Positions 1 to 64,000 of a DNA stretch of 64,000 nt are shown piece after piece; the stretch's first letter is position 1; every line of letters starts with the position of its first letter. The DNA is from Paenibacillus polygoni (GTDB lineage: Bacteria > Bacillota > Bacilli > Paenibacillales > Paenibacillaceae), in NCBI RefSeq assembly GCF_030263935.1, contig NZ_CP127162.1, positions 2,861,501-2,925,500 on the forward strand. The letters are read 5' to 3'. A program made the position numbers and the translations under genes. The notes beneath the pieces are model-generated. The model was not told where the DNA came from and ran no database searches. It was given only the letters and a program-made list of their open reading frames with translations.

Positions 1-1084
1 ACGGTTTTGGACGATTCGTAATTTCTTCAATAATCTCGTTCAAATCATCATATACGATTACAGGAAGAATCGGACCAAAGATTTCTTCTTGCATAACCGG
101 ATCATTCCAAGAAATTTGATCGAGGATTGTCGGCTCTATGAATTGTCTAGAAGCATCTGTTCTACCGCCAAAATACGGATTCCCATTGTCTAAGAAAGCA
201 CGTAGTCGATTAAATTGTTTTTCATTTATAATTTTAGGGAAATCAGGATTTTTGGAAATATCTTCCCCATATAACCCATGAATTGCTTCTTTAAGTTTGC
301 TAAGGAACTGATCTTTTACATCACGATGTATCAGCAGATAGTCTGGAGCAACGCAAGTTTGTCCTGCATTGAGAAACTTCCCTCTAGCGATCCGCTTCGC
401 AGCAGTATCAAGATCAGCATCATTATGCACGATACAAGGACTCTTACCGCCGAGTTCCAAAGTAACCGGAGTTAGATGTTTAGAAGCAGCTTCCATTACT
501 ACTTTTCCGACATTTGTGCTTCCTGTAAAGAAGATATAATCAAATTTTTCTTTTAGAAGAGCAGTGCTCGTTTCGACTTCACCCTCTACAACCGCAATAT
601 ACTCTTCAGGGAAGTTATCACTTATCATTTTAGTAATGATACTTGATGTCGCTGGAGTAAATTCTGATGGTTTCAGTACTGCACAGTTACCGCCGGCAAT
701 TGCTCCTACAAGAGGAGAGACAGCCAACTGGAACGGATAGTTCCATGGGGCAATAATCAAAGCATCACCATATGGCTCTGGGTAGATTACGCTCGAAGCA
801 TCTGTAATATAAGCAGGCGTTTCTACATTTTTAGGTTCCATCCATGCTTTCAAGTTCTCTAAGGAATAGTTAATTTCCTCAAGAACCAGTTTAATTTCCG
901 AAGAATATCCTTCAGCCTCCGACTTATTCAAGTCTTTTCTGAGAGCTGCTAGAATTTCTTTTTCATTTGTAAGAATTGCTTCTTTCAATGTATTTAATGA
1001 ATCCATTCGATATTGAATAGGTTTTGTTACCCCTGTTTTGAAGAATGTCCGCTGTCTTTTTGCCAAATTCTCGTAATTTTCCAT
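1..1084 (-). CDS. aldehyde dehydrogenase, NAD(P)-dependent (3' end cut by window edge)
   Basis: About 361 residues are visible, running off the left edge, so the C-terminus is missing. The protein belongs to the class 3-like aldehyde dehydrogenases, which oxidise aldehydes to acids with NAD(P). Visible signatures are IIAPWNYPFQ (cofactor-binding region), FFTGSTNVGK, the general-base motif LELGGKSP and the nucleophile motif NAGQTCVAPDY with its Cys. The ATG at 1084 follows a GGAG-type ribosome binding site. It lies 52 bases downstream of the oxidoreductase in the same direction and may be cotranscribed with it. The closest family I recognise is Bacillus YwdH; the aldehyde used cannot be told from sequence. 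Confidence 0.93.
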   Translation of the reverse strand, partial: MENYENLAKRQRTFFKTGVTKPIQYRMDSLNTLKEAILTNEKEILAALRKDLNKSEAEGYSSEIKLVLEEINYSLENLKAWMEPKNVETPAYITDASSVIYPEPYGDALIIAPWNYPFQLAVSPLVGAIAGGNCAVLKPSEFTPATSSIITKMISDNFPEEYIAVVEGEVETSTALLKEKFDYIFFTGSTNVGKVVMEAASKHLTPVTLELGGKSPCIVHNDADLDTAAKRIARGKFLNAGQTCVAPDYLLIHRDVKDQFLSKLKEAIHGLYGEDISKNPDFPKIINEKQFNRLRAFLDNGNPYFGGRTDASRQFIEPTILDQISWNDPVMQEEIFGPILPVIVYDDLNEIIEEITNRPKP

Positions 1085-1099
1085 GATTCACATTCTCCT

Positions 1100-1123
1100 C
1101 TGTATGTTAGTCTGTATGTTAGT
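1100..1123. repeat. perfect 12-bp tandem duplication in spacer
   Basis: The unit CTGTATGTTAGT occurs twice back to back, just upstream of the aldehyde dehydrogenase ribosome binding site. It looks like a recent slippage duplication of spacer DNA. No function is evident. Confidence 0.6.
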
Positions 1124-1136
1124 ATGATTTGAATTT

Positions 1137-2153
1137 TTACTCGCTAACTTTAACGAGCATCTTACCTAGGTTCGCACCTTTAAATAATTGAAGGAAGGCC
1201 TCAACAACGTTATCAAAACCATCAACAACGGTTTCTTCATATTTTAATTTCCCTTCAGACAGCCATTTTCCAAGCTCTTGAAGTCCTTCTGACTGACGAT
1301 CTGCATAATCACTAAGTACAAATCCTTTGAGTAAAGAACGAGTCTTTATCATTTGACTTTGGATACGAGGTCCTACATCTCCATCCGTACTGTTGTAAGA
1401 AGATATCGCGCCGCACAGCGGGATACGTGCATGATCATTCAGCAAGCTCATCACTGCATCTGAGATCGGACCACCTACGTTATCAAAATAAACATCAACA
1501 CCACTCGGACATGCTTTTTCCAAATCCTGTTTGATATTTTCTGTTGTTTTATAATTAATAGCTGCATCAAAGTTCAGCTCTTGCATTAAGTAGTTGCATT
1601 TTTCATCCGTACCGGCAATACCAACCACACGTGCACCTTTGATTTTAGCGATCTGACCCACGAACATACCAACGGAACCCGCTGCACCTGAGACAACCAC
1701 AGTTTCTCCTTCTTTAGGTTGACCAATATCAAGTAATCCAAAGTAGGCAGTAAGTCCTGTTAGACCAAGAACACTCAAATAAGCAGATACAGGGGCGATC
1801 GACTCATCAATCTTAGTAACTTTGTTATCATCTACTGTATTGAAGAGCTGCCAGCCCAGCATACCGATTACTTTGTCCCCTTCTTTGTACTTATCTGATT
1901 TCGATTCTACGATCTCTCCTACAGCTCCACCTTTAATTACATCATTTAATTGATAAGGAGGAACATACGATTTCGAATCATTCATTCTGCCGCGCATATA
2001 AGGATCTACCGAAAGATATAAAGTTTTTACAACAACTTGTCCCTCTTGAGGCTGCTGTACTTCTACCTCTTTAAATTCAAAATCACTCGGAGCAGGCAAT
2101 CCTTCCGGACGCTTTATCAGTAGTACTTGTTTATTCTTTGCTGTCTGATTCAT
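1137..2153 (-). CDS. NADP-dependent MDR-family oxidoreductase (YfmJ/CurA/LTB4 dehydrogenase type)
   Basis: A 338-residue, full-length member of the zinc-independent medium-chain dehydrogenase/reductases that reduce the double bond of alpha,beta-unsaturated ketones or aldehydes with NADPH. The N-terminal GroES-like half carries YLSVDPYMRGRM, typical of the CurA/YfmJ/leukotriene B4 12-hydroxydehydrogenase branch. The Rossmann half has VVSGAAGSVGMFVGQIAK (about 152-169) and DVYFDNVGGP. The structural and catalytic zinc ligands of alcohol dehydrogenases are absent, as expected for the branch. Start at 2153 is preceded by GGAG. The aldehyde dehydrogenase follows in the same direction, so the pair could detoxify reactive carbonyls; that link is inference. 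Confidence 0.92.
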   Translation of the reverse strand: MNQTAKNKQVLLIKRPEGLPAPSDFEFKEVEVQQPQEGQVVVKTLYLSVDPYMRGRMNDSKSYVPPYQLNDVIKGGAVGEIVESKSDKYKEGDKVIGMLGWQLFNTVDDNKVTKIDESIAPVSAYLSVLGLTGLTAYFGLLDIGQPKEGETVVVSGAAGSVGMFVGQIAKIKGARVVGIAGTDEKCNYLMQELNFDAAINYKTTENIKQDLEKACPSGVDVYFDNVGGPISDAVMSLLNDHARIPLCGAISSYNSTDGDVGPRIQSQMIKTRSLLKGFVLSDYADRQSEGLQELGKWLSEGKLKYEETVVDGFDNVVEAFLQLFKGANLGKMLVKVSE

Positions 2154-2286
2154 ATGATCACTTCTCCATTACTACGGAATTTTTTAAGTTTCACATCTAC
2201 TTATTACCCGCCCGATCAGAAATCTAACGGAACATGATGATTGGCAGTTCTTAATTCGATAGTTTTAAAACTTTCAAATTATTATC

Positions 2287-2337
2287 AAAAAATGATGGGT
2301 TTCTGGACATTCGAGTTACAAACTGTCCAAGAAACCC
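2287..2337 (-). terminator. rho-independent terminator overlapping the end of the ArsR gene
   Basis: Arms GGGTTTCTGGACA (2297 on) and TGTCCAAGAAACCC (to 2337) pair with one bulge. The A-run at 2287-2292 becomes the U-tract on the minus transcript. The upstream arm lies inside the last codons of the ArsR gene. Confidence 0.75.
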
Positions 2338-2612
2338 GGTAAAAATTCGGTAAATGTATCTTCTCGCAGACTGCTGCACTTATTCTGACCCATGCGTGTC
2401 ACGCTGACTAAATCAGCTTCGTACAAAATCTTAAGGTGATAGGATACGTTTGACTTATCCATTCCCATTGATTCACCAATCGTGCCGCAAGTGTTGTTGT
2501 CCCGGTGGTGATAAAGATATCGAATCATTTCTATACGTTTTATCTCTGACAATGCTTTAAAAATTTTAACCCGTTTTACATCATTTATTGAAGAGTATTG
2601 TTTGATCATCAT
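2316..2612 (-). CDS. ArsR-family winged-helix transcriptional regulator
   Basis: A 98-residue protein that is almost entirely an ArsR-type winged helix: KIFKALSEIKRIEMIRYL, then the recognition-helix region GESMGMDKSNVSYHLKIL, then a beta-wing with NKCSSLRED. No classical metal-binding ELCVCD motif is present; a lone Cys lies at the 'NTCGT' turn and another near the C-terminus, so an effector cannot be assigned. It is 92 bases downstream of larC2, in the same direction, with no terminator between, so it may be the last gene of the nickel-pincer operon or have its own promoter. Its ribosome binding site is weak. Confidence 0.85.
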   Translation of the reverse strand: MMIKQYSSINDVKRVKIFKALSEIKRIEMIRYLYHHRDNNTCGTIGESMGMDKSNVSYHLKILYEADLVSVTRMGQNKCSSLREDTFTEFLPGFLDSL

Positions 2613-2704
2613 AGAACTATTGTATTGTTCTCTTTTCTTAAAGTCAAATCTATTGAATACTACAGCTTTAAATAACGCGTTACCGCAACTTATTATTTGA
2701 ATAT

Positions 2705-3175
2705 TTACGTATGAGCGCTTTTCCGAATCTGATCATATACCTTTTTTAAAGGGATTCCGTGGGAAAGTGCCAACTGTTTGCATTCTTCATATTCAGGAGC
2801 CCACTCAACCACTTGTCCTGCATAGATTCCCTTCTTTACCGTCACACTCCCCCACTCCGTTTCCACTTGTTCAAATATTCGTTCTAAGCGGTGTACGGTT
2901 AATGGATAATAACGAATCCCGAGTGTGGTGGTTTCTGTAAAAAGGATTTCTTTCATTTTCTCTATTTTAGAAGTAGAACACAGCAATTGAAGTAAGGTTC
3001 CTGGTCTGTTCTTCTTCATATAAATCGGTGTATAAAATACATCATTGGCACCATTTTCGAATAATAAGTCCATAACATATCCCAGCCATTCTCCGGGGAT
3101 ATCGTCTAGATTCACTTCCATTTTGACCATTTCCATATCCACATGTTCATGACTCGGAGGATGGTGAGATTGCAT
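2705..3175 (-). CDS. larC2: LarC2: C-terminal part of the nickel-insertion cyclometallase (separate frame)
   Basis: Encodes the C-terminal domain of LarC, which inserts nickel into the pincer ligand using CTP in NPN cofactor synthesis. The hallmark VKMEVNLDDIPGEWLGYVMD matches the start of the LarC C-terminal domain. The frame is open from 3268 and overlaps the end of larC1 by 71 bases in the +1 frame. The ATG at 3175 has a strong GAGGAG site seven bases upstream and gives 156 residues; that start is used here. Two modes are possible: independent translation of LarC2, or a +1 ribosomal frameshift between 3198 and 3268 giving a LarC1C2 fusion. Programmed frameshifting is known for Lactobacillus plantarum larC. 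Confidence 0.88.
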   Translation of the reverse strand: MQSHHPPSHEHVDMEMVKMEVNLDDIPGEWLGYVMDLLFENGANDVFYTPIYMKKNRPGTLLQLLCSTSKIEKMKEILFTETTTLGIRYYPLTVHRLERIFEQVETEWGSVTVKKGIYAGQVVEWAPEYEECKQLALSHGIPLKKVYDQIRKSAHT

Positions 3176-3268
3176 AGTCCTGCTCCTCTCTGTTTCTCTA
3201 TTCACCAATGATGACCCGAAGGGCATTCGGATGATCCGGGAATGTTTTTGTTCCTGCTCCATAGCCAA
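3173..3268 (-). other. larC1/larC2 frame junction: candidate programmed +1 frameshift or re-initiation site
   Basis: The two larC frames overlap here and larC2 is in +1 relative to larC1. The larC1 stop is TAG at 3198-3200. A GAGGAG Shine-Dalgarno and ATG at 3175 follow within 25 bases. Both frameshifting and re-initiation are compatible with the sequence; no textbook slippery heptamer could be singled out. Confidence 0.6.
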
Positions 3269-4145
3269 TCGTTTGAATTCTCATAGAGGGAATGGACCCA
3301 AACTCCTCTGCTAAGACCGCAATAAGCGCGGCGCCCGTCGGTGTTGTCAGTTCACCCCTAATATCAGAGCGCTCTATAGGGATACCACGTAACATTTCAA
3401 GTGTTGCGGGTGCGGGCACAGGATATATTCCATGATCAATGCGAATTTTCCCTTTACCGACTGGGATGGGCGACGATATGACAGTATCAATTCCTAACTG
3501 ATGGAACGCAATAGCGCCACCTACAATATCGATTATAGAGTCAACCGCGCCCACTTCATGAAAATGTACCTCATCCAGAGGAACTCCATGTATTTTCCCT
3601 TCTGCTTCCCCGATTTTTTTGAAAATTTGCAAGGCTGTATTTTCCACTTGTTCTGAAAAGCCAGACGCTTTAATTAATTGAACAATGTCCTTATACGAAC
3701 GATGAGCATGATGGTGATGATCATGTCCATGTACTTGTTTATGAGTATGGTTGTGTTCATGGGTATGTACATGTTCCTGATCTTCATGTGTATGGACGTG
3801 CTCTTGGGAATGCTCATGCTCATGTTCACGTTCATGTGAATGAGCGTACTCATGACCCCCGCGACCATGAGAATGAGAATATTCATTCTTATGACCGACT
3901 TTTTCAGGAGTATGAGTATGACTATGTACATGCAAGTGATTATCTTTTTGCAAAATCACATCGAATTTGGTGCAGGTGATGCCATTTTTCAGAACCTTTT
4001 CCCATCTCAACTCATACTCGTCTTCCATTCGAAGTTTGCTTAGTTCTTCTCTTAAATGAACCGGATCAGCCCCCGCATCAAGCAATGCGCCAATGAACAT
4101 ATCTCCGCTAATCCCAGAGAAACAATCGAGATATAGTGTTTTCAA
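3198..4145 (-). CDS. larC1: LarC1: N-terminal part of the nickel-insertion cyclometallase, with His-rich insert
   Basis: The 315-residue product has the LarC N-terminal signature LYLDCFSGISGDMFIGALLDAGA and the core block VPLDEVHFHEVGAVDSIIDIVG. Between them, about residues 70-150, lies a long His/Glu/Gly-rich stretch (many H-x-H pairs, ending HGHDHHHHAH) likely to bind or store nickel. The TTG at 4145 sits four bases after the larB stop and behind an AAGGGA site, so translation is probably coupled. The frame stops at 3198, right after GAGTKTFPDHPNALRVIIGE, where a one-piece LarC would run on into the C-terminal domain. See larC2. Confidence 0.92.
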   Translation of the reverse strand: MKTLYLDCFSGISGDMFIGALLDAGADPVHLREELSKLRMEDEYELRWEKVLKNGITCTKFDVILQKDNHLHVHSHTHTPEKVGHKNEYSHSHGRGGHEYAHSHEREHEHEHSQEHVHTHEDQEHVHTHEHNHTHKQVHGHDHHHHAHRSYKDIVQLIKASGFSEQVENTALQIFKKIGEAEGKIHGVPLDEVHFHEVGAVDSIIDIVGGAIAFHQLGIDTVISSPIPVGKGKIRIDHGIYPVPAPATLEMLRGIPIERSDIRGELTTPTGAALIAVLAEEFGSIPSMRIQTIGYGAGTKTFPDHPNALRVIIGE

Positions 4146-4148
4146 TAG

Positions 4149-4895
4149 TTACAATCCCTTCTGAATCAGCTTATGAATGAGTGCAGCATTATACCCGCCG
4201 CCAAATCCGTTATCAATATTGACAACACTGATGCCTGAAGCACAAGAATTTAGCATCGTAAGCAGTGCTGACAAGCCGTTAAAGTTTGCTCCATAGCCGA
4301 TACTGGTTGGGACCGCAATGACGGGATGAGCAACTAAGCCGCCTACCACACTTGGCAAAGCTCCTTCCATACCAGCCACAACCACCGAAACAACCGCATT
4401 TTGGATTTCTTCCGCATGGTGCAGTAGACGGTGAATGCCTGCGACACCCACATCGTAGATTCGGTGAACACTGCTACCGAGGACTTCGGCCGTAACGGCT
4501 GCTTCTTCCGCTACACGAATATCCGAGGTGCCGGCAGCAATCACAGCAATATATCCGGGCAGGTTACTAGGAGTCTCTTGCTTTTTCCAATAAAGAATCC
4601 TTGCAACATCGTTATATATCAACTCAGGCAGAACATTCTGAACTTCTTTCGCCTTATCCTCGGTTACTCTTGTGACCAGTACCTGATTGTTCTGCGCACG
4701 TAGAGACTGGACAATGGAAATAATATGTTCCGATGTTTTGCCTTCTCCATAGACAATCTCAGGGAAACCTTGGCGTTTTTTTCGATGATGATCCACCTTT
4801 GCGAAGCCCAAGTCTTCAAAAGCAGCGAAGTACTCCTTCGCTTCATCCACACTCAGTTCTCCATTTTTCACTTGATTTAGTATGTTCTCCAGCAT
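4149..4895 (-). CDS. larB: LarB: pyridinium-3,5-biscarboxylic acid mononucleotide synthase
   Basis: LarB carboxylates and hydrolyses nicotinic acid adenine dinucleotide, the first step of NPN cofactor synthesis. The C-terminal two thirds resembles PurE, with GYIAVIAAGTSDIRVAEEAAVTAEVLG and VVVAGMEGALPSVVGGLV. The N-terminal helical part carries the conserved FAKVDHHRKKRQGFPEIVYGEGKT block. I chose the ATG at 4895 (248 aa) because GAGGTG lies six bases upstream; a GTG at 4904 would add three residues but overlaps that site. It follows larE by about 94 bases and precedes larC1 by four. Confidence 0.93.
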   Translation of the reverse strand: MLENILNQVKNGELSVDEAKEYFAAFEDLGFAKVDHHRKKRQGFPEIVYGEGKTSEHIISIVQSLRAQNNQVLVTRVTEDKAKEVQNVLPELIYNDVARILYWKKQETPSNLPGYIAVIAAGTSDIRVAEEAAVTAEVLGSSVHRIYDVGVAGIHRLLHHAEEIQNAVVSVVVAGMEGALPSVVGGLVAHPVIAVPTSIGYGANFNGLSALLTMLNSCASGISVVNIDNGFGGGYNAALIHKLIQKGL

Positions 4896-4989
4896 CTCAT
4901 GCACCTCTTTACTTCGCTTCTTGCATTAGAAAATGTATAAAAAGAATACAGAATGTCTCACTTGTAAGGATTGATCTTTTCTTACTACA

Positions 4990-5838
4990 CTACATTGGAA
5001 GAACTTTATTCATGCTACCGCTGTGATAACCAAGCAAATCCATCGTAACGTACTTATATCCATAGTCTTGAAGTTCCTCTACGATATCAGAGTGATGTTC
5101 TAATACAATTCTCATATCTTGCGGTTCCACTTCAATTCTTGCAATCTCTTGATGGGTTCGAACGCGAACCTGGCGGATTCCGAGTGATTTCAAGTAAGCC
5201 TCTGCTCGTTCTACTTTTTTAAGCTTCTCATTCGTAATATGCTCCCCATAAGCAATCCTGGAGGATAGACACGCAAAGGAAGGCTTATCCCATGTAGGTA
5301 AATTACGTTCTTTCGAAAGTTCTCTAATCTCTTGTTTGTATAGTTCTGCTTCAAGCAAAGGACCGCGAATCCCTCTTTCTTTTGCTGCCTGCATTCCTGG
5401 TCGAAATTCGTTCATATCGTCAGCGATGACACCGTATACAATATTCTGAAATGACATTCGCTCAAGTACAGGGATGAGATGGTCAAACAAGCTGCTTTTA
5501 CAAAAATAACAGCGGTTCTTATTGTTTTCCGCATACCCCGGAATGGCAAGTTCCGAAGTTTCGATTACCTGATGGTTTACACCAATCTGAGCTGCCAGTT
5601 CCTTCGCTTCTTCCAATTCACTTGATGGGTAGGTCTCTGAATCTGCAGTAACCGCTAGAACATGATCCGCTCCTAAGGTATCGACAGCAACTTTTAGAAG
5701 AAAGGTACTGTCAACCCCGCCGGAGAAGGCAACGACGACGGACTTCATTTCCAGAAGGATGGCTTGTAATTGGTTATATTTATTCTCAAGCTGGGCCAAT
5801 CCCTCTGATTTTCCTGTAAGTTCATATAGATTCGTCAT
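4990..5838 (-). CDS. larE: LarE: ATP-dependent sulfur transferase for the pincer cofactor (three-cysteine type)
   Basis: LarE adenylates the two carboxylates of the LarB product and converts them to thiocarboxylates. The 282-residue protein has the PP-loop SGGVDS (39-44) and the conserved FACLSSRIAYGEHIT block with Cys190, which aligns with the sacrificial Cys176 of the L. plantarum enzyme. It also has Cys110 and Cys113 in NRCYFCK. This three-cysteine set is the pattern of LarE proteins that carry a [4Fe-4S] cluster and can act catalytically, so self-sacrifice may not apply here (inference). It is 16 bases from larA, with GGAGGAG before the ATG. Confidence 0.93.
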   Translation of the reverse strand: MTNLYELTGKSEGLAQLENKYNQLQAILLEMKSVVVAFSGGVDSTFLLKVAVDTLGADHVLAVTADSETYPSSELEEAKELAAQIGVNHQVIETSELAIPGYAENNKNRCYFCKSSLFDHLIPVLERMSFQNIVYGVIADDMNEFRPGMQAAKERGIRGPLLEAELYKQEIRELSKERNLPTWDKPSFACLSSRIAYGEHITNEKLKKVERAEAYLKSLGIRQVRVRTHQEIARIEVEPQDMRIVLEHHSDIVEELQDYGYKYVTMDLLGYHSGSMNKVLPM

Positions 5839-5853
5839 TCTTCTCCTCCTGGT

Positions 5854-7122
5854 TCAAAATAAGTTTCCTTCCCTGTCAAAAGGAATATCATATAGGTCCG
5901 ATACCAGTTCCATCTGAGGATGCTGTTTCACCATTTCTATTAAAGCCTCAGATACTTCGATCTCATTAAGTACGAGTGTATTTTTGATACGAACCATTTT
6001 TACTTGATGAAAATCTAGAATATTGCTTGTTTTAATCGCAGCCTGAATTGCTTCACGATCGTTAGATAACGTCGTTGCAATTTTGGTCGGCGCTACTACG
6101 GTAGACGTGAGTCCATTCGCATACATCGTTTCGAGATCCATCTTGTCTACGAGTCTTTGAGTTGTAAAGTCCGCTGTTCCTACCCCATTCGCATTTCCTT
6201 CCGATTGTGAAGTCAAGTCAAGGACCACCATCTTATTCACGTCAGGACCACCATGAGCGTACGGGGTAGGATACCGACCTGTAATGTTAGGGTCCATTCC
6301 ATCACCGCTTATGTTTTTGCCAATCTCATCAATAACCAGTACTTCTAATTGATCAAAGAACAGTTTAGGCAACATTTCCTTTGCTTTCATCTGTAACCCT
6401 GCTTCTTTCTCTTCAATCTCATCGGGCGTAAGGGTCTCGATGACAGCTACTTTATCAAATGCGTTCTCAACGGTTGCTACTCCAAACAAAACGGGTCTTT
6501 TCTCCATTATCATTTTAGCCATAGCAGGTACATTCTCGGCCATATATTTAAATCCGAGCTGGTGACAAGCCTCAGCACCTTTTTGCTTACCAAGACCTAT
6601 ACTAATCATCTTCATGATTCCGCTTTCAACCGGACCTCTAAAAGCAGTATGGGGCTTGATCCGGTTAATAACAACGATTCCGTCAGCATTAGCCGCATAC
6701 TGATCTATATATACGGGTAGTCCATTAGACAGCTCTCCAAGCTGAACGACTTCCATAGAGGAACGTATCTCACAATTCATGGTCTCTTCGGTTACCCCGA
6801 GATGTGCCAGTACTTCGCGCTGTCCTTCTGCTGTAGCGCCGCCATGGCTGCCCATACTTGGTACGATAAAGGGTTTCGCTCCGGCATCTTGCAGAAACTT
6901 AACAGTCACGTAAGTGATTTCCGCAAGTCTGTCGAGTCCTCTGCTGCCGACGGCGATCGCAATTTCCATTCCAGGCTTTATTTTGCTTAGGATTTTCTCA
7001 CGGTCCAGCTTCTTTCTAAGTTCTGTTTCCAAGTCTTTGATCTGATTGTCATCAAAATCAACTTTTACTTTTGCCATTTTTGGAACAGGAATATCTTTTA
7101 AAAGTTCTTGTAAAATCCCCAT
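5854..7122 (-). CDS. larA: LarA-family nickel-pincer enzyme (lactate racemase homologue, substrate uncertain)
   Basis: First gene of the NPN operon; 422 residues of the LarA/DUF2088 fold. LarA enzymes racemise or epimerise 2-hydroxyacids by hydride transfer to the nickel-pincer cofactor tethered to a lysine. Candidate active-site residues are His93 (SMGSHGG), His158 (RIKPHT), Lys171 (ESGIMKM) and His187 (ACHQLG). The Lys-His spacing of 16 matches K184-H200 of L. plantarum LarA, but His158-Lys171 is three residues longer than there. The C-terminal half (TGRYPTPYAHGGPDVNKMV) also looks unlike classical lactate racemase, so another 2-hydroxyacid is possible. AAAGGAG precedes the ATG. No nickel transporter or LarR is adjacent. 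Confidence 0.87.
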   Translation of the reverse strand: MGILQELLKDIPVPKMAKVKVDFDDNQIKDLETELRKKLDREKILSKIKPGMEIAIAVGSRGLDRLAEITYVTVKFLQDAGAKPFIVPSMGSHGGATAEGQREVLAHLGVTEETMNCEIRSSMEVVQLGELSNGLPVYIDQYAANADGIVVINRIKPHTAFRGPVESGIMKMISIGLGKQKGAEACHQLGFKYMAENVPAMAKMIMEKRPVLFGVATVENAFDKVAVIETLTPDEIEEKEAGLQMKAKEMLPKLFFDQLEVLVIDEIGKNISGDGMDPNITGRYPTPYAHGGPDVNKMVVLDLTSQSEGNANGVGTADFTTQRLVDKMDLETMYANGLTSTVVAPTKIATTLSNDREAIQAAIKTSNILDFHQVKMVRIKNTLVLNEIEVSEALIEMVKQHPQMELVSDLYDIPFDREGNLF

Positions 7123-7497
7123 ACTGCACTTCTCTCCTTTATCAGCTGCCTGCGGATGTCTTACTACCTAATAAATAACATTTTATGCGTATTATTTCTA
7201 CCATTATCTATATTCTGATGTTTTTTCCATAAAGATGGATTGTCTGTATAATACCATTATATTTCCTTGATGTCCCCGGTCTGGATCATGCTTTAGCTTC
7301 GGAAAGTAAGAGAAACACGTTGTTGTAATAAAGGAAAACCCAATTTTTCATTCCCTTAACTTAAGCTCGCAAACCATTCTAGCCATTGCTTGAAACTTTA
7401 TAGTTCAAGAAACCAAAAAAACACTCCGATAGCTAGAATCCATCTAACCATTGGAGTACAGTTTTTGTTGGGGTATGTTCCTTAAGAGCCGGATTTT
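7123..7497. other. intergenic region upstream of larA
   Basis: About 375 bases without a gene. Near 7123-7260 it is AT-rich and should hold the larA promoter, but I could not choose a convincing -35/-10 pair. A six-base-pair hairpin (CTTGAA/TTCAAG) lies near 7390-7410, and the MFS terminator is at 7414-7457. No riboswitch-like fold was recognised. Confidence 0.4.
7414..7457 (-). terminator. terminator downstream of the MFS gene
   Basis: An A-run at 7414-7421 (U-tract on the minus transcript) follows an imperfect hairpin with arms ACTCCGAT (7423 on) and ATTGGAGT (to 7457). Confidence 0.55.
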
Positions 7498-8706
7498 TTA
7501 ATTCACAACTCTTTTTCTTTTTTCAACCTGATTATAGCTTAATACAGCTCCCATAATCCCAATAGCCGCCATCAATGCACCTGTCAGCGGGATATAGGCA
7601 AGGCCCGCATGAGTAATGATGAATCCTCCGATAAATGCGCCAGAAGCGTTCCCTACATTAAGAGCAGAGTGACTTGAGGTGGCAGCGAGCCTTGGGGCTT
7701 CATGTGCCAAATTCATAATGCGAAGCTGTATTCCCGGCAAAATAGCAAATGCGGCTGCTCCCCATAAAAAAACGCAAATCAGCGTAAGAACGGGGTAATG
7801 CAGCACGCCTGATAAAATAAATAACAGTGCCGTCAAGACACTAAATATCGCGATCAGAGATGGCATGAGCTTCCAATCTGCAAGCCGCCCGCCAATTATA
7901 TTTCCGAGCGTTACTCCCACACCGTACATTACGAGAATCCAGGTTACACTGCTCTCCTGAAAACCAGTAATATCCGTCATAAGTGGCGTGATGTAAGTAA
8001 AGACCGTAAACATACTACATGCACCAAAAGCCCCCGTAGCAAGCACAAGCAGTACTTGTGGCTGGAAAAGACTGCGAACCTCTTTGGATAGACTCGCCTC
8101 TGTTGTTTGCTCTATTTTAGGTATTAAGAAGATGATGCCAATAAGTGAGATGATCCCCATAATCGTAATCGCTATGAAGGAAGCACGCCAACCCATATTT
8201 TGACCAATCATTGTGCCAAAAGGAACACCGATGATGTTAGAGATGGTAAGTCCCGCTAATACCATGGATACAGCGCCGGCTCGTTTTTCAGGACGCACCA
8301 ATTGAGTTGCAATGAGCGACCCTGTTCCAAGAAATGTTCCGTGAGCTAGAGCTGTTAACAGGCGTGACCCCATTAATAATTCATAGGTAGGAGCTATTGC
8401 CCCAATAAAGTTACCTAGAATAAAGATTGCCATTAAAATACAAAGCAGCGGTTTTTGAGGAATTCGATTGGTGAGAATGGTGAGTACAGGTGCGCCGATC
8501 GCGACACCAAGTGCATATCCGGTAATTAACTGTCCAGCCTGTGGAATCGTAACACTCAGATCACTTGCAACATTAGGCAGAATACCCATAATTACAAATT
8601 CAGTCATACCGATCGCAAATGCACCCAGCGTCAGACAGAGGAGCGCAAAAGGAAAACGCTCTTTCTTTTTTGAAACATTAGGATGTGTTGTACATGAGGT
8701 TTGCAT
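7498..8706 (-). CDS. MFS transporter, DHA1 family (AraJ/NepI/YdhL type)
   Basis: A 402-residue, 12-helix major facilitator protein. The first helix block FALLCLTLGAFAIGMTEFVIMGILPNVASDLSVT is typical of the AraJ/YdhL/NepI drug and sugar efflux branch, which expels small molecules against the proton gradient. Further signs are QAGQLITGYALGVAIGAPVLT and GRADWKL-like loop residues at the centre (GGRLADWKL). It stands alone, with its own terminator on one side and that of the aldolase on the other. The substrate cannot be predicted. Confidence 0.88.
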   Translation of the reverse strand: MQTSCTTHPNVSKKKERFPFALLCLTLGAFAIGMTEFVIMGILPNVASDLSVTIPQAGQLITGYALGVAIGAPVLTILTNRIPQKPLLCILMAIFILGNFIGAIAPTYELLMGSRLLTALAHGTFLGTGSLIATQLVRPEKRAGAVSMVLAGLTISNIIGVPFGTMIGQNMGWRASFIAITIMGIISLIGIIFLIPKIEQTTEASLSKEVRSLFQPQVLLVLATGAFGACSMFTVFTYITPLMTDITGFQESSVTWILVMYGVGVTLGNIIGGRLADWKLMPSLIAIFSVLTALLFILSGVLHYPVLTLICVFLWGAAAFAILPGIQLRIMNLAHEAPRLAATSSHSALNVGNASGAFIGGFIITHAGLAYIPLTGALMAAIGIMGAVLSYNQVEKRKRVVN

Positions 8707-8778
8707 AAATCTCTCCTATTTTCTGAAAATTTTCTGTGACTTTTTCTATACTATCATTTTTTCTATTACGAAGCAGAC

Positions 8779-8808
8779 AAAAAAGAGCAACCTCCTAATA
8801 GAGGCTGC
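8779..8808 (-). terminator. terminator of the aldolase gene
   Basis: A stem GCAACCTC / GAGGCTGC around loop CTAATA, with an A-run at 8779-8784 that becomes the U-tract on the minus transcript, lies 54 bases past the aldolase stop. Confidence 0.75.
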
Positions 8809-8861
8809 CCAGACTGTAAAGTTATTAATGAATCATCAATCAAGATGATATTCATATTTTC

Positions 8862-9749
8862 CTATGTTAAAGAAGCTTTATAGATCGTTTCCACGGAACT
8901 TGTTAACAGCTTATTGAAATCTTGATCTGTCTGATCTGCTATAAGACTTTCCGCTAAGGCACGTGAGAAACTTGCAATCACTCCATGGTTGCGAGCCAAT
9001 TTCTCATTCGCTTCTTCTCGTTCATATCCCCCAGATAAAGCCACTACTCGAAGTACATGAGGATGGCTCACAAGCTCCCTATAGTAATTATCTTCGCTTG
9101 GCAAGGAAAGCTTCAACATCACTTTTACGTTCTCATCAAGTGTAGACAGATGCTTAGTTAATTCGTCTCTTAAAATTTCTTCCGATTTTTGTTTATCTTC
9201 ACTATAGATATCTACTTCCGGTTCAATAATCGGCATGAGTCCTTTGGCCAAGATTTGCTTGGCAACTTCGAATTGCTGGGTTACGACTTCTTTAATCGCT
9301 TCTTTATTCGCTTCTTTAATCACGGAACGCATCTTCGTCCCGAAAATCCCTTTTTCATTTGCTCGGTCCAGCAAACGATCTAGTTCAGGCATTGGTTTCA
9401 TGAGCTGGACTCCATTTTTCTCCTCAGCTAATCCTTTATCAATCTTGAGAAAGGGAACAATGCCTTTCTCCTCCCACAAGTACTCCCCAGTAAATTTTCC
9501 GTCTATTTTACGATCCATTGTATTTTCAAACAAGATCGCTCCTAAAATATAATCCGAAGAGAAAGCAGGACTTTTAATGATTCGTGTTCTCATCTCGTGT
9601 ACAAGTGTATACATCTCTTCTTCATTACTATATTCCGTTTCCTTTACTCCGTATTGCAGCAAGGCTTTGGGAGTACTGCCCCCGCTTTGATCCAGGGCTG
9701 CAATAAATCCTTTTCCTGATTCCATTCGTTCTCGTTGTTTTTGATTCAT
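8862..9749 (-). CDS. fda: fructose-bisphosphate aldolase, class I
   Basis: A 295-residue class I (Schiff-base) aldolase that splits fructose-1,6-bisphosphate in glycolysis or makes it in gluconeogenesis. The N-terminal [19 protein letters not shown] and the block [13 protein letters not shown] are diagnostic of the bacterial class I enzymes such as Staphylococcus Fda. The Schiff-base lysine is most likely in [28 protein letters not shown] forms the phosphate-binding turn. The gene is monocistronic, with a terminator after it and about 200 bases before the divergent amidase. No metal-dependent class II motif is present. Confidence 0.93.
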
Positions 9750-9961
9750 CTTAATATACTCCTTTCTTTTTCTGCACTTAATTAAAAAAATAGAACTCCA
9801 TTTTACTCACTCTCCTATTTCTATACCGTAGTTCAGCAATTCCCAAACATTTGGCGGGAAGAAAGAAATCATTTTATCGTGTAAATAAAGCAGGATAATT
9901 TTGGTAAAATGTTGAATATTGTCCATATAAAAAGATTATTATTCAAATATTGAGGTGCGCG

Positions 9962-11395
9962 ATGAAAAAAACAATGATTTTATTTCTTTTCAGTTTATTA
10001 TTATGCAGTATTTTTCCAAACATCGGGCATGCTTCGAGTAATCCGCCTAAAGCCAAAATTATTCTTGATGGTAAAGAAATCAAACTGCCTTCCCCTGCAC
10101 AAGTGAGCATCATAAATAATTCGGTCATGATTCCCATCCGTGTTGTTGCAGAGAATTTGAACTTTAAAGTAACCTGGGATCAAAAGATAAAACGCGTCAA
10201 AATTCAGAATGATACAGATACCTTAACGCTCACCGTGAATAAAAAAGAAGCCTTGATCAACGACATAGCCTCCCTGCTTGAGGTTTCACCAAGGAATCTG
10301 AATAATACGGTCGTTGTGCCGCTTCGGTTTGTAAGTGAAAATATGGGACTTGCTGTGAAATGGGATAATAAGAATAAAGTCGTTACGCTTACAAGCAGTA
10401 TTCCTGTAGCAGGTTCAAATGGCATTGAAGAAGGGACCTATAAGGAACCTGTCAAACAAGTGAATGATATGTATTTTGCAAACAACCAGCTCGTCGTTTC
10501 TTTAGATGGGGATGTAAAACCTTCTATATCTACACTTGCTAATCCTCAGCGGATTGTGGTCGATATCCCGAACGCGACTTTCTCCAGCTCCTTTTCTCAA
10601 TCTTTAAACATAGGGACGATAGGTAAGCTAGACGTTAGCGGATACTCAACTGTTTCCGAGGTGAGATATTCCTTATTCAGTCGTGATCCGGAAGTTGTTC
10701 GAATTGTTATCGTTGCTGAAGAAGAAATCCCTTTTGAGTTTCAGACGGAAATGGAATCAAATACCCTTGTTGTCGATGTAACGGAAGCGGATGAAAATAG
10801 CACTTTTGTCCCTCTTCCTGCTCCTATTCCTATTCCACCAGTTGACAATTCAGGACGTAAAACGGTTGTAATCGATCCCGGTCATGGCGGCAGCGATCCA
10901 GGTACAATCGGTATTACAAATACACATGAAAAAGATTTTACTTTAGCTTTATCGTTAAAAGTAGAAACATTATTACAAAGTGAGCCGGAGATCAATGTCG
11001 TTATGACTCGTGATGAAGATGTATACCCTACCCGGACGGAACGAGTCGCCTTAGCGAATCAATTAAAAGCAGATCTATTTGTATCGATTCATGGGAATAG
11101 TGTCCTAGCCTCCCCTCAAGCCAGCGGAACCGAATCCTATTATTATCAGCGAAGCAGCAGTAAAGATTTAGCAAAGGTTATTCATAAGCATCTCGTGAAG
11201 GCACTTGGGTTTAAAGACCGCGGTGTTAAAGAAGGGAATTACCAAGTCATTAGAGAAACAACGATGCCCGCCGCACTGCTGGAGATTGGATTCCTTAGTA
11301 ACCTAGCAGAAGAAGAGGCGCTCTTCACAGAAGCTGTACAAGATAAAGCAGCACAAGCCATTGTAGATGGAATTAAAGAGTATTTGGGTATTTAA
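9962..11395 (+). CDS. N-acetylmuramoyl-L-alanine amidase (Cu-amine-oxidase-like N domain, AMIN, Amidase_3)
   Basis: A secreted zinc amidase that cuts the amide bond between muramic acid and the stem peptide. I start at the ATG at 9962 because GAGGTG lies just upstream; a TTG at 9950 would only add four residues before the signal peptide (MKKTMILFLFSLLLCSIFP, cleavage near GHASS). Then come a copper-amine-oxidase-like domain (about 35-145, with two MIPIRVVAE/VVPLRFVSE-type motifs), an AMIN domain (about 165-270), a proline linker and the Amidase_3 domain. Zinc and catalytic residues are visible in DPGHGG, THEKDF, SIHGNS and ALLEIGFLSN. This domain order is common in Paenibacillus. Confidence 0.94.
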   Translation: MKKTMILFLFSLLLCSIFPNIGHASSNPPKAKIILDGKEIKLPSPAQVSIINNSVMIPIRVVAENLNFKVTWDQKIKRVKIQNDTDTLTLTVNKKEALINDIASLLEVSPRNLNNTVVVPLRFVSENMGLAVKWDNKNKVVTLTSSIPVAGSNGIEEGTYKEPVKQVNDMYFANNQLVVSLDGDVKPSISTLANPQRIVVDIPNATFSSSFSQSLNIGTIGKLDVSGYSTVSEVRYSLFSRDPEVVRIVIVAEEEIPFEFQTEMESNTLVVDVTEADENSTFVPLPAPIPIPPVDNSGRKTVVIDPGHGGSDPGTIGITNTHEKDFTLALSLKVETLLQSEPEINVVMTRDEDVYPTRTERVALANQLKADLFVSIHGNSVLASPQASGTESYYYQRSSSKDLAKVIHKHLVKALGFKDRGVKEGNYQVIRETTMPAALLEIGFLSNLAEEEALFTEAVQDKAAQAIVDGIKEYLGI

Positions 11396-11464
11396 AAATG
11401 AAGTGCTCTCATTTCTTATTTACATTTGTATAACTTAACATTTCTGAACCTATCTCTGAAAAAG

Positions 11465-11498
11465 AAGACCGCTGACATCATTGTCAGCGGTCTTTTTA
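11465..11498 (+). terminator. strong terminator of the amidase gene
   Basis: A perfect 13-bp stem AAGACCGCTGACA / TGTCAGCGGTCTT with loop TCAT, followed by a T-run, 70 bases past the amidase stop. Confidence 0.93.
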
Positions 11499-11672
11499 TC
11501 TAAATGGTCTTAACCATATTGAAGCCCATAATCACTATCCCAACACTCTATTTCCTGATTTATTATGTATATATCTTCATATGCTGAATACCATTAAATT
11601 AAATGATGAATAAGGAATGTAATTATTTTCCTGCACAAGCTACTTCAGAAAGAAACAAAGGAGTGACTCTTT

Positions 11673-11981
11673 ATGCGTAAAAGTTTACAAGAATTTAGAG
11701 ATCTCATGATTACAGAGAATAAGTTAGGTTTACATGCTGACGTTCTCATCGCTTTTGATCATCTTCTTGATATGGTAGACGATCATGAAGCACAACATCA
11801 AATCGAACTCGGGATTCAAAGAACAAACTATGAAAATTCGAATGGTTTGGTGGAGGCTGCCATTCGAGAAGAAATGCGTTTTTTTCGCGAAGCAATCCAT
11901 ACTGTCATAAAAAAGACCGTACTCGATCTTATTCATGTAGGAAAAAAAGATTGGCAGAAATTTTATGATCGTGTTCAGTAG
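11673..11981 (+). CDS. small conserved-looking protein of unknown function
   Basis: A 102-residue, soluble, mostly alpha-helical protein rich in Glu, His and Lys, with no signal peptide or membrane segment and no motif I recognise. The start is well supported: AAAGGAG seven bases before the ATG at 11673. It sits alone between two terminators, convergent with the CHY zinc-finger gene. Codon use is like that of its neighbours. Function is not assigned. Confidence 0.75.
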   Translation: MRKSLQEFRDLMITENKLGLHADVLIAFDHLLDMVDDHEAQHQIELGIQRTNYENSNGLVEAAIREEMRFFREAIHTVIKKTVLDLIHVGKKDWQKFYDRVQ

Positions 11982-11990
11982 TGGAATCAA

Positions 11991-12028
11991 AAAAAAGAAA
12001 CCTATTCCTCACGGACGGTTTCTTTTTT
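11991..12028. terminator. bidirectional terminator between convergent genes
   Basis: A perfect 12-bp stem AAAAAAGAAACC / GGTTTCTTTTTT. It can stop the small + strand gene and also the ten-gene minus operon; its right arm overlaps the last codons of the CHY gene. Confidence 0.9.
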
Positions 12029-12332
12029 CAAAATAAATGTGATAATGTGCAGCACACCCTTCATTAAACAGAGCGTGGCAATGCGGACAGCTGTCCGTAT
12101 TCATATACTCTTTAATTGACAATTCGCTGTGACAATTCCCGCATAGGATCGCGAGTTCACTGAACTGCTCCTGCGGCCAGCGCCGAATGGCGTGATCAGC
12201 ATGTTCCTCATGACATTTATAACAAGGATAATATCGGTTGCAGCATGCAAATTTCACTGCGATGATATCTTTTTCCGAATGATAATGAATACAGCGCGTT
12301 TCACGATCCAAGACAGCTCCATAAACGTCCAC
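12009..12332 (-). CDS. CHY zinc-finger protein
   Basis: A 107-residue protein built from the CHY zinc-finger pattern: TRCIHYHSEKD, KFACCNRYYPCYKCHEEHADH, AILCGNCHSEL and CPHCHALFNEGC. These Cys and His sets should bind two or three zinc ions. Bacterial members have no settled function. The start is GTG at 12332, seven bases after GGGGGG. It directly follows ecfT (start and preceding stop nearly touch), so it is the last gene of the BirA-box operon. Whether it serves biotin transport is unknown. Confidence 0.88.
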   Translation of the reverse strand: MDVYGAVLDRETRCIHYHSEKDIIAVKFACCNRYYPCYKCHEEHADHAIRRWPQEQFSELAILCGNCHSELSIKEYMNTDSCPHCHALFNEGCAAHYHIYFEKRNRP

Positions 12333-12333
12333 T

Positions 12334-13137
12334 TCAGATCCCCCCCATCCTTAATAGTAACACGACAAACGTAAATAAAAGTGCGATAACCAAGGCTATA
12401 TAATCGATCCGCTTCATTTCAAGTTGTCTATAGACGGTTCTTCCCTTGCCATTCCCATACGCCCTAGCATCAATCGCATACGTTAGTTGTTCCGCACGTT
12501 TTACCGTTGTGAATAGCAAGGGAATGAGAATGGGAATGTACGAAAAAATACGTTTTGTCCAAGGTAGAGACGAAATGTCATATCCTCTTGCTTTTTGGGC
12601 AAGAAGAATCCGTTCAAGTTCTTGCATGATCGTGGGAATAAAACGGATTGCGATGACAATCATGAGCGAAAATTGTTCGATGGGCACGTTTAGTCTGGAT
12701 AACGGTCCGAGAAGCCTTTCAAGCCCTTGAGCTAATGTTAAAGGTTTGGTAGTTAACGTCAAGATCGAGGCAAGTAAAATCAGCAATACAATTCGCATCA
12801 CAAACCGCATACCATTTTGCAAACCCTCTACGGTTACATGTATAAAGGAATAAGACCAAAGAACCCTGCCTTCCGTTGTCAGCGTATGAAAGAAAAAAGT
12901 GAACGCTAATATAAGTAAAACAGGTTTTAAACTTCTCAGCACGATACGAAACGGGATATTGGATAATCGGTAAACCCCTATAACAAAAAGGGTAGCTGCT
13001 GTATAACTAACGAACGTTTTCAGCATCAAAAAGCTAAGCATAATAATGAATACGCTAAGTATCTTCGTTCGAGGATCCAGCTGATGAAGCATTGATTCTC
13101 GTTCCCTATATTCGCCTAGTAATAAGCTATTCGCCAT
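12334..13137 (-). CDS. ecfT: ECF transporter T component (EcfT)
   Basis: The membrane-embedded coupling subunit that links an S component to the two ATPases. The product, 267 residues from the ATG at 13137, has several hydrophobic segments and the coupling-helix motifs ERILLAQKARGYD and RAEQLTYAIDARAYG; the Ala-Arg-Gly and Ala-Arg-Ala triplets contact the ATPases. I prefer 13137, which overlaps the ecfA2 stop and has AAGGGG upstream, over the upstream in-frame start at 13185. It ends just before the CHY gene. Confidence 0.93.
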   Translation of the reverse strand: MANSLLLGEYRERESMLHQLDPRTKILSVFIIMLSFLMLKTFVSYTAATLFVIGVYRLSNIPFRIVLRSLKPVLLILAFTFFFHTLTTEGRVLWSYSFIHVTVEGLQNGMRFVMRIVLLILLASILTLTTKPLTLAQGLERLLGPLSRLNVPIEQFSLMIVIAIRFIPTIMQELERILLAQKARGYDISSLPWTKRIFSYIPILIPLLFTTVKRAEQLTYAIDARAYGNGKGRTVYRQLEMKRIDYIALVIALLFTFVVLLLRMGGI

Positions 13138-14011
13138 TTGTAAGACCCCTTGCATGCCAAATGGGCAATATTCTATCAAAAACATCTCGTTCCTTACAGC
13201 TTTTCACTTCGATTGGCTGCCCGTACCATTGTTCGATGAACTGCAGGAACTCTATATGTTCTGGTAAAGATAACCCTGCTTGTCTTAGTAATTCTGTTTT
13301 TTTCAAAAATAAAGTATCTGCATCTTCATGACCGATGAGCAGTCCCGCCTTAAATATCATGACCTCATCCGAATATTCGGCAACATCATCCATATGATGG
13401 GATACAAAAATAATCGTGCAGTTATTTTGGTGCTGCCATTCCTTCAGCATCTTGAGTAGAGCTACTCGGCTCAAAGGATCAAGTCCTGCGGTTGGTTCAT
13501 CTAAAATAAGCAGTTTTGGGTTCATAAGCAATACAGAAGCAATAGCAAGCCGCCGTTTCTGACCTCCACTTAATTGAAAAGGTGCATAGTTCAATACGTC
13601 TTTATAGAGTTCGACTTGTGGAAGTACATTTTCTATAGCCTCGTCAATCTGCTGCGACGAATATCCCTGAATCTTTGGTGCAAAAGCAAGTTCTTTGTAC
13701 ACCGTTGTTTCAAAAATTTGATGTTCCGGATACTGAAAAACAAAGCCGATTTCAGGTATGACTTTCATTCTTCCTTTGGAATCGGTTGGAACCCCCTCTT
13801 TATCAATAAAGTACTGTCCCTGAACCTTCGGAATGAGCCCCTTTAATACTTTGACAAAGGTAGATTTGCCCGCACCTGTTGGTCCGATGACAGAAATCCA
13901 TTTTCCTTCATGCAAAGTGCAGGTGATCTGTCTTAGAGCCATCCGTCCGTCATAGTCCACAGCTACATCTATTAGTTCGCATTCCATTCCGAACGGATCA
14001 TCTCCTTCCAA
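13127..14011 (-). CDS. ecfA2: ECF transporter ATPase (EcfA2 type)
   Basis: An ABC ATPase of 294 residues. Walker A is GPTGAGKST, the signature is LSGGQKRRLAIA, Walker B is LLILDEPTAGLDP and the switch is VSHH. The start is uncertain: Met at 14011 (MEGDDPFG) overlaps the end of ecfA1, and Met at 13987 (MECELIDV) better fits the usual N-terminus; neither has a good ribosome binding site. With EcfA1 and EcfT it makes a complete ECF energising module. The overlap with both neighbours indicates one transcript. Confidence 0.92.
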   Translation of the reverse strand: MEGDDPFGMECELIDVAVDYDGRMALRQITCTLHEGKWISVIGPTGAGKSTFVKVLKGLIPKVQGQYFIDKEGVPTDSKGRMKVIPEIGFVFQYPEHQIFETTVYKELAFAPKIQGYSSQQIDEAIENVLPQVELYKDVLNYAPFQLSGGQKRRLAIASVLLMNPKLLILDEPTAGLDPLSRVALLKMLKEWQHQNNCTIIFVSHHMDDVAEYSDEVMIFKAGLLIGHEDADTLFLKKTELLRQAGLSLPEHIEFLQFIEQWYGQPIEVKSCKERDVFDRILPIWHARGLTNGE

Positions 14012-14772
14012 TCTGCTGTAAGTGGTGTATTTAAATGAAGATTTTGATGTAAGCGGACAGAAAAGGGCTTTTCCAACTGATAATCGGTCACATTAACAGT
14101 TTCAAAAAAAGTCGCAGGTTCCCCATCAAATTCAATTCGGCCTTCATGTAGAAGCAGCAGCCGCTTGGCAAATAGTACCTCATCCATGTGATGGGTGATA
14201 TGAATAATCGTCATGCCCTGACGGTGCAGCTCCTTCATGATCTTCATCACTTGCTCTCTTCCCTCAGGATCAAGCATGGATGTTGCTTCGTCAAAAATGA
14301 TAATTTGTGGACGCATCGCTAATATAGCTGCAATGGCAACACGCTGTTTTTGTCCTCCAGACAGGTGGTGCGGCATCGCCTCTTTATAGTCCTCCATATG
14401 GACCATATGTAAAGCTTCCTCCACACGCTGATCCATCTCTTCTCTAGGCACCCGAATATTCTGAAGTCCAAACAGGATTTCATCCAGCACCGTTGTGGTG
14501 ATAAACTGATCCTCTGGGTTTTGAAAGACAATCCCGATTTTCTCATGAATACTTACAAGATCCTCCGGATTTGAAGTCTCCAGATTGCCGAAGGTCACAT
14601 GTCCCTGCTTCGGCAAGAGCAGTCCATCCATGAGCTTAGCTACCGTAGATTTTCCACAGCCATTGGCTCCAACCATCGCGACGAATTCACCGGGCTCAAT
14701 TGTAAAGCTCAAATCATCCAAGATCGGATGTTCTTGTTGATAATAAAAATGTACATGATCAAAGATAAGCAT
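13972..14772 (-). CDS. ecfA1: ECF transporter ATPase (EcfA1 type)
   Basis: An ABC ATPase of 266 residues starting MLIFDHVHFYY. Walker A is GANGCGKST, the signature is LSGGQKQRVAIA, Walker B is IIIFDEATSMLDP and the switch His is in HITHH. The ATG at 14772 directly abuts the stop of the SDR gene, so translation is coupled. In most Firmicutes the shared ecfA1-ecfA2-ecfT set lies beside ribosomal-protein genes; here it sits in a bioY operon, which suggests a copy dedicated to BioY (inference). Confidence 0.93.
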   Translation of the reverse strand: MLIFDHVHFYYQQEHPILDDLSFTIEPGEFVAMVGANGCGKSTVAKLMDGLLLPKQGHVTFGNLETSNPEDLVSIHEKIGIVFQNPEDQFITTTVLDEILFGLQNIRVPREEMDQRVEEALHMVHMEDYKEAMPHHLSGGQKQRVAIAAILAMRPQIIIFDEATSMLDPEGREQVMKIMKELHRQGMTIIHITHHMDEVLFAKRLLLLHEGRIEFDGEPATFFETVNVTDYQLEKPFSVRLHQNLHLNTPLTADWKEMIRSEWNAN

Positions 14773-15594
14773 CTATTTCGTTCCCTTCTGCCGATACCAA
14801 GCTGCGAAAAATCTGTCTATTCCTTCTTCAGAAAAGACAGGCGCAGGTTTTTGCCATCGAGTCACCGTTGAACCATTTACTCCAAATATCTCACCAGTTA
14901 TATCCTGATCAGGCTGTGCCAGCAATGCGGCTACGAATTTCGCGACATCATCCGGTTCACCGATTTTCCAGAAATCAGGAAATGAATCTTTGCGCCTAGC
15001 GCACTTTTCTTTTATATGCTCAATTACAGGTCTAGTCATATCCGTTAATGCGGCAGGTGAAATACCATTTACACGAATTTGATAGCGCGCAAGCTCTGCA
15101 GCTAAAGTCCACACCATGCCGAGCATTCCGGCTTTTGCTGCACTATAATTCAACTGTCCTACAGAACCAGATAACCCGGCAGTCGATGTCATGAACAGAA
15201 TATCGCCTCCATATGGAGTCATATAAGGCAATACTCGCTGAGTGCAATAGAAAGCACCATGTAAATGAACATCGATAACCGAGTTCCACTCATAATCCGT
15301 CATGCGTATACACTTTTGGTCATGTAAGTTACCAGCAGAGTGAATCAATACATCTATCCTGCCATACTTTTCTGCAACATGGTCTACCATCGCAGTAACT
15401 GCTAATGGGTCAGCGACGTTAGCACAGTATCCAGTAGCCACGCCTCCTGAGCTTCGAACTTCTCTTACCACTTCATCTATGAGACTTTGCTTGGTACCAT
15501 TGATAACGACCTGATAACCGCTTAATCCAAGCTGAAGAGCAACACTTCTTCCAATGCCCCTGCTAGATCCGGTAATTAAAGCTGTTTTACCCAT
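14773..15594 (-). CDS. SDR-family oxidoreductase (3-oxoacyl reductase-like)
   Basis: A 273-residue short-chain dehydrogenase with the NAD(P) motif TGSSRGIGRSVA (about 8-19), HSAGN (NAG-like), catalytic Ser in MTSTAGLSG and YSAAK for Tyr and Lys. It resembles FabG and acyl-CoA-linked beta-ketoacyl reductases. Its ATG overlaps the stop of the MaoC gene (TAATG) and its stop abuts ecfA1. In this operon the likely reaction is interconversion of 3-oxoacyl and 3-hydroxyacyl thioesters; the direction and chain are not known. Confidence 0.88.
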   Translation of the reverse strand: MGKTALITGSSRGIGRSVALQLGLSGYQVVINGTKQSLIDEVVREVRSSGGVATGYCANVADPLAVTAMVDHVAEKYGRIDVLIHSAGNLHDQKCIRMTDYEWNSVIDVHLHGAFYCTQRVLPYMTPYGGDILFMTSTAGLSGSVGQLNYSAAKAGMLGMVWTLAAELARYQIRVNGISPAALTDMTRPVIEHIKEKCARRKDSFPDFWKIGEPDDVAKFVAALLAQPDQDITGEIFGVNGSTVTRWQKPAPVFSEEGIDRFFAAWYRQKGTK

Positions 15595-15935
15595 TAGAAC
15601 CTCTCTTCCACTGAAAAAGTGCCCTTCGCAATGACTTCGCCAGTTTCTGCTGTAACAGTTATGTCAATTTGATCTACGCAGTCTTCAAAATGAAAACTTG
15701 CTACCGCATCTGTTAATAGTGGATTGATAAATTTCATGTTGCAGGTTTTGATCCACTGAGCTGGATGTTCCGCTAAATACAAGGACTGTGCAATACCCAT
15801 GATGTACATTCCGTGTACAATAGGTCGTTTATACCCAGCCCTGGCTGCAGCTTCCTCATTCAAATGAATGGCAGCTCTATCTTTAGAGGCAGCAGCATAC
15901 TGCTGAACAAGAGCAGTTGTGATTTGCTTTTTCAT
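15594..15935 (-). CDS. MaoC-like (R)-hydratase/dehydratase, catalytic half
   Basis: A 113-residue single-hotdog protein. The (R)-specific enoyl-CoA hydratase motif is intact: a catalytic Asp and His five apart in ASKDRAAIHLNEEAA, followed by RPIVHGMYIMG. Such enzymes hydrate 2-enoyl-CoA to (R)-3-hydroxyacyl-CoA or the reverse. Start and stop overlap the neighbours as ATGA and TAATG. The gene before it encodes the partner-type hotdog, so the two probably form a heterodimer, as HadA/HadB-type dehydratases do (inference). Confidence 0.86.
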   Translation of the reverse strand: MKKQITTALVQQYAAASKDRAAIHLNEEAAARAGYKRPIVHGMYIMGIAQSLYLAEHPAQWIKTCNMKFINPLLTDAVASFHFEDCVDQIDITVTAETGEVIAKGTFSVEERF

Positions 15936-16312
15936 AATCCATCACCTACGGAGATTAATACCGTTTCTGCTGTAACGATAAGTTTGTTCTTACTGGTACA
16001 CACGAGGCTATGAGTATACAAGGTCAAACTCCCATGCCGTCCTGCTTTTTTTTCTACTTTTTGTAACGATAATTCACAATCCAGAGTCATACCCGCCGTA
16101 AGTGGAGCCTCGTAGCTAAATTGCTGTGATCCATGAATTAGAGGTTCGTTCATAGGAAGCCACGGAATATCAAATTCACTCCAAAAAATAATCGGCATTG
16201 TGGCTGGGGCAATCAACTCACCGCTTGGTGTTGGCATGGGGAATTCGATGCTCTTCGCATACTGAGTTATCGACTTCGCAGATACATAAATCCGCTTCTG
16301 AAGCTTATTCAT
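15932..16312 (-). CDS. FAS1-like/MaoC N-terminal hotdog dehydratase, non-catalytic half
   Basis: A 126-residue protein with the features of the MaoC dehydratase N-terminal family: substrate-binding start FPMPTPSGELIAPATMPIIFW and HGSQQFSYEAPLTAGMTLDCELSLQKVEKKAGRHGSL in pieces along the hotdog. It lacks the D-x4-H pair, so it should act with the catalytic half encoded next. It overlaps thiolase by ATGA and its partner by ATGA. Alternative: an acyl-binding protein acting alone. Confidence 0.82.
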   Translation of the reverse strand: MNKLQKRIYVSAKSITQYAKSIEFPMPTPSGELIAPATMPIIFWSEFDIPWLPMNEPLIHGSQQFSYEAPLTAGMTLDCELSLQKVEKKAGRHGSLTLYTHSLVCTSKNKLIVTAETVLISVGDGL

Positions 16313-17460
16313 TTCACCGCCTCCACTAAGGTCGCAAGACCAATTCCTCCGCCAATACCAAGTGTAGCAAGCCCGCGTTTGTAAGGTTTTCGCAGCATTT
16401 CAGCACATAATCGCGTCATTAAAATAGCGCCGGATGCACCGTAAGGATGACCGATCGCCAGCGAACCACCACCACGATTGACCTTATCCTCTGGAATCTG
16501 AAGCTCTTTTAATGAGGCCAATACTTGTGAAGCAAAAGCTTCATTGAATTCAACGAGATCTATATCCTCCACTGTCAGCTGCTGACGGCTTAACAATTTT
16601 TGGACAGCAGGAACGGGCCCGATCCCTAAGTAATGTGGATCTACCCCTGCCGCCTGCGCATCCACAAAACGTAAGATAGGCTGTAATTTGAGCTCAGTAC
16701 ATTTATCACGGGACATGATAAGAACCAGTGCAGCACCATCATTGATTGGACATGCGTTACCAGCAGTAACCGTACCTTGATCCCGAAAGATAGGCGGTAA
16801 TTTCTGCAATTTCGCAAAACTCGTATTGGCTCTTGGACATTCGTCCGTATCCACCCATTCTCCATTCGACTGAATAGGAACAATCTCCTCATCAAATCTT
16901 CCCAATTGCTGTGAATGTATTGCTTTTTGATGGCTCTTCAAAGCATACTCATCTTGTTCTTCTCTGGATATCTCATACTTTTCAGCTACATTCTCCGCAG
17001 CAACGCCCATATCTGGGTCGCCGTATGCACTTGGAGTGAAAGAGGCCCGCGTATATAGCTGTGGTACGCCCATTAAGGTTTGCGGCTTGGTCATTTTCCA
17101 TGGAGCACGGCTTGTACTTTCGACCCCGCCTGCTAAATATACTTCACCCGCACCACTCTGAACTAGCCTCGCTGCAATATTAATCGCCTCTAAACCGGAA
17201 CCGCACTGCCGATCAATGGTGACACCAGGTACCGTGACAGGAAGCCCCGCTTCGAGTGCAGCTACTCGTGCAATATTACCCCCTGGTCCTACCACATTGC
17301 CAATAATAATGTCATCAATGAGGTCCCTCTGCAAGTTTGTCGCAGATACGATATGCTCAATAAGCGGTGCTAATAAGGACTCCGGTTCCAGCTCACTAAA
17401 AATCCCGCCCATTTTACCGATCGGTGTACGTTTTGCCATGACAACGACAGCCTCTCTCAT
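16309..17460 (-). CDS. thiolase-family acyltransferase lacking the second catalytic cysteine
   Basis: A 383-residue thiolase. The nucleophilic Cys86 is present in DRQCGSGLEA, the GHP motif is in SLAIGHPYGASGA, and NEAFA is intact. The third signature reads GLATLGIGGGIG: Gly368 (codon GGT) replaces the cysteine (usually C-x-G-G-G-x-G) that acts as acid/base in normal thiolases. The enzyme may be slow, inactive in C-C chemistry, or specialised. It overlaps the ligase and the hotdog gene by ATGA. A homologous arrangement, thiolase-like next to acyl-CoA ligase and bioY, exists in the BirA-controlled yhfUTS cluster of B. subtilis. Confidence 0.9.
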   Translation of the reverse strand: MREAVVVMAKRTPIGKMGGIFSELEPESLLAPLIEHIVSATNLQRDLIDDIIIGNVVGPGGNIARVAALEAGLPVTVPGVTIDRQCGSGLEAINIAARLVQSGAGEVYLAGGVESTSRAPWKMTKPQTLMGVPQLYTRASFTPSAYGDPDMGVAAENVAEKYEISREEQDEYALKSHQKAIHSQQLGRFDEEIVPIQSNGEWVDTDECPRANTSFAKLQKLPPIFRDQGTVTAGNACPINDGAALVLIMSRDKCTELKLQPILRFVDAQAAGVDPHYLGIGPVPAVQKLLSRQQLTVEDIDLVEFNEAFASQVLASLKELQIPEDKVNRGGGSLAIGHPYGASGAILMTRLCAEMLRKPYKRGLATLGIGGGIGLATLVEAVK

Positions 17461-18947
17461 ATCATCACTTCTTTCATGTATTCTTTCATCGCATGGCGAG
17501 CGACCTTTCCGCTGCTAGTATAGATGAATTGATCCACTGTAATGAGTTGTTTCGGGGCTTTGTAACTGGCTAAGTACCTGCGGCAATGATTTTTTATTTC
17601 TTCTATGGATAGGTTTTCTTCTCCACTCCATTGTACAAGTGCTGTCACTTGTTCTCCCCAATAGTCATCCGGCAGCCCAAGTACCATTACTTCTTTGATC
17701 GCCGGAATAAGCTTCATAACGGACTCGACTTCCTCAGCAAAAACATTCAGGCCTCCCGATACGATCATATTTTTAGCACGACCGGCCAAATGCAAATATC
17801 CATCCTCATCCTTCGATACATAGTCTCCAAGCATAAGCCATCCTTCACGGAAGATATTTGCCGTTTCGTTAGGTAATCCGTAATACCCTGAAAACATCAT
17901 GTCACTTCGAATATATAGCTGTCCGATCTGTCCCTCAGGCACCTCTTTAAAATGTTCATCGCGAATCGAGATTTCTACGCCTTGAAATGATTTCCCAACC
18001 GAATTCGGTTTATTTTCTGCATATACATCAATATAACTGATATAGCTCGCTTCAGAAGAACCATAAAATTCGTAAAGCTTTGCTCCGCCAAAGATCTCCT
18101 TGGCCCTTTGCTTGGATGCTTCGGACCATTTTCCTCCCGAACTGATCAGGGCTTGCATATGTGCCCTGCCTGGAGTAGCTTCCTTCATCATCGATTCAAT
18201 CATCGTAGGAACAACAAATAAAATCATGTCAGGATTACGTTCGCATAGTTCCAGTACCTTCTTAGGATCAAAATGGTCTACGATATGAAATGTCGCCCCA
18301 CTTACGAGACTCTGTAATAAAGCAAATAACGACAAAGAGTGAACGAAGGGACCTGGTGCCATAATATGTTCCATGTTGTGAAACTCGAAGGCTTCATTTG
18401 TTGCTTCAAAGCTTTTCATCCAAGACAAATGACTACGCATATACCCCTTGGGCACTCCTGTTGTACCTGATGTGAAACCGATAAATAATAATTCGTTCGT
18501 TTCATCCACTTCGGCTGTTGGCTCGAAAGATTCGATCCAATCGTAATACGAGCCCTCATCTTCGGAAGCAATGGTAAGCAGCTGAATCTCGTTATCGCAC
18601 CTAATCAGTTTATTCGCGTATGTTTTCTCCGTAAAAATTATACGAGGATCACATCGCTGTAAAATGGCATTAACCTCTGCCTGACTCCATTTTGGATCTA
18701 GAGGTATAGGCACGCAGCCTGCAAAGATGGCTGCAAGAAAAACTTCCACAAACTGGGTGCGATTCGTAGATAAAATGGCAATCTTATCATGATGGAGACC
18801 CTTCTGTTTGAAACCATGGGCGATTTTTTTGATCCTGGTTACTAATTCAGAGTAAGAAAGACTAGATCCATTATGAGATAAAGCAATTTTATCTGGCTGA
18901 ACCGCTGCATGTCGCAATATCGGCTTTACTATATTCAATTTCATCAC
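17457..18947 (-). CDS. acyl-CoA synthetase / carboxylic acid CoA ligase (AMP-forming)
   Basis: A 496-residue ANL-superfamily enzyme that activates a carboxylic acid with ATP and CoA. Visible motifs are FIGFTSGTTGVPKGYMRSH (P-loop), YEFYGSSEASYIS, GWLMLGDYVSKDEDGYLHLAGR and the C-terminal catalytic lysine in SSGKVARHAMK. It is the second gene of the BirA-box operon, 14 bases after bioY. The length fits medium- to long-chain or dicarboxylic acid ligases. B. subtilis YhfT occupies the same position next to bioY. A pimelate-like or fatty acid substrate is an inference from the regulation. Confidence 0.9.
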   Translation of the reverse strand: MMKLNIVKPILRHAAVQPDKIALSHNGSSLSYSELVTRIKKIAHGFKQKGLHHDKIAILSTNRTQFVEVFLAAIFAGCVPIPLDPKWSQAEVNAILQRCDPRIIFTEKTYANKLIRCDNEIQLLTIASEDEGSYYDWIESFEPTAEVDETNELLFIGFTSGTTGVPKGYMRSHLSWMKSFEATNEAFEFHNMEHIMAPGPFVHSLSLFALLQSLVSGATFHIVDHFDPKKVLELCERNPDMILFVVPTMIESMMKEATPGRAHMQALISSGGKWSEASKQRAKEIFGGAKLYEFYGSSEASYISYIDVYAENKPNSVGKSFQGVEISIRDEHFKEVPEGQIGQLYIRSDMMFSGYYGLPNETANIFREGWLMLGDYVSKDEDGYLHLAGRAKNMIVSGGLNVFAEEVESVMKLIPAIKEVMVLGLPDDYWGEQVTALVQWSGEENLSIEEIKNHCRRYLASYKAPKQLITVDQFIYTSSGKVARHAMKEYMKEVMI

Positions 18948-18960
18948 ACCTATTTATGAC

Positions 18961-19530
18961 TTAAATTTCCGTATTTAAGGATCGATGGACTTTATCTTCA
19001 ATGGGACTGATGGTTTTTAATTGAACTGCAACGATCGCTGCAATGAGTGCTTTGATACAATCTCCTGGTATGAATGCCAGAGCTCCTATAAGGCCAGCCC
19101 AAATTGATGTATTCGTTACGAGCGCCATAACGGGTGCACCAATTAAACTAACAAGCAAGACACCAAAAACAAAATTAATCATAAATAATTTCCATGTTTT
19201 TAGCTTACCCCATACCTTTTCCGTCATAAACCCTATACAGAATGCGGCAATGGGCCAGCTTAGTATGTATCCTGCCCCCGGTCCAATTATAGCAGATAGA
19301 CCTCCCCGGCCGCCGGATAATAATGGTAAACCTAATGAAACTAATACGATAAATAAAATTAAACTAAGTCCAGCCGTTTTCTTTCCTAAAAAACATCCTG
19401 CCAGCATGACACCAAGAGTTTGAGCAGTGATTGGAACAGGAATAAATCCTAAAGGAATGGGTGGAATCAATCCTAATACTCCTATGAACGCTGCAAATAA
19501 TGCGGCAAATACCATTTCTTTTGTCTTCAA
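18961..19530 (-). CDS. bioY: BioY: biotin-specific S component of an ECF transporter
   Basis: A membrane protein of 189 residues with six hydrophobic segments, which captures biotin for uptake. The family blocks LGLIPPIPLGFIPVPITAQTLGVM and IGPGAGYILSWPIAAF are present. The start is TTG at 19530: GGAGGT lies exactly six bases upstream, whereas an upstream ATG at 19551 would put the ribosome binding site inside the gene. It is the first gene of the operon behind the BirA operator and promoter, so biotin should repress it. Confidence 0.94.
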   Translation of the reverse strand: MKTKEMVFAALFAAFIGVLGLIPPIPLGFIPVPITAQTLGVMLAGCFLGKKTAGLSLILFIVLVSLGLPLLSGGRGGLSAIIGPGAGYILSWPIAAFCIGFMTEKVWGKLKTWKLFMINFVFGVLLVSLIGAPVMALVTNTSIWAGLIGALAFIPGDCIKALIAAIVAVQLKTISPIEDKVHRSLNTEI

Positions 19531-19593
19531 GTGAATACCTCCAAGTATCATTGTAAAACGATTATTCTATTAGCGTCGACATCTAATGATAGA

Positions 19594-19622
19594 ATTATAT
19601 CCTCAGATTTTATTATTGTAAA
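19594..19622 (-). promoter_or_regulatory. sigma-A promoter of the bioY operon
   Basis: On the minus strand TTTACA (19617-19622), a 17-base spacer and a perfect TATAAT (19594-19599). The -35 lies inside one arm of the BirA box, so bound BirA would block RNA polymerase. Confidence 0.85.
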
Positions 19623-19649
19623 CTTAAAATTATAATTATAGGTTTACAA
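19616..19649. promoter_or_regulatory. bioO: BirA operator (biotin repressor box)
   Basis: Perfect inverted arms TTGTAAAC (19616-19623) and GTTTACAA (19642-19649) separated by an 18-base AT-rich spacer. This is the known bacterial BirA operator pattern (as in the E. coli bio operator and Bacillus sites). It overlaps the bioY promoter. Confidence 0.9.
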
Positions 19650-19652
19650 TAG

Positions 19653-19676
19653 AAAAAACCACAATCTCTTGTGGTT
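19653..19676 (-). terminator. terminator of the upstream small membrane protein gene
   Basis: Stem AACCACAA / TTGTGGTT with loop TCTC and an A-run at 19653-19658 giving the minus-strand U-tract, a few bases from the BirA box. It insulates the bioY promoter from read-through. Confidence 0.8.
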
Positions 19677-19701
19677 TCGATAAAGGTATCTATTTTCCTA
19701 T

Positions 19702-20088
19702 TTACATTGAAGTTATGCCAGCAGATATTACAAATAACATGAGCAGTAACATGCCTAAGACCATTTGAACAATGGAACAGAGCACAACAAATTTCGAAGA
19801 CATATTAACACCTGCGATCCCAGACATAATTCCCAATATTCCGGCGCTGCCCCAATATAGATCTGCCCATGGATCTGTCAACTTATATAATTGATCTGTT
19901 AAAAAAACAAGTAGAAAACTGATTTGGTAAAGAAATACGATGATCACAAGGATGGAATATATGTACTTTGTTCGTAAGGTGAAACCTGCAAATGTAGGAG
20001 CTAACTTTTTTCTAACCAATCGTACAAACAGAAATGCAAGAATAAGTACGATGAACATGAATAATATAACCAATGAACTAAACGCCAC
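19702..20088 (-). CDS. small integral membrane protein of unknown function
   Basis: A 128-residue protein with four predicted membrane helices (residues about 4-24, 43-64, 78-95 and 100-124) and a basic loop (VRLVRKKLAP) after the first. The start appears to be GTG at 20088, five bases after GGGGGTG. No family was recognised. It is monocistronic, with its own terminator, between the PHP gene and the bioY operon. Confidence 0.72.
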   Translation of the reverse strand: MAFSSLVILFMFIVLILAFLFVRLVRKKLAPTFAGFTLRTKYIYSILVIIVFLYQISFLLVFLTDQLYKLTDPWADLYWGSAGILGIMSGIAGVNMSSKFVVLCSIVQMVLGMLLLMLFVISAGITSM

Positions 20089-20202
20089 ATCAACACCCCC
20101 TCATCATCACTTTAATTTAAATGAAAAATACTTCATTCATTTCAATTATTAACGTTTATACTGTGTTCATAGTTACATAAGTATTTTACTACATATAAAA
20201 AT

Positions 20203-20303
20203 AAAAAAGACTGCAGATCAACTCGTTAAGCTAGTTGATCTGCAGTCTGCCTAATCAAATTCGATTAGGCAAGTTGGTAGACAGCTAACTTACTCTAGTT
20301 AGC
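20203..20303. repeat. array of three adjacent hairpins; the first is the PHP-gene terminator
   Basis: Three perfect stems follow one another: 16 bp with arms AGACTGCAGATCAACT (20208-20223) and its complement (20233-20248); 8 bp GCCTAATC / GATTAGGC (20249-20270); 7 bp GCTAACT / AGTTAGC (20284-20303). An A-run at 20203-20208 makes the first an effective terminator for the minus transcript of the second ECF operon. Why two extra hairpins precede it is unclear. Confidence 0.75.
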
Positions 20304-20324
20304 CTGCCATTTTACTCACCATAT

Positions 20325-21119
20325 TTAGCTGGTGTATACTTCCTCCAGTTCTTCGCGGGAAGGCGGTTCACCTTTTAATTGTTTAAGTACTTTCTTCAGC
20401 ATCACAGATGCTTTGACTTTTATATCAAGTGCTGCGGAGATTTCAATCTCATATCTACGATTCTTAATTGCTTGCTTCAGATCTTCCACCGTATGAATGG
20501 GTTCATTGAAACGATTCACAACGCTTCCATATTGCAGACACTGATGAGTATCGCTACCTGCGACAATGGGAAGACCAAGCTCCTCAGCAAACGGTTCTAA
20601 TTTCTGACGATTCACTTCTACTCCTTGTTTATATAAATCTTTTGCATTGAGATCCAGTGCATCTAATTGAATGAGCAGTTCTCTATTTAATTGATGCAGC
20701 GGAGTTGAATCCCGGAAGGGATGTCCTCCAATTTTTAATAGATGGTACGTATCAGCAAGCTTTAACAGCTGCGCAAATGGGATGAAGTTTTCTTTCGAGG
20801 TATATGGTTCAAGCTCCGTTCGAATGGCCAAGATCTTTTCCTTTTTCCCTATCAGCAGAATATGTCCTGTTTCTCTTATATCGACTTCGATTCCTGGGAA
20901 TACCCGAACCCCATGGGCTTCATAGTAGTGACCATTATAAGGGAAGGCGGAATCAAGTCCTTCATATATCGCTTCATAGTTTTTTGTATTAAAATGTTCG
21001 GTTAATGCTACCGCATCTAACCCGTTCAATTTTGCTTCTTGCATCATTTCGTGAAAATAATCCAGTGAGAAATCGGATTGTTTGGATAGTTTTCCGTGGG
21101 TGTGTAAATCGATTAACAT
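20325..21119 (-). CDS. PHP-domain phosphoesterase
   Basis: A 264-residue metal-dependent phosphoesterase of the PHP superfamily (histidinol-phosphatase/DNA polymerase-associated fold). Metal ligands are visible in DLHTHGK, ALTEHFN, FPGIEVDI, IGGHPF and AGSDTHQ. The substrate is not predictable; it lacks the features of HisK. It is the last gene of the second ECF operon, 35 bases after ecfT, so it may process the imported compound or a phosphorylated derivative (inference). GGAG precedes the ATG. Confidence 0.88.
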   Translation of the reverse strand: MLIDLHTHGKLSKQSDFSLDYFHEMMQEAKLNGLDAVALTEHFNTKNYEAIYEGLDSAFPYNGHYYEAHGVRVFPGIEVDIRETGHILLIGKKEKILAIRTELEPYTSKENFIPFAQLLKLADTYHLLKIGGHPFRDSTPLHQLNRELLIQLDALDLNAKDLYKQGVEVNRQKLEPFAEELGLPIVAGSDTHQCLQYGSVVNRFNEPIHTVEDLKQAIKNRRYEIEISAALDIKVKASVMLKKVLKQLKGEPPSREELEEVYTS

Positions 21120-21154
21120 GTAACTTCATCTCCTTCTAAGTATGTTGATATCAA

Positions 21155-21988
21155 TTAATACAAAATGGATGGGAATTTCAGACCGAACCAGAACAACCAG
21201 ATGATATAAAGAATAGAAAATGCAATAAAATACAAATCTAGCATGCCGAGTTTAAGATAGGATAATCTCATCTTTTTCACCTCACGGTTATTAAGTCCAT
21301 AGGTGAACCCTCGTGTTTCAAGTGCTTCAACCGTGGTTCTGGAACGTTTGGCCGTATTTAACATCAGCGGATAGAAACAAAGCACCGTCAGTCGCAGATA
21401 ATAAATGATGACCCGAATGTAGAGAAAACCAGGCCGATCGGGAGACCTTCCTCTTAGACGGAAAGACAACAGAATTTGATGAAACTCTTCTAATAGAGTA
21501 GGTAGAATGCGGTACCCGTATGACAAACTAAATGAGAATGTATCCGGTACACCGAGAGCGGACAGGCCATCACTTAATTTTTCCGGGTCCATACTTGAAA
21601 ATACAGCGATACTGGCCAGTGAAATCACCGATAACTTCAGCGTTAACGTAAGGAGAGGTAAGAGGGAAGTTAAATCGCCTCCAAACAGCATCGAGAATAA
21701 GAACATCCACCCTACTTGACCGGCCAGTCCTAAACATAATATGAATATAAGGATGGAACTAACCCGAGATAACACCGTCATACCTACCATAAGTACGAAC
21801 ATGCCGATTAGAATCGTCCGGTTATGAATAAACCAGGGAACGATGGCAAAAAACAAATACCAAGATAAAAGCGTACGCGGATCAAGCCGCCCGATAAATG
21901 TGGTGGAATTACCATAAGCCGTACCGAGTAATTCCAGCTTGATTCGTTCTACAGAGATGCGGTCAAGTGTCTTTTTGACGATTTCCAC
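21155..21988 (-). CDS. ECF transporter T component (second system)
   Basis: A 277-residue membrane protein with an EcfT fold and the coupling motifs LSFRLRGRSPDRPG and RTTVEALETRGFTYG near the C-terminus; the second carries the Arg-Gly of the ATPase contact site. The start is GTG at 21988, behind AAGGAGAGG and overlapping the fused ATPase gene by about 40 bases. Sequence differs clearly from the bioY-operon EcfT, so this is a separate, probably dedicated transporter. Confidence 0.87.
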   Translation of the reverse strand: MEIVKKTLDRISVERIKLELLGTAYGNSTTFIGRLDPRTLLSWYLFFAIVPWFIHNRTILIGMFVLMVGMTVLSRVSSILIFILCLGLAGQVGWMFLFSMLFGGDLTSLLPLLTLTLKLSVISLASIAVFSSMDPEKLSDGLSALGVPDTFSFSLSYGYRILPTLLEEFHQILLSFRLRGRSPDRPGFLYIRVIIYYLRLTVLCFYPLMLNTAKRSRTTVEALETRGFTYGLNNREVKKMRLSYLKLGMLDLYFIAFSILYIIWLFWFGLKFPSILY

Positions 21989-23739
21989 GCGGTATCCTCT
22001 CCTTTCCGTTGAGATTGTTCTCTAGGTGTGTAAAACGAAATGAATTCATCCAGCGAGTAACAAATTTTCGGCAATCCGAGACACCGGCTAAGTTCCATGA
22101 GCTGCGTAGGAAGCAGACCCGCTCGTACAAGAAGTCTCTCATCTTCAAAGATCTGTTCCTTCGTACCGTCCGCAATGACAATCCCCTCATGCATCACAAT
22201 GATCCGGCTTGCCCACTCCGCCACAAGCTGCATATCGTGAGTTGCGATAGCGACCGTCTCAACATGTGATTTCAAAGTAGAGAGTACACTGAGCATCTCC
22301 TGCTTTGTTGCAATATCCAAATTTGCTGTTGGTTCATCTAGGAGCATAATGGATGGCTGTATAGCGGCTCCAATCGCTAAAGCTACACGCCGCTGCTGCC
22401 CCCCGCTGAGCAGTCTTGCGTCACGGTCCTTAAGTCCAGTAAGGCGGAAGCTTTCGAGTACGCTCTGAATACGTTCTTCCGCATCCGGCAAACGGTGGGC
22501 ATGAACATAATAACCGACTTCTTTTTCAACAGAGTCCTCAATAAACATCTCTTCGGGGTTCTGATATACATAGGATACATGTCCTGCCATTCGCTCGGGG
22601 CTCATCCCTTTTAGCGAAAATCCATTCACATTCAAGTATCCGCCCGTAGGTTTTACGATTCCTGCGATCAGTTTAAGTAAGGATGATTTCCCTGCACCGT
22701 TATTGCCGATAATCGCCACGGCTTCACCAGAGTGCAAAGTTACATTCACTCCATCCAGTACAGGGTGCATCTTCTTATGAATGGTGCGATATGATAAACG
22801 AACATCTTCTGCCACAACTACTTTTTTTTGAATACTGGGCTCTGTGACCACTGGTGGTTTTTCTATGTTTCCATGAGTCAAGGTTACTTGGCGCGATTGA
22901 AACCACTTTTCTCCTTCTGTGATATGAACCGGAAGTAAAGTCCCGCCTTGTGGTAATGATCCGCGATTCTTCAAATCTAGCCATGCTGCTTGAGTCACTT
23001 GCGGCGGATAGATCCCAAGCCCAAGTAACGTTTCTACCGAGGATAGAGCTTCCCGAGTTGGACGCTTCCAAGCGACCTTTCCTTGATCCATGAGAACAAC
23101 TTCCTTACAATAGTCAGCGATAAATTCGGCATGATGTTCGATGACAACAATGGTTTTTCCGTAATCTTCGTTTAAGCGTTTTAAAATATCATAGATATGC
23201 CTCGCATGCTGCGGATCAAGCTGTGATATCGGCTCATCAATCACTAAAATGTCCGGATCCATAGCAAGCGCTCCCGCAAGTGCGAGCAGATGTTTTTGTC
23301 CGCCGCTGAGTGACCAAATGAATTCATCTTTTACATTAGACAGCCCCATCATCATCAGTGCTTTTTGACCACGAGCTTGATAGTCAGCATAACCGTAGTT
23401 GAGCGGGGTAAAAACGACATCATCAAGTACGGTCGGACGAACCAGTTGATTCTCGAAATCTTGGTATACATATCCTACCTTTCTCGATAGTTCCGCAACA
23501 CTGCTGGTCTCAGACGATTGCCCGCATATGACGGACTCTCCTACGTAATCTCCCGTATAATAATGAGGAATCAGACCATTAAATAGTTTACAAAGCGTGG
23601 ACTTCCCTGAACCGTTACTTCCAATAATCGCTGTGAAATCTCCAGGGTACATTGTTAACGATACATCACTCAATACAGGCTGCTCAGACCCGGGATATGT
23701 AAAAGAAACATGTGATAATTCAATTAAAGGCTCACGCAT
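21949..23739 (-). CDS. ECF transporter ATPase, two ABC domains fused
   Basis: A double ATPase of about 596 residues starting MREPLIELSHVSFTYPG. Domain 1 has GSNGSGKST, LSGGQKHLLALAG and ILVIDEPISQLDP; domain 2 has GNNGAGKSS, LSGGQQRRVALAIG and IMLLDEPTANLD. The ATG at 23739 overlaps the S-component stop by eight bases; an in-frame start at 23826 would lie inside the S gene and is less likely. One polypeptide here replaces the EcfA1/EcfA2 pair, typical of dedicated ECF systems. Confidence 0.92.
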   Translation of the reverse strand: MREPLIELSHVSFTYPGSEQPVLSDVSLTMYPGDFTAIIGSNGSGKSTLCKLFNGLIPHYYTGDYVGESVICGQSSETSSVAELSRKVGYVYQDFENQLVRPTVLDDVVFTPLNYGYADYQARGQKALMMMGLSNVKDEFIWSLSGGQKHLLALAGALAMDPDILVIDEPISQLDPQHARHIYDILKRLNEDYGKTIVVIEHHAEFIADYCKEVVLMDQGKVAWKRPTREALSSVETLLGLGIYPPQVTQAAWLDLKNRGSLPQGGTLLPVHITEGEKWFQSRQVTLTHGNIEKPPVVTEPSIQKKVVVAEDVRLSYRTIHKKMHPVLDGVNVTLHSGEAVAIIGNNGAGKSSLLKLIAGIVKPTGGYLNVNGFSLKGMSPERMAGHVSYVYQNPEEMFIEDSVEKEVGYYVHAHRLPDAEERIQSVLESFRLTGLKDRDARLLSGGQQRRVALAIGAAIQPSIMLLDEPTANLDIATKQEMLSVLSTLKSHVETVAIATHDMQLVAEWASRIIVMHEGIVIADGTKEQIFEDERLLVRAGLLPTQLMELSRCLGLPKICYSLDEFISFYTPREQSQRKGEDTAWKSSKRHLTASL

Positions 23740-24610
23740 TTTTCGTATCCGTCCTGTTTGCAGATTTTGAAGCCTTACTGCGAAGGATAGAAATCGTGAC
23801 GATAGCGATGACAGCAGCTGCTGCAATACTGACCCAGATCAGTGTATTTTCCGAAGATTCGGCAAAAGGAAGCTCCCATTCCCCAAAACTCCATTCCGTC
23901 TCGGACATAACTTCAGCACCCACGGCAAGGAGCGCAAGTACTACGCCCATAATGATAAATTTAGGAGAAAGCCAATTAGACATCTCATACTTTGTATCTT
24001 TGTGGCGCGGTCTCATTCCAAGAAGCGGTTCGATTTTGCCATATAGACGTGGAACTAGATACAGTGTCGGCAGCAGTGCAAACAAAATACCAGAGAATAA
24101 AACATCGTTAAGAAATCCAACACCTTCAATGATTACAATACTTTCAGCTAGCCCTTGAACCGCTTCAAGTTCCTCTACCCCAACCCATACTTTAACCACA
24201 TCGACGATAGAACTCAGCAATTGATGAATAGCGACTCCTGTCATTGCAGCGATCCCAATCTGCCGTTTATTCGTCGGATCAGACACCATTCGGCCAGCTG
24301 TATACATCGCAAGGGAGAAAGTAATGAATTTTTCTACTTCGCCAATTCCTCCGAATTGACCCAGCATCAGCTCACCGAAGATGATTTCTCCAACAGACGC
24401 ACCTACCGCCGCATAAAGAGGATGAAACAGCATACAAAGGGTGAGTGGAATAAATGCAAAATACTCAACAGACAATTCAATCGGTCCCAGCTGGATGCTG
24501 GGTATGAGCTCGGTGAACATGTTAGACAAGCCATACAAGGACATCGACAGTACAAAAATCATCATTTTTTGAGATTGTGTCAGTGTATAGCGTGTAGACA
24601 ACGTACTCAT
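23732..24610 (-). CDS. ECF transporter S component, substrate unknown
   Basis: A 292-residue membrane protein with six or more helices. The N-terminal part (SLYGLSNMFTELIPSIQLGPIELSVEYFAFIPLTL, then PLYAAVGASVGEIIFGE) fits the ECF-S fold, but the C-terminus is longer than usual, with an extra loop (WSFGEWELPFAES) and a final helix followed by a basic tail. I do not recognise the substrate group. AAGGGAGG precedes the ATG. It is the first gene of S-AA-T-PHP and divergent from an RpiR regulator. Confidence 0.83.
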   Translation of the reverse strand: MSTLSTRYTLTQSQKMMIFVLSMSLYGLSNMFTELIPSIQLGPIELSVEYFAFIPLTLCMLFHPLYAAVGASVGEIIFGELMLGQFGGIGEVEKFITFSLAMYTAGRMVSDPTNKRQIGIAAMTGVAIHQLLSSIVDVVKVWVGVEELEAVQGLAESIVIIEGVGFLNDVLFSGILFALLPTLYLVPRLYGKIEPLLGMRPRHKDTKYEMSNWLSPKFIIMGVVLALLAVGAEVMSETEWSFGEWELPFAESSENTLIWVSIAAAAVIAIVTISILRSKASKSANRTDTKNA

Positions 24611-24724
24611 TAATAAAATCCTCCCTTAACATCTCATAATATAATCTCATTATAGGAAGGAGGCATTAACGCAACTTGGTAGTTTTATCAATGCTGTGTT
24701 AACTTTTTTTCATTATTTTTAATG

Positions 24725-24742
24725 ATGTAAAAATATTTACAT
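24725..24742. promoter_or_regulatory. candidate operator between RpiR regulator and ECF operon
   Basis: An inverted repeat ATGTAAA-AATA-TTTACAT (7-bp perfect arms) lies in the 185-base divergent region. It is a plausible site for the neighbouring RpiR-family protein; this is inference from position and symmetry. Confidence 0.45.
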
Positions 24743-24795
24743 GACATTTCACCTGTAAGGTAGAGATATAGAATATTTTGCGGGGTGAAATGAAC

Positions 24796-25629
24796 ATGTA
24801 TGAGAATTGGAATAAGAAAACATTTTCAAGAAATCAAAAATTGCTTGCAGAATTTATTCAGCGTAATGAACAGCGTGTGCTCTATTTGACTGAACAAGAA
24901 ATAGCAGATGAACTTGGAATAAGTATCGCTTCGGTGTCGAGGTTTTGGAAAGCGGTTGGATTTCTAAATGCCAAACAATTCAAAGCAAGACTTCGATTTC
25001 GACTGGAAACATCACCCGCGATGAAACTTCAAGAAACGATGAATCTAGTGAAGGAACTTTCCCTGCCGGAGACGCTGTTAAATAGCAGCTTGCACCATTT
25101 AAAAGAGACGAGTAAGAGACTTTCTCCTCAGCTGTTAAAGGACGCATCTGACATGATTCAGCAAGCAAGACAAGTATATGTATATAGCCCGGGGCCTTGT
25201 ATTTCGCTGGCACAATTGTTTGCTTTTCGGTTACGTCGTTTTGGAATAGGCATTCAAATGATGGCGCCGAGCGGTCACGAATTGTTAGAGACCCTTATGC
25301 ATGCAAGTGAGAAGGATGTCATTCTCGTATTTGGATTTGTTCACCTTCTGCCCGAAATTGAAGTCATTATGGATCATGCGCAAGAGGCTCGTTACCGTAT
25401 CATCCTAATCACAGATCGTTTCATCTATCCTAGGTTAGATCATGCTGATCTTGTCCTTTATGCAGGGCGAGGCGAAGTTTGGGAATTTCATTCGATGATC
25501 GCTCCTATGTATGTAATTGAAAATTTGATTTTACATATTGGGATGAGCCTGCCGGAACATCATGTAGATAAACTAACTCATCTTCAGCAAATGAGAGTTA
25601 CTTATGCTTCTAAACTTCCTCGGCAATAA
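24796..25629 (+). CDS. MurR/RpiR-family transcriptional regulator (HTH + SIS)
   Basis: A 277-residue regulator: N-terminal HTH_6 domain (TEQEIADELGISIASVSRFWKAVGF) and a C-terminal SIS domain (about 125-250) that usually binds a phosphosugar or related ligand. The ATG at 24796 is seven bases after GGGGTGA; earlier candidates (24778 TTG, 24790 ATG) overlap that site. It is divergent from the second ECF operon and is probably its regulator. The SIS domain hints that the imported compound, or its product, is a phosphorylated sugar, which fits the PHP phosphoesterase (inference). Confidence 0.88.
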   Translation: MYENWNKKTFSRNQKLLAEFIQRNEQRVLYLTEQEIADELGISIASVSRFWKAVGFLNAKQFKARLRFRLETSPAMKLQETMNLVKELSLPETLLNSSLHHLKETSKRLSPQLLKDASDMIQQARQVYVYSPGPCISLAQLFAFRLRRFGIGIQMMAPSGHELLETLMHASEKDVILVFGFVHLLPEIEVIMDHAQEARYRIILITDRFIYPRLDHADLVLYAGRGEVWEFHSMIAPMYVIENLILHIGMSLPEHHVDKLTHLQQMRVTYASKLPRQ

Positions 25630-25634
25630 CACAC

Positions 25635-25685
25635 AAAAAAGGACCATCCCGATAAAGGAATCATCCTTTTCATGTGGTCCTTATT
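25635..25685. terminator. bidirectional terminator between convergent rpiR and gerC genes
   Basis: An outer stem AAGGACCA / TGGTCCTT encloses an inner hairpin AAAGGA / TCCTTT. An A-run on the left and T-rich right flank serve both directions. Confidence 0.72.
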
Positions 25686-26829
25686 CAATTATTCCTGTAC
25701 GGATTGTATCAATTTGTGCTTTTCCCTGAATCTTTGTATTCGGAAAAATATCTCCCCACTGCTCGTCGACAAACTTGCCGTCCTTCGCATGACTTCGGTA
25801 AAGCTCACCAAAACCAATAATATCGGAATTTACTTTCCGAATCTTATCGAGAAACGATTGCAGATCTTTAGTTACTTCTATGTCTAATTGTTTCTCCAAA
25901 GCAATAATGGCTTTATTCTGTTTAAAATCATACACTTGAGATATTTCCTCAATGTTAATATCCATATCTATAGAGGCCTCAAATGTTCTCGATTCCTCGT
26001 CTATTAATTTGACTTTTCCTTTATTTTTAATAATACTAAACACTACTTTTACTTCGTCTGTATTTTCATCATTGAATTCTGTCAGGAAATACTGATCCAT
26101 TCCGCTTTTTTTCATATCTTTTTTCTTAATGATAGCTTCATAAAGAAAGGGTGTTCTTTTCCCTTTTAGTGCTTTTAGAAAAAAACCTTCTTTTGGGGAT
26201 GCTTCTCCTACGATGTCCCCGCCATGTAACAAAGAGAGCGAGTTGATTACAATTTCCTCCCCTTCTCTTTTTAATGTTGGGATTGCGAAATCTAATGTAT
26301 TCGTGTCCCTGAAATATGTGAAATCGTGAAGCGTTAACTCAGGTACCCAGTTAAATTTCGTATTATGATCAAGCAAACTGTTAAGTGACATCCCGACATT
26401 CTTATATTTCTCATACGGGTGTGTTAACAAATCTTCTGTAGAACCGTCTACGATCGCAATCTTAATCATATCTCCAAAAAACGGATCCCGACTTAAAACA
26501 TAAACCTCATTCAACATTTTTAGATCAAAGATCGCTTTATTTAATAAAACGACCCTTGTTTGGCCTGTTGCAATTTCATTCGGCAGCTTCTCATTGAGTT
26601 TCCTCCGCGCAGATTTACTTGTCTCCGCTTCTACCGTGACTATATGACTGGTATCTTCCGCATGCTCCTCCGACTCTAATAGAGTCGCCGTTACTTGAAA
26701 AGAATGATTTTCTTTTGCGTCATAGCCAATAGCAAGGGTAAGGGATTGCTGCTCTAGTATATTTGCTTTAGGACAGCCGCTAAGAAGAAACATAACGAGT
26801 AGGAATAACAGGATCCGCAGGTGCTTCAT
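25681..26829 (-). CDS. spore germination lipoprotein, GerC subunit (Ger(x)C family)
   Basis: A 382-residue lipoprotein with signal peptide and lipobox LLSGC (Cys about 19). The mature part follows the Ger(x)C pattern, starting LEQQSLTLAIGYDA and ending with the C-terminal domain around KVVFSIIKNKGKVKLIDEE and ALEKQLDIEVTKDLQSFLDKI. In spores the C subunit anchors the germinant receptor on the outer face of the inner membrane. The ATG overlaps the gerB stop (TAATG). Last gene of the operon. Confidence 0.93.
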   Translation of the reverse strand: MKHLRILLFLLVMFLLSGCPKANILEQQSLTLAIGYDAKENHSFQVTATLLESEEHAEDTSHIVTVEAETSKSARRKLNEKLPNEIATGQTRVVLLNKAIFDLKMLNEVYVLSRDPFFGDMIKIAIVDGSTEDLLTHPYEKYKNVGMSLNSLLDHNTKFNWVPELTLHDFTYFRDTNTLDFAIPTLKREGEEIVINSLSLLHGGDIVGEASPKEGFFLKALKGKRTPFLYEAIIKKKDMKKSGMDQYFLTEFNDENTDEVKVVFSIIKNKGKVKLIDEESRTFEASIDMDINIEEISQVYDFKQNKAIIALEKQLDIEVTKDLQSFLDKIRKVNSDIIGFGELYRSHAKDGKFVDEQWGDIFPNTKIQGKAQIDTIRTGIIE

Positions 26830-27953
26830 TATGTATGTTCTCCTCCTTTTCGCTGTTTCTTTTTACGCCATGCAAATACAATAAACACGATGCAACAAAG
26901 CAATGCTGGGTAAATAAAAGAAAAAAAGATGCTGCTTCCTTCAAGTCGAATCATAAAATCTTTCACTTCAAGACGCTTATGGAATACAAACGACATCAAT
27001 AGAATGATAAAAAACACGGCGATTAAAATGGGTTTTGGGTTTAACTTCCACATTCTCTTACAACCTCTTGTAATCAGCCATGTATTTAACAGGATTCCGG
27101 AAAGAATGACTAACATCCATACGGAGATAACGATAAACTCCAGCCGTTCCAGGTAAGGATACTCGACGATTTTGAGCATATTTAGGGACGGCCAGAGAGA
27201 TCGTAATAATTGATCTGGAGCAAAGTACCCGATCGATATAACCATAATAAAAAGGTATAGAACGTTACTGAATAAAACTGCGAGTTGTGAATGTAACATA
27301 ACTCGGTTCTTATTCAGTATAAACGGATAAACCACCGTAATAATCTCAAATCCTGCCAGACTAAATCCCATTCTCACTGCGCCGTTCATTATGTCCCAAG
27401 CGCTTGAATCAAACACAGGAAGCAGCTGTGTCCATATTGCATGCTGTATCGAAGAATGAAACAGGATGAGAGTCAGCACCGTAGCTATAAAACTAAACAA
27501 ACATATGCCAGCAATGACTCTTATTCCTCCCATCGCTGCATAAAATGCTAAACAGCTGATTAAGATGAACAGCACCCAAGTTGGTATATCAGGAAATATC
27601 CAAGCCTGAACTACAGAAGCATAGTTTCTCATCACCGCAAAGGTAACGAGAAAGTAGTACACGATATAAACCAAATTAAATACCATACCAATCCATTTGC
27701 CATACAGGTCGTAATGAATGCCAAATAGATCAGCCGTTTTATATTTCTGCAATGTACGGACGATAAGCCACATGATCAAATGGGTAACAACCCCAGCAAT
27801 AATAACGGAGATCCATGCATCTCGCATGGAAGCTTCATATACTATTCTCTGGAAAGTAAATATCCCTACCCCCACCTGGGTATTGGTTATGATAAAGAAG
27901 AGAAGGTATGCATGGAGCATCATATTTTTAGGTGGAAAGACATTAATCTTCAT
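26829..27953 (-). CDS. spore germination permease-like subunit (GerB)
   Basis: A 374-residue APC-superfamily membrane protein with ten predicted helices. The opening VFPPKNMMLHAYLLFFIITNTQVGVGIFTFQR is the GerAB-type N-terminus. B subunits carry the germinant-binding pocket and help set specificity, usually for an amino acid or sugar; this one's ligand cannot be read from sequence. GGGAGG precedes the ATG, 16 bases after gerA. Confidence 0.93.
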   Translation of the reverse strand: MKINVFPPKNMMLHAYLLFFIITNTQVGVGIFTFQRIVYEASMRDAWISVIIAGVVTHLIMWLIVRTLQKYKTADLFGIHYDLYGKWIGMVFNLVYIVYYFLVTFAVMRNYASVVQAWIFPDIPTWVLFILISCLAFYAAMGGIRVIAGICLFSFIATVLTLILFHSSIQHAIWTQLLPVFDSSAWDIMNGAVRMGFSLAGFEIITVVYPFILNKNRVMLHSQLAVLFSNVLYLFIMVISIGYFAPDQLLRSLWPSLNMLKIVEYPYLERLEFIVISVWMLVILSGILLNTWLITRGCKRMWKLNPKPILIAVFFIILLMSFVFHKRLEVKDFMIRLEGSSIFFSFIYPALLCCIVFIVFAWRKKKQRKGGEHT

Positions 27954-27968
27954 AGCTCTACCTCCCGA

Positions 27969-29450
27969 TCAATCATCATTGTCAGATTTCAACTTCTTCA
28001 TCCATTTGGATCTCCAAGAAGAATCATTCCTTTTCGTTAAATCCGTTTGATATGCAAACTGTGTAGAATTTGTAATCAATGTGGCATTAAGCATCCCTTT
28101 GGTATCCGGTGGATAGAGAGGATACAGGTATGGTTTACCATAACTTGTCATTTTCAGCAAATGAATCAACAAGAAGATAGCAAAGAAAGCAATGCCTATT
28201 AACCCTAAAGCCCCGGCAGCGATCAGCATTGGGAATCGTACAAAACGAATGGTAGAACCCATCATATAGTTTGGTGTCGTAAAAGAACCAAGTGCGGCAA
28301 GGGCAACGAGCATGACGAGTGTATTGCTTGTAAATCCTGCTTGAACGGCAGCTTGACCAATAACGATACCACCTACGATACCCATGGTTTGTCCCACTTT
28401 TGTCGGCAGACGCGCCCCTGCTTCTCTTAATAATTCAATGGATGTTTCCATAAGCAATGCTTCTAAGAGCGGCGGAAACGGAACCCTTATTCTCGTACTG
28501 ATTAGCGGCTCTAACAAGGGTACAGGAATCACTTCATAATGATATGTTAAGGCAGCTACATACATCGGTGTGAGGAAAATCGAGAAAATAAAAGCAATCG
28601 CTCTTAATAAGCGAGTGAATGTTCCGATTCCCCACGTATTGTACCGATCTTCTACCGAGTAGAAGAAATCAAAAAATGTGGTAGGACCAATAATAACTTG
28701 AGAGTTCCCTTCCATTAAGACAACAACCTTCCCCTTTAATAAGGCGCGCGAGGTAAGGTCTGGTCGTTCGGTTAATGACATTTCTGGAAAAAGTGAATAT
28801 TTATTATCCGTTAAAAGCTTCAGTAATAACGGACTTCCAAAAAAACCTGCTACTTTCCGCCTTTCGATCCGCTTTCGGATCGTCTCAATAAACGGAAGGA
28901 CATCGGGTGATTGGATATAAAGCATCGTTGCTACCGTGTTGGTTTCTGTATTTAACTGAATTTCTTCTTGAATTAACTTCGGACTTGTAATGTAGGAACG
29001 AAGTAGTGCAATATTTTTCCCCATGGACTCGGTAAATGCCATCATTGGTCCATAAATGGTGGTTTCATTCTCAGCGTTGGCCGGTGAACGAGCAGGAATA
29101 TTAGCTACACTCACAAGAATCCCTTCTCTGCTCCCTTCCATGAAAACAAGAGCATAACCGCTTAGCAGATTCTTGATTGCATCTGACATTTGCTCAAACT
29201 TTTTACAATCGCCGATGGCAATCTGATCTGAAACAGAATCAATGTCCTCATAATGAGTTTTCTCTATAATTTTTCCAATGACATTCTGATTGATCTGCTC
29301 ACAGTCCACCATACCAGACATAAAACAAATAGCGATTTTGTCACCGACTGGCTTTGTAATCAGTCCTTCACTTTCGTTTAATAACGTCTTCAGTTGTTTT
29401 TCGATCTGCTTGCTATAATCTGACATAATGGCTTTATCCTTTTCCCTCAT
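27969..29450 (-). CDS. spore germination receptor subunit GerA
   Basis: A 493-residue protein of the GerAA/SpoVAF family with a soluble N-terminal region and about five C-terminal membrane helices. Family blocks include AICFMSGMVDCEQIN, ALVFMEGSREGILVSVA and VPFPPLLEALLMETSIELLREAGARLP. It is the first gene of the gerA-gerB-gerC operon that senses germinants in dormant spores. The Met at 29450 has only a weak site; Met at 29426, behind AAAGGAT, is an alternative start. Confidence 0.93.
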   Translation of the reverse strand: MREKDKAIMSDYSKQIEKQLKTLLNESEGLITKPVGDKIAICFMSGMVDCEQINQNVIGKIIEKTHYEDIDSVSDQIAIGDCKKFEQMSDAIKNLLSGYALVFMEGSREGILVSVANIPARSPANAENETTIYGPMMAFTESMGKNIALLRSYITSPKLIQEEIQLNTETNTVATMLYIQSPDVLPFIETIRKRIERRKVAGFFGSPLLLKLLTDNKYSLFPEMSLTERPDLTSRALLKGKVVVLMEGNSQVIIGPTTFFDFFYSVEDRYNTWGIGTFTRLLRAIAFIFSIFLTPMYVAALTYHYEVIPVPLLEPLISTRIRVPFPPLLEALLMETSIELLREAGARLPTKVGQTMGIVGGIVIGQAAVQAGFTSNTLVMLVALAALGSFTTPNYMMGSTIRFVRFPMLIAAGALGLIGIAFFAIFLLIHLLKMTSYGKPYLYPLYPPDTKGMLNATLITNSTQFAYQTDLTKRNDSSWRSKWMKKLKSDNDD

Positions 29451-29559
29451 CGTTTTACACCACAGCTAATATTCTCCACTATGGAGCATACATAATATGT
29501 CCGTATCATCTTCGATTCATTCATAAATCATGACATTGCATTGAGATGAGTTCCATGTA

Positions 29560-29587
29560 AACGCAAAAAAACCGCGGAGTTTTCCGC
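29560..29587 (-). terminator. terminator after the ABC ATPase gene; near-identical to 34785-34812
   Basis: A-run followed by GCGGA-GTTT-TCCGC, which acts as a terminator on the minus strand just past the ABC ATPase stop. Its 28 bases match 34785-34812 at 27 positions. Confidence 0.75.
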
Positions 29588-29593
29588 AGCCTC

Positions 29594-30358
29594 TTAAAAT
29601 CCCAATTGATATAACCAAGCTATGATTTGTTCTTCCCGGTTTTTCAAAATACCATTCACTTTATTATATTGGCCCAGGTGCAGCTGTGCAGTTATCTTTC
29701 CATCCAGCATATAAAGTATTCGTTCCGCGTTAGCCGCAACTTTTGAATCATGTGTTGCAAGCAATATAGTCGTTCCTTCTTGATTTATCTCATTCAAAAT
29801 CTCCATGATTTCGCCCGCAGACTTAGAGTTCAGTGCACCTGTCGGCTCATCACCGATCACCATCAGTGGTTCATTGATAAGTGCGCGGCAGATCGCAGCC
29901 CTCTGTAATTGCCCACCCGATACCTGGGTGATATCACGATCTGCAAGAGATAAGATACCTGTTCTACTCATTAACTTATCAGCTCTTTTATTAATCGTAT
30001 TACGGCTGAGTTTCTTTGCACGATATGCAGACAAAATGATATTGTCACGAATATTCAAGTTTTTTAGCAGGTGCATCTGCTGAAAAATAAATCCCATCTT
30101 CGTAAGCCTTACTTCTGCCAATTCCTCCTCAGACCGATCAGCAATTTCTTGCCCTTCAAAGATAACACTTCCCGAACTTATTTTATCCATACCGCTGATC
30201 GAATAAAGCAAGGTTGATTTACCAGAACCGGAAGGACCCATGATTGCAACAAACTCACCAGACCAAATCTGCAAGTGAATATCTTGTAACACGGATTGCC
30301 GAAAACCTTGGCTATTTACATAAGTTTTGTTTAGCTTCTTTGCTTCTAATATAAGCAT
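29594..30358 (-). CDS. ABC transporter ATP-binding protein (MacB/LolD-like)
   Basis: A roughly 254-residue ATPase from the ATG at 30358, with AAGGGGGG just upstream; an in-frame Met at 30376 would hide that site. Walker A is GPSGSGKST, the signature VSGGQLQRAAI, and Walker B VIGDEPTGALN with ATHD as switch. The GALN and lipoprotein-release-type sequence pair it with FtsX-like permeases that export peptides or antibiotics or extract lipids. It follows the permease and ends the TetR-controlled operon. Confidence 0.92.
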   Translation of the reverse strand: MLILEAKKLNKTYVNSQGFRQSVLQDIHLQIWSGEFVAIMGPSGSGKSTLLYSISGMDKISSGSVIFEGQEIADRSEEELAEVRLTKMGFIFQQMHLLKNLNIRDNIILSAYRAKKLSRNTINKRADKLMSRTGILSLADRDITQVSGGQLQRAAICRALINEPLMVIGDEPTGALNSKSAGEIMEILNEINQEGTTILLATHDSKVAANAERILYMLDGKITAQLHLGQYNKVNGILKNREEQIIAWLYQLGF

Positions 30359-30372
30359 ACCGTCCCCCCTTT

Positions 30373-32713
30373 TCACTTGGCAATTTGTTCAGCAATACTG
30401 TGTTTGTTCTGTGCGCGAGTGTTCAATAAACTTGTCATTGATATCATAGCTAAGAAAAAAAGCGGATAAAGAACATAGGTGAGGAATGGATTAAATTCTA
30501 AATTAATTTTTGGAGCCCCCATAAATGAACCTGCTGCATGAACAAGCCCCTGCCCAATAGTAACCGTACCTACTGTTCCAATAATAATCCCCATTCCTCC
30601 TAGGAAAAGCATTCTTATTAAAAACTGAATTTGGATATCCCGGATTGTAAAACCGAGACTTCTCAGCATCGCGAGTTGAGTCGCTTCCTTTGCTAACAGC
30701 ATTTTTAAAAATAAAGACGTAACGAGAACCGTAATAGACAAAGAAATAACAATTGCAAAAATAGTGACAACCTGGAGTTGTCTAATTGTATTGCCTAAGG
30801 TTTGTGTGAGGTAGCTTTTTAGGTGAGTTATTTTCGCCGGATAAAAGGCTTCTGTGAATTGATCTACTTTCTCGTCCACGGAAACATCTGGTTTAACATC
30901 TAAGGCGATGACATGCCATATCACATTTTTTGAATCATAAGGTATTTGTGCTTTCGCGGTTCGACCCCCATTCGTTATATCTTGATAAATTCCACTAACC
31001 CTCATTTTCATTTGACCCTCGCCTATTTTTATAACAAGCGTGTCATTCACCTTTTTGTTCAAGTCCTTAGCCAGAAGAGCAGAAAGCACAAGTTCATGAG
31101 TCCCTTTTGGAGCTGATCCGCTCATATAAGACAAAGGAAAAATCGTAAAGTCACCTGTTTCCACGTTTACACTCTCCCAAATCCCTTCATCTTTCTGTAT
31201 CTTATAGCGGGAGGTGATTAGTGGAGAGAATTTTTCTATGTCGGGATCATTATTTAACGCGGTTGTTATCTGTGAAAATGGTTGCAGAGTGTTGGCTGAT
31301 TGCGGCAAGTCAATACGGATATCACTCTGCCCTACCCCTAAATAAGAAATGAAGCTAGGCATCTGTAGCGTATGCAACAAACCTAGCGGCACCATAATAA
31401 TAAATACATTCAATGCATAAACGAAAAACAGTAATGTATACAGGGTGATTCGTCTGAAGATATCCTCTATTCCGAGGAAAACGTTTACTCCTACATATTT
31501 ATATCTGCTAAGCTGTACTCTTCCGATCGGATTTTTTGACTTCATAGAAATACTTGACCTCAGGGACTCTACTGCTGATATTCGATTTAATTTTCTAAGC
31601 ATGGCTCTGCAAGAAAAGACAACAATACAGAAAGTTAGACCAACAGCCAAAAAAGGAATGACATAAGAAATCAAGCTTCTCGTGACTGCGCCTAAATACA
31701 GGCTAATATTAGCGGTGACTAAATTCATGGTTAATAAGGATAGTAAATACCCACATAACGTTGCTAGTGCGGAGATCACAATATATTTTGCAAGATAGAT
31801 TCGTTTGATATCGAGGGTAGGTAGACCTATAGCTTTCATGACGCCAATCTCTTGATAATCCTCCTCCATCGTTGCGGCAATGGTAAGTCTTAAGCAAAGT
31901 AAAGCGATAACCATTAATAGAAGACTTACAATAATAATGACAATAGCTATCATTCCATCGGTAAGTGCGTTCAACAAAGTGATTAATGAATAATCAATGG
32001 CAGGACCCTTATTTGGCATATTGGATGAGAAGTAGTTACTACTAAAATCGCTCAGTTTACTAAGATCGGTTAGTCGAAATTCAATGAGGTATTCTATATC
32101 TCCCCCATTTTCTTTAAGTACAGCAAAATCCTCTCTACTTATGACAAAACGCTTTGAACTGACCATAGCGGAGTTCATTTGTGCATCACGAACAAAATCA
32201 ACAATTGTAAACTCTCGTTTGAAACGCTCTGTTTGAATGAGGACCATATCTCCAAGTTTGAGGTTCTTCTGCTGCATGTAATAAATAGGCACTGCAATCT
32301 CTCCTGGGGCCACCTGAATAACTTGATTCTCTAAATTCAATAAAAAATCGAAAGAAGCCGCTCTGCCTTACAAAACCGATATCCATCACACTATTAGCTT
32401 CGGGCTGTTCTGAAGATCCTATAAAAACATTTGACCCGTCCATTCTAAGCATCTCTACCGTCTGCTGTTCCTTAACAAGAGGATCGGTCTTCACGAAATC
32501 TTCGATCCCTTTTTCATCGATGGGCCCTGCATGCATTTGTACAAAATGAGGAGCTTTAGATAGCGACAACAAATTGTTTAGCGAACTCGTTAGTTCCATA
32601 AGGACATGTGAAGCAGTAGCCATGAGCAAGGCCGAGAGCATAATAAAGACAAATAAGATCGTTGTGATGATTTTATTTCTTTGAAAATCTCTCTTGACGA
32701 TGTGCAGCAGCAT
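30373..32713 (-). pseudogene. FtsX-like ABC permease (MacB type), split by a single-base frameshift
   Basis: Two frames together encode one permease of about 780 residues. Frame one (32713 to about 32342) gives the N-terminus MLLHIVKRDFQRNKIITT with the first membrane helix and ends near DIGFVRQSGFF. Frame two (from about 32350 to 30373, 655 aa as an open frame) continues NLENQVIQVAPGEIAVPIYY through the FtsX domains and a second periplasmic-type domain. The join lies at a run of six A on the + strand (32342-32347); one base fewer there restores an uninterrupted protein. So this is a recent pseudogene, a reversible slippage site, or a sequencing indel. Flanking ATPase and MFS genes are intact. 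Confidence 0.8.
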
Positions 32714-32746
32714 AGATCGGTACCTTCCCCCTTCTTCTTAAATCAG

Positions 32747-34048
32747 CTACATATTCTCTAGTGCTCGGATCGATTTCATATGTGGAATAATAAGAGAAAG
32801 GATCACAATGAGGAACCCGCAGATGATGAACAATAATCCTGTACCTCGTCCCTCCCCGGTCCCAATAATATTACCCAAAGCAGGAACAAGGGGTCCTCCT
32901 TCACGTAATAATGGATTAAATACAAAGTCCGCCAGAGTTCCAGCAAGTGCATACGACGCTACATAACCAAGCTGGGAAAGTATTCCGATCATGCCCCATG
33001 CTCTTCCCTGTGCTTCACTAGAGATTTTTCTGCGAATCATCACATCGGCACTTGTATTAATAAAAGGAAGCGCAGCAAAAAATATAAATCCGGACACGGA
33101 TAGAAAGAAAATATTCGTTGATATTCCTAATAGGGAAAAGAAGATGCCAGCAAAACCAAGACCTATGGTTAGCACAGTGATGTAGTTTCTTTTTATATTA
33201 AATATACCTATAATCAGGCTGCCGATCAGCATACCGGATGCGCTTAGAGACATAATGGTACCAAGGGTTCTGGAATTCATATAAGGCAGGAGCATCGGAG
33301 TAAATAGTGTCTGGAGAAGGCCCATATAAAAAGTAACAATGGAAAGAATGATCGTAATCTGCAGAACACCTTGCGAAGCTATAAGGATATCCCAGCCATC
33401 TTTCAGGTCTTTGACAAACGTTACTTTCATTCTCGTTTTTTGTATTACACGCAGATTTCTTTTTACAAAGAACACAGCAAAGAGGGTAATGAAAAAGGTA
33501 GCAATGTCGATGACGAGTATTTTGCTAACATCCATAATTGTGAGGAGTATTCCGGCAATAATGGGGGAGAGAAGATATTTAGAGGCGCCGGCGAGTTGTA
33601 CAAGTCCACTAGCTTTAGCAAACAGTTCTTCCGTTAGTAGGTCCGTTATCGTAGCTTTGTAAGCAGGTTCTAGCAAGGAGACAAACATGGAGCTAAACAT
33701 CACTCCAATACATATTTGCCACAGCGCCGGTTCACCCAGCAACATCACGATAAGTATAAATAGTAGGCCAAACGCAGAAAATAAATCGCCAATAATCATC
33801 ATTAGACGTCGATCAAATCGATCTGCAAATACTCCGCCAACAGGTCCAAGGATAATGATGGGGAGAAAAGCACATAACGTGACCATTGCCACACTACTAG
33901 CCGTTCCTGTCATCTGGTATACATATACACCGAGCACAAATGCTGTCATACCGCTGCCAATACTGGATATCCATTCTCCAGCCCACAGTACCATAAAATA
34001 CCCAAAAGATTTATTGACCTGTGTCTGCGTCTCCAGATAGCTCCCCAC
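32747..34048 (-). CDS. MFS transporter (macrolide-efflux/MefA-like)
   Basis: A 433-residue, 12-helix transporter. The opening FMVLWAGEWISSIGSGMTAFVLGVYVY, the loop GGVFADRFDRRLMMIIGD and VQLAGASKYLLSPIIAGILL resemble the MefA/Cmr group that exports macrolides and other drugs. It is the second gene of the TetR-led operon, 17 bases after tetR. Together with the ABC pair it suggests a TetR-controlled efflux cassette; the inducing compound is unknown. Confidence 0.88.
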   Translation of the reverse strand: MGSYLETQTQVNKSFGYFMVLWAGEWISSIGSGMTAFVLGVYVYQMTGTASSVAMVTLCAFLPIIILGPVGGVFADRFDRRLMMIIGDLFSAFGLLFILIVMLLGEPALWQICIGVMFSSMFVSLLEPAYKATITDLLTEELFAKASGLVQLAGASKYLLSPIIAGILLTIMDVSKILVIDIATFFITLFAVFFVKRNLRVIQKTRMKVTFVKDLKDGWDILIASQGVLQITIILSIVTFYMGLLQTLFTPMLLPYMNSRTLGTIMSLSASGMLIGSLIIGIFNIKRNYITVLTIGLGFAGIFFSLLGISTNIFFLSVSGFIFFAALPFINTSADVMIRRKISSEAQGRAWGMIGILSQLGYVASYALAGTLADFVFNPLLREGGPLVPALGNIIGTGEGRGTGLLFIICGFLIVILSLIIPHMKSIRALENM

Positions 34049-34065
34049 CTTTCAGCATTAAAAAT

Positions 34066-34689
34066 CTATTCAAACATTTGGGACACATAAGAAAAACTTC
34101 CTCTCTCTGCCCCTAGTGTCGACTCCATAATATATATAAAAGCCTGGATCTTTTGTACCATTTCTTCAGGTGTCCATTTGAATATTCCTTCATCAAACAA
34201 AAACTGGGATGAACTAAGCAGAAACTCTATTGATTCACGAGGATAAGGGGTGCTAAAGAGTTTTTGCTCGATTCCCTGCTCAATCACTTCGGTCAAAATA
34301 GGTGTTAATTGCAATATGGTTTCCGTGAGACTTTTCTGATGGATCTGTGCATTATCAGGTTCATGAAACTCTTCAATCATCTGCCTTTTGCTCGGGGTAT
34401 TTGGCTTTTGCGCCATAATGATCTGGAGCAATTTTTCGTGGACAGTGAGCTCCTCATTCGTCGCAATTTTCTTGGCAGCTATAACTCCCGTCTCGATAAA
34501 CCGCATCACAACCGCATCCATCACTTCTTCCTTTGATGTAAAGTAATAATAAAATGTACCTTTGGCGATACCAATAGCCTGCAACATATCATTCACGGTA
34601 GTTTTGCTGTATCCTTTGGTGAAAAACAGTTGTTCAGCTGTATCCAAGATTTCATTTCTACGGTCTTCCGGATCCTTTGTGACTCTCAT
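34066..34689 (-). CDS. TetR-family transcriptional regulator
   Basis: A 207-residue repressor with a classic TetR HTH: EILDTAEQLFFTKGYSKTTVNDMLQAIGIAKGTFYYYFTSKEEVMDAV. The C-terminal ligand domain is not informative. AGGAGG precedes the ATG. The promoter upstream overlaps a palindromic site at 34716-34730, so it very likely represses itself and the MFS/ABC genes downstream. Confidence 0.93.
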   Translation of the reverse strand: MRVTKDPEDRRNEILDTAEQLFFTKGYSKTTVNDMLQAIGIAKGTFYYYFTSKEEVMDAVVMRFIETGVIAAKKIATNEELTVHEKLLQIIMAQKPNTPSKRQMIEEFHEPDNAQIHQKSLTETILQLTPILTEVIEQGIEQKLFSTPYPRESIEFLLSSSQFLFDEGIFKWTPEEMVQKIQAFIYIMESTLGAERGSFSYVSQMFE

Positions 34690-34715
34690 CCATTCTGCCT
34701 CCTGTTCAAATAACT

Positions 34716-34730
34716 GACTGACGGTCGGTC
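34716..34730. promoter_or_regulatory. TetR operator
   Basis: GACTGAC-G-GTCGGTC is a near-perfect inverted repeat (one mismatch in 7-bp arms), of the GACnGAC...GTCnGTC type common for TetR proteins. It lies between the -10 and the tetR start. Confidence 0.75.
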
Positions 34731-34738
34731 TACTAATG

Positions 34739-34766
34739 ATTATACAAAATAACCATATTATGTCAA
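34739..34766 (-). promoter_or_regulatory. sigma-A promoter of the tetR-MFS-ABC operon
   Basis: On the minus strand a perfect TTGACA (34761-34766), 16-base spacer and perfect TATAAT (34739-34744). Confidence 0.88.
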
Positions 34767-34784
34767 TATTTTAATTTCTAGATT

Positions 34785-34817
34785 AACGCAAAAAAACCGC
34801 AGAGTTTTCCGCGGTTC
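34785..34817 (-). terminator. terminator of the ferritin-like gene; near-identical to 29560-29587
   Basis: A-run followed by AACCGC / GCGGTT hairpin, serving the minus-strand gene ending at 34845. It shares 27 of 28 bases with the terminator at the other end of the TetR cassette. Confidence 0.75.
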
Positions 34818-34844
34818 CATTTAAATCAATGTTTTTGATTGATT

Positions 34845-35381
34845 TTACTTTTTCATCATTTTACTAAGATACAAATTCAGGAGATAATTATATTTATCTG
34901 CATGTTTTTGTTCATCCGTGATAATTTCATAAACCATATCTCGATAATACTGATTAGACATTCCCGCTCTGATATTCCGGTAGCGTTCGACTGCGGAAAG
35001 CTCTCCGAACAGCGCTTTTTTTACTCCTTCTATATAAGAATTTGGTTTCTCGAAATCAACATCAGTTGGAGTAGTGATGGTTTGTCCTGTAAGGTCCTGA
35101 TAGATTCTTCGGAACATTTGATTATGCTTACGCTCGTCATTGCGAATACTCTCAATGACTTCTTTTTCTTCCTGGGACGGCGCTTCTGAAATTAAGTAAT
35201 CGTAAAACAGCTCATCCTCACGTTCGCCGCTAACCGCTTTTTTAATTAAAGCCAGCGCTTCTTCCAGTGATTTATAAGTAGTCATTTCCTGACGCATCTG
35301 CCCGTATGGATCATAAGAAGGATAATAAGAAGTTGGAGTAACTGAACAATATCTTACTGGATAATACGTATTGTAATACAT
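34845..35381 (-). CDS. ferritin-like / rubrerythrin-fold protein
   Basis: A 178-residue protein with a Tyr/Pro-rich N-terminus (YYPVRYCSVTPTSYYPSYDPYG) and a four-helix ferritin-like core. Iron-type motifs are two E-x-x-H pairs, RNDERKHNQMF and ITDEQKHADKY, plus E-x-x-Y in LSAVERYRN and SGEREDELFY. Such small Firmicute proteins are often spore-coat or stress-related; the role is not established. It is monocistronic, with GGAGGGG before the ATG. Confidence 0.85.
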   Translation of the reverse strand: MYYNTYYPVRYCSVTPTSYYPSYDPYGQMRQEMTTYKSLEEALALIKKAVSGEREDELFYDYLISEAPSQEEKEVIESIRNDERKHNQMFRRIYQDLTGQTITTPTDVDFEKPNSYIEGVKKALFGELSAVERYRNIRAGMSNQYYRDMVYEIITDEQKHADKYNYLLNLYLSKMMKK

Positions 35382-35466
35382 GGGTTCCCCTCCGGTATCG
35401 TTTGGTTTTCACTCCAATATATTCGGAAGTGGGCGCTTCGGTACCATGTCCTGCGTATATCCAAGT

Positions 35467-36066
35467 TTAGATTGGATTCTTCAAAAGAATATCCCTGATT
35501 TCTTTCGTTTCGAATCCGAAATCACCAAATGAAATTACAACTCCTCCGAGCGTGGCATAGTAAAATACCTCTTCTGTTTCGATGACGGTACTTAAACTTA
35601 GAATCATCTCTCTTTTTATTCCGCCTTCATCTACGAAACCTCCACTAATATTGCCCCAGATTAGATGATCGCCTGATTGCAATGCTTCTATATCAAGCTC
35701 TGAACTGGATACCGTAAAAGGGTATTCCTTACCAAATATCGTTAAAACACCTTCCCCTTCCGCTTTATATAATTCTCCATTTGGCGAGAATGTTGCATCT
35801 AGCTTTAATGTATCTTGTTCGCTCATTTTATTGTAAAAATCAGGACTGCCAAACATCTTTTCAGCCATTTCCTCATTCGTTGCTGTCTTGAAATCTTCAG
35901 GCACAGCGTCAATATATGTACTTTGATAATGAATGGTAACTTCCCCATCTTCATTGAACTTCTGTTCACTTGGCATCCCTTTTATGAGTATGTACATAGC
36001 AAATACAACTGCAACTAATAATAGCAGTCCACCAATCGTACCTATCATTTTCTTTTTCTTCTTCAT
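35467..36066 (-). CDS. membrane-anchored protein of unknown function
   Basis: A 199-residue protein: basic start MKKKKKMIGT, one membrane helix (about 9-29), then an extracytoplasmic beta-rich domain of about 165 residues with no lipobox. The phrase HLIWGNISGGFVDEGG and the absence of catalytic motifs do not match a family I know. AGGGGG precedes the ATG. It is alone between the ferritin-like gene and the ABC exporter terminator. Confidence 0.72.
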   Translation of the reverse strand: MKKKKKMIGTIGGLLLLVAVVFAMYILIKGMPSEQKFNEDGEVTIHYQSTYIDAVPEDFKTATNEEMAEKMFGSPDFYNKMSEQDTLKLDATFSPNGELYKAEGEGVLTIFGKEYPFTVSSSELDIEALQSGDHLIWGNISGGFVDEGGIKREMILSLSTVIETEEVFYYATLGGVVISFGDFGFETKEIRDILLKNPI

Positions 36067-36205
36067 GCTGTTCCCCCTGTTGTTGTCTGAAAAAGTTGAC
36101 CTTATATTATTTCTTAATTATATAAATCTCTTTTCTCATTTTCGCTATCATACTACCATAGAACATAAGAGATAACAAAATGAAGTATATCCCCATTAAT
36201 TAATG

Positions 36206-36235
36206 AAAAACACCTCTCCAATGAACAAAGAGGTG
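36206..36235 (-). terminator. terminator of the ABC exporter operon
   Basis: Stem CACCTCT / AGAGGTG with an A-run at 36206-36210 on the left gives a minus-strand terminator 29 bases past the stop. Confidence 0.8.
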
Positions 36236-36263
36236 TAGTAAATTTACCCGTAAATACGCCTAT

Positions 36264-38033
36264 TTAAACTCTGGCCGGCACCTGTTCTCCCTGCCATAAT
36301 AGCTGCATTTCTTCATTTTCTTCAAGCAGCTTATTTAGACTGCCTTCTGCTTCAATTCGCCCGTCCTTCATTACAATAATATGGTCCGCTTTAGTAAGTG
36401 CTGCTTTACGGTGAGATACGGCAATGCAGGTTACATTCTTCTCTTTAAATAATCCATCCCATACTAGCTGCTCTGTCTCTACATCCAGTGCGCTCGATAG
36501 ATCATCAAATATGAACAAATCCGCTCCCGTCATGATCATACGTGCCGTTGCTGCTCGCTGAATTTGCCCGCCAGATAACATGACCCCTCGAGGTCCCACA
36601 AAAGTCTCGAGCCCTTGATCTAAATGGGTAATGTCTTTCTCCATAACAGCAAGACGAATGGCTTTATTTAAAGACTCATCTACACTCGATCTCTTTCCTT
36701 GGACAATATTCTCTTTTAGAGTATCACTGAATAAGCGAGGAACCTGCGGTGTATATGCGGCTCGTGGAGGCATTAAGAAAGTGGCAGGATCGACTTCCTC
36801 ACCATTCCAGCGGACCGTGCCCCCTTGCTTCGGAAGAAGTCCAAGCAGCGTGCGAACAAGCGTAGATTTACCAGCACCAATTCGGCCTGTGATGACAATA
36901 AACTTCCCTCGTTCAAGACGAAAATTAATATCTGAAATTCCTTTATCTGAATTCGGATAATGGTAGGTTAAACGGTTTACCTCGAGGACTCTCAGCTGTT
37001 CATTCGGCTCTCTATGAATGATAGGTAGCTCAGGAGGTTCCTCATTCAAATAGATTTTTCGTGATTCAATGATTCGATCTTCTTCACCAAGACGAAACAA
37101 AGTACGCATTCGGTCAAACGATATTTTAAGGCGCTTATGTTGAAAAACCATGTACCCGAATAGCGAAATACTGTACCCGATATTAGCCAGATATGTGGTG
37201 AATAAAGCAAAATCTCCAACCGTAAATCGGCCTGCCTGCATTTCAGAAGCGCACATAAGAAGAATGAGACCCGTACATATGCTGATTACATGTTGATTGA
37301 GTGATTTCATCCACTGCTTAAACAGATTATCTTTCAGCGCCGCCTGACGGCGATCTTCATTCAATTTGGTAAAGCGATCATGAACATGATCTTCGGCCTG
37401 ACCTAACTTCAGTGCTTGCACAGCACCAAAGGATTCTGCAATAAAACTGGTAATGCGCCCAGTTGCCTCTTTGTTTTTCTGTCCATATCTGCGGGCTCGA
37501 TTCCCTGACAAATTATTAAGGAAAGTAACGAGTACAAGAGGTAAGACTGCCACCAGCATGATCTTCCAGTTGATACTCGCCATAATGCTGATCGATACGA
37601 CCGAAAAAACAAGTTTCCCCCAAAAATCTACCCATGACTCTACATACTCTACAGTCTCATCCACATCATCTCGAAAACGAGTCATCGCTTCGCCTGGTGA
37701 TGCAGGTAAATTTCGACCAGGCCAGCGCATTATGCCTGAGAGCATATTTGTACGAAGTATCGCTTGAATATGAAAGATATAGGTGATCCATTGATAGAAT
37801 GCGGTAAAGAAAGTACCTACTCTGATGAATCTTACCACCGCAATAAAGATCAGCGGAACCGCAAGCCACATATAGTCATTTGAACTTGCAGCGGTTGCCC
37901 GATCAAAGAACCACTGCATGCCAATGCCGATAGCAAGAGGTAAAGAGTGAAATACACACCATAATACTCCATTAATTAAGAATAAAAAGGGATTATACCG
38001 AAATAATTTTCCTATAAATCCAGCTACCGTCAT
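36264..38033 (-). CDS. ABC exporter half-transporter with degenerate catalytic site
   Basis: A 589-residue membrane-ATPase fusion, six helices then an ABC domain. Walker A is GRIGAGKST and the signature LSGGQIQRAAT is canonical, but Walker B reads LFIFDDLSSALD: Asp replaces the catalytic Glu. That is the pattern of the degenerate half in heterodimeric exporters such as TM287/288 and BmrCD. It overlaps the partner gene by ATGA at 38030-38033. Likely substrate: hydrophobic drugs or a lipid; not identifiable. Confidence 0.92.
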   Translation of the reverse strand: MTVAGFIGKLFRYNPFLFLINGVLWCVFHSLPLAIGIGMQWFFDRATAASSNDYMWLAVPLIFIAVVRFIRVGTFFTAFYQWITYIFHIQAILRTNMLSGIMRWPGRNLPASPGEAMTRFRDDVDETVEYVESWVDFWGKLVFSVVSISIMASINWKIMLVAVLPLVLVTFLNNLSGNRARRYGQKNKEATGRITSFIAESFGAVQALKLGQAEDHVHDRFTKLNEDRRQAALKDNLFKQWMKSLNQHVISICTGLILLMCASEMQAGRFTVGDFALFTTYLANIGYSISLFGYMVFQHKRLKISFDRMRTLFRLGEEDRIIESRKIYLNEEPPELPIIHREPNEQLRVLEVNRLTYHYPNSDKGISDINFRLERGKFIVITGRIGAGKSTLVRTLLGLLPKQGGTVRWNGEEVDPATFLMPPRAAYTPQVPRLFSDTLKENIVQGKRSSVDESLNKAIRLAVMEKDITHLDQGLETFVGPRGVMLSGGQIQRAATARMIMTGADLFIFDDLSSALDVETEQLVWDGLFKEKNVTCIAVSHRKAALTKADHIIVMKDGRIEAEGSLNKLLEENEEMQLLWQGEQVPARV

Positions 38034-39787
38034 GCTAGTTCCTCCTCTGTGCCTGTCGCCAGCAGTCTTGCATAATGCGAATTTGGACGCTGTGCAAGTT
38101 CTTTCCGTGCCCCAAACTCTATGATTTCACCATCGCTTAGCACTAGAATTTTGTCCGCCTTCTCTAAGGTAGCCAGTCTGTGTGCAATAATAATGCCGGT
38201 GCACTCTTCCATTAGTTGATCTACTGCGATTTGCAGCATCGTTTCTGTGGCTGCATCCAGCCGAGAAGAAGGCTCATCGAGAATGACTAGACTCGGCTTT
38301 GTTAAAAAGACACGCGTTAAAGCAAATAGCTGTGCTTCCCCTGCTGATAGGGAGGATCCTCCCGCCGTCAAATGTGTATCCAGTCCGCTCGGCTGTGCAT
38401 CAATCCATTTGCGAAGTCCCAGCTGTTCGGTCGTCTTCAGGATAGAACCATCAGACACACCTGCATCAAATAAAGTTAGATTGTCACGCAGGGAGCCGTC
38501 GAACAACTGTACATTTTGTGTAACCATGCCAACCCTGCGATAGAGTGCCGGAAGCTTCAGTGTAGTAATATCGATCCCACCCACACGAATCACTCCGCTG
38601 TCTATATTGTATAACCGAAGCAAGATACGGCTGAGACTCGATTTTCCGCTGCCTGTTCGCCCGATAATGCCAAGTCTTTCTCCCGGTTTAACTGTAAAGT
38701 TAATATTTCTGAGCACAGGTTTATCTTTGTTATAACTAAAGCTCACCTTTTCGAACTCTAGACCAAGAGCTCCTTGAGGAAGCAGCTCCTGTTCCCCATC
38801 CACAATACTGCTTCGATGGGATAGTAATTCTCTTGAACGAAGCATACCAGACTTTGCTTTTTGAAATTCTTGGACCTGATCGCCCAGCATCTCAATCGGG
38901 TCGTTTAACATTTGGGTATACTGGTAGATTAGAAAAAGCGTACCCAAACTGATTTGACCTATCAAATAGTAATGTACGCCAAGCAGCAGCACCGCAGTAA
39001 CGGCTAAGGCAAATAAGATCACCGTCGTATTCCATGGGATGACCCGAATCATCCACGCTTTTCTTCCTTTTAGGAATACGGTCCGCATTAATTGATGAAA
39101 TCGATTCATCACGTAAGGCACATTGCCGTTCGCTTGCACATCTTCAATACCAGCAATTCGTTCTTCAATGAGACCAAATAAGGAAGCACTTGCCTCACGC
39201 TCATCCTTTGACGGACCAACACCTAAATTACGAATGAACGCCATAAATAAGATCGAAACAAAGGTAAATACCGTCATAACGATAGCAATAGGCAAATTCA
39301 CAGTGAACATGAACCCGAGAATTCCCGCGAGCAGAACAAAGCTTCCAATGACCTGAACGATAAACATGGAGAAAAAGTTCGAAATACTCGTCACGTCTCC
39401 ATCCACGCGTTCAATCATCTCACCAGGCGTTTTCAAGTTATGAAACCGCATATCAAGCCTTAAACAGTGCTTCAATAAGTCTCCCCGAAGTCGGTTGGTC
39501 GCCCGCCAAGAGACATCGTTACCTAAATAGCTAACGGCTACATTTATGACCTGATTTAGAACAGCCACGACTAAAAATAGACCTGCCAGCTGTATAAGTG
39601 TAGTCAGTACACCTCCAGCTGCTGCCGTATCAATAAATCGTTTAATAATTTGTGGACTAATGAGCTGCAGTCCTGTTGAAACGAGTAACATAACTAGCAA
39701 GATTACTAATCGGCCTTTTACGGGTCTCAAATACTGAAACAACCAAGTCATTGATACTTTCTTTTCTTTTGTCATTTCTTTGGGCAT
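38030..39787 (-). CDS. ABC exporter half-transporter with canonical catalytic site
   Basis: About 585 residues from the ATG at 39787, which follows GGGGGTG; an in-frame start at 39802 would include that site. Walker A is GRTGSGKSS, Walker B VILDEPSSRLD has the catalytic Glu, and the signature is non-canonical, LSAGEAQ. Combined with its partner, this yields one full site (this Walker A/B with the partner's LSGGQ) and one degenerate site, as expected of a heterodimer. First gene of a two-gene operon. Confidence 0.92.
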   Translation of the reverse strand: MPKEMTKEKKVSMTWLFQYLRPVKGRLVILLVMLLVSTGLQLISPQIIKRFIDTAAAGGVLTTLIQLAGLFLVVAVLNQVINVAVSYLGNDVSWRATNRLRGDLLKHCLRLDMRFHNLKTPGEMIERVDGDVTSISNFFSMFIVQVIGSFVLLAGILGFMFTVNLPIAIVMTVFTFVSILFMAFIRNLGVGPSKDEREASASLFGLIEERIAGIEDVQANGNVPYVMNRFHQLMRTVFLKGRKAWMIRVIPWNTTVILFALAVTAVLLLGVHYYLIGQISLGTLFLIYQYTQMLNDPIEMLGDQVQEFQKAKSGMLRSRELLSHRSSIVDGEQELLPQGALGLEFEKVSFSYNKDKPVLRNINFTVKPGERLGIIGRTGSGKSSLSRILLRLYNIDSGVIRVGGIDITTLKLPALYRRVGMVTQNVQLFDGSLRDNLTLFDAGVSDGSILKTTEQLGLRKWIDAQPSGLDTHLTAGGSSLSAGEAQLFALTRVFLTKPSLVILDEPSSRLDAATETMLQIAVDQLMEECTGIIIAHRLATLEKADKILVLSDGEIIEFGARKELAQRPNSHYARLLATGTEEELA

Positions 39788-39819
39788 ATAGCCCACCCCC
39801 ATATGTGTGTATGTAGATA

Positions 39820-39891
39820 AATGAAATCATTTCATTACAAAATGAATTCATATAACTTTGAACAAAAACAGTTTTAACAGTAAATATTTAC
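39820..39891. promoter_or_regulatory. cluster of palindromes upstream of the ABC exporter
   Basis: Three perfect inverted repeats sit in the leader: AATGAAAT-C-ATTTCATT (39820-39836), ATGAATTCAT (39842-39851) and GTAAATATTTAC (39880-39891). The first is 33 bases from the start codon and is a fair operator candidate; the short ones may be chance in AT-rich DNA. Confidence 0.4.
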
Positions 39892-39977
39892 CAGTTTACC
39901 GTATGTTTTCTTTTTTTCCTAGGTAAAAATAGTTATAAATTTCCGGCTGGATTTTTGGCTAAATATAATCACGATGC

Positions 39978-40019
39978 AAAAAAGCACCCTTTACAGGCCA
40001 ACGCCTAATAAGGATGCTT
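39978..40019 (-). terminator. terminator of the sialic acid operon
   Basis: Arms AAGCACCCTT / AAGGATGCTT (one mismatch) enclose an inner AGGC / GCCT stem; an A-run at 39978-39983 gives the minus U-tract just past nanK. Confidence 0.78.
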
Positions 40020-40037
40020 GCTTTCTAATGAAATGAA

Positions 40038-40928
40038 TTACTCGGCCCTAGAATACCTATGATACAGAGATGCTGCTCCCATCAGAGCTGCCTTATTTCC
40101 GAGTTCCGCAGGAAGGATCGGCGTATGTTGAAAACTATCTAAAAGCATCTCTCGTGTACTTTTTTCTATCCGTTTAACGAGCCAGGACTGTTCCATAATG
40201 CCTCCACCCACAATAACAGCAGGCGGATTAAAAATATGAATGAGCGTTGCTACCCCTCTTGAAACTTCTTTTTCCCATTTTTCCAATAGAGAGAGAAGTT
40301 CCACTTCCCCAGCATCTATTCGAGAGAATAACATTCTTCCATCTATGATTTTGGGATCAATAACCTGTGCTTTTTGGACAAGTATTTTAGTCGAGGCAGC
40401 GTTTTCATACATGCTATCCCACTTCGCATCTATATCATTAATAGGATACAGAAGCATATGTCCAAACTCACCAGCCGTTCCATTCATCCCCTTATAGATC
40501 TCACCCTGCATTACAATTGCTCCCCCGATACCGGTACCGAACGTAAGACATATAAAATCTGTAAATGAACGTCCTGCTCCTATCCAAGCTTCGCCTAAAG
40601 CTGCTGCATTCACATCATTTTCAACCTTCACTGGTTTATCAAATCGACCTTCAAGGATATCTTTTATCCGTACACCGGTATAATTCGGTATATTCGGGTT
40701 AGCGTACAAGATGGATCCATCTTGGGGATTAACTTGCCCGGCAGTACTGATCCCAATCGCTTCATATCCCTCGTAAGCCGACATATAATCCATTACCTGT
40801 TCGATAATATACATGCCGCCTTTAAAAGCTTCCGCTGCATATTCCTTATACTCTGTTATTTCGCCTAGAGAGCTGCAAAGCCCAAGCTTAATTGTAGTAC
40901 CTCCGATATCACATGCCAGTATGTTCAT
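40038..40928 (-). CDS. nanK: ROK-family kinase, N-acetylmannosamine kinase
   Basis: A 296-residue ROK sugar kinase. The ATP motif LACDIGGTTIKLGL (3-16) and the sugar-site block ENDVNAAALGEAWIG are clear, as is GTGIGGAIV. The usual ROK zinc motif C-x-C-G-x-x-G-C-x-E is absent; the matching region reads GTAGEFGHMLLYP. Beside nanE and nanA the expected reaction is phosphorylation of ManNAc. Its start overlaps the nanE stop. Last gene of the operon. Confidence 0.87.
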   Translation of the reverse strand: MNILACDIGGTTIKLGLCSSLGEITEYKEYAAEAFKGGMYIIEQVMDYMSAYEGYEAIGISTAGQVNPQDGSILYANPNIPNYTGVRIKDILEGRFDKPVKVENDVNAAALGEAWIGAGRSFTDFICLTFGTGIGGAIVMQGEIYKGMNGTAGEFGHMLLYPINDIDAKWDSMYENAASTKILVQKAQVIDPKIIDGRMLFSRIDAGEVELLSLLEKWEKEVSRGVATLIHIFNPPAVIVGGGIMEQSWLVKRIEKSTREMLLDSFQHTPILPAELGNKAALMGAASLYHRYSRAE

Positions 40929-41647
40929 TACTGGTTTCCTGCAAGAGGGGGATAACTTTGCCGAATGGAGTGTACAAATCGCTTGGTGATCTCATAAGGT
41001 CTCGTTATAGCAGAGCCTACGACGGCAGTATGAATACCGAGGTCGAATAAACGGCAAAGTTCCTCAGGAGTGGAAATCCCGCCCTCTGCAATCACGGGAA
41101 TGGTAAGGTCTCTTACCAAGATTTCAGCCATTGCATAATCAGGAAGTTGCCGTCCTTTGGTTGCATCTGTATATCCGCTAAGTGTTGTCCCTACACAATC
41201 AAATCCAAGTTTCTCTGCTTGAACCCCTTCTTCGTAAGTAGAACAATCTGCCATAAAAAGCTGATTCGGATATTCCTTTCTAAGTTCTGGAAAGATCTGA
41301 GTGATGGTTGTGCCGTCCGGTCTCACTCGGTCAGTAGCATCGAGGGCTATGATATCCACACCTGTCTTTACTAAAGCATCGACTTCATTTCGTGTAGGAG
41401 TAATAAATACATCGAAACCGCTATACACTTTTTTTATAATTCCAATGATCGGTAATAGGACTTGTTTCTTAATCTCTTCAATATCCTCTACACTGTTCGC
41501 ACGAATCCCCGCTGCTCCGCCGAGATAGGCTGCATATGCCATTCTCCCCATAATATACGGACTGTGAAGCGGTTCCTCTGGAAGTGCTTGACATGACACA
41601 ATTAACTTCCCTTTTACGTTTTGGAGTACATGATTATTAATGGACAT
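40928..41647 (-). CDS. nanE: N-acylglucosamine-6-phosphate 2-epimerase
   Basis: A 239-residue TIM-barrel enzyme that converts ManNAc-6-phosphate to GlcNAc-6-phosphate. The NanE blocks [41 protein letters not shown] and [13 protein letters not shown] are all present, including catalytic Lys candidates in [15 protein letters not shown] precedes the ATG. It lies between nanA and nanK. Confidence 0.95.
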
Positions 41648-41671
41648 ATTCTATCTCCTCCGTGATGATGT

Positions 41672-42607
41672 TTAGTTGTTACGTTCTGAAGTAAACCGGC
41701 TTTCTGCTTGTTGCAGGAGCGAGATGATCTCATTAATTCGAGTACTATCCTGTACTGTGATTCCTGCAAGCGGAAGTCTAACGCCTCCGATATTAACTCC
41801 CCTTCTTCGGAGCACTTCTTTAATACCTGCGTACATCGAACCATCCAAGGAACAAAGTGCCGTAATGATCTCATTAATTTCGCTCTGGATCTGTGTTGCT
41901 TCTCTGAATTTTCCTTGTTCAATATACTGATCCGCTATAAGGAAGAGCTCCGGCATCGCTCCGTATGTCCCTCCAATTCCTCCGTCAGCCCCCATGATTC
42001 TGCCTGCTACAAACTGTTCGTCCGGACCATTAAAGACAATGGAATCTTGCCCCCCCGTTCTTTTAAATCGCTCAATATCGAAAGTAGGCATCGATGAATT
42101 TTTGACTCCGATCACTTTTTTATTTTTCAGAAGCTCCTTATAGAGAGAAGTACGTAACGTATAACCCGTCGTCTGAGGGATGTTGTAGATTAGAAAAGGA
42201 AGTGATGTCGCCTCAATAATATCGTTCCAATAGCGGGAAACTGCATGATCTGGAAGAGTGAAATAGATAGGCGGAATCGCAGATAGAGCATCATAACCAA
42301 GGGAAGCTGCATGCTCTGCAAGTAGAATACTGTCTCTTGTAGAAGGCGCACCTACATGAGCGATTAACGTCATTTTCCCTTTCAAACGGTCGGCAACAAA
42401 AGTTAGTACCGCTTTACGCTCTTCTAAATTATGATAAATGCATTCTCCTGAGCTGCCCCCAACATATACACCGTGCACTTGTTTCTGAAGATAATAGTCA
42501 CATAAAGTGTAAGTACGCTCCTGCGATATTTGACCTTTTTCGTCATAGCAAGCATAAAAAGCAGGAATAATCCCTTTGAATTTCGACAAATCAAACGTGG
42601 TTGTCAT
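41672..42607 (-). CDS. nanA: N-acetylneuraminate lyase (DHDPS/NAL superfamily)
   Basis: A 311-residue class I aldolase that splits sialic acid to ManNAc and pyruvate. GGSSGE is the substrate loop, YNIPQTTG has the catalytic Tyr, and GVKNSS carries the Schiff-base Lys. The ATG at 42607 is behind GAGGGAGAG; an in-frame Met at 42643 would hide it. The neighbours nanE and nanK favour sialic acid over dihydrodipicolinate chemistry. Confidence 0.9.
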   Translation of the reverse strand: MTTTFDLSKFKGIIPAFYACYDEKGQISQERTYTLCDYYLQKQVHGVYVGGSSGECIYHNLEERKAVLTFVADRLKGKMTLIAHVGAPSTRDSILLAEHAASLGYDALSAIPPIYFTLPDHAVSRYWNDIIEATSLPFLIYNIPQTTGYTLRTSLYKELLKNKKVIGVKNSSMPTFDIERFKRTGGQDSIVFNGPDEQFVAGRIMGADGGIGGTYGAMPELFLIADQYIEQGKFREATQIQSEINEIITALCSLDGSMYAGIKEVLRRRGVNIGGVRLPLAGITVQDSTRINEIISLLQQAESRFTSERNN

Positions 42608-42688
42608 AACTCTCCCTCTTTTCCTGAAAAAATAGAGTGCCATACTTCCCTTTTAGCTCTGCCTCAAATCTGATCATTTTGTAACGAA

Positions 42689-43576
42689 TTATCCTTTCAC
42701 TGCCCCCATCGTAATCCCTTGCGTAAATGCTTTTTGAAATAAGAGAAAGATCGTAATCATCGGAAGGGAAGCTAGTGCGGCTCCTGCCATCAGTACTCCA
42801 TAAGGGGTTGTATATTCGCCTTGAAGAGTCGCAAGACCTAAAGGAAGGGTCATCATCGGTGTGGATCTTGTGATAATCAGCTGACTGAAATAATCATTCC
42901 ACGCGTTAATAAAAGTGAAGATGGCCAGTGCTCCAAGTGCAGGTTTCAGCAGCGGCAGAATAATCGTTGCAAACAATCGAATTTCGGAGCATCCATCGAT
43001 TTTGGCTGCTTCCATTAATTCAGAAGGAATCGTCTGTGCGAATTGTTTCATCAGAAAGACACCGAACGGCCACCCAATGGCGGGTAAGATAAGGCCCTTA
43101 TACGTATCAATCCAGTTCAAATCGGCTAACATCGTAAACAGCGGTACAAGAATTACCTGCTTAGGAAGTGCCATCGCAGATACAAACAGAATAAAAATAA
43201 ATTTCCGTCCAGGAAACATCTTTTTTGCCAGCACATATCCTGCCATGGATGCCGTTAAGCAAACCCCAATCATTTCGGAGGATGCTACAAAAAAACTATT
43301 GAATCCCCAGCGCCATACCGGATTCTTGAAGAGGGCTCTGAAATTATCAAGTGTCGGTTCTTCTGGAAACCACTGAGGCGGTATGGCAACCGCTACATTT
43401 TGTACCTTAAATGCACCAGTGACAATCCAGTAAAATGGAAACAGAAACAATAGTGCCAAAAAAATGAGCAGCAGATTAGCAAGAAGGGAAGGGATACTGG
43501 GCGTCTTTTTTCTCAGATTTGTTCCGCTTGATAATGGTCTTGGACGGGATCCTGTAATTTTCGAGAAAAACATCAT
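42689..43576 (-). CDS. carbohydrate ABC importer permease, MalG type
   Basis: A 295-residue permease with six membrane helices and the EAA loop ELMEAAKIDGCSEIRLFATIILPLLKPAL. The C-terminus FQKAFTQGITMGAVKG is diagnostic of MalG-type (CUT1) subunits. It couples to a shared MsmX-like ATPase, absent here. It follows the MalF subunit by 13 bases, and the gene cluster indicates sialic acid uptake (inference). Confidence 0.92.
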   Translation of the reverse strand: MMFFSKITGSRPRPLSSGTNLRKKTPSIPSLLANLLLIFLALLFLFPFYWIVTGAFKVQNVAVAIPPQWFPEEPTLDNFRALFKNPVWRWGFNSFFVASSEMIGVCLTASMAGYVLAKKMFPGRKFIFILFVSAMALPKQVILVPLFTMLADLNWIDTYKGLILPAIGWPFGVFLMKQFAQTIPSELMEAAKIDGCSEIRLFATIILPLLKPALGALAIFTFINAWNDYFSQLIITRSTPMMTLPLGLATLQGEYTTPYGVLMAGAALASLPMITIFLLFQKAFTQGITMGAVKG

Positions 43577-43588
43577 GCCTTATGCCTC

Positions 43589-44485
43589 CTAGTACTCAAC
43601 ATCACTGCCGAGATATTTAAACTGAATAAATGAAATGGCACCGATGACGATAGCAAGAATAACGCCCATTGCGGCTGCAATCCCGAAATTACCTAATTTA
43701 AAGGCTTGCTCATATACTCCGTACATCACGGTAGATGTCGCGTACATCGGACCACCGGAGGTTAGCAATTGAATAATCGCAAATACCTGGAACGTATTGA
43801 TTGTGGTAATGACGATAATGTACAAGTTCGTTGGCATCAGCATGGGCCACAATATGTTTTTAAATATTTGCCAGCTGTTTGCCCGGTCCATTTGCGCAGC
43901 TTCAATATAAGATTTCGGAATATTACCGAGTGATGCGACATACAGGATAATCGGTTGTCCAACTGACGTTGTTATCAGAACTGCTATAATAGCTAGAAGT
44001 GCTGTTCGTGTATCACCCAGCCAGTTTATAGGTTCCATTCCAAATAGGCTTGTAAGGTAGTTAAGTATTCCATAATTGGTATGGTAGATCGATGCCCAGA
44101 CAACTGTAATACTGACAACAGAGGAAACAGCGGGTAGATAAAAGATCCCTCTGAATAGGGAACGTATCCCTTCTGATTTTTGATAAATCATCATGGCTAC
44201 ATAGAGAGAAAAGATGACGACAACGGGGACGGCGATTAAGACGATAAGCATTGTGTTCCACATCGATTTACCGAATGTTTCGTCCTGGAAAAGATGCTGG
44301 TAATTATCAAACCCTATAAAATCAAAGTCACGAAGTGTATAGGAGAAAAAGCTGATGTAGATCCCTTTCAGCATTGGATAAGCAACAAATATACTAAAAA
44401 ATGCTAGTGCCGGGAGTAAAAACAAATAACTTGCGATCCAGTCCCGCCATATGTACTGCTTATTTCGAAAGAATGTAAGATTCAT
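43589..44485 (-). CDS. carbohydrate ABC importer permease, MalF type
   Basis: A 298-residue CUT1 permease, six membrane helices, EAA loop SYIEAAQMDRANSWQIFKNILWPMLMP. It pairs with the MalG-type protein. GAAGGGG precedes the ATG. A strong hairpin sits between it and the binding-protein gene upstream, likely lowering permease expression relative to the binding protein. Confidence 0.92.
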   Translation of the reverse strand: MNLTFFRNKQYIWRDWIASYLFLLPALAFFSIFVAYPMLKGIYISFFSYTLRDFDFIGFDNYQHLFQDETFGKSMWNTMLIVLIAVPVVVIFSLYVAMMIYQKSEGIRSLFRGIFYLPAVSSVVSITVVWASIYHTNYGILNYLTSLFGMEPINWLGDTRTALLAIIAVLITTSVGQPIILYVASLGNIPKSYIEAAQMDRANSWQIFKNILWPMLMPTNLYIIVITTINTFQVFAIIQLLTSGGPMYATSTVMYGVYEQAFKLGNFGIAAAMGVILAIVIGAISFIQFKYLGSDVEY

Positions 44486-44514
44486 GATTCCCCTTCTTTC
44501 CTCACATCTGTACT

Positions 44515-44552
44515 AAAAGAGAAGCGTGCGTGAAAGCACGCTTTCTCTTTTT
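44515..44552 (-). terminator. intercistronic attenuator between binding protein and permease genes
   Basis: A strong hairpin with arms AGAGAAGCGTGC and GCACGCTTTCTCT (one bulge), flanked by A and T runs. It lies inside the operon 12 bases after the binding-protein stop and should act as a partial terminator or 3'-end stabiliser. Confidence 0.8.
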
Positions 44553-44564
44553 GGTACACAGATC

Positions 44565-45956
44565 TTATTTTGCTGTAGCTGCTTTGGCTTTTGTAATCGC
44601 TTCATTCGCTTTGGTTGCAAATGTGTTTAATGCTTCTTCGCCGCTAGCTGCACCTAATAGAGCACGTTGTAATTCTGGGAACCAGAACGTACGAACTTCG
44701 GCATAACCATCTGCAATGGTCGGCGGATCTGTCACAAATTTCCGTGCAAGCTCGGAGTATTCATATTCTGAATCGTCATATAATCCAGTGATAGAATTCC
44801 GAACCGACAAACCGCCTGTCTGAATTAAGCTTTTTTTACCCCATTCCGGGTCATTCGCGACAAAATCAATGAATGTTTTGGAAGCAGTAATCTTAGCTTC
44901 ATCATCATTATTAAAGATCGCCATACCTCCAAGATAAGGTTCGAGCTTTGGCTCGCTTCCATCCAGTGTTGGATAAGGAAGAAGAACATCTTCAAACTCT
45001 GCTTGTTTTAACGGAGCATTCTGTGCTCTAAGTACAGCGGAATAGTTAATACTGAAAGCAAGTTTTCCTTGCAAGAACAAATCATTGACGTCTGCAGCAG
45101 CAAGTGATGCCGATCCTGATATGACTAATCCGTCTTTCTCCGCCTGTACAAGCCAGTCCAGCGCAGCTCCTGCTTCCTTCGTATTAATAGCCACCGCACT
45201 TCCCTCTTCATTCAGAAATCTGGAAATACCAAGGTTTGCAAGGTAACCGCGTGTTCCTTGGTCTCCTGCTTGGCTTTTTGCATAGAATCCGGAAGGAATG
45301 ACGTCCGGTGCTTTTTCTTTTACTGCCTCAAGAGCTTTCTTATATTCATCAAATGTCCAGGTGCGATCCGGTTTATCTAAGGGAAGAAGATCAAGTGCTC
45401 CGATTTTCTCAAAGACAGTCTTGTTGACAGCCATCATAAAAGGAGCCGTATTTATTGGATACATATAAATGGTTTCATCTACTACTGACTGCTTCCAAAA
45501 TGCAGGGGCAATGTCATTTTTGATTTCATCTGTAACCATGTCATCCAGCGGAGCAAGTAAGTCTTTTTTCGCCCAGTCAATAATTCGGCCTGGCGCATCA
45601 TAGATTACATCCGGCGCGGAGTTTGTGGCGATCGCTACATTCAGTTTCTCTGGTCCTCCATCATAGGTAATCATCTCGAGATTCACTTTAATTTCAGGAT
45701 GTTTTTGATTAAAGGCCTCAATTAACTGTTTCTCGTACTTCCCTACTTCCCCGTCAAGGGCTTGATATGTAGGGAAATTCCACCATGTAATCTCTACCGG
45801 TTTATTTGTATCTGCCGGTTTTTCTGCTGTGTTCCCTTTCTCCCCGCTGTTTGGGGTGGATGTTCCACCTTCTTGATTTGGACTACAAGCAGCTATCATA
45901 GAAACCATGAGAAGTACGGAAATAAAACCAGTGATCCGTTTCTTTACAGCGATCAT
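44565..45956 (-). CDS. extracellular sugar-binding lipoprotein of the sialic acid importer
   Basis: A 463-residue family-1 solute-binding protein. The signal peptide ends in the lipobox SMIAACSP; the mature N-terminus is a Thr/Gly/Lys-rich linker, then VEITWWNFPTYQ typical of CUT1 binding proteins. The ATG at 45956, seven bases after AAGGGGG, is preferred over 45962, which overlaps that site. It is the first gene of the nan operon and is divergent from the two-component system. Confidence 0.92.
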   Translation of the reverse strand: MIAVKKRITGFISVLLMVSMIAACSPNQEGGTSTPNSGEKGNTAEKPADTNKPVEITWWNFPTYQALDGEVGKYEKQLIEAFNQKHPEIKVNLEMITYDGGPEKLNVAIATNSAPDVIYDAPGRIIDWAKKDLLAPLDDMVTDEIKNDIAPAFWKQSVVDETIYMYPINTAPFMMAVNKTVFEKIGALDLLPLDKPDRTWTFDEYKKALEAVKEKAPDVIPSGFYAKSQAGDQGTRGYLANLGISRFLNEEGSAVAINTKEAGAALDWLVQAEKDGLVISGSASLAAADVNDLFLQGKLAFSINYSAVLRAQNAPLKQAEFEDVLLPYPTLDGSEPKLEPYLGGMAIFNNDDEAKITASKTFIDFVANDPEWGKKSLIQTGGLSVRNSITGLYDDSEYEYSELARKFVTDPPTIADGYAEVRTFWFPELQRALLGAASGEEALNTFATKANEAITKAKAATAK

Positions 45957-46095
45957 TGCCATTCCCCCTTGTTAGTCGATACTCGAAAAATTTCTTTTCG
46001 TGATCTATCTCAAGAATAATGTAAAATTCGCGGAGCGAGAATCCCTGTAATTTGAGATCTGGGACACAATTTTTACTTATTTATAGGGAACTATC

Positions 46096-46122
46096 TTTAC
46101 ATATCCCTGCATTTTGTATAAT
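46096..46122 (+). promoter_or_regulatory. probable promoter of the two-component system
   Basis: TTTACA (46096-46101), a short 15-base spacer and a perfect TATAAT (46117-46122). The spacer is two bases below the optimum, so the assignment is tentative. Confidence 0.5.
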
Positions 46123-46189
46123 GATTGTTAAAAACATCACCTATTAACTTGTCTTAGTAATGAAATCCTTCAAATGCGAGGTGCTACCT

Positions 46190-47824
46190 ATGTGTAAGCT
46201 GCTTATAGTGGAAGATGAATGGATCATACGAACCGGACTGAGGCAGTATTTTCCGTGGCAGGAACTAGGCGTTAACGACATTTATGAAGCTGAAAACGGA
46301 GCAGATGGATTACAACTTGCACTTGAAGTGAGACCCGATCTTATCATTAGTGATATTCGGATGCCTGAAATGAACGGACTTGAGATGATTGAGCAGCTGC
46401 GTCCGCTTCTGCCTGATACTTTTTTTATCATCCTAACGGGGTATAACGAATTCGATTACGCGAAGCAGGCCATTCGCCTCGGTCATATTCAGGATTATTT
46501 GCTGAAACCGCTGGAGTACGAGGAGAGCATGAGATCAGTCCAGAATACAGTCCAGTTCATTCAAGCGAAAAAAGAGGAGCAGAAGAAGAGATTAATGCTA
46601 GTGGAGGAACAAAACAAATGGAATCAGAGTGAACTTATAAAACAGTTATTAGATTCTAACTTTGATAAAAAATTGCCTGACAAACCGTTTTCTTTGTCCT
46701 ATCCATTAGAATCTGAGCATGCGATGTACATTCCCATTGTCAGTACCCACATTGCTCCCTATGGAAGCCTGTCCTTACCGGATCTAAATTGGACCGGTGA
46801 AATGTTACAATTCATTGCAGATCATATACCGATCGTTCCAATATGCTTGGAGGAACATTCTTCCCCCCTACTCTCGTACCTCCATCAGAACCGATTATAT
46901 GTGATTGTTTGTTGTCAGCATGTGAACCCGAACGATCACAACCTTGCTGCAGCGCTGAAAAAGGTAAATCAAGGTCAAACACATAAAACGTATATTTCTA
47001 TTGGGCATCCCTCGTCCTCCCTGTACGAGATGGGAGAACATTTTAGATATACGGAGGAATTGTTGTTACTTCGTTACTCCGAGCGGGAAACCTACTTCTT
47101 CTCTCCTAACTCAAATTCTTCTCATCCAAAAGCAGAGTTTTCGGCCATAAGACTGGATGGAATGGAGAAAGTACAACTCATGACCACACTCGAACAAAAA
47201 GATACAACGGCTCTTCGTAAGCTTATTCTCAATTTCTCTCATCGTACTTATCAACTGAACTTAAGGGGAAATTCGCGTCAATGGCTCATTTTTCTTCAAG
47301 AGGTCATTAGCTTAATCCTGCGCTATACGGATCATCATCATCCGTTGTCCTCCGAAATCTATAGTGAACAATTGATTAAACTACGCTTTATAGAAGATTT
47401 CCAAACTTCAGAGCAGTTGTTTACCTGGCTAGCCGATTGGGCAGAGCAGATTATTTCTAATCCAGAACAGAGTGGCAGCAGCGGCCTGTCCGAAACGAAC
47501 GATACGTACATCTTTTTAGAGATCGAAAAGTTTATGAAGCAGCATTTGGATCATGATCTCTCACTTCAGATGGTCGCAGAGCGATTTTTCTATAACCCTT
47601 CTTACCTAAGCCGATTATTCAAAACAAAATTAAATAAAAACTATATGACTTACGTTACGGAACTTCGTATCGGATACGCCAAAGAATGTCTGAAAGACCC
47701 TAGTCTTCTCATCAGCGATGTTAGTCTGATGTGTGGGTACAAAAGTTACAAGCATTTTGTAAAAACATTTCGCAGTATTACTCACATGACACCAACCGAC
47801 TATCGCAAACGAATAGGGATGTGA
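46190..47824 (+). CDS. response regulator, REC + AraC-type DNA-binding domain (YesN type)
   Basis: About 544 residues. The receiver has LLIVEDE, the phosphorylated Asp in LIISDIRMPEMNG and Lys in LLKPLEY; the C-terminus is an AraC HTH pair (VAERFFYNPSYLSRLFK and ISDVSLMCGYKSYKHFVKTFRS). The ATG at 46190 follows GAGGTG. It is paired with the YesM-type kinase seven bases downstream and divergent from the nan importer. In Paenibacillus such pairs usually switch on the adjacent sugar ABC operon; here probably sialic acid or a sialoglycan (inference). Confidence 0.93.
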   Translation: MCKLLIVEDEWIIRTGLRQYFPWQELGVNDIYEAENGADGLQLALEVRPDLIISDIRMPEMNGLEMIEQLRPLLPDTFFIILTGYNEFDYAKQAIRLGHIQDYLLKPLEYEESMRSVQNTVQFIQAKKEEQKKRLMLVEEQNKWNQSELIKQLLDSNFDKKLPDKPFSLSYPLESEHAMYIPIVSTHIAPYGSLSLPDLNWTGEMLQFIADHIPIVPICLEEHSSPLLSYLHQNRLYVIVCCQHVNPNDHNLAAALKKVNQGQTHKTYISIGHPSSSLYEMGEHFRYTEELLLLRYSERETYFFSPNSNSSHPKAEFSAIRLDGMEKVQLMTTLEQKDTTALRKLILNFSHRTYQLNLRGNSRQWLIFLQEVISLILRYTDHHHPLSSEIYSEQLIKLRFIEDFQTSEQLFTWLADWAEQIISNPEQSGSSGLSETNDTYIFLEIEKFMKQHLDHDLSLQMVAERFFYNPSYLSRLFKTKLNKNYMTYVTELRIGYAKECLKDPSLLISDVSLMCGYKSYKHFVKTFRSITHMTPTDYRKRIGM

Positions 47825-47830
47825 TTTTAT

Positions 47831-49672
47831 TTGGAGCTGCTCACCCATTGGCTGAAACAATTTCACTTCAAACGTGTAAATCAGCAAATTTTCGTCCTCA
47901 TGATTCTCATCATCACGATTCCTCTTGCCGTAATGTCATGGTTTATCTACTTATTTTCAGTGCAATCGATCAAAAATGAATATCAGAACAGTGCCAATCT
48001 GATTCTAAACAATCTTTCCTTTAACATTGATCAATATTTGCAAAGTATTGAAAAAGGAACGCTGAATGCTCAGCTTGACAGCAGTCTTCAGGATTCCCTT
48101 TACAGATGGCTGCAGCATCCGGAAGAAGACCAAAACTATCAATATCGAAATGTCATTGAACAGTTTGTCAGTACCATCGAAATTACGATTAAAAATGTAG
48201 ACAGTGTTCAGATTTATGCAGGAAATCGAGTCTTTTATTCAGCTGATTTTAATCGTTACAGTTATGTAGAGACTGACTTCCTAAATAAGCCATGGTATCA
48301 GGAAATTTTGAAAGGAAAAGGGAAGATTGTCCTCTTTGGTACACATACTCCTTTTCACCGAATCGGAGGAGAGCAAGAGCATTCTGTCATTTCCATCGGT
48401 AGAGTTATTAATATTACCGGCAGCAAACAGCCGCTGGGTGTCATTCTTGTTGACCTCCGCCCAGATTCACTAAAAGAAATTCTCAGTCTCTCAGAAAACA
48501 GTAACCAAAGCTTCATCATTGTAGATGAGAAGGGAAGCACCGTGTATGCATCTGCGAGAGATTACAAAGGGAAAACTGAAGTAGACGGTGAAGAAACGAT
48601 GCTCGAGAAGTCGGTATTGGAACAAGTCACGAAGCAATCTTCGGGTAACTTCTATGCTTCTGTTCAGGGAACCCCATCCTATATTAATTTTGTCACCTCT
48701 GATTACTCGGGCTGGAAAGTCATTCAATATGTAGATGAAAAACAAATGACGAAAAACGCGGAGTTTCTTCGTTTTATCTTGCTTGGATTTGCGGTATGTA
48801 CACTGCTCGTAGCCTTGTTATTTCTTGCGATCCTCTCTGCTAGAGTGACAAAACCTATCATATTGTTAAGCAGACAAGTCCGTGCTGTAGGTTCGGGGAA
48901 TCTGAATATACAACTCAATACGAATCGTAAGGATGAGTTTGGTATTTTATATCAAGGGATCAGTAATATGGCGGAAGATTTGAAGAATAACCTTGAAAAA
49001 ACATCTGATATGCTGGCTCAGCAAAAATTAGCGCAATATGGGGCATTAAAAAGCCAGATCAATCCTCATTTTCTCGCCAATGCACTCGAATCAATTCAGA
49101 TGAAAGCGGTGATTTCAGGACAACGAGATATAGGGGAAATGGTTGGGCTTCTGGGAAGAATGTTCAGAGTACATATCCAGACTGGCAAAGAACTTGTGCC
49201 CTTAGAAGAAGAACTCGCTCATACTCGTCTTTATATTCAAATCCAGCAAATGCGTTTTGGAGATAAAATCAAATATCGTGAAACTTGCGATCCAGCAGTT
49301 CTCCAGCTGCCTGTCGTTCATTTCTCACTTCAACCCTTAATTGAAAATGCGATTGTACATGGACTGGAGCAAAAAAAAGGAACCGGTAATTTGGAGGTGA
49401 CTGCTGAAATCGTAGATCAAGTCATGTGTATTGAGATTAGAGATGATGGAGCAGGCATTAGTGAAGATCAGCTGCTTGAGATTCGCAACAAACTTTATGA
49501 CCCGGCAAGCAGCCTTGATATGGATCATATTGGCATCAAAAATGTCCATGACCGGATTCAGTATCATTTTGGCGATCCGTATGGTTTACATGTAGAGAGC
49601 AGTTCAGCTGGTACCAAGATTACTATCCTATATCCGGCTCATCATTCGCATGATTTTCCTGAGAAAAGCTAG
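47831..49672 (+). CDS. sensor histidine kinase (YesM type)
   Basis: A 613-residue membrane kinase: first helix about 18-40, a large extracytoplasmic sensor domain (about 41-300), second helix about 302-325, HAMP, His_kinase domain with SQINPHFLANALESI, and an ATPase domain with PLIENAIVHGLEQ and RDDGAGIS. The start is TTG at 47831, seven bases after the regulator stop. It should sense a carbohydrate or a loaded binding protein and phosphorylate the AraC-type regulator. Confidence 0.93.
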   Translation: MELLTHWLKQFHFKRVNQQIFVLMILIITIPLAVMSWFIYLFSVQSIKNEYQNSANLILNNLSFNIDQYLQSIEKGTLNAQLDSSLQDSLYRWLQHPEEDQNYQYRNVIEQFVSTIEITIKNVDSVQIYAGNRVFYSADFNRYSYVETDFLNKPWYQEILKGKGKIVLFGTHTPFHRIGGEQEHSVISIGRVINITGSKQPLGVILVDLRPDSLKEILSLSENSNQSFIIVDEKGSTVYASARDYKGKTEVDGEETMLEKSVLEQVTKQSSGNFYASVQGTPSYINFVTSDYSGWKVIQYVDEKQMTKNAEFLRFILLGFAVCTLLVALLFLAILSARVTKPIILLSRQVRAVGSGNLNIQLNTNRKDEFGILYQGISNMAEDLKNNLEKTSDMLAQQKLAQYGALKSQINPHFLANALESIQMKAVISGQRDIGEMVGLLGRMFRVHIQTGKELVPLEEELAHTRLYIQIQQMRFGDKIKYRETCDPAVLQLPVVHFSLQPLIENAIVHGLEQKKGTGNLEVTAEIVDQVMCIEIRDDGAGISEDQLLEIRNKLYDPASSLDMDHIGIKNVHDRIQYHFGDPYGLHVESSSAGTKITILYPAHHSHDFPEKS

Positions 49673-49795
49673 AAACCCATATCTCCTCCTACCGTTCCTG
49701 CGTTTCTATATTGCCAGCGGAAGCTCCATGTAAAAGGAGTTCTAACAGGATCCCATCCACCCATATTAGGGACAGTATTTTTCTACTATTACAAC

Positions 49796-49828
49796 AAAAA
49801 AAGAACCAGCAATGCCGGTTCTTTTTTT
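49796..49828. terminator. bidirectional terminator between kinase and NRPS genes
   Basis: A 12-bp stem AAAAAAAGAACC / GGTTCTTTTTTT works for the + strand kinase and for the minus strand NRPS. Confidence 0.9.
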
Positions 49829-49849
49829 GTTCTTTTTTTCTCATGTGAA

Positions 49850-52800
49850 TTAGCTGCTTACCTTAGGAAAATATCCAATATCTACGGCATGTTTAATTAG
49901 TTGATGAATAAAAGATTCGTCCGGTTCAGCACATACTACACCTGTCTCTATCAGATGCTCTAATGTTTGCGGACAAGCATAACGAAATGCTGAATTTTTC
50001 GCTCCATCGCCTTCCAGCTGCGCCATAGCCAGTTCAAGTCCTGTCTGATCTTTCGGTTCTGCAGGATTCAGCAGCCAAGATTCAAACTCAGGGAGTCCTA
50101 ACAATTTAATCTCATAACCATAGTTGGTAAAGTATTCAACCATTTGTTCATACGAAACTGCAACCGGATTACAAATGTGGAACACCTTACCGACCGTTTC
50201 CTTCTGAAGAGCTAGAGCAATGATGGCTTCCCCCGCATAATTTATCGGAGTCAGATCAACTTCCCATCTTACATTAGGCGCCTTCTCTAATAGAAGCATT
50301 GCTTTTAGCATCCGGTAGAATGCATTCTGATCAATATTTTTCTGGAAGACCCCTGTCGTAGAATTGCAAGAAAGATTCCCCACACGATAGATACTAGCGG
50401 CTACGCCCTCTTCCTCGCCATATTTCACAACAAGCTTCTCAGCTTCGAGCTTACTGTTCGTGTATACATTCTCAATATAGGAAGTTTCGTAACCTGATCC
50501 CTGAACAACACCATCCCATTGACCGTTAAAAGCTAAATCCTCCGGTATACCCAGTGTAGAAATAAAATGGAAACGGGTATCAGGTTTTTTCTTCGCTAGT
50601 TTCAGGAGTCGTCTCGTACTATCAATGTTCACACTTGCAAAATGTTCAGAATCCCCGAAATGTTTTACATCAGCACCGCAGTGTACAATCGAATCAACCA
50701 GCTTATCTACGAGCATCCGGTCTGCTTCACTAAAACCAAGGTTTTCTTGTGAGAGATCTCCTTCAATAATGACTACACGGTTATTCATCACTTCTGCAAT
50801 CGAACTTCCGAAGTATCCCTCCATTACATCCGTTAATCGCTCCAAAGAAGACTGCTCACGGGAAGGGCGTACCAGACAATAAATAACGGCTTCTGATTTA
50901 TGTAACAATTCATAGAGCAGATGGGATCCTAAGTAACCTGTCGCACCAGTAAGTAAAATATTATTTTGTTTCGACAAGTTCTCTTCCCTGGCTTGGTCTG
51001 AACCAAAGATAAGCGGATATTCTACCAAATCTTGAATCGGAAGGTTAGCCAGATCTGCTGCATCTTGAAGCATCTCTTCTCTACCCATCTCTTCTATTCT
51101 CTCTGATAATTTTGCGATCGTAGGGTACACGAAGAAATCATTAATTTTCAGCTGCGGAAAATGAGGTTTTAAAATTACTAGAATTTCTAGAATTTTTAGT
51201 GAATACCCTCCAATTTCAAAAAAGTCATCATGGACACCGATTCTAGTGAGTCCCAGCGCTTTTTGCCAAGCTTCGCTTACTTGTATCTGTAATTCATTCT
51301 CAGGAGCTTCATATTCAGTATCGTCATGGTCTATATTTATTTCGTACAGAGCTAGTTTTTTACGATCCAGTTTGCCTGTAGGTGATAAAGGCATTTGTTC
51401 TAAATGGTTAAAGTATTTAGGGATCATGTAATTTGGAACCTTTTTGCTTAAAAATTGTACAAGATCACTTTGGGCAATTGCCTGTCCATGATTTGATGTA
51501 TAAAATCCTACCAAAATCTTTGTACCATCTTGGTCTTGTCTTGCTAAAACAACGATATCTTTAACGAGTTCATGCTTAGCTAAATTATCTTCAATCTCTC
51601 CAATTTCAACCCTAAAACCTCTGATTTTCACCTGAAAATCTTTTCTTCCTCTATACTCGACTTCGCCATTTGGCAAAAGTCTAACCAGATCTCCCGTCCG
51701 GTAGAGTGTTTTTCCAGAACCTTCTGTAATCGGATCAGCTATGAATACTTCCTTTGTTTTTTCCGGTAAATGCAAGTATCCTTTCGCAAGACCCATCGAA
51801 CTAATCAAGAGTTCACCCGTCACACAGGTCGGACAAAGCTTATTATTCGCATCCACCACATAGAGTTCATAGTTCGCAAGCGGCTTACCTATACTTACAG
51901 TTGAGATATGTTCTGGAAGTTCGTAGTCAATCACATGTGCTGTTGCAACAGAAGTAATCTCTGTCGGTCCATATAGATTTATAACAGGTACGGATAGTTT
52001 TTTCTGGAGCATTCTTACCATTTCACCAGGCAGAGCTTCCCCTGCAACCGCAATACTTTTAATATTACGATAACTATGTATTTCATTTTCTGGCAAATGG
52101 GCTGCAAGCTGATTGAAAAAGACCGTCGGCAAAATAGCAAATCTTGTAGCTCCTGTTTGTTTTACGGCCTCTGTAAAAGCATCAATAGAGAAACGTTCTT
52201 CATCTGCTAACAAATGAAGTCTGGAACCACTGACAAGTGAACTAAATAAATCATACACCGAAGCGTCAAAACTGAAAGTAGAATACTGTAAGATGATATC
52301 TTGCTCCGTCAACTGGAGATGGTCCATAGTGCCGAACGCCAAATTCACTACACCCTTATGAGAAATGAGTGCTCCTTTTGGTTTCCCTGTTGAACCGGAT
52401 GTATAGATAACATAAGCTAGATCATCTCCGTTCAAGTCTATAGCAGGAGTAACATTCGTATCTACCTCGGATGACTCCATACTCACCTGCGGATAAATAA
52501 TTAATGGTTTTACTTCGAAATCTGATAATAGTGAATTTAATTTTGCTGTGAAATCTGGCTGAGCTAATATCAGTCTTGACTTCGTATCTTCAATAATATA
52601 GGCATTTCTTTCATCCGGATGGGAAGGATCAAGCGGAACATAAGCTCCCCCGGCTTTGATAATACCAAACAGACTCACAATAGTAGTAAGACTGCGCTCC
52701 ATAAAAATAGATACGAACTCACCCTTCTGCAGTCCATTAGAGAGCAGCATCTGAGCTACACAAGTAGATAGATGATTAAGCTCCTGATAAGTGATCTCTT

Positions 52801-53575
52801 GGTCACCATAGGAAATGGCGGTCCGCTCAGGATATTTCTCTACTGTCGCAGCAAACATGGCTGTAATTGTTAGTTCAGAAGGCAGATCTTTCTTCTTATT
52901 ATTGAGCTGCTCGTAGGCGGCTAAATCTGCAGGTGTTACTATAGAAATTTGATCAATTGGCATATTCATATGTTCAATGAGCTCGTTACAGAGATATACA
53001 TAATTATCGCTAAACTTGCGAATCGTGGATTCTTCATACAGCTCTTGTGCATAGGTAATATGAAGTTTCCAGCTATCCAGCACTCCCTGCCCTACAAACC
53101 AATGTAAATCACTGTTCGGATGGTGAAGCTGATCTCCATAGAGCGTATGGAAAGCTATAGTTTGACCTAGAAATTCCCCGATTTCTGCCAGTGTATGATC
53201 CGTTTCTTCGATTGCTTTCAGCTTCATGTCTACTTGATCATATACGGTTTGAAAGTTTTCTGATCCACTTAGCATGATGCGCAGTGGGAGAATACCGCCT
53301 TTATGATCGCTCACTCCGACCAGCAAATCTTTATCACCACTCATCTTGTACAAAAATACGATATAACTTGAGAGCATCCAAGTGTTCATATCATACAAAG
53401 AATGTAGTTGTTCAAATCTTGATAGCTTTCCAGTCAGTGAAATGTCCATTTCCTTCATGGTTCTGCCTGACATCTTTGCCGGATAGTCTGTATACATATA
53501 AAATCCTGGCAAAGGCAGCTGTAACTCGTTCATCCAATACTCTTTGCCATGTCTAGTTAGTAGTGTTGTATTCAA
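49850..53575 (-). CDS. single-module NRPS: half condensation domain - A - PCP - thioester reductase
   Basis: A 1241-residue synthetase. Residues about 10-215 look like the C-terminal lobe of a condensation domain, without HHxxxDG. The adenylation domain spans about 235-740 (YTSGSTGKPKG at 391, GPTEITS at 536, YRTGDLVR at 625, Lys735). The specificity-pocket residues, by alignment to GrsA, are D437 A438 Y441 A480 A509 A511 L534 S542 V543 K735; I cannot assign an amino acid. PCP Ser792 is in EIGGYSLK. The C-terminal reductase has GATGYLG (877-883) and YTNSK. It should load one amino acid and release it as an aldehyde or alcohol. The start is TTG at 53575. No phosphopantetheinyl transferase is nearby. 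Confidence 0.92.
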   Translation of the reverse strand: MNTTLLTRHGKEYWMNELQLPLPGFYMYTDYPAKMSGRTMKEMDISLTGKLSRFEQLHSLYDMNTWMLSSYIVFLYKMSGDKDLLVGVSDHKGGILPLRIMLSGSENFQTVYDQVDMKLKAIEETDHTLAEIGEFLGQTIAFHTLYGDQLHHPNSDLHWFVGQGVLDSWKLHITYAQELYEESTIRKFSDNYVYLCNELIEHMNMPIDQISIVTPADLAAYEQLNNKKKDLPSELTITAMFAATVEKYPERTAISYGDQEITYQELNHLSTCVAQMLLSNGLQKGEFVSIFMERSLTTIVSLFGIIKAGGAYVPLDPSHPDERNAYIIEDTKSRLILAQPDFTAKLNSLLSDFEVKPLIIYPQVSMESSEVDTNVTPAIDLNGDDLAYVIYTSGSTGKPKGALISHKGVVNLAFGTMDHLQLTEQDIILQYSTFSFDASVYDLFSSLVSGSRLHLLADEERFSIDAFTEAVKQTGATRFAILPTVFFNQLAAHLPENEIHSYRNIKSIAVAGEALPGEMVRMLQKKLSVPVINLYGPTEITSVATAHVIDYELPEHISTVSIGKPLANYELYVVDANNKLCPTCVTGELLISSMGLAKGYLHLPEKTKEVFIADPITEGSGKTLYRTGDLVRLLPNGEVEYRGRKDFQVKIRGFRVEIGEIEDNLAKHELVKDIVVLARQDQDGTKILVGFYTSNHGQAIAQSDLVQFLSKKVPNYMIPKYFNHLEQMPLSPTGKLDRKKLALYEINIDHDDTEYEAPENELQIQVSEAWQKALGLTRIGVHDDFFEIGGYSLKILEILVILKPHFPQLKINDFFVYPTIAKLSERIEEMGREEMLQDAADLANLPIQDLVEYPLIFGSDQAREENLSKQNNILLTGATGYLGSHLLYELLHKSEAVIYCLVRPSREQSSLERLTDVMEGYFGSSIAEVMNNRVVIIEGDLSQENLGFSEADRMLVDKLVDSIVHCGADVKHFGDSEHFASVNIDSTRRLLKLAKKKPDTRFHFISTLGIPEDLAFNGQWDGVVQGSGYETSYIENVYTNSKLEAEKLVVKYGEEEGVAASIYRVGNLSCNSTTGVFQKNIDQNAFYRMLKAMLLLEKAPNVRWEVDLTPINYAGEAIIALALQKETVGKVFHICNPVAVSYEQMVEYFTNYGYEIKLLGLPEFESWLLNPAEPKDQTGLELAMAQLEGDGAKNSAFRYACPQTLEHLIETGVVCAEPDESFIHQLIKHAVDIGYFPKVSS

Positions 53576-53588
53576 AATTAATCAGCTC

Positions 53589-55370
53589 CTATTTTACTTG
53601 TAATTGTTCAACTAAGCTTTCTAGTTTGCCTGATACCTGATTCAGTTGTTCAGCAGACTCGAAGATTTGAGCAAAGGTAGCTTGTTGTTCCTGAGTACTT
53701 ATTTGAATGCCCGTAGATACAGAGGAATTTTTCTCGGCTAGTACAGCAAGTTGCTTAATAGAAGCGGTAATCTGTTCCGTTTCGGCAACCATTTGCTGTG
53801 TAGCTGCGGATACTTCTTGGATTTGACTCGTTACGGAATCTGTGGAAAGTAATATTCCTTCAAATAGCGAACCCGTTTCTCTGACGACACGAATGCCTGT
53901 CTCGACTTTCTCTTCCCCTTCACCGATCGCTTTCACTGCGAGTTCCGTTTCGTCTTGAATGAACCTTATTAACTCAGCAATCTGATCGGCAGACTTTCTT
54001 GATTCCTCGGATAATTTTTTCACTTCACCTGCTACAACCGCAAAACCGCGTCCTTCTTCGCCAGCACGAGCTGCTTCAATACTTGCATTTAGAGAAAGTA
54101 GGTTTGTTTGTGCCGCAATCTCAGTAATTACCTGTACGATTTGTCCAATCTCTTGAGATCGACTCTGTAATTTTTCGATAATATCAACGGAATCTTTGAC
54201 AGAGTAATTAATCGAATTCATTTGCTCAATAACTTGCTCGATATTGTGATTACCTAATTCGGACTGTTCCTTCATATGTAAAGAAATCTCGGATAATTCT
54301 GTCGTATTGCTTGCAATCGTAGTAACACCTGTCGTTATTTCTTCTAGCGAGACCACACTTTCGGTAATCGAAACACTCTGCATATCTGCACTATCAGACA
54401 TTTCTTTCATGTTCTTCGTAATTTCTGAGGCGTTTTTGTTATTTGATTCTACCGTTGAAAATAGAAGGTTTGATTGCTCAGCGGATTGTTCTGATACTTT
54501 TTTAATCGTTCTCACTAATTCGTTCATATGGTTAACTGTCATATTAAACTTCGCATTTACTTGTCCAAATTCATCATCACTTGTTTTTAATTGAACTGTA
54601 AAATCACCGTTACTTAGTTCTTCTAAGGCGCCTTTTAAATCACTGATTGGTTTAAAAGTACGTTTCATCGTATAGTACTGCATTACAAGAACAATGATTA
54701 ATGTAATTAGCAGCGCTATAAGCGTAGAAGATATTAATTCGATCTTACCTGAAGCAATTAAACTTGCATCTACGTCAATTCCCATGTAGGCAAATATTTC
54801 TCCGTTATGATCTACAAAAGGATACAGGACTGTGATCCATGTACCAAAATCATCGTTATAGGCTTTCGTATAGGAGATTTCTTTTGTATTAAACATCTCT
54901 TTTACGGCATCTACGTGCAGCTTGGGTTGTTCATATAAATCACCAAGCCCCATATTACTTTCTTTAAACATTTCTAATAGAACTGGGGAAAGAGCAATTA
55001 TTGATGTCTTGTTCCCATTCTCAAGCTCAGGACCAAATATGTACCCCTGTGCAATATTAGGATGCGTAGCGGTTAACTCTTCAAAGGTTTTCATTAATTT
55101 CTGCTGCACAGGAGAAGTCGGGTCTTTTGTATCTTTTGCTTCTTTGGCATCTTCCGTTGACACCTGTTTAGCTAGAGTTTCCATTATTTTTCCGGAATCA
55201 GATTGAAGCTGATGCGTCAGCACATTACCTTGAATATAGTAACTGTACCAAATCACTACCGCGCCCGTTAGAATAATATAAAGACTTGTAAATATCATAT
55301 TTCGTGTGACAATACTTTGATTTTTAAAGATGGAATTCAGCTTCTGAATAAAGTTGCTTTTTTTATTCAT
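53589..55370 (-). CDS. methyl-accepting chemotaxis protein
   Basis: About 593 residues from the ATG at 55370, which follows GGAGGAG; the open frame continues upstream without a ribosome binding site. One membrane helix near 28-50, an extracellular Cache-like sensor domain (about 55-245), a second helix, HAMP ([23 protein letters not shown]) and a signalling domain whose hairpin tip reads [29 protein letters not shown]. It signals to CheA. It ends 13 bases before the NRPS start, so the two are likely cotranscribed. Confidence 0.93.
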
Positions 55371-55879
55371 ATTTGTATTTCTCCTCCCAATATGTCCTTG
55401 TAGTTCTTCATAGGAAAACAACTCATTTTCCCATCTTTCATTGATCCTATGTGACCTTCTCTTTATGTCATCCATCCCTTCCCTACTGAAATGTAGTACA
55501 GCATTATTAATTCTAAGAAATTAATGTTAATAAAACCCAAAAAAAGTTATTTTACGTATATCCCTATGTAGATATCCCCTTCCACCATAGGTCCTATTAA
55601 CTAATCGGTTATTCTTCAAGGATTTTTTATACCTTTTTTTATTTATTTTTTCCGGGAATTTTCTATTTGTTTAAATAAAGATGAACATACTGAAATTTAT
55701 ATTTCCTGATTATGACAATTGTTACATTATTAATGTATATATTTTTAACCTGTGCCTTTCCTTTTCCTTGATCAGTAATAACGATGAAATTCCTTTTATT
55801 GGAATAAAGTCTCTGCTATAATGAGCTTGATATCCGTGAAGAACCCACGGAATACCGATATTAAAGAAGGAGTGATTGT
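55371..55879. other. AT-rich divergent promoter region between MCP and SLH hydrolase
   Basis: About 500 bases without a gene. On the minus strand TAAA (55626-55629), 16 bases and ACCGATTA (55602-55609) resemble a sigma-D (motility) promoter. On the + strand TGCTATAAT (55814-55822) is an extended -10 for the SLH hydrolase, followed by a hairpin TCCGTG / CACGGA (55833-55851) in its leader. The rest shows nothing recognisable. Confidence 0.5.
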
Positions 55880-58009
55880 GTGAATTTTTCACCTGTCTTT
55901 ATTCGAAGGAAACCGTTATTAGCTGCTTTTCTAGCCCTGTTCCTCTTCTTGGGCGTACTCTTGCCAACCGCACAGGCCGATTCATCCCTCTCATCACCTG
56001 CTAGCGCACCAAAAAATCTTTCTCCCGAAACAGCTCAGGTATTTCTAGATGAATTCTTCAACTCACAGCAGGCTTCACCACATTATGTAGGTGCTTCCGT
56101 TATTATTGTTAAGGACGGCAAAGTGATTGCAGAAAAAGGGTATGGTTACTCTGACCTCGAAGAAAAGTCTCCCGTTGATCCTAAAAAAACAGCCTTCCGC
56201 ATTGCCTCCATATCTAAAACTTTCACCGCAGTTGCGATTATGCAGTTAATCGAACAAGGGAAAATAGGTCTTACGAACGATTTTAAAACTTATATCCCGG
56301 GCCTTGAATTCGATAACCCTTATGATAAACCCGTCACTATAGAAAACTTACTTACCCATACGACTGGTTTTGAAATACGCGATCCTCAGGCAGAAGATAT
56401 TCATGCCGATTTTAATAAATACATATCCATGGAGGACTATGTTCAAGAGCACATGCCTCCTGTTGTTCGTGAACCTGGCAGTTCTTATATGTACGATAAC
56501 TTCGCATCACTACTATTAGGACTCGTTGTCCAAAATGTCAGCGGAGAACCTTTTGAATCCTATATGCAAAAACATGTATTTGAGCCTCTTGGCATGCAAA
56601 ACAGCGGCTTTATGCTGAACGATCAATTCAAAAAACAACTTTCTATCGCTTATGATGCTGCTCGTAATCCGATTGATCTCTACGCTTTGTCACCATCGCC
56701 CATGCCGCAAGGAGGCATGATGTCTACTGCAGAGGATATCGGTAAATTTATGATTGCTTTCCTGAATGGAGGAACTGACGGTAAGAACCGCATACTGAAT
56801 GAAAATACAGTAACAAGTATGGAAACGTACCGTTCTGAAATTCATCCCCTGCTGCCAGATACCACCTATGGATTTGAATCACCGTTTCAAATACCGGGAG
56901 CAGGAAGCAGTTCCAAAATTATTACAAAAGCAGGAGATCTGATCGGTTTCAGTTCTTATCTCTTCCTTATTCCAGAGCAAAATACGGGTGTATTCCTTAC
57001 GTACAACCAGACGGGGGCTTTGCGTAATTTATTCTACCCAGCATTCATCTCTACTTTCTTTCCTAAGTATGCAGAACCTGCAAAGTTCAATCCTTACGAA
57101 CCGCAACCAGCTGAAGAACTTCAGCGTTATGCGGGGCTTTATTCCGATCTTCGCCTGAAAACGATTGTCAGCAAACTAAAAGACGCGGACGACCAAGCTG
57201 GAAAAATGGAAATATACGATGCATATCTTGGTTCTCGCACGTTGATTCAAGTAGATGATAATCTATTCATGGATGAACTGAGCGGTCAATTCACCGGTTT
57301 TAAAGAAAATACAGATGGAAGTATATATATGAAAGAACCTTATTTAAACCCGTTCGGCTACGAGAAGAAAGGGGAAAAAGCAGCTGGGTTTAAAGATGTC
57401 CGCCCAGGCAGTGCTTACGAAACGTATATTTATGGACTGCAATCACTTGGTCACTATTCGAACGATGCAGGCACCTATTTCCATCCAAAAGATGCCCTTA
57501 CTCGCGCAGAGTTTATCCAGGAAATCCTTGAACTCAGCGGTATCCCAGAAAGCAAAACCAAGCCTAATGCTGACAGCGACTGGGCTGCTCATTCTGCTGC
57601 CGGTTACATCCAGGCAGGCTACGAGATCGGGATGATTGAAGGTGCAGAGGAGAAGCTGTTCAAACCAGATCAGGTTATCACCCGCCAAGAGGCAGCAGTG
57701 TTGTTATGGAGGATTTTTAAACAGCAATACAGAGAGCAATTGTTCAGTAATGTAAAACTCTCTGGAAAAACAGATACCTGGGCAGTCCCTGCTGTTCAAA
57801 TGATGATCGAACTAGGTTTATATGGACCAGAAGTTAAATTGCAAGGAAATGGTTCTGCTAATTACCAATCGGTAAAACCGCTTATTCGTCAAGAAGCAGC
57901 AGCCCTTATGTACCAATTGCTGACTCAGCCAACCGACCAGATCGTTGCTGAACTTGCGAAAGAGCAAGAAAATACGACAGCAAATCAAGCTGACGCCACG
58001 AAACAATAA
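55880..58009 (+). CDS. surface-anchored serine hydrolase (class C beta-lactamase/PBP4 fold) with SLH domains
   Basis: A 709-residue exported enzyme. The signal peptide ends near AQADSS. The catalytic domain has S110-I-S-K113, a YDN motif in YMYDNFASLL and HTTGF, as in esterases, D-amino acid peptidases and class C beta-lactamases. Residues about 490-690 form three S-layer homology domains (FKDVRPGSAYETYIYGLQ; AAGYIQAGYEIGMIEG; AVPAVQMMIELGLYG with LIRQEAAALMY), which fix it to the cell wall. The GTG at 55880 follows AAGGAG. Substrate is probably a peptide or cell-wall amide; drug resistance should not be assumed. Confidence 0.92.
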   Translation: MNFSPVFIRRKPLLAAFLALFLFLGVLLPTAQADSSLSSPASAPKNLSPETAQVFLDEFFNSQQASPHYVGASVIIVKDGKVIAEKGYGYSDLEEKSPVDPKKTAFRIASISKTFTAVAIMQLIEQGKIGLTNDFKTYIPGLEFDNPYDKPVTIENLLTHTTGFEIRDPQAEDIHADFNKYISMEDYVQEHMPPVVREPGSSYMYDNFASLLLGLVVQNVSGEPFESYMQKHVFEPLGMQNSGFMLNDQFKKQLSIAYDAARNPIDLYALSPSPMPQGGMMSTAEDIGKFMIAFLNGGTDGKNRILNENTVTSMETYRSEIHPLLPDTTYGFESPFQIPGAGSSSKIITKAGDLIGFSSYLFLIPEQNTGVFLTYNQTGALRNLFYPAFISTFFPKYAEPAKFNPYEPQPAEELQRYAGLYSDLRLKTIVSKLKDADDQAGKMEIYDAYLGSRTLIQVDDNLFMDELSGQFTGFKENTDGSIYMKEPYLNPFGYEKKGEKAAGFKDVRPGSAYETYIYGLQSLGHYSNDAGTYFHPKDALTRAEFIQEILELSGIPESKTKPNADSDWAAHSAAGYIQAGYEIGMIEGAEEKLFKPDQVITRQEAAVLLWRIFKQQYREQLFSNVKLSGKTDTWAVPAVQMMIELGLYGPEVKLQGNGSANYQSVKPLIRQEAAALMYQLLTQPTDQIVAELAKEQENTTANQADATKQ

Positions 58010-58017
58010 AAACAAGG

Positions 58018-58070
58018 CAGGCATTTCCCCAGACGTTTATTCGTCTACCCGAAATGCCTGTTATTTTTAT
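58018..58070 (+). terminator. terminator of the SLH hydrolase gene
   Basis: Outer stem CAGGCATTT / AAATGCCTG with an inner AGACG / CGTCT hairpin, followed by TTATTTTTAT. Its tail overlaps the stop of the convergent repetitive protein gene. Confidence 0.85.
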
Positions 58071-58573
58071 TCTATATTTAGACTGAGGGCATCTCCGACT
58101 GTCTCTAGAATATTCCCGTAGAAGCGAATTCGTTCTACTCTAGTTAATGGCTTTTCTGCCTCCACAATTTCATAAGTTCCTCCCAGTACAGCCAAAACAT
58201 TGCCTTCCTCTATCCGTTTTTCTCTTTTTTTATTGCTGCTAGGCAGTTCAAGACCTAACAATGCGACTGCATTACCGATGGATCTAAAGGCACCTGCGAT
58301 ACGTATACTGCTCGGCATACCTTTTGCTTCGGCGATTAATGCGAAACCAACGGCCCTTAGAAAGGTGCCTCGTCTTTCAAGTTTTTCTCGAACTGTCTTT
58401 CTAATCTTCACTGTCCTCGTTGCAGCCAAAGCCGATAGTATAGCTCCAATCGCCGCAGAACAGGTACCGTTTACGTATAATTTGGAAGTTTCCCCTTCCT
58501 TAGAGACGGAAGCGATCAGTGTGGTTCCCAAGGCCGCAATCCATAGCCCTATCGTTTCTAAGCCTTGAGCCAT
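58067..58573 (-). CDS. repetitive small protein of unknown function
   Basis: A 168-residue protein made of about six loose repeats of a helical G-x-x-hydrophobic unit: GLWIAALGTTLIA, FLRAVGFALIAEA, AFRSIGNAVALLG, VLAVLGGTYEIV and FYGNILETVGDAL. Repeats are moderately hydrophobic and separated by charged linkers (KKREKRIEEG). No signal peptide. GGAAGGAG precedes the ATG. Bacilli have small 'repetitive' proteins of this look, but I cannot name the family or a function. Confidence 0.75.
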   Translation of the reverse strand: MAQGLETIGLWIAALGTTLIASVSKEGETSKLYVNGTCSAAIGAILSALAATRTVKIRKTVREKLERRGTFLRAVGFALIAEAKGMPSSIRIAGAFRSIGNAVALLGLELPSSNKKREKRIEEGNVLAVLGGTYEIVEAEKPLTRVERIRFYGNILETVGDALSLNIE

Positions 58574-58730
58574 TGTATTCTCCTTCCTCTATAAATAAGA
58601 TATTTTATTATATGGTTAAATAAGAGATTGGTCTTTACTTTATAGAAAACGGGTTTCTTGTCTGCGCTGCTTTGACAAGAGAAGGAATAGGACTTCAAGA
58701 TGGACCACTCGATATACTCATCACAAACAG

Positions 58731-58764
58731 AAAGAAGCGACTGATTATGTTCAGCCGCTTCTTT
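58731..58764. terminator. hairpin after the lactate permease gene
   Basis: Perfect 9-bp arms AAAGAAGCG / CGCTTCTTT with an inner CTGA / TCAG step, 34 bases past the permease stop. The U-tract comes from the stem itself, so termination strength is uncertain. The rest of 58574-58797 shows no gene. Confidence 0.6.
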
Positions 58765-58797
58765 CCAATCTTTTTTATACGTACTCTGCTTCTTCGT

Positions 58798-60465
58798 TCA
58801 TATAATTACCATCGCAATCAACATAGCGATGATTCCCGACAAGATAACATAAAACAAGTTTGGGATTAACGCTAATCTTATGATCTGCCCCTCTTTACCC
58901 AGTACCCCAACGACAGCGGATACAGCGACGACGTTACTAACGCAGATCATATTTCCCGCAGCAGATCCGATCGCCTGAAGTGCAATGATAAGATCTGGGG
59001 CAAATCCATTCACGGAAGCTACATCAAATTGTAGAGAACTAAACATCATATTGCTGAATGTTGCACTGCCTGATACAAAAGCGCCAAGTGTTCCTATGAA
59101 TGGGGCAGCTATTGGCCACGCTCCTCCGAACACATTAGATGCAAGCTCTGCTAGTTCCGTCGGCATACTTTGTAATGCCGCTCCCTCGATTCCCGAATTC
59201 AGGAAGATCCGTACCATGGCTGTAGAGAATGCCAGCGCAATGGCGGTTCCTACCATCGAGCCTGCTGCTTCAGAAAAAGCGCGTTTCATTTTATTTCTTG
59301 GTATCTCATGAAGAACCACAGTTATGGCGACAACTAGCAAGAAGATGAATCCGGGAGAGTATAGAATTTGCCAATTCTGACTAATCCCTGTACCGAGGAT
59401 ATCACTCCATGAGATGCTTATCCCCTGAAGCCACCGCTGTAATGGTTTAATCACTCGAGTTAAAACAAGTAATACTGCAATCAGAATATAGGGTACCCAT
59501 GCTTTAGCCAACGTTAGCGTATGTCCTGACGCTTCCTGTTCCTCTTCTGCTCTGATCTCTTTCTTGACATACTCAGAAGGACCGAATTTACACCACGGTT
59601 CACCTTTAGGCATTAGAAATCCTTTTTGAGCAGCAAGGACAACAACAATGAGGCTGACTAAGGCTCCAAGCAGAGAAGGGAATTCATAACCTACAAAAGT
59701 AGCAACAAGTGCTGCTGGTATGGTATAGGTTAGTCCTGCAAAGATCGCAAATGGGGCCATTTGAAATCCTTCCTTAAAAGACTTGTTTTTACCAAATACC
59801 CTTGTAATCATAAGAACTAAAATAAGAGGTATAAAGGTACCGATAAAGATATCAATCTGAGTTAGCCGCATCGCAATGGCTTGCAAGAAGCCGCTGATAT
59901 CCATACCTTGCTCTGTCAAATAGTTCATAAATACAGGTGATGTTTCATCAAGGCCCTGTCTGATTCCCACATTAAAAGTGGTTCCTACAGCTCCAAAAGC
60001 AACGGGCGTACTGTCTGCGATTAGTGCCACTACTACAGCGGCTAGGGGAGGAAATCCAAGAGCTAACAGCAATGGCGCTGCTATTGCTGCCGGGGTACCG
60101 AAACCAGCTGCTCCTTCGATGAATCCTCCAAAACACCAGGCTACGATAATAACCTGTACGCGCATATCTTCGGAGATATTCATAAAACCTTCCCTGATCA
60201 CAGCAAGTGCTCCCCCATGAGTGAGCGTATTCAGAAGCAAAATCGCGCCGAATATGATAAATAACACGGTAAGAGTAACAAATACACCCTCTACTGCCGA
60301 AGCTGTAAGGTTGATCAGCGGCATATCCCATACAAAATAAGCCAGAACAGCAGTTACTGCAAAGCTAAGCGGCATAGCAACGGTTGCGGGCATCCGCAAG
60401 ATCACAAGAAAAATCAATACCGAAAGAATCGGCATAGCTGCCGTAATCAATTCAAGGAAATTCAA
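58798..60465 (-). CDS. lctP: L-lactate permease
   Basis: A 555-residue transporter with about 13-14 membrane helices. The blocks [46 protein letters not shown] and [31 protein letters not shown] (given in parts) are the signature of LctP/GlcA, which import lactate or glycolate with protons. GGAG lies ten bases before the ATG. It is monocistronic. A link to the LarA system 50 kb away in the window is possible but not shown. Confidence 0.93.
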
Positions 60466-60563
60466 GGTTATTTACTCCTTTACTCAAACTTAAAGTGTAG
60501 TAATAAATATTCCCTAAATTTCACTTTCTAAGTCTTGATTTCTAAATAGATAAGTATCTCCAG

Positions 60564-60589
60564 CAAAAAAAGCCGCTACTTAAGCGACT
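60564..60589 (-). terminator. terminator of the NAD salvage operon
   Basis: Minus-strand stem AGTCGCT / AGCGGCT (one wobble pair) followed by a U7 tract (A-run at 60564-60571), 14 bases past the nadE stop. Confidence 0.8.
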
Positions 60590-60602
60590 TTCTCTACCTG
60601 CT

Positions 60603-61424
60603 CTATTCCTTCCACCACTGATCAAAAGGGGTAGCTGGAAGTTCTCTTTTATGCTTCGTAATGTGATAACGCTGCTCGATTTTAGCAGCTGCTGCCGGGT
60701 CGATCTGTTTTCCTGTAAGAAAATCATCCAGCGTGTCGTACTTAATACCAAGTTCTGTCTCATCCGCTTGCAGTGGTTTATTATCTAATAAGTCAGCAGT
60801 CGGAGTCTTTAAATAGAGCCGCTCAGGCGCACCCAATTCTTTGAGCAGTTCTCTCCCTTGCCCCTTTGTAAGCCCTGTAAGAGGAACGATATCCGCGCCA
60901 CCATCACCAAATTTAGTGAAAAATCCAGTAACCGCTTCTGCTGCATGATCTGTACCGATAACAAGGCTTTGTCTTTCTCCTCCTACAGCGTATTGAGCAA
61001 TCATTCTCATTCTTGCTTTGACATTTCCTTTGTGAAAATCCCCTAATTCTTCACCCGTGGAGGAGCTATATGCACTTACTAAGGCATCCACAGGTTCTTC
61101 GATATTAAACACGATGGTATCATCGGGCTGAATAAATTTCAGTGCTTCCTGAGCGTCTTCTTCGTCCTTTTGCGTACCGTAAGGAAGCCGTATTGCAGTA
61201 AACTTAGCTTCGTATCCTTCTTGACGCAGTGACTCAGTAGCAAGCTGTGCAAGTCGCCCAGCGAGCGTAGAGTCCTGTCCTCCGCTAATTCCGAGTACAT
61301 ACCCTTTCGCTCCTGCCTTCTTGCAGTACTCTTTTAGAAAATCAACTCTCTCACGAATTTCATCCGATGGAACAATGACCTCTTTTACGTGCAAGGACTC
61401 CTTAATTTCTTGTTGCTTATCCAT
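60603..61424 (-). CDS. nadE: NH3-dependent NAD synthetase
   Basis: A 273-residue enzyme that amidates nicotinic acid adenine dinucleotide to NAD. The PP-loop [19 protein letters not shown] and the blocks [51 protein letters not shown] and PTADL are typical of the short, ammonia-using NadE; there is no glutaminase domain. The ATG at 61424 follows GGGAGG; an in-frame Met at 61457 precedes it. It follows pncB by about 180 bases. Confidence 0.95.
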
Positions 61425-61605
61425 TCTTACATTCCTCCCTATTCGAGTTAATTTCATAATACCTTTTCATGAGTACGAAATGAATTCATTCCTATAAATG
61501 CTTCCAATTTTGGATTGTTCTGAATCACCAGGTTAACCCTGTTCATCCGCTGTTGACCGCTGTATTCATTATTTTGTCTGGACGCTCATATCTATCTTCC
61601 CTCCT

Positions 61606-63090
61606 TTACTTTTTCATAAACGCTTCTACCTTTATTCTTATTTCCTCGATCCGTTTCATTTTGTTATCCCAACACTCTCTACTTAAATTCACAGGATATT
61701 CTGCCGGATTCAGTGTCCGTTTATATTCGTCCCACAATAAATGGAGATTACGCTGAGCAAAATCACGAATTTCTTGAAGGGTTGGAAGATCATATATCAA
61801 TTCTCCATTTTCGAAAATCGTCTGGTGAAGCTCTCTAGCTTCAAATCCGGTAACGAACTTTCCAATAAAAGTGTGAACAGGGTGGAACATATGAAGCACT
61901 TCTTCCTTACCCGGTTCTTCCTCTTCAAGTGCAATATAATCTCCTTCTGACTTTCCATTCGTTTTATTAATGATACGGAACACTTTTTTAAGCCCGGGCG
62001 TTGTAATTTTTTCTGGATTCGAACTAATTTTGATCGTATCCACCATTTCACCTTGCTCGTCTTCAATCGAAATCAGTTTATAAACTGCACCTAGTGCAGG
62101 CTGATCATAGGCCGTAATTAACTTTGTTCCGACTCCCCACACATCGATTCGTGCGCCCTGGGATTTGAGGTTCATTATCGTATGTTCATCAAGATCATTA
62201 GAAGCATAGATTTTGGCGTTCGTGTATCCTGCTTCATCGAGCATACGGCGGGCTTCCTTAGATAGATAAGCGAGATCACCGCTGTCCAAGCGAATACCTT
62301 TAAAATGAATCCGATCACCAAGTTCATTCGCCACTTGAATCGCTGTGGGTACGCCAGATTTTAACGTGTCATAAGTATCCACTAAAAACACGCAATCTTG
62401 ATGAACTTCGGCATATTTTCGAAATGCAATATACTCGTCACGATAGGCCTGCACCATGGAATGAGCATGGGTTCCTGCTATAGGGATACCAAACATTTTT
62501 CCTGCTCTAACGTTAGAGGTAGCTTCAAACCCAGCTAGATAAGCAGCTCTTGTCCCCCATATCGCAGCATCCAGCTCTTGAGCCCTTCTTGTTCCGAATT
62601 CAATGCATGAGTCATTACCCGCAACCTGCTTAATGCGAGAAGCTTTTGTAGCTATTAAAGTTTGAAAATTGACAATGTTCAGAATAGCCGTCTCTACAAG
62701 CTGTGCTTCAGCAAGCGGCGCTTCAATGCGCATCAGCGGTTCATTCGCAAATACCAGTTCTCCTTCTTGCATTGATTTCACCGTACCAGTAAACCTTAAT
62801 TTGCGCAGATATTCAAGATAATCTTCGTTATATCCTTCTTCTCTAAGAAACGCCAAATCGCTCTCGGTAAAACAAAAGTCGTGTAGATATCGAATGACGC
62901 GTTCCAATCCAGCAAAAACAGCATATCCATTCTGAAAAGGAAGCTTGCGGAAGTACACTTCAAATACAGCTTTACGCTTATGTATTCCCTCTTTCCAATA
63001 GACCTCAGCCATATTTATCTGATACCGATCTGTATGGAGAGCTAAACTATCATCTAAATGATTATACTGCGTAAGTTTCATTTTTTTCAT
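61606..63090 (-). CDS. pncB: nicotinate phosphoribosyltransferase
   Basis: A 494-residue enzyme that joins nicotinate to PRPP, giving nicotinate mononucleotide. Family blocks are LHTDRYQINMAEVYW, FEVYFRKLPFQNGYAVFAGLER, ECFGTRRAQELDAA-like EFGTRRAQELDAAIWG, GTHAHSMVQAY, LDSGDLAYLSK and WGVGTKL. The ATG at 63090 follows GGAGGA and overlaps the stop of the decayed pncA (ATGA), which shows that the two were once coupled. Downstream lies nadE. Confidence 0.95.
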   Translation of the reverse strand: MKKMKLTQYNHLDDSLALHTDRYQINMAEVYWKEGIHKRKAVFEVYFRKLPFQNGYAVFAGLERVIRYLHDFCFTESDLAFLREEGYNEDYLEYLRKLRFTGTVKSMQEGELVFANEPLMRIEAPLAEAQLVETAILNIVNFQTLIATKASRIKQVAGNDSCIEFGTRRAQELDAAIWGTRAAYLAGFEATSNVRAGKMFGIPIAGTHAHSMVQAYRDEYIAFRKYAEVHQDCVFLVDTYDTLKSGVPTAIQVANELGDRIHFKGIRLDSGDLAYLSKEARRMLDEAGYTNAKIYASNDLDEHTIMNLKSQGARIDVWGVGTKLITAYDQPALGAVYKLISIEDEQGEMVDTIKISSNPEKITTPGLKKVFRIINKTNGKSEGDYIALEEEEPGKEEVLHMFHPVHTFIGKFVTGFEARELHQTIFENGELIYDLPTLQEIRDFAQRNLHLLWDEYKRTLNPAEYPVNLSRECWDNKMKRIEEIRIKVEAFMKK

Positions 63091-63558
63091 TTCACTATTC
63101 CTCCATTTCTATAGATCGCTGAGCCTAGTGTCCCAGCAAAATGCGCAGTGCCAAGTGATAACCGCTTGATCATAAGCTTGCAACGGCATCTTCATGAATA
63201 ACAAGCCTGAAACCGGTCCCTTGAAACGCGCTGTATCTCGTCTTATCTATCCAAAATACATGATTATCATCTTTATGATCTTCATATATTTTCCCCAAAC
63301 CTCCGAATAGTTTGCGTCCGCTTGCACCTTCTATGTTGTGCGGAGGGAAAAGTTTCGTTTCAGGGTGATAGGAATCTTCTTTATGATGAAGATCGATTGT
63401 AAAAAAGACATCCTCCTGATTATGAATATAAACTCATTTGTTATTGCGTTAATCCTTTTCTTCAATTCTTTGACCCGGTTTTCCACAGGTGAGTGCTCCA
63501 TCCTTTGCAACAAAATCATTTGTATAATCAATATTGATCAGGGCTTTTTCATCTTCAT
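63087..63558 (-). pseudogene. pncA: decayed nicotinamidase (pncA)
   Basis: Minus-strand fragments match a nicotinamidase in order: ALINIDYTNDFVAKDGALTC, then GKPGQRIEE, a frameshift and two stops (TAA, TGA), TIDLHHKEDSYHPETKLFPP, HNIEGASGRKLFGGLGKIYE, DKTRYSAFQGTG, a jump straight to VIHEDAVAS, and HFAGTLGSAIYRNGG in another frame. The start codon (63558 or 63552) is out of frame by one base in an A-run. The stretch that should hold the catalytic Cys is missing between FQGTG and VIHED. AAGGAG remains upstream, and the old stop overlaps the pncB start. The cell has lost this copy of nicotinamide deamidation. Confidence 0.88.
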
Positions 63559-63686
63559 TGGTAACATCTCCTTTATTATTTGTTTTAACTATTATCCTTT
63601 TGTTAATTATTATAGCGAAAAGCAGCGAATATTATTTTTCACCTACCTTTTACTTCTGCTATATATATTCACATACACGTTTAGGA

Positions 63687-63726
63687 GGCACTTCACAGAT
63701 GATTGCAAAGGTGATTGCGAAGTGCC
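63687..63726. repeat. hairpin in the leader between the Nudix gene and decayed pncA
   Basis: Perfect 8-bp arms GGCACTTC / GAAGTGCC enclose two near-copies of GCAATCA(C/T)C on the minus strand. There is no U-tract, so it is not a standard terminator; it could be a processing or regulatory hairpin. Confidence 0.5.
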
Positions 63727-63747
63727 CTTACTTTAGAGACAATCAGA

Positions 63748-64000
63748 TTATAGCTTCGCATGATAGATGGACTTATGAAGTTGTACGTCTACAAACCGAT
63801 ATAATTGAGTCGGCCTTTTCGAAGTTCTTGTGGTCTTCTGTCCGGTTACTTCCTCAATAAAAGGCAAGGATTTAATTTTTCGAGCAAAGGCTGCTTCAAG
63901 GGCGATCGCCGAATCATTCGTTACCGTGAGAAGAACAGCCTGAAGTTCAGAATAAGTAAACTCTTCCGGTAGGAACTGCTTTGCAGCTGTCGTCTCAAGC
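63748..64000 (-). CDS. Nudix-type protein with winged-helix C-terminus, NrtR-like (5' part outside window)
   Basis: Only the last 83 residues are visible; the frame is open to the right edge. The sequence FLPEEFTYSELQAVLLT, then AAFARKIKSLPFIEEV and RTSKRPTQLYRF, fits the winged-helix end of NrtR-like proteins, which fuse a Nudix domain to a DNA-binding domain and repress NAD genes in response to ADP-ribose. The Nudix domain itself cannot be checked here. Its position before pncA-pncB-nadE supports a role in NAD metabolism. Confidence 0.72.
   Translation of the reverse strand, partial: LETTAAKQFLPEEFTYSELQAVLLTVTNDSAIALEAAFARKIKSLPFIEEVTGQKTTRTSKRPTQLYRFVDVQLHKSIYHAKL

Follow-up and report, generated by a model that had tools for sequence, protein, structure and literature searches.

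A BirA-box operon of Paenibacillus polygoni joins a biotin-type ECF transporter to a predicted reductive acyl-CoA cycle and may serve biotin salvage

What would a bacterium gain from placing a set of acyl-CoA enzymes in an apparently BirA-controlled operon for biotin uptake? The question is raised by a locus of Paenibacillus polygoni (Paenibacillaceae) within a 64,000-nucleotide stretch of contig NZ_CP127162.1, hereafter the window. Shorter arrangements with a BirA-controlled ligase and thiolase, yhfUTS in Bacillus subtilis and yhfS-yhfT in Staphylococcus aureus, are described together with BirA binding in vitro in the available parts of two reports (PMC4016012 and PMC6391492). In the portions of the open-licence literature that were accessible, we found no function assigned to this ligase-thiolase pair.

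Results

Operon layout

All 10 genes listed by the initial annotation are present on the minus strand in the order that it gave (Table 1). The first three stand in the order of yhfUTS on the same strand, and the claimed kinship with that cluster is backed by both the sequence and the conserved BirA boxes of related loci. Overlaps of the ATGA or TAATG type, initially ascribed to nearly every junction, occur at four (ligase/thiolase, thiolase/HadA-like, HadA-like/HadB-like, and HadB-like/SDR), so the wording was a little strong; of the other five junctions, three are gaps (13, 0, and 1 nt) and two are longer overlaps that hinge on which start is chosen. The 10 genes likely form one transcript. 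A hairpin read off the sequence, but absent from the computed list of sites, is a probable though weak candidate for a two-way terminator at the operon end. The CHY zinc-finger gene has a same-strand counterpart following the operon in 13 of 78 related loci.

Table 1 Features of the operon (positions count from the first nucleotide of the window)
Feature	Position	Strand	Evidence
BirA box TTGTAAAC-N18-GTTTACAA	19616..19649	.	Exact palindromic half-sites; only 0-mismatch site in the 4.94-Mb genome
Promoter-like TTTACA-N17-TATAAT	19594..19622	-	11/12 consensus positions; -35 within BirA box
bioY, ECF biotin-type transporter S component	18961..19551	-	PF02632 9.1e-35; PDB 4dve 1.6e-35
AMP-forming acyl-CoA ligase, YhfT-like	17457..18947	-	PF00501/PF13193; start GTG 18947 or ATG 18944
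Thiolase, YhfS-like	16309..17460	-	Cys86/Asn306/His338; Gly368 in place of second catalytic Cys; Cys237
HadA-like hotdog (FAS1_DH_region)	15932..16312	-	PF13452 5.9e-9; HadA 28.6 bits, far under cut-off 180
HadB/MaoC-like hotdog	15594..15935	-	PF01575 6.1e-13; D19-x4-H24 dyad
FabG-like SDR, predicted NADPH 3-ketoacyl reductase	14773..15594	-	TIGR01830 196 bits, below cut-off 298
EcfA ATPase 1	13972..14772	-	TIGR04520 322 bits, above cut-off 315
EcfA ATPase 2	13127..14011	-	TIGR04521 269 bits, below cut-off 330; likely start ATG 13987, AAGGAG upstream
EcfT	12334..13185	-	PF02361 3.5e-37; possible start ATG 13137
CHY zinc-finger protein	12009..12332	-	PF05495 9e-13
Hairpin, A/T tails both sides	11995..12024	.	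Read off sequence; weak

BirA box and transporter

The initial description of a BirA box over a good promoter is borne out by both elements. This promoter-like site is the best of its region, which overall contains such sites at chance level (13 found versus 17.6 in shuffles). Genome-wide, BirA sites with up to two mismatches number 13 compared with 15 for a reversed-pattern control; being no commoner than the control, the weak sites are attributed to chance. Among the related loci, a box with at most one mismatch was found in 28/77, versus 0/2310 mononucleotide shuffles, in a count that took the ECF gene lying farthest upstream as its starting point and thereby missed the exact box of locus L014. 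The same scan found no BirA box at the alphaproteobacterial ligase-thiolase loci. The genome holds a single BirA match, aligned over query residues 17 to 335, and the helix-turn-helix of the query spans residues 17 to 69. The sequence and the conserved boxes of relatives back the annotated BirA control, and we infer that it operates on this operon in vivo.

The operon encodes the only BioY match of the genome. BioY, EcfA, and EcfT occur in one operon, as in an ECF transporter with a dedicated module, and the initial assignment of a biotin-type system of this kind is backed by the sequence. The enzyme genes separate bioY from the genes of its energizing module. Because no other BioY match and neither bioB nor bioA was found in the genome, the operon BioY is likely the biotin importer of this organism; a comparison of BioY motifs did not separate operon BioYs from others.

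Ligase and thiolase

The ligase matched PRK07638 with 448 bits, under the cut-off of 518. AF2 models of the ligase and the thiolase have pLDDT values of 90.0 and 91.4, and fold comparison retrieved generic ligases and thiolases only. Besides the proteins of the window, 42 of 65 ligases and 32 of 68 thiolases were aligned. The operon-type thiolases form one clade (support, 100/100), with at least 58% identity to the window's thiolase across two phyla. The nucleophile Cys, the Asn of NEAF, and the His of GHP are each invariant (33/33). Biosynthetic thiolases of the PhaA/ThlA type, among them PhaA with its Ser247, share this Cys/Asn/His set, but the window's protein lacks their second catalytic Cys. 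That residue is Cys378 in ThlA, according to the available part of the source (PMC4595758); Gly occupies its position in 33/33 aligned thiolases and 5/5 plasmid copies, whereas Cys is retained in 10/10 outgroups. The combination of this Gly with a new Cys elsewhere is found in 38/38 clade members versus 0/10 outgroups, which suggests a specialized thiolase clade present in two phyla. The best NCBIfam matches of the thiolase include 3-oxoadipyl-CoA thiolase models. A protein database search gave 1,329 matches, and the 120 listed bear only Paenibacillus or Psychrobacillus names or none.

Dehydratase, ketoreductase, and the enoyl reductase step

The HadB/MaoC-like hotdog is probably the catalytic subunit of a dehydratase, and the HadA-like hotdog is probably its noncatalytic partner. 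The D-x4-H dyad of the former is invariant in 20/20 aligned sequences, and S137, Y150, and K154 of the SDR are invariant in 26/26; both the ketoreductase S-Y-K residues and the dehydratase dyad of a reductive module are therefore present. Preference for NADPH in SDRs follows a residue rule at the beta-2 strand, after which the window's SDR has no acidic residue. In addition to the window's own proteins, these alignments included 25 of 48 SDRs, 15 of 34 HadB-like hotdogs with 4 of 12 rows labeled u2, and 9 of 22 rows labeled u0.

The gene set of the window contains no enoyl reductase or acyl-CoA dehydrogenase, and the portrayal of a nearly complete cycle lacking this step thus stands for the window. 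A FabK-like enoyl reductase at the end of relatives' operons had been missed by the initial annotation. Of the 78 ligase-thiolase loci related to this one, 21 have an operon that closes with this gene; the count leaves out u0 row L057, where it lies on the opposite strand. Two copies scanned against TIGR03151 scored 282 and 278 bits, below the cut-off of 453 for FabK, and the nearest solved structure is the FabK 7l00. No orthologue of the operon-type enoyl reductase was found in the window's genome, whose best homologue is 43% identical and encoded elsewhere. No unassigned gene within the long operons could be a dehydrogenase; in L065, a distant subtype, an acyl-CoA dehydrogenase lies downstream. 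No thioesterase was recognized in the operon.

Biotin synthesis genes and related loci

The genome yielded no bioB (best score, 41.4 bits versus a cut-off of 225; a second search likewise found none) and no bioA (238 bits versus 405). A survey of 295 family genomes found bioB in 1 of 28 full-operon carriers versus 143 of 267 others; when only bioY-positive genomes are considered, the contrast is 1/28 versus 91/203 (within-genus permutation P = 2e-4). The 28 carriers were defined by the SDR orthologue, and all have the ligase, two of them with one in-frame stop in the SDR. None of the 28 has bioA, compared with 9 of 12 bioB-positive comparators; since the remaining 3 also lack it, bioA is the weaker test of auxotrophy. 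A second subtype, with a ligase 38 to 40% identical, coexists with bioB in 6 of 7 family genomes.

The comparison of gene neighborhoods that the initial annotation had proposed as a check was carried out on 78 related loci, in which bioY, BirA boxes, and the FabK-like gene recur. bioY lies upstream in 61 of them, and also in L075, L079, L083, and L090. Synteny with bioY or bioMNY extends to three phyla (one via a single MAG) and includes loci without a BirA box. Five loci of Cohnella and Paenibacillus (L016, L029, L031, L037, and L081) combine a box with 0 or 1 mismatch and the ligase-thiolase-hotdog-SDR genes with no bioY. bioB was found in 35 of 79 related genomes searched, a count leaving out L015, and in 29 of 36 Bacillota carriers outside Paenibacillus, Cohnella, Fontibacillus, and Psychrobacillus. 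Both Kurthia genomes have the long operon and the FabK-like gene, yet keep bioB, which was also found in two of three Psychrobacillus, in P. contaminans, and in P. gallinarum with the long operon; Psychrobacillus, like Kurthia, counts among the bioB-positive holders of the long operon. By comparison, it is present in 0/9 alphaproteobacterial or Marinimicrobia genomes with ligase-thiolase genes, in seven of which bioY was seen. R. etli CFN42 carries thioesterase-ligase-thiolase genes and is reported as a biotin auxotroph in the accessible part of PMC8914248.

Discussion

We tentatively propose that this is a BirA-controlled operon for biotin-starvation salvage, in which a reductive cycle lengthens imported nor-biotins (bisnorbiotin and tetranorbiotin) to biotin. 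Both compounds are products of bacterial biotin beta-oxidation. Low biotinyl-AMP would cause BirA to leave its box, and the operon would be transcribed; BioY with EcfAAT would then take up biotin and, as the proposal supposes, catabolites of it with a shortened side chain. The ligase would form the CoA thioester of the shortened biotin, the thiolase would use acetyl-CoA to add an acetyl unit, the SDR would reduce the 3-ketone, the two hotdogs would dehydrate the product, and an enoyl reductase would complete the saturated chain. The last enzyme would be the product of the final operon gene in the 21 relatives, while P. polygoni would need to rely on a FabK-like protein from another locus for this step. 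A thioesterase would release biotin for BirA. We infer both the direction and the substrate of this cycle, the substrate being the weakest step.

This proposal draws on the box and promoter, the conserved boxes, and a BirA with its helix-turn-helix in the genome; on the position of the enzymes between the S component and the energizing module, with bioY upstream in most loci; on the likely auxotrophy, as seen in the missing bioB and bioA, the bioB loss among full carriers, and the parallel in the nine alphaproteobacterial and Marinimicrobia genomes and R. etli CFN42; and on the specialized thiolase clade. The FabG-like SDR, whose beta-2 strand is not followed by an acidic residue, the D-x4-H dehydratase, and the FabK-like last gene point to the reductive direction. 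Several points weigh against it: the ligase and thiolase models resemble generic families only, bioB is kept in many related genomes, long-operon carriers included, and in most family genomes with the second subtype, the window's genome appears to lack the operon-type enoyl reductase and its operon a thioesterase, and with the second Cys lost, the condensation chemistry of the thiolase is only predicted. In the accessible portions of the open-licence literature we found no report of bacterial bisnorbiotin reuse or nor-biotin repair. The wider claim, that in two or more phyla bacteria auxotrophic for biotin take up the side-chain-shortened vitamin left by the beta-oxidation of other organisms and rebuild it by reverse beta-oxidation with a thiolase whose second Cys is relocated, is conceivable but doubtful.

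The same enzymes, direction, and BirA logic would also fit a bypass of the biotin-dependent carboxylase: a shortage of biotin would disable acetyl-CoA carboxylase and exhaust malonyl-CoA, so that BirA would induce a malonyl-CoA-free elongation of fatty acyl-CoA with acetyl-CoA. Such a bypass would account for the five bioY-less loci that keep a BirA box and would serve the bioB-positive carriers, which salvage explains less well. We consider it somewhat unlikely, as the bioY/bioMNY synteny in three phyla, even at box-less loci, points to an imported compound as the substrate, and the conservation of the thiolase is unusual for an enzyme of broad chain length. Since classical beta-oxidation begins with a ligase and ends with a thiolase, the pair might instead shorten some imported acid, with a dehydrogenase encoded elsewhere, and the acyl-CoA dehydrogenase near L065 agrees with this. 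Oxidative use is nevertheless unlikely given the expression expected under biotin scarcity, the FabG-like SDR, the frequent FabK-like end gene, and the long operons' want of a dehydrogenase candidate.

Two further explanations concern the transported or synthesized compound. The BioY paralogue could import something other than biotin, for example pantothenate, with the enzymes acting on or serving that pathway. The available part of PMC11487621 reports that YhfU, which serves as S component in the short B. subtilis cluster, is the pantothenate importer PanU, needed for high-affinity uptake, which also speaks against nor-biotin salvage; however, a genome with one BioY match, no bioB or bioA, and a BirA box at the promoter makes a PanU-like role quite improbable here. 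The initial annotation had suggested that biotin synthesis is supplied by this pathway with a pimelate-like acid, either scavenged or built; one such route would lead from glutaryl-CoA and acetyl-CoA to pimeloyl-CoA. The chemistry is compatible with a C5 + C2 elongation, the 3-oxoadipyl-CoA thiolase matches agree with it, and bioB is kept by most other Bacillota carriers, in which it is less clearly excluded. In the family, by contrast, bioB is absent from 27/28 and bioA from 28/28 full carriers, the window's genome included. Pimelate supply is thus very improbable as a general explanation and, for the window's genome, where no bioB or bioA exceeds its cut-off, is refuted unless an unrelated biotin synthase exists. 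A defense against inhibitors of biotin synthesis was rejected by reasoning alone, as the genome shows neither bioA nor bioB.

Taken with the family's bioB loss and the odd thiolase, the long operon allows an imprecise "fatty acid" annotation to be replaced by a testable hypothesis on how auxotrophs live on a damaged vitamin. If vitamin repair is true, it would provide a function for yhfTS-type genes, and, should nor-biotins prove reusable, microbes would have access to more biotin than the free vitamin alone. The locus resembles yhfUTS and S. aureus yhfS-yhfT in its BirA-type ligase and thiolase genes, which in B. subtilis also follow a BioY-type S component. It differs in adding two dehydratase-type hotdogs, the SDR, EcfAAT, and the CHY protein, to which relatives add the FabK-like reductase, and in that most family carriers of the long operon lack bioB. 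It shares with reverse beta-oxidation and malonyl-CoA-free elongation the logic of ligase, thiolase, ketoreductase, dehydratase, and enoyl reductase but, unlike those pathways, is tied to biotin control and biotin-type import and has a thiolase with a displaced second Cys. The use of desthiobiotin by marine bacteria, described in the accessible part of PMC9561691 as an escape from auxotrophy, likewise draws on a relative of biotin; here, however, the genome lacks bioB, and the proposed chemistry is side-chain lengthening. The bioMNY transporters of alphaproteobacteria, at whose ligase-thiolase loci no BirA box was found, similarly place dedicated A and T units beside BioY, and two Azospirillum plasmid copies of bioMNY, with no hotdog or SDR gene after them, run on into a ligase and a thiolase.

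Operon structure and control

The ten-gene cluster is best read as an operon for vitamin salvage that BirA controls and that includes a module for chain lengthening. The initial annotation had described a BirA box followed by bioY, acyl-CoA enzyme, Ecf, and CHY zinc-finger genes as one operon, and this description stands: all ten genes, an exact box, and a promoter-like site matching 11 of 12 consensus positions were found. The box is the only exact one recovered by a genome-wide pattern search, and weaker BirA-like sites occur at chance level (13 on the forward strand versus 15 for a control pattern). ATGA/TAATG overlaps occur at four joins of the enzyme block, and the largest intergenic gap in the operon is at most 13 nt. 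The genome has a single BirA match, which aligns over residues 17-335 to a BirA with its winged helix at 17-69, and a single BioY match. A second ECF transport set (21155-24610) lies just upstream of the operon, and its neighbors are common to two loci of relatives, L014 and L015.

Features of the operon and its surroundings (positions in the window)
Feature	Position	Strand	Basis or remark
Ten-gene cluster: bioY, AMP-forming CoA ligase, thiolase, two hotdog genes, SDR, two EcfA ATPase genes, EcfT, CHY zinc finger	19551 down to 12009	minus	gene calls, domain scans
BirA box TTGTAAAC-N18-GTTTACAA, exact	19616-19649		pattern match; encloses the -35 of the promoter-like TTTACA-N17-TATAAT
CbiQ-type EcfT of second ECF set	21155-21988
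625-aa protein of second ECF set, putative double EcfA	21949-23826		sequence reading
292-aa membrane protein of second ECF set	23732-24610
PHP-domain protein adjoining second ECF set	20325-21119
N-acetylmuramoyl-L-alanine amidase with AMIN and Cu-amine-oxidase-N domains, adjoining operon end	9950-11395

Distribution among relatives

A thiolase scan of GTDB contigs confirmed 536 loci, and the locus counts that follow refer to the best 80 of these. In 78 of the 80, the thiolase has a ligase gene within 2.6 kb. A scripted count found a same-strand bioY upstream in 61 of these 78; the gene listing added L075, L079, L083, and L090, where over-long ligase ORFs had concealed it. Downstream on the same strand are SDR (51/78), hotdog (47), EcfA-like (29), and EcfT-like (29) genes, and the CHY gene (12009-12332 in the window) is a late operon gene in 13 loci, Kurthia included. 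The long layout was seen in Paenibacillus, Fontibacillus, Psychrobacillus, and, diverged, Kurthia, with shorter forms in the other Bacillota. Azospirillum, Rhodospirillaceae, and one Marinimicrobia MAG carry EcfA, EcfT, BioY, ligase, and thiolase, with EcfT in some cases replaced by an unscored gene of 200 aa.

A BirA box with at most one mismatch (spacer, 14 to 18) precedes 28 of 77 loci but none of 2,310 mononucleotide shuffles; with at most two mismatches it precedes 39 of 77 versus 0.4% of shuffles. No box was found upstream of the nine alphaproteobacterial and Marinimicrobia loci, whose best sites have 6 to 8 mismatches. In five relatives, one of them domain-scanned, a divergent gene of the birA cluster adjoins the operon.

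A distant subtype (loci L064, L065, and L067) combines bioY-EcfA-EcfA-EcfT, an adenine-deaminase-like amidohydrolase, ligase-thiolase-SDR, a macrolide-type glycosyltransferase, and an acyl-CoA dehydrogenase, and possibly represents a separate biosynthetic cluster; in L065 and L067 the opposite strand carries a HadA/HadB-like protein of 334 to 355 aa. On plasmid p42f of Rhizobium etli CFN42 (locus L098, 5032-9167), a thioesterase-ligase-thiolase trio of the operon's thiolase clade has no bioY beside it and is accompanied by a divergent quinone/acrylyl-CoA-reductase-like MDR gene.

Enoyl reductase step and direction of the pathway

In 21 of the 78 loci (best 80 of 536) the operon continues downstream on the same strand with u0, a FabK-like gene predicted to encode an enoyl reductase, so these relatives hold a full ligase-thiolase-reductase-dehydratase-enoyl reductase cycle. 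The gene preceding u0 is CHY in 8 loci, EcfT in 9, and SDR in 4; in 17, the junction gap lies between -4 and +40 nt, and in the other 4 first-start ORFs overlap further. The products (318 to 348 aa; 274 aa in L053, ended by the contig end) belong to the nitronate monooxygenase/FabK family, and eight of them are 65 to 84% identical to the copy in locus L019. Among NCBIfam models, FabK enoyl reductase scores highest (282 bits, below the cut-off of 453), and the best solved structure is FabK 7l00, with putative nitronate monooxygenases scoring almost equally. The closest homologue in the window's genome, at 43% identity, lies ∼15 kb before the window beside a putative CoA-transferase and a putative transporter; the FabK model gives it 425 bits, close to the cut-off. 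The window's organism has lost, or never had, this last gene of its relatives' cycle.

The S-Y-K residues of the SDR are present in all 26 aligned sequences, and no acidic residue ends beta-2, the position addressed by the SDR residue rule for NADPH. HdB retains a D-x4-H dyad in 20 of 20 aligned sequences, and no unassigned gene of the long operons is fit to be an acyl-CoA dehydrogenase. BirA control predicts expression in biotin shortage. Together with the FabK-like end gene, these features favor reduction, that is, chain lengthening, and we lean toward a pathway that runs reductively.

Biotin synthesis genes

The initial annotation proposed that the pathway supplies a pimelate-like acid for biotin synthesis. 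This was not upheld in the window's genome (completeness, 99.94%), where neither bioB (best, 41 bits; cut-off, 225) nor bioA (238; 405) was found above cut-off. Across a 295-genome sample of the family, an SDR orthologue (at least 58% identity; next best, at most 46%) occurs in 28 genomes, all with the ligase. These carriers have bioB in 1 of 28 cases versus 143 of 267 others (Fisher p = 8e-8, with rows that are not independent); among bioY-positive genomes only, the counts are 1/28 versus 91/203, and a within-genus shuffle expects 7.7 (p = 2e-4). The ligase orthologue without SDR goes with bioB in 1 of 11 family genomes. No bioA was found in any of the 28 carriers, of the six genomes searched among those 11, or of four alphaproteobacteria, versus 9 of 12 bioB-positive comparators. 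Among the named loci, bioB occurs in 4 of 26 genomes of L014 and L016 to L040 (L015 left out), in 0 of 9 alphaproteobacterial/Marinimicrobia genomes (bioY is present in seven, and six are MAGs without a completeness figure), and in none of three cyanobacterial rows, which show no bioY.

Contrary results came from the wider set. Overall, bioB is present in 35 of 79 named genomes (best 80 of 536 loci). Once Paenibacillus, Cohnella, Fontibacillus, and Psychrobacillus are set aside, 29 of the 36 Bacillota rows have it, including both long-operon Kurthia; it is also present in two of three Psychrobacillus, in P. gallinarum, and in P. contaminans. The second, distant subtype (ligase 38 to 40% identical) shows bioB in 6 of 7 genomes of the family and in 2 of the 3 genomes of loci L064, L065, and L067. 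The association with bioB loss therefore holds for the long operon of the Paenibacillus family and for the alphaproteobacterial form but does not extend to ligase-thiolase pairs in general. Four genomes of the family sample (G064, G086, G110, and G274, the last P. gallinarum-like) have bioB and no bioA above cut-off, a pattern that would fit the use of dethiobiotin alone.

Role of the operon

R. etli CFN42 is reported to need biotin (PMC8914248). In this strain, the gene before the ligase-thiolase pair is of the YbgC/FadM thioesterase type (68.1 bits; cut-off, 68.7), and its product would release a free acid. Pimelate is no gain for a biotin auxotroph. A possible gain would be biotin itself, remade from shortened biotin; another can be relief from missing carboxylase products. 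We favor remade biotin over carboxylase relief for two reasons: the enzymes are embedded between BioY and the module that energizes it, and ligase-thiolase pairs accompany bioY or bioMNY in three phyla. There is a good probability that the operon serves biotin-starved auxotrophs; that nor-biotins (bisnorbiotin or tetranorbiotin) are the substrate is a tentative and rather doubtful proposal. Fold models of the ligase and thiolase yielded no pocket information.

BirA binds the yhfU operator (PMC4016012), and biotin represses the Staphylococcus aureus yhfS-yhfT promoter in an Escherichia coli reporter strain (PMC6391492; PMC7235819). A 2024 study reported that high-affinity pantothenate uptake requires YhfU, which it renamed PanU (PMC11487621); this makes it less safe to assume biotin import for every BirA-linked BioY. 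The operon's protein, though, is the sole BioY match in the window's genome, where neither bioB nor bioA was found. The open-licence literature searched yielded no function for the ligase-thiolase pair and no account of nor-biotin reuse.

Thiolase family

Cys86 (nucleophile), Asn306, His338, and Cys237 are invariant in 33 aligned thiolases (at least 58% identity to the window's), all of which have Gly368 where the second catalytic cysteine would be expected. The role of two cysteines, Cys88 and Cys378, has been described for ThlA (PMC4595758). In an IQ-TREE phylogeny of 48 rows (the 33, five Azospirillum/Rhizobium copies, and ten generic plasmid-borne thiolases; midpoint root, one long outgroup row), 38 operon-type thiolases separate from the 10 generic ones with support of 100/100 on a branch of 0.65. 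The positions of Gly368 and Cys237 hold Gly and Cys in 38 of 38 operon-type thiolases and Cys and Ser, respectively, in 10 of 10 outgroups. We take the operon-type enzymes to be a specialized family in which the second cysteine may have moved, with Cys237 as a candidate for its catalytic role.
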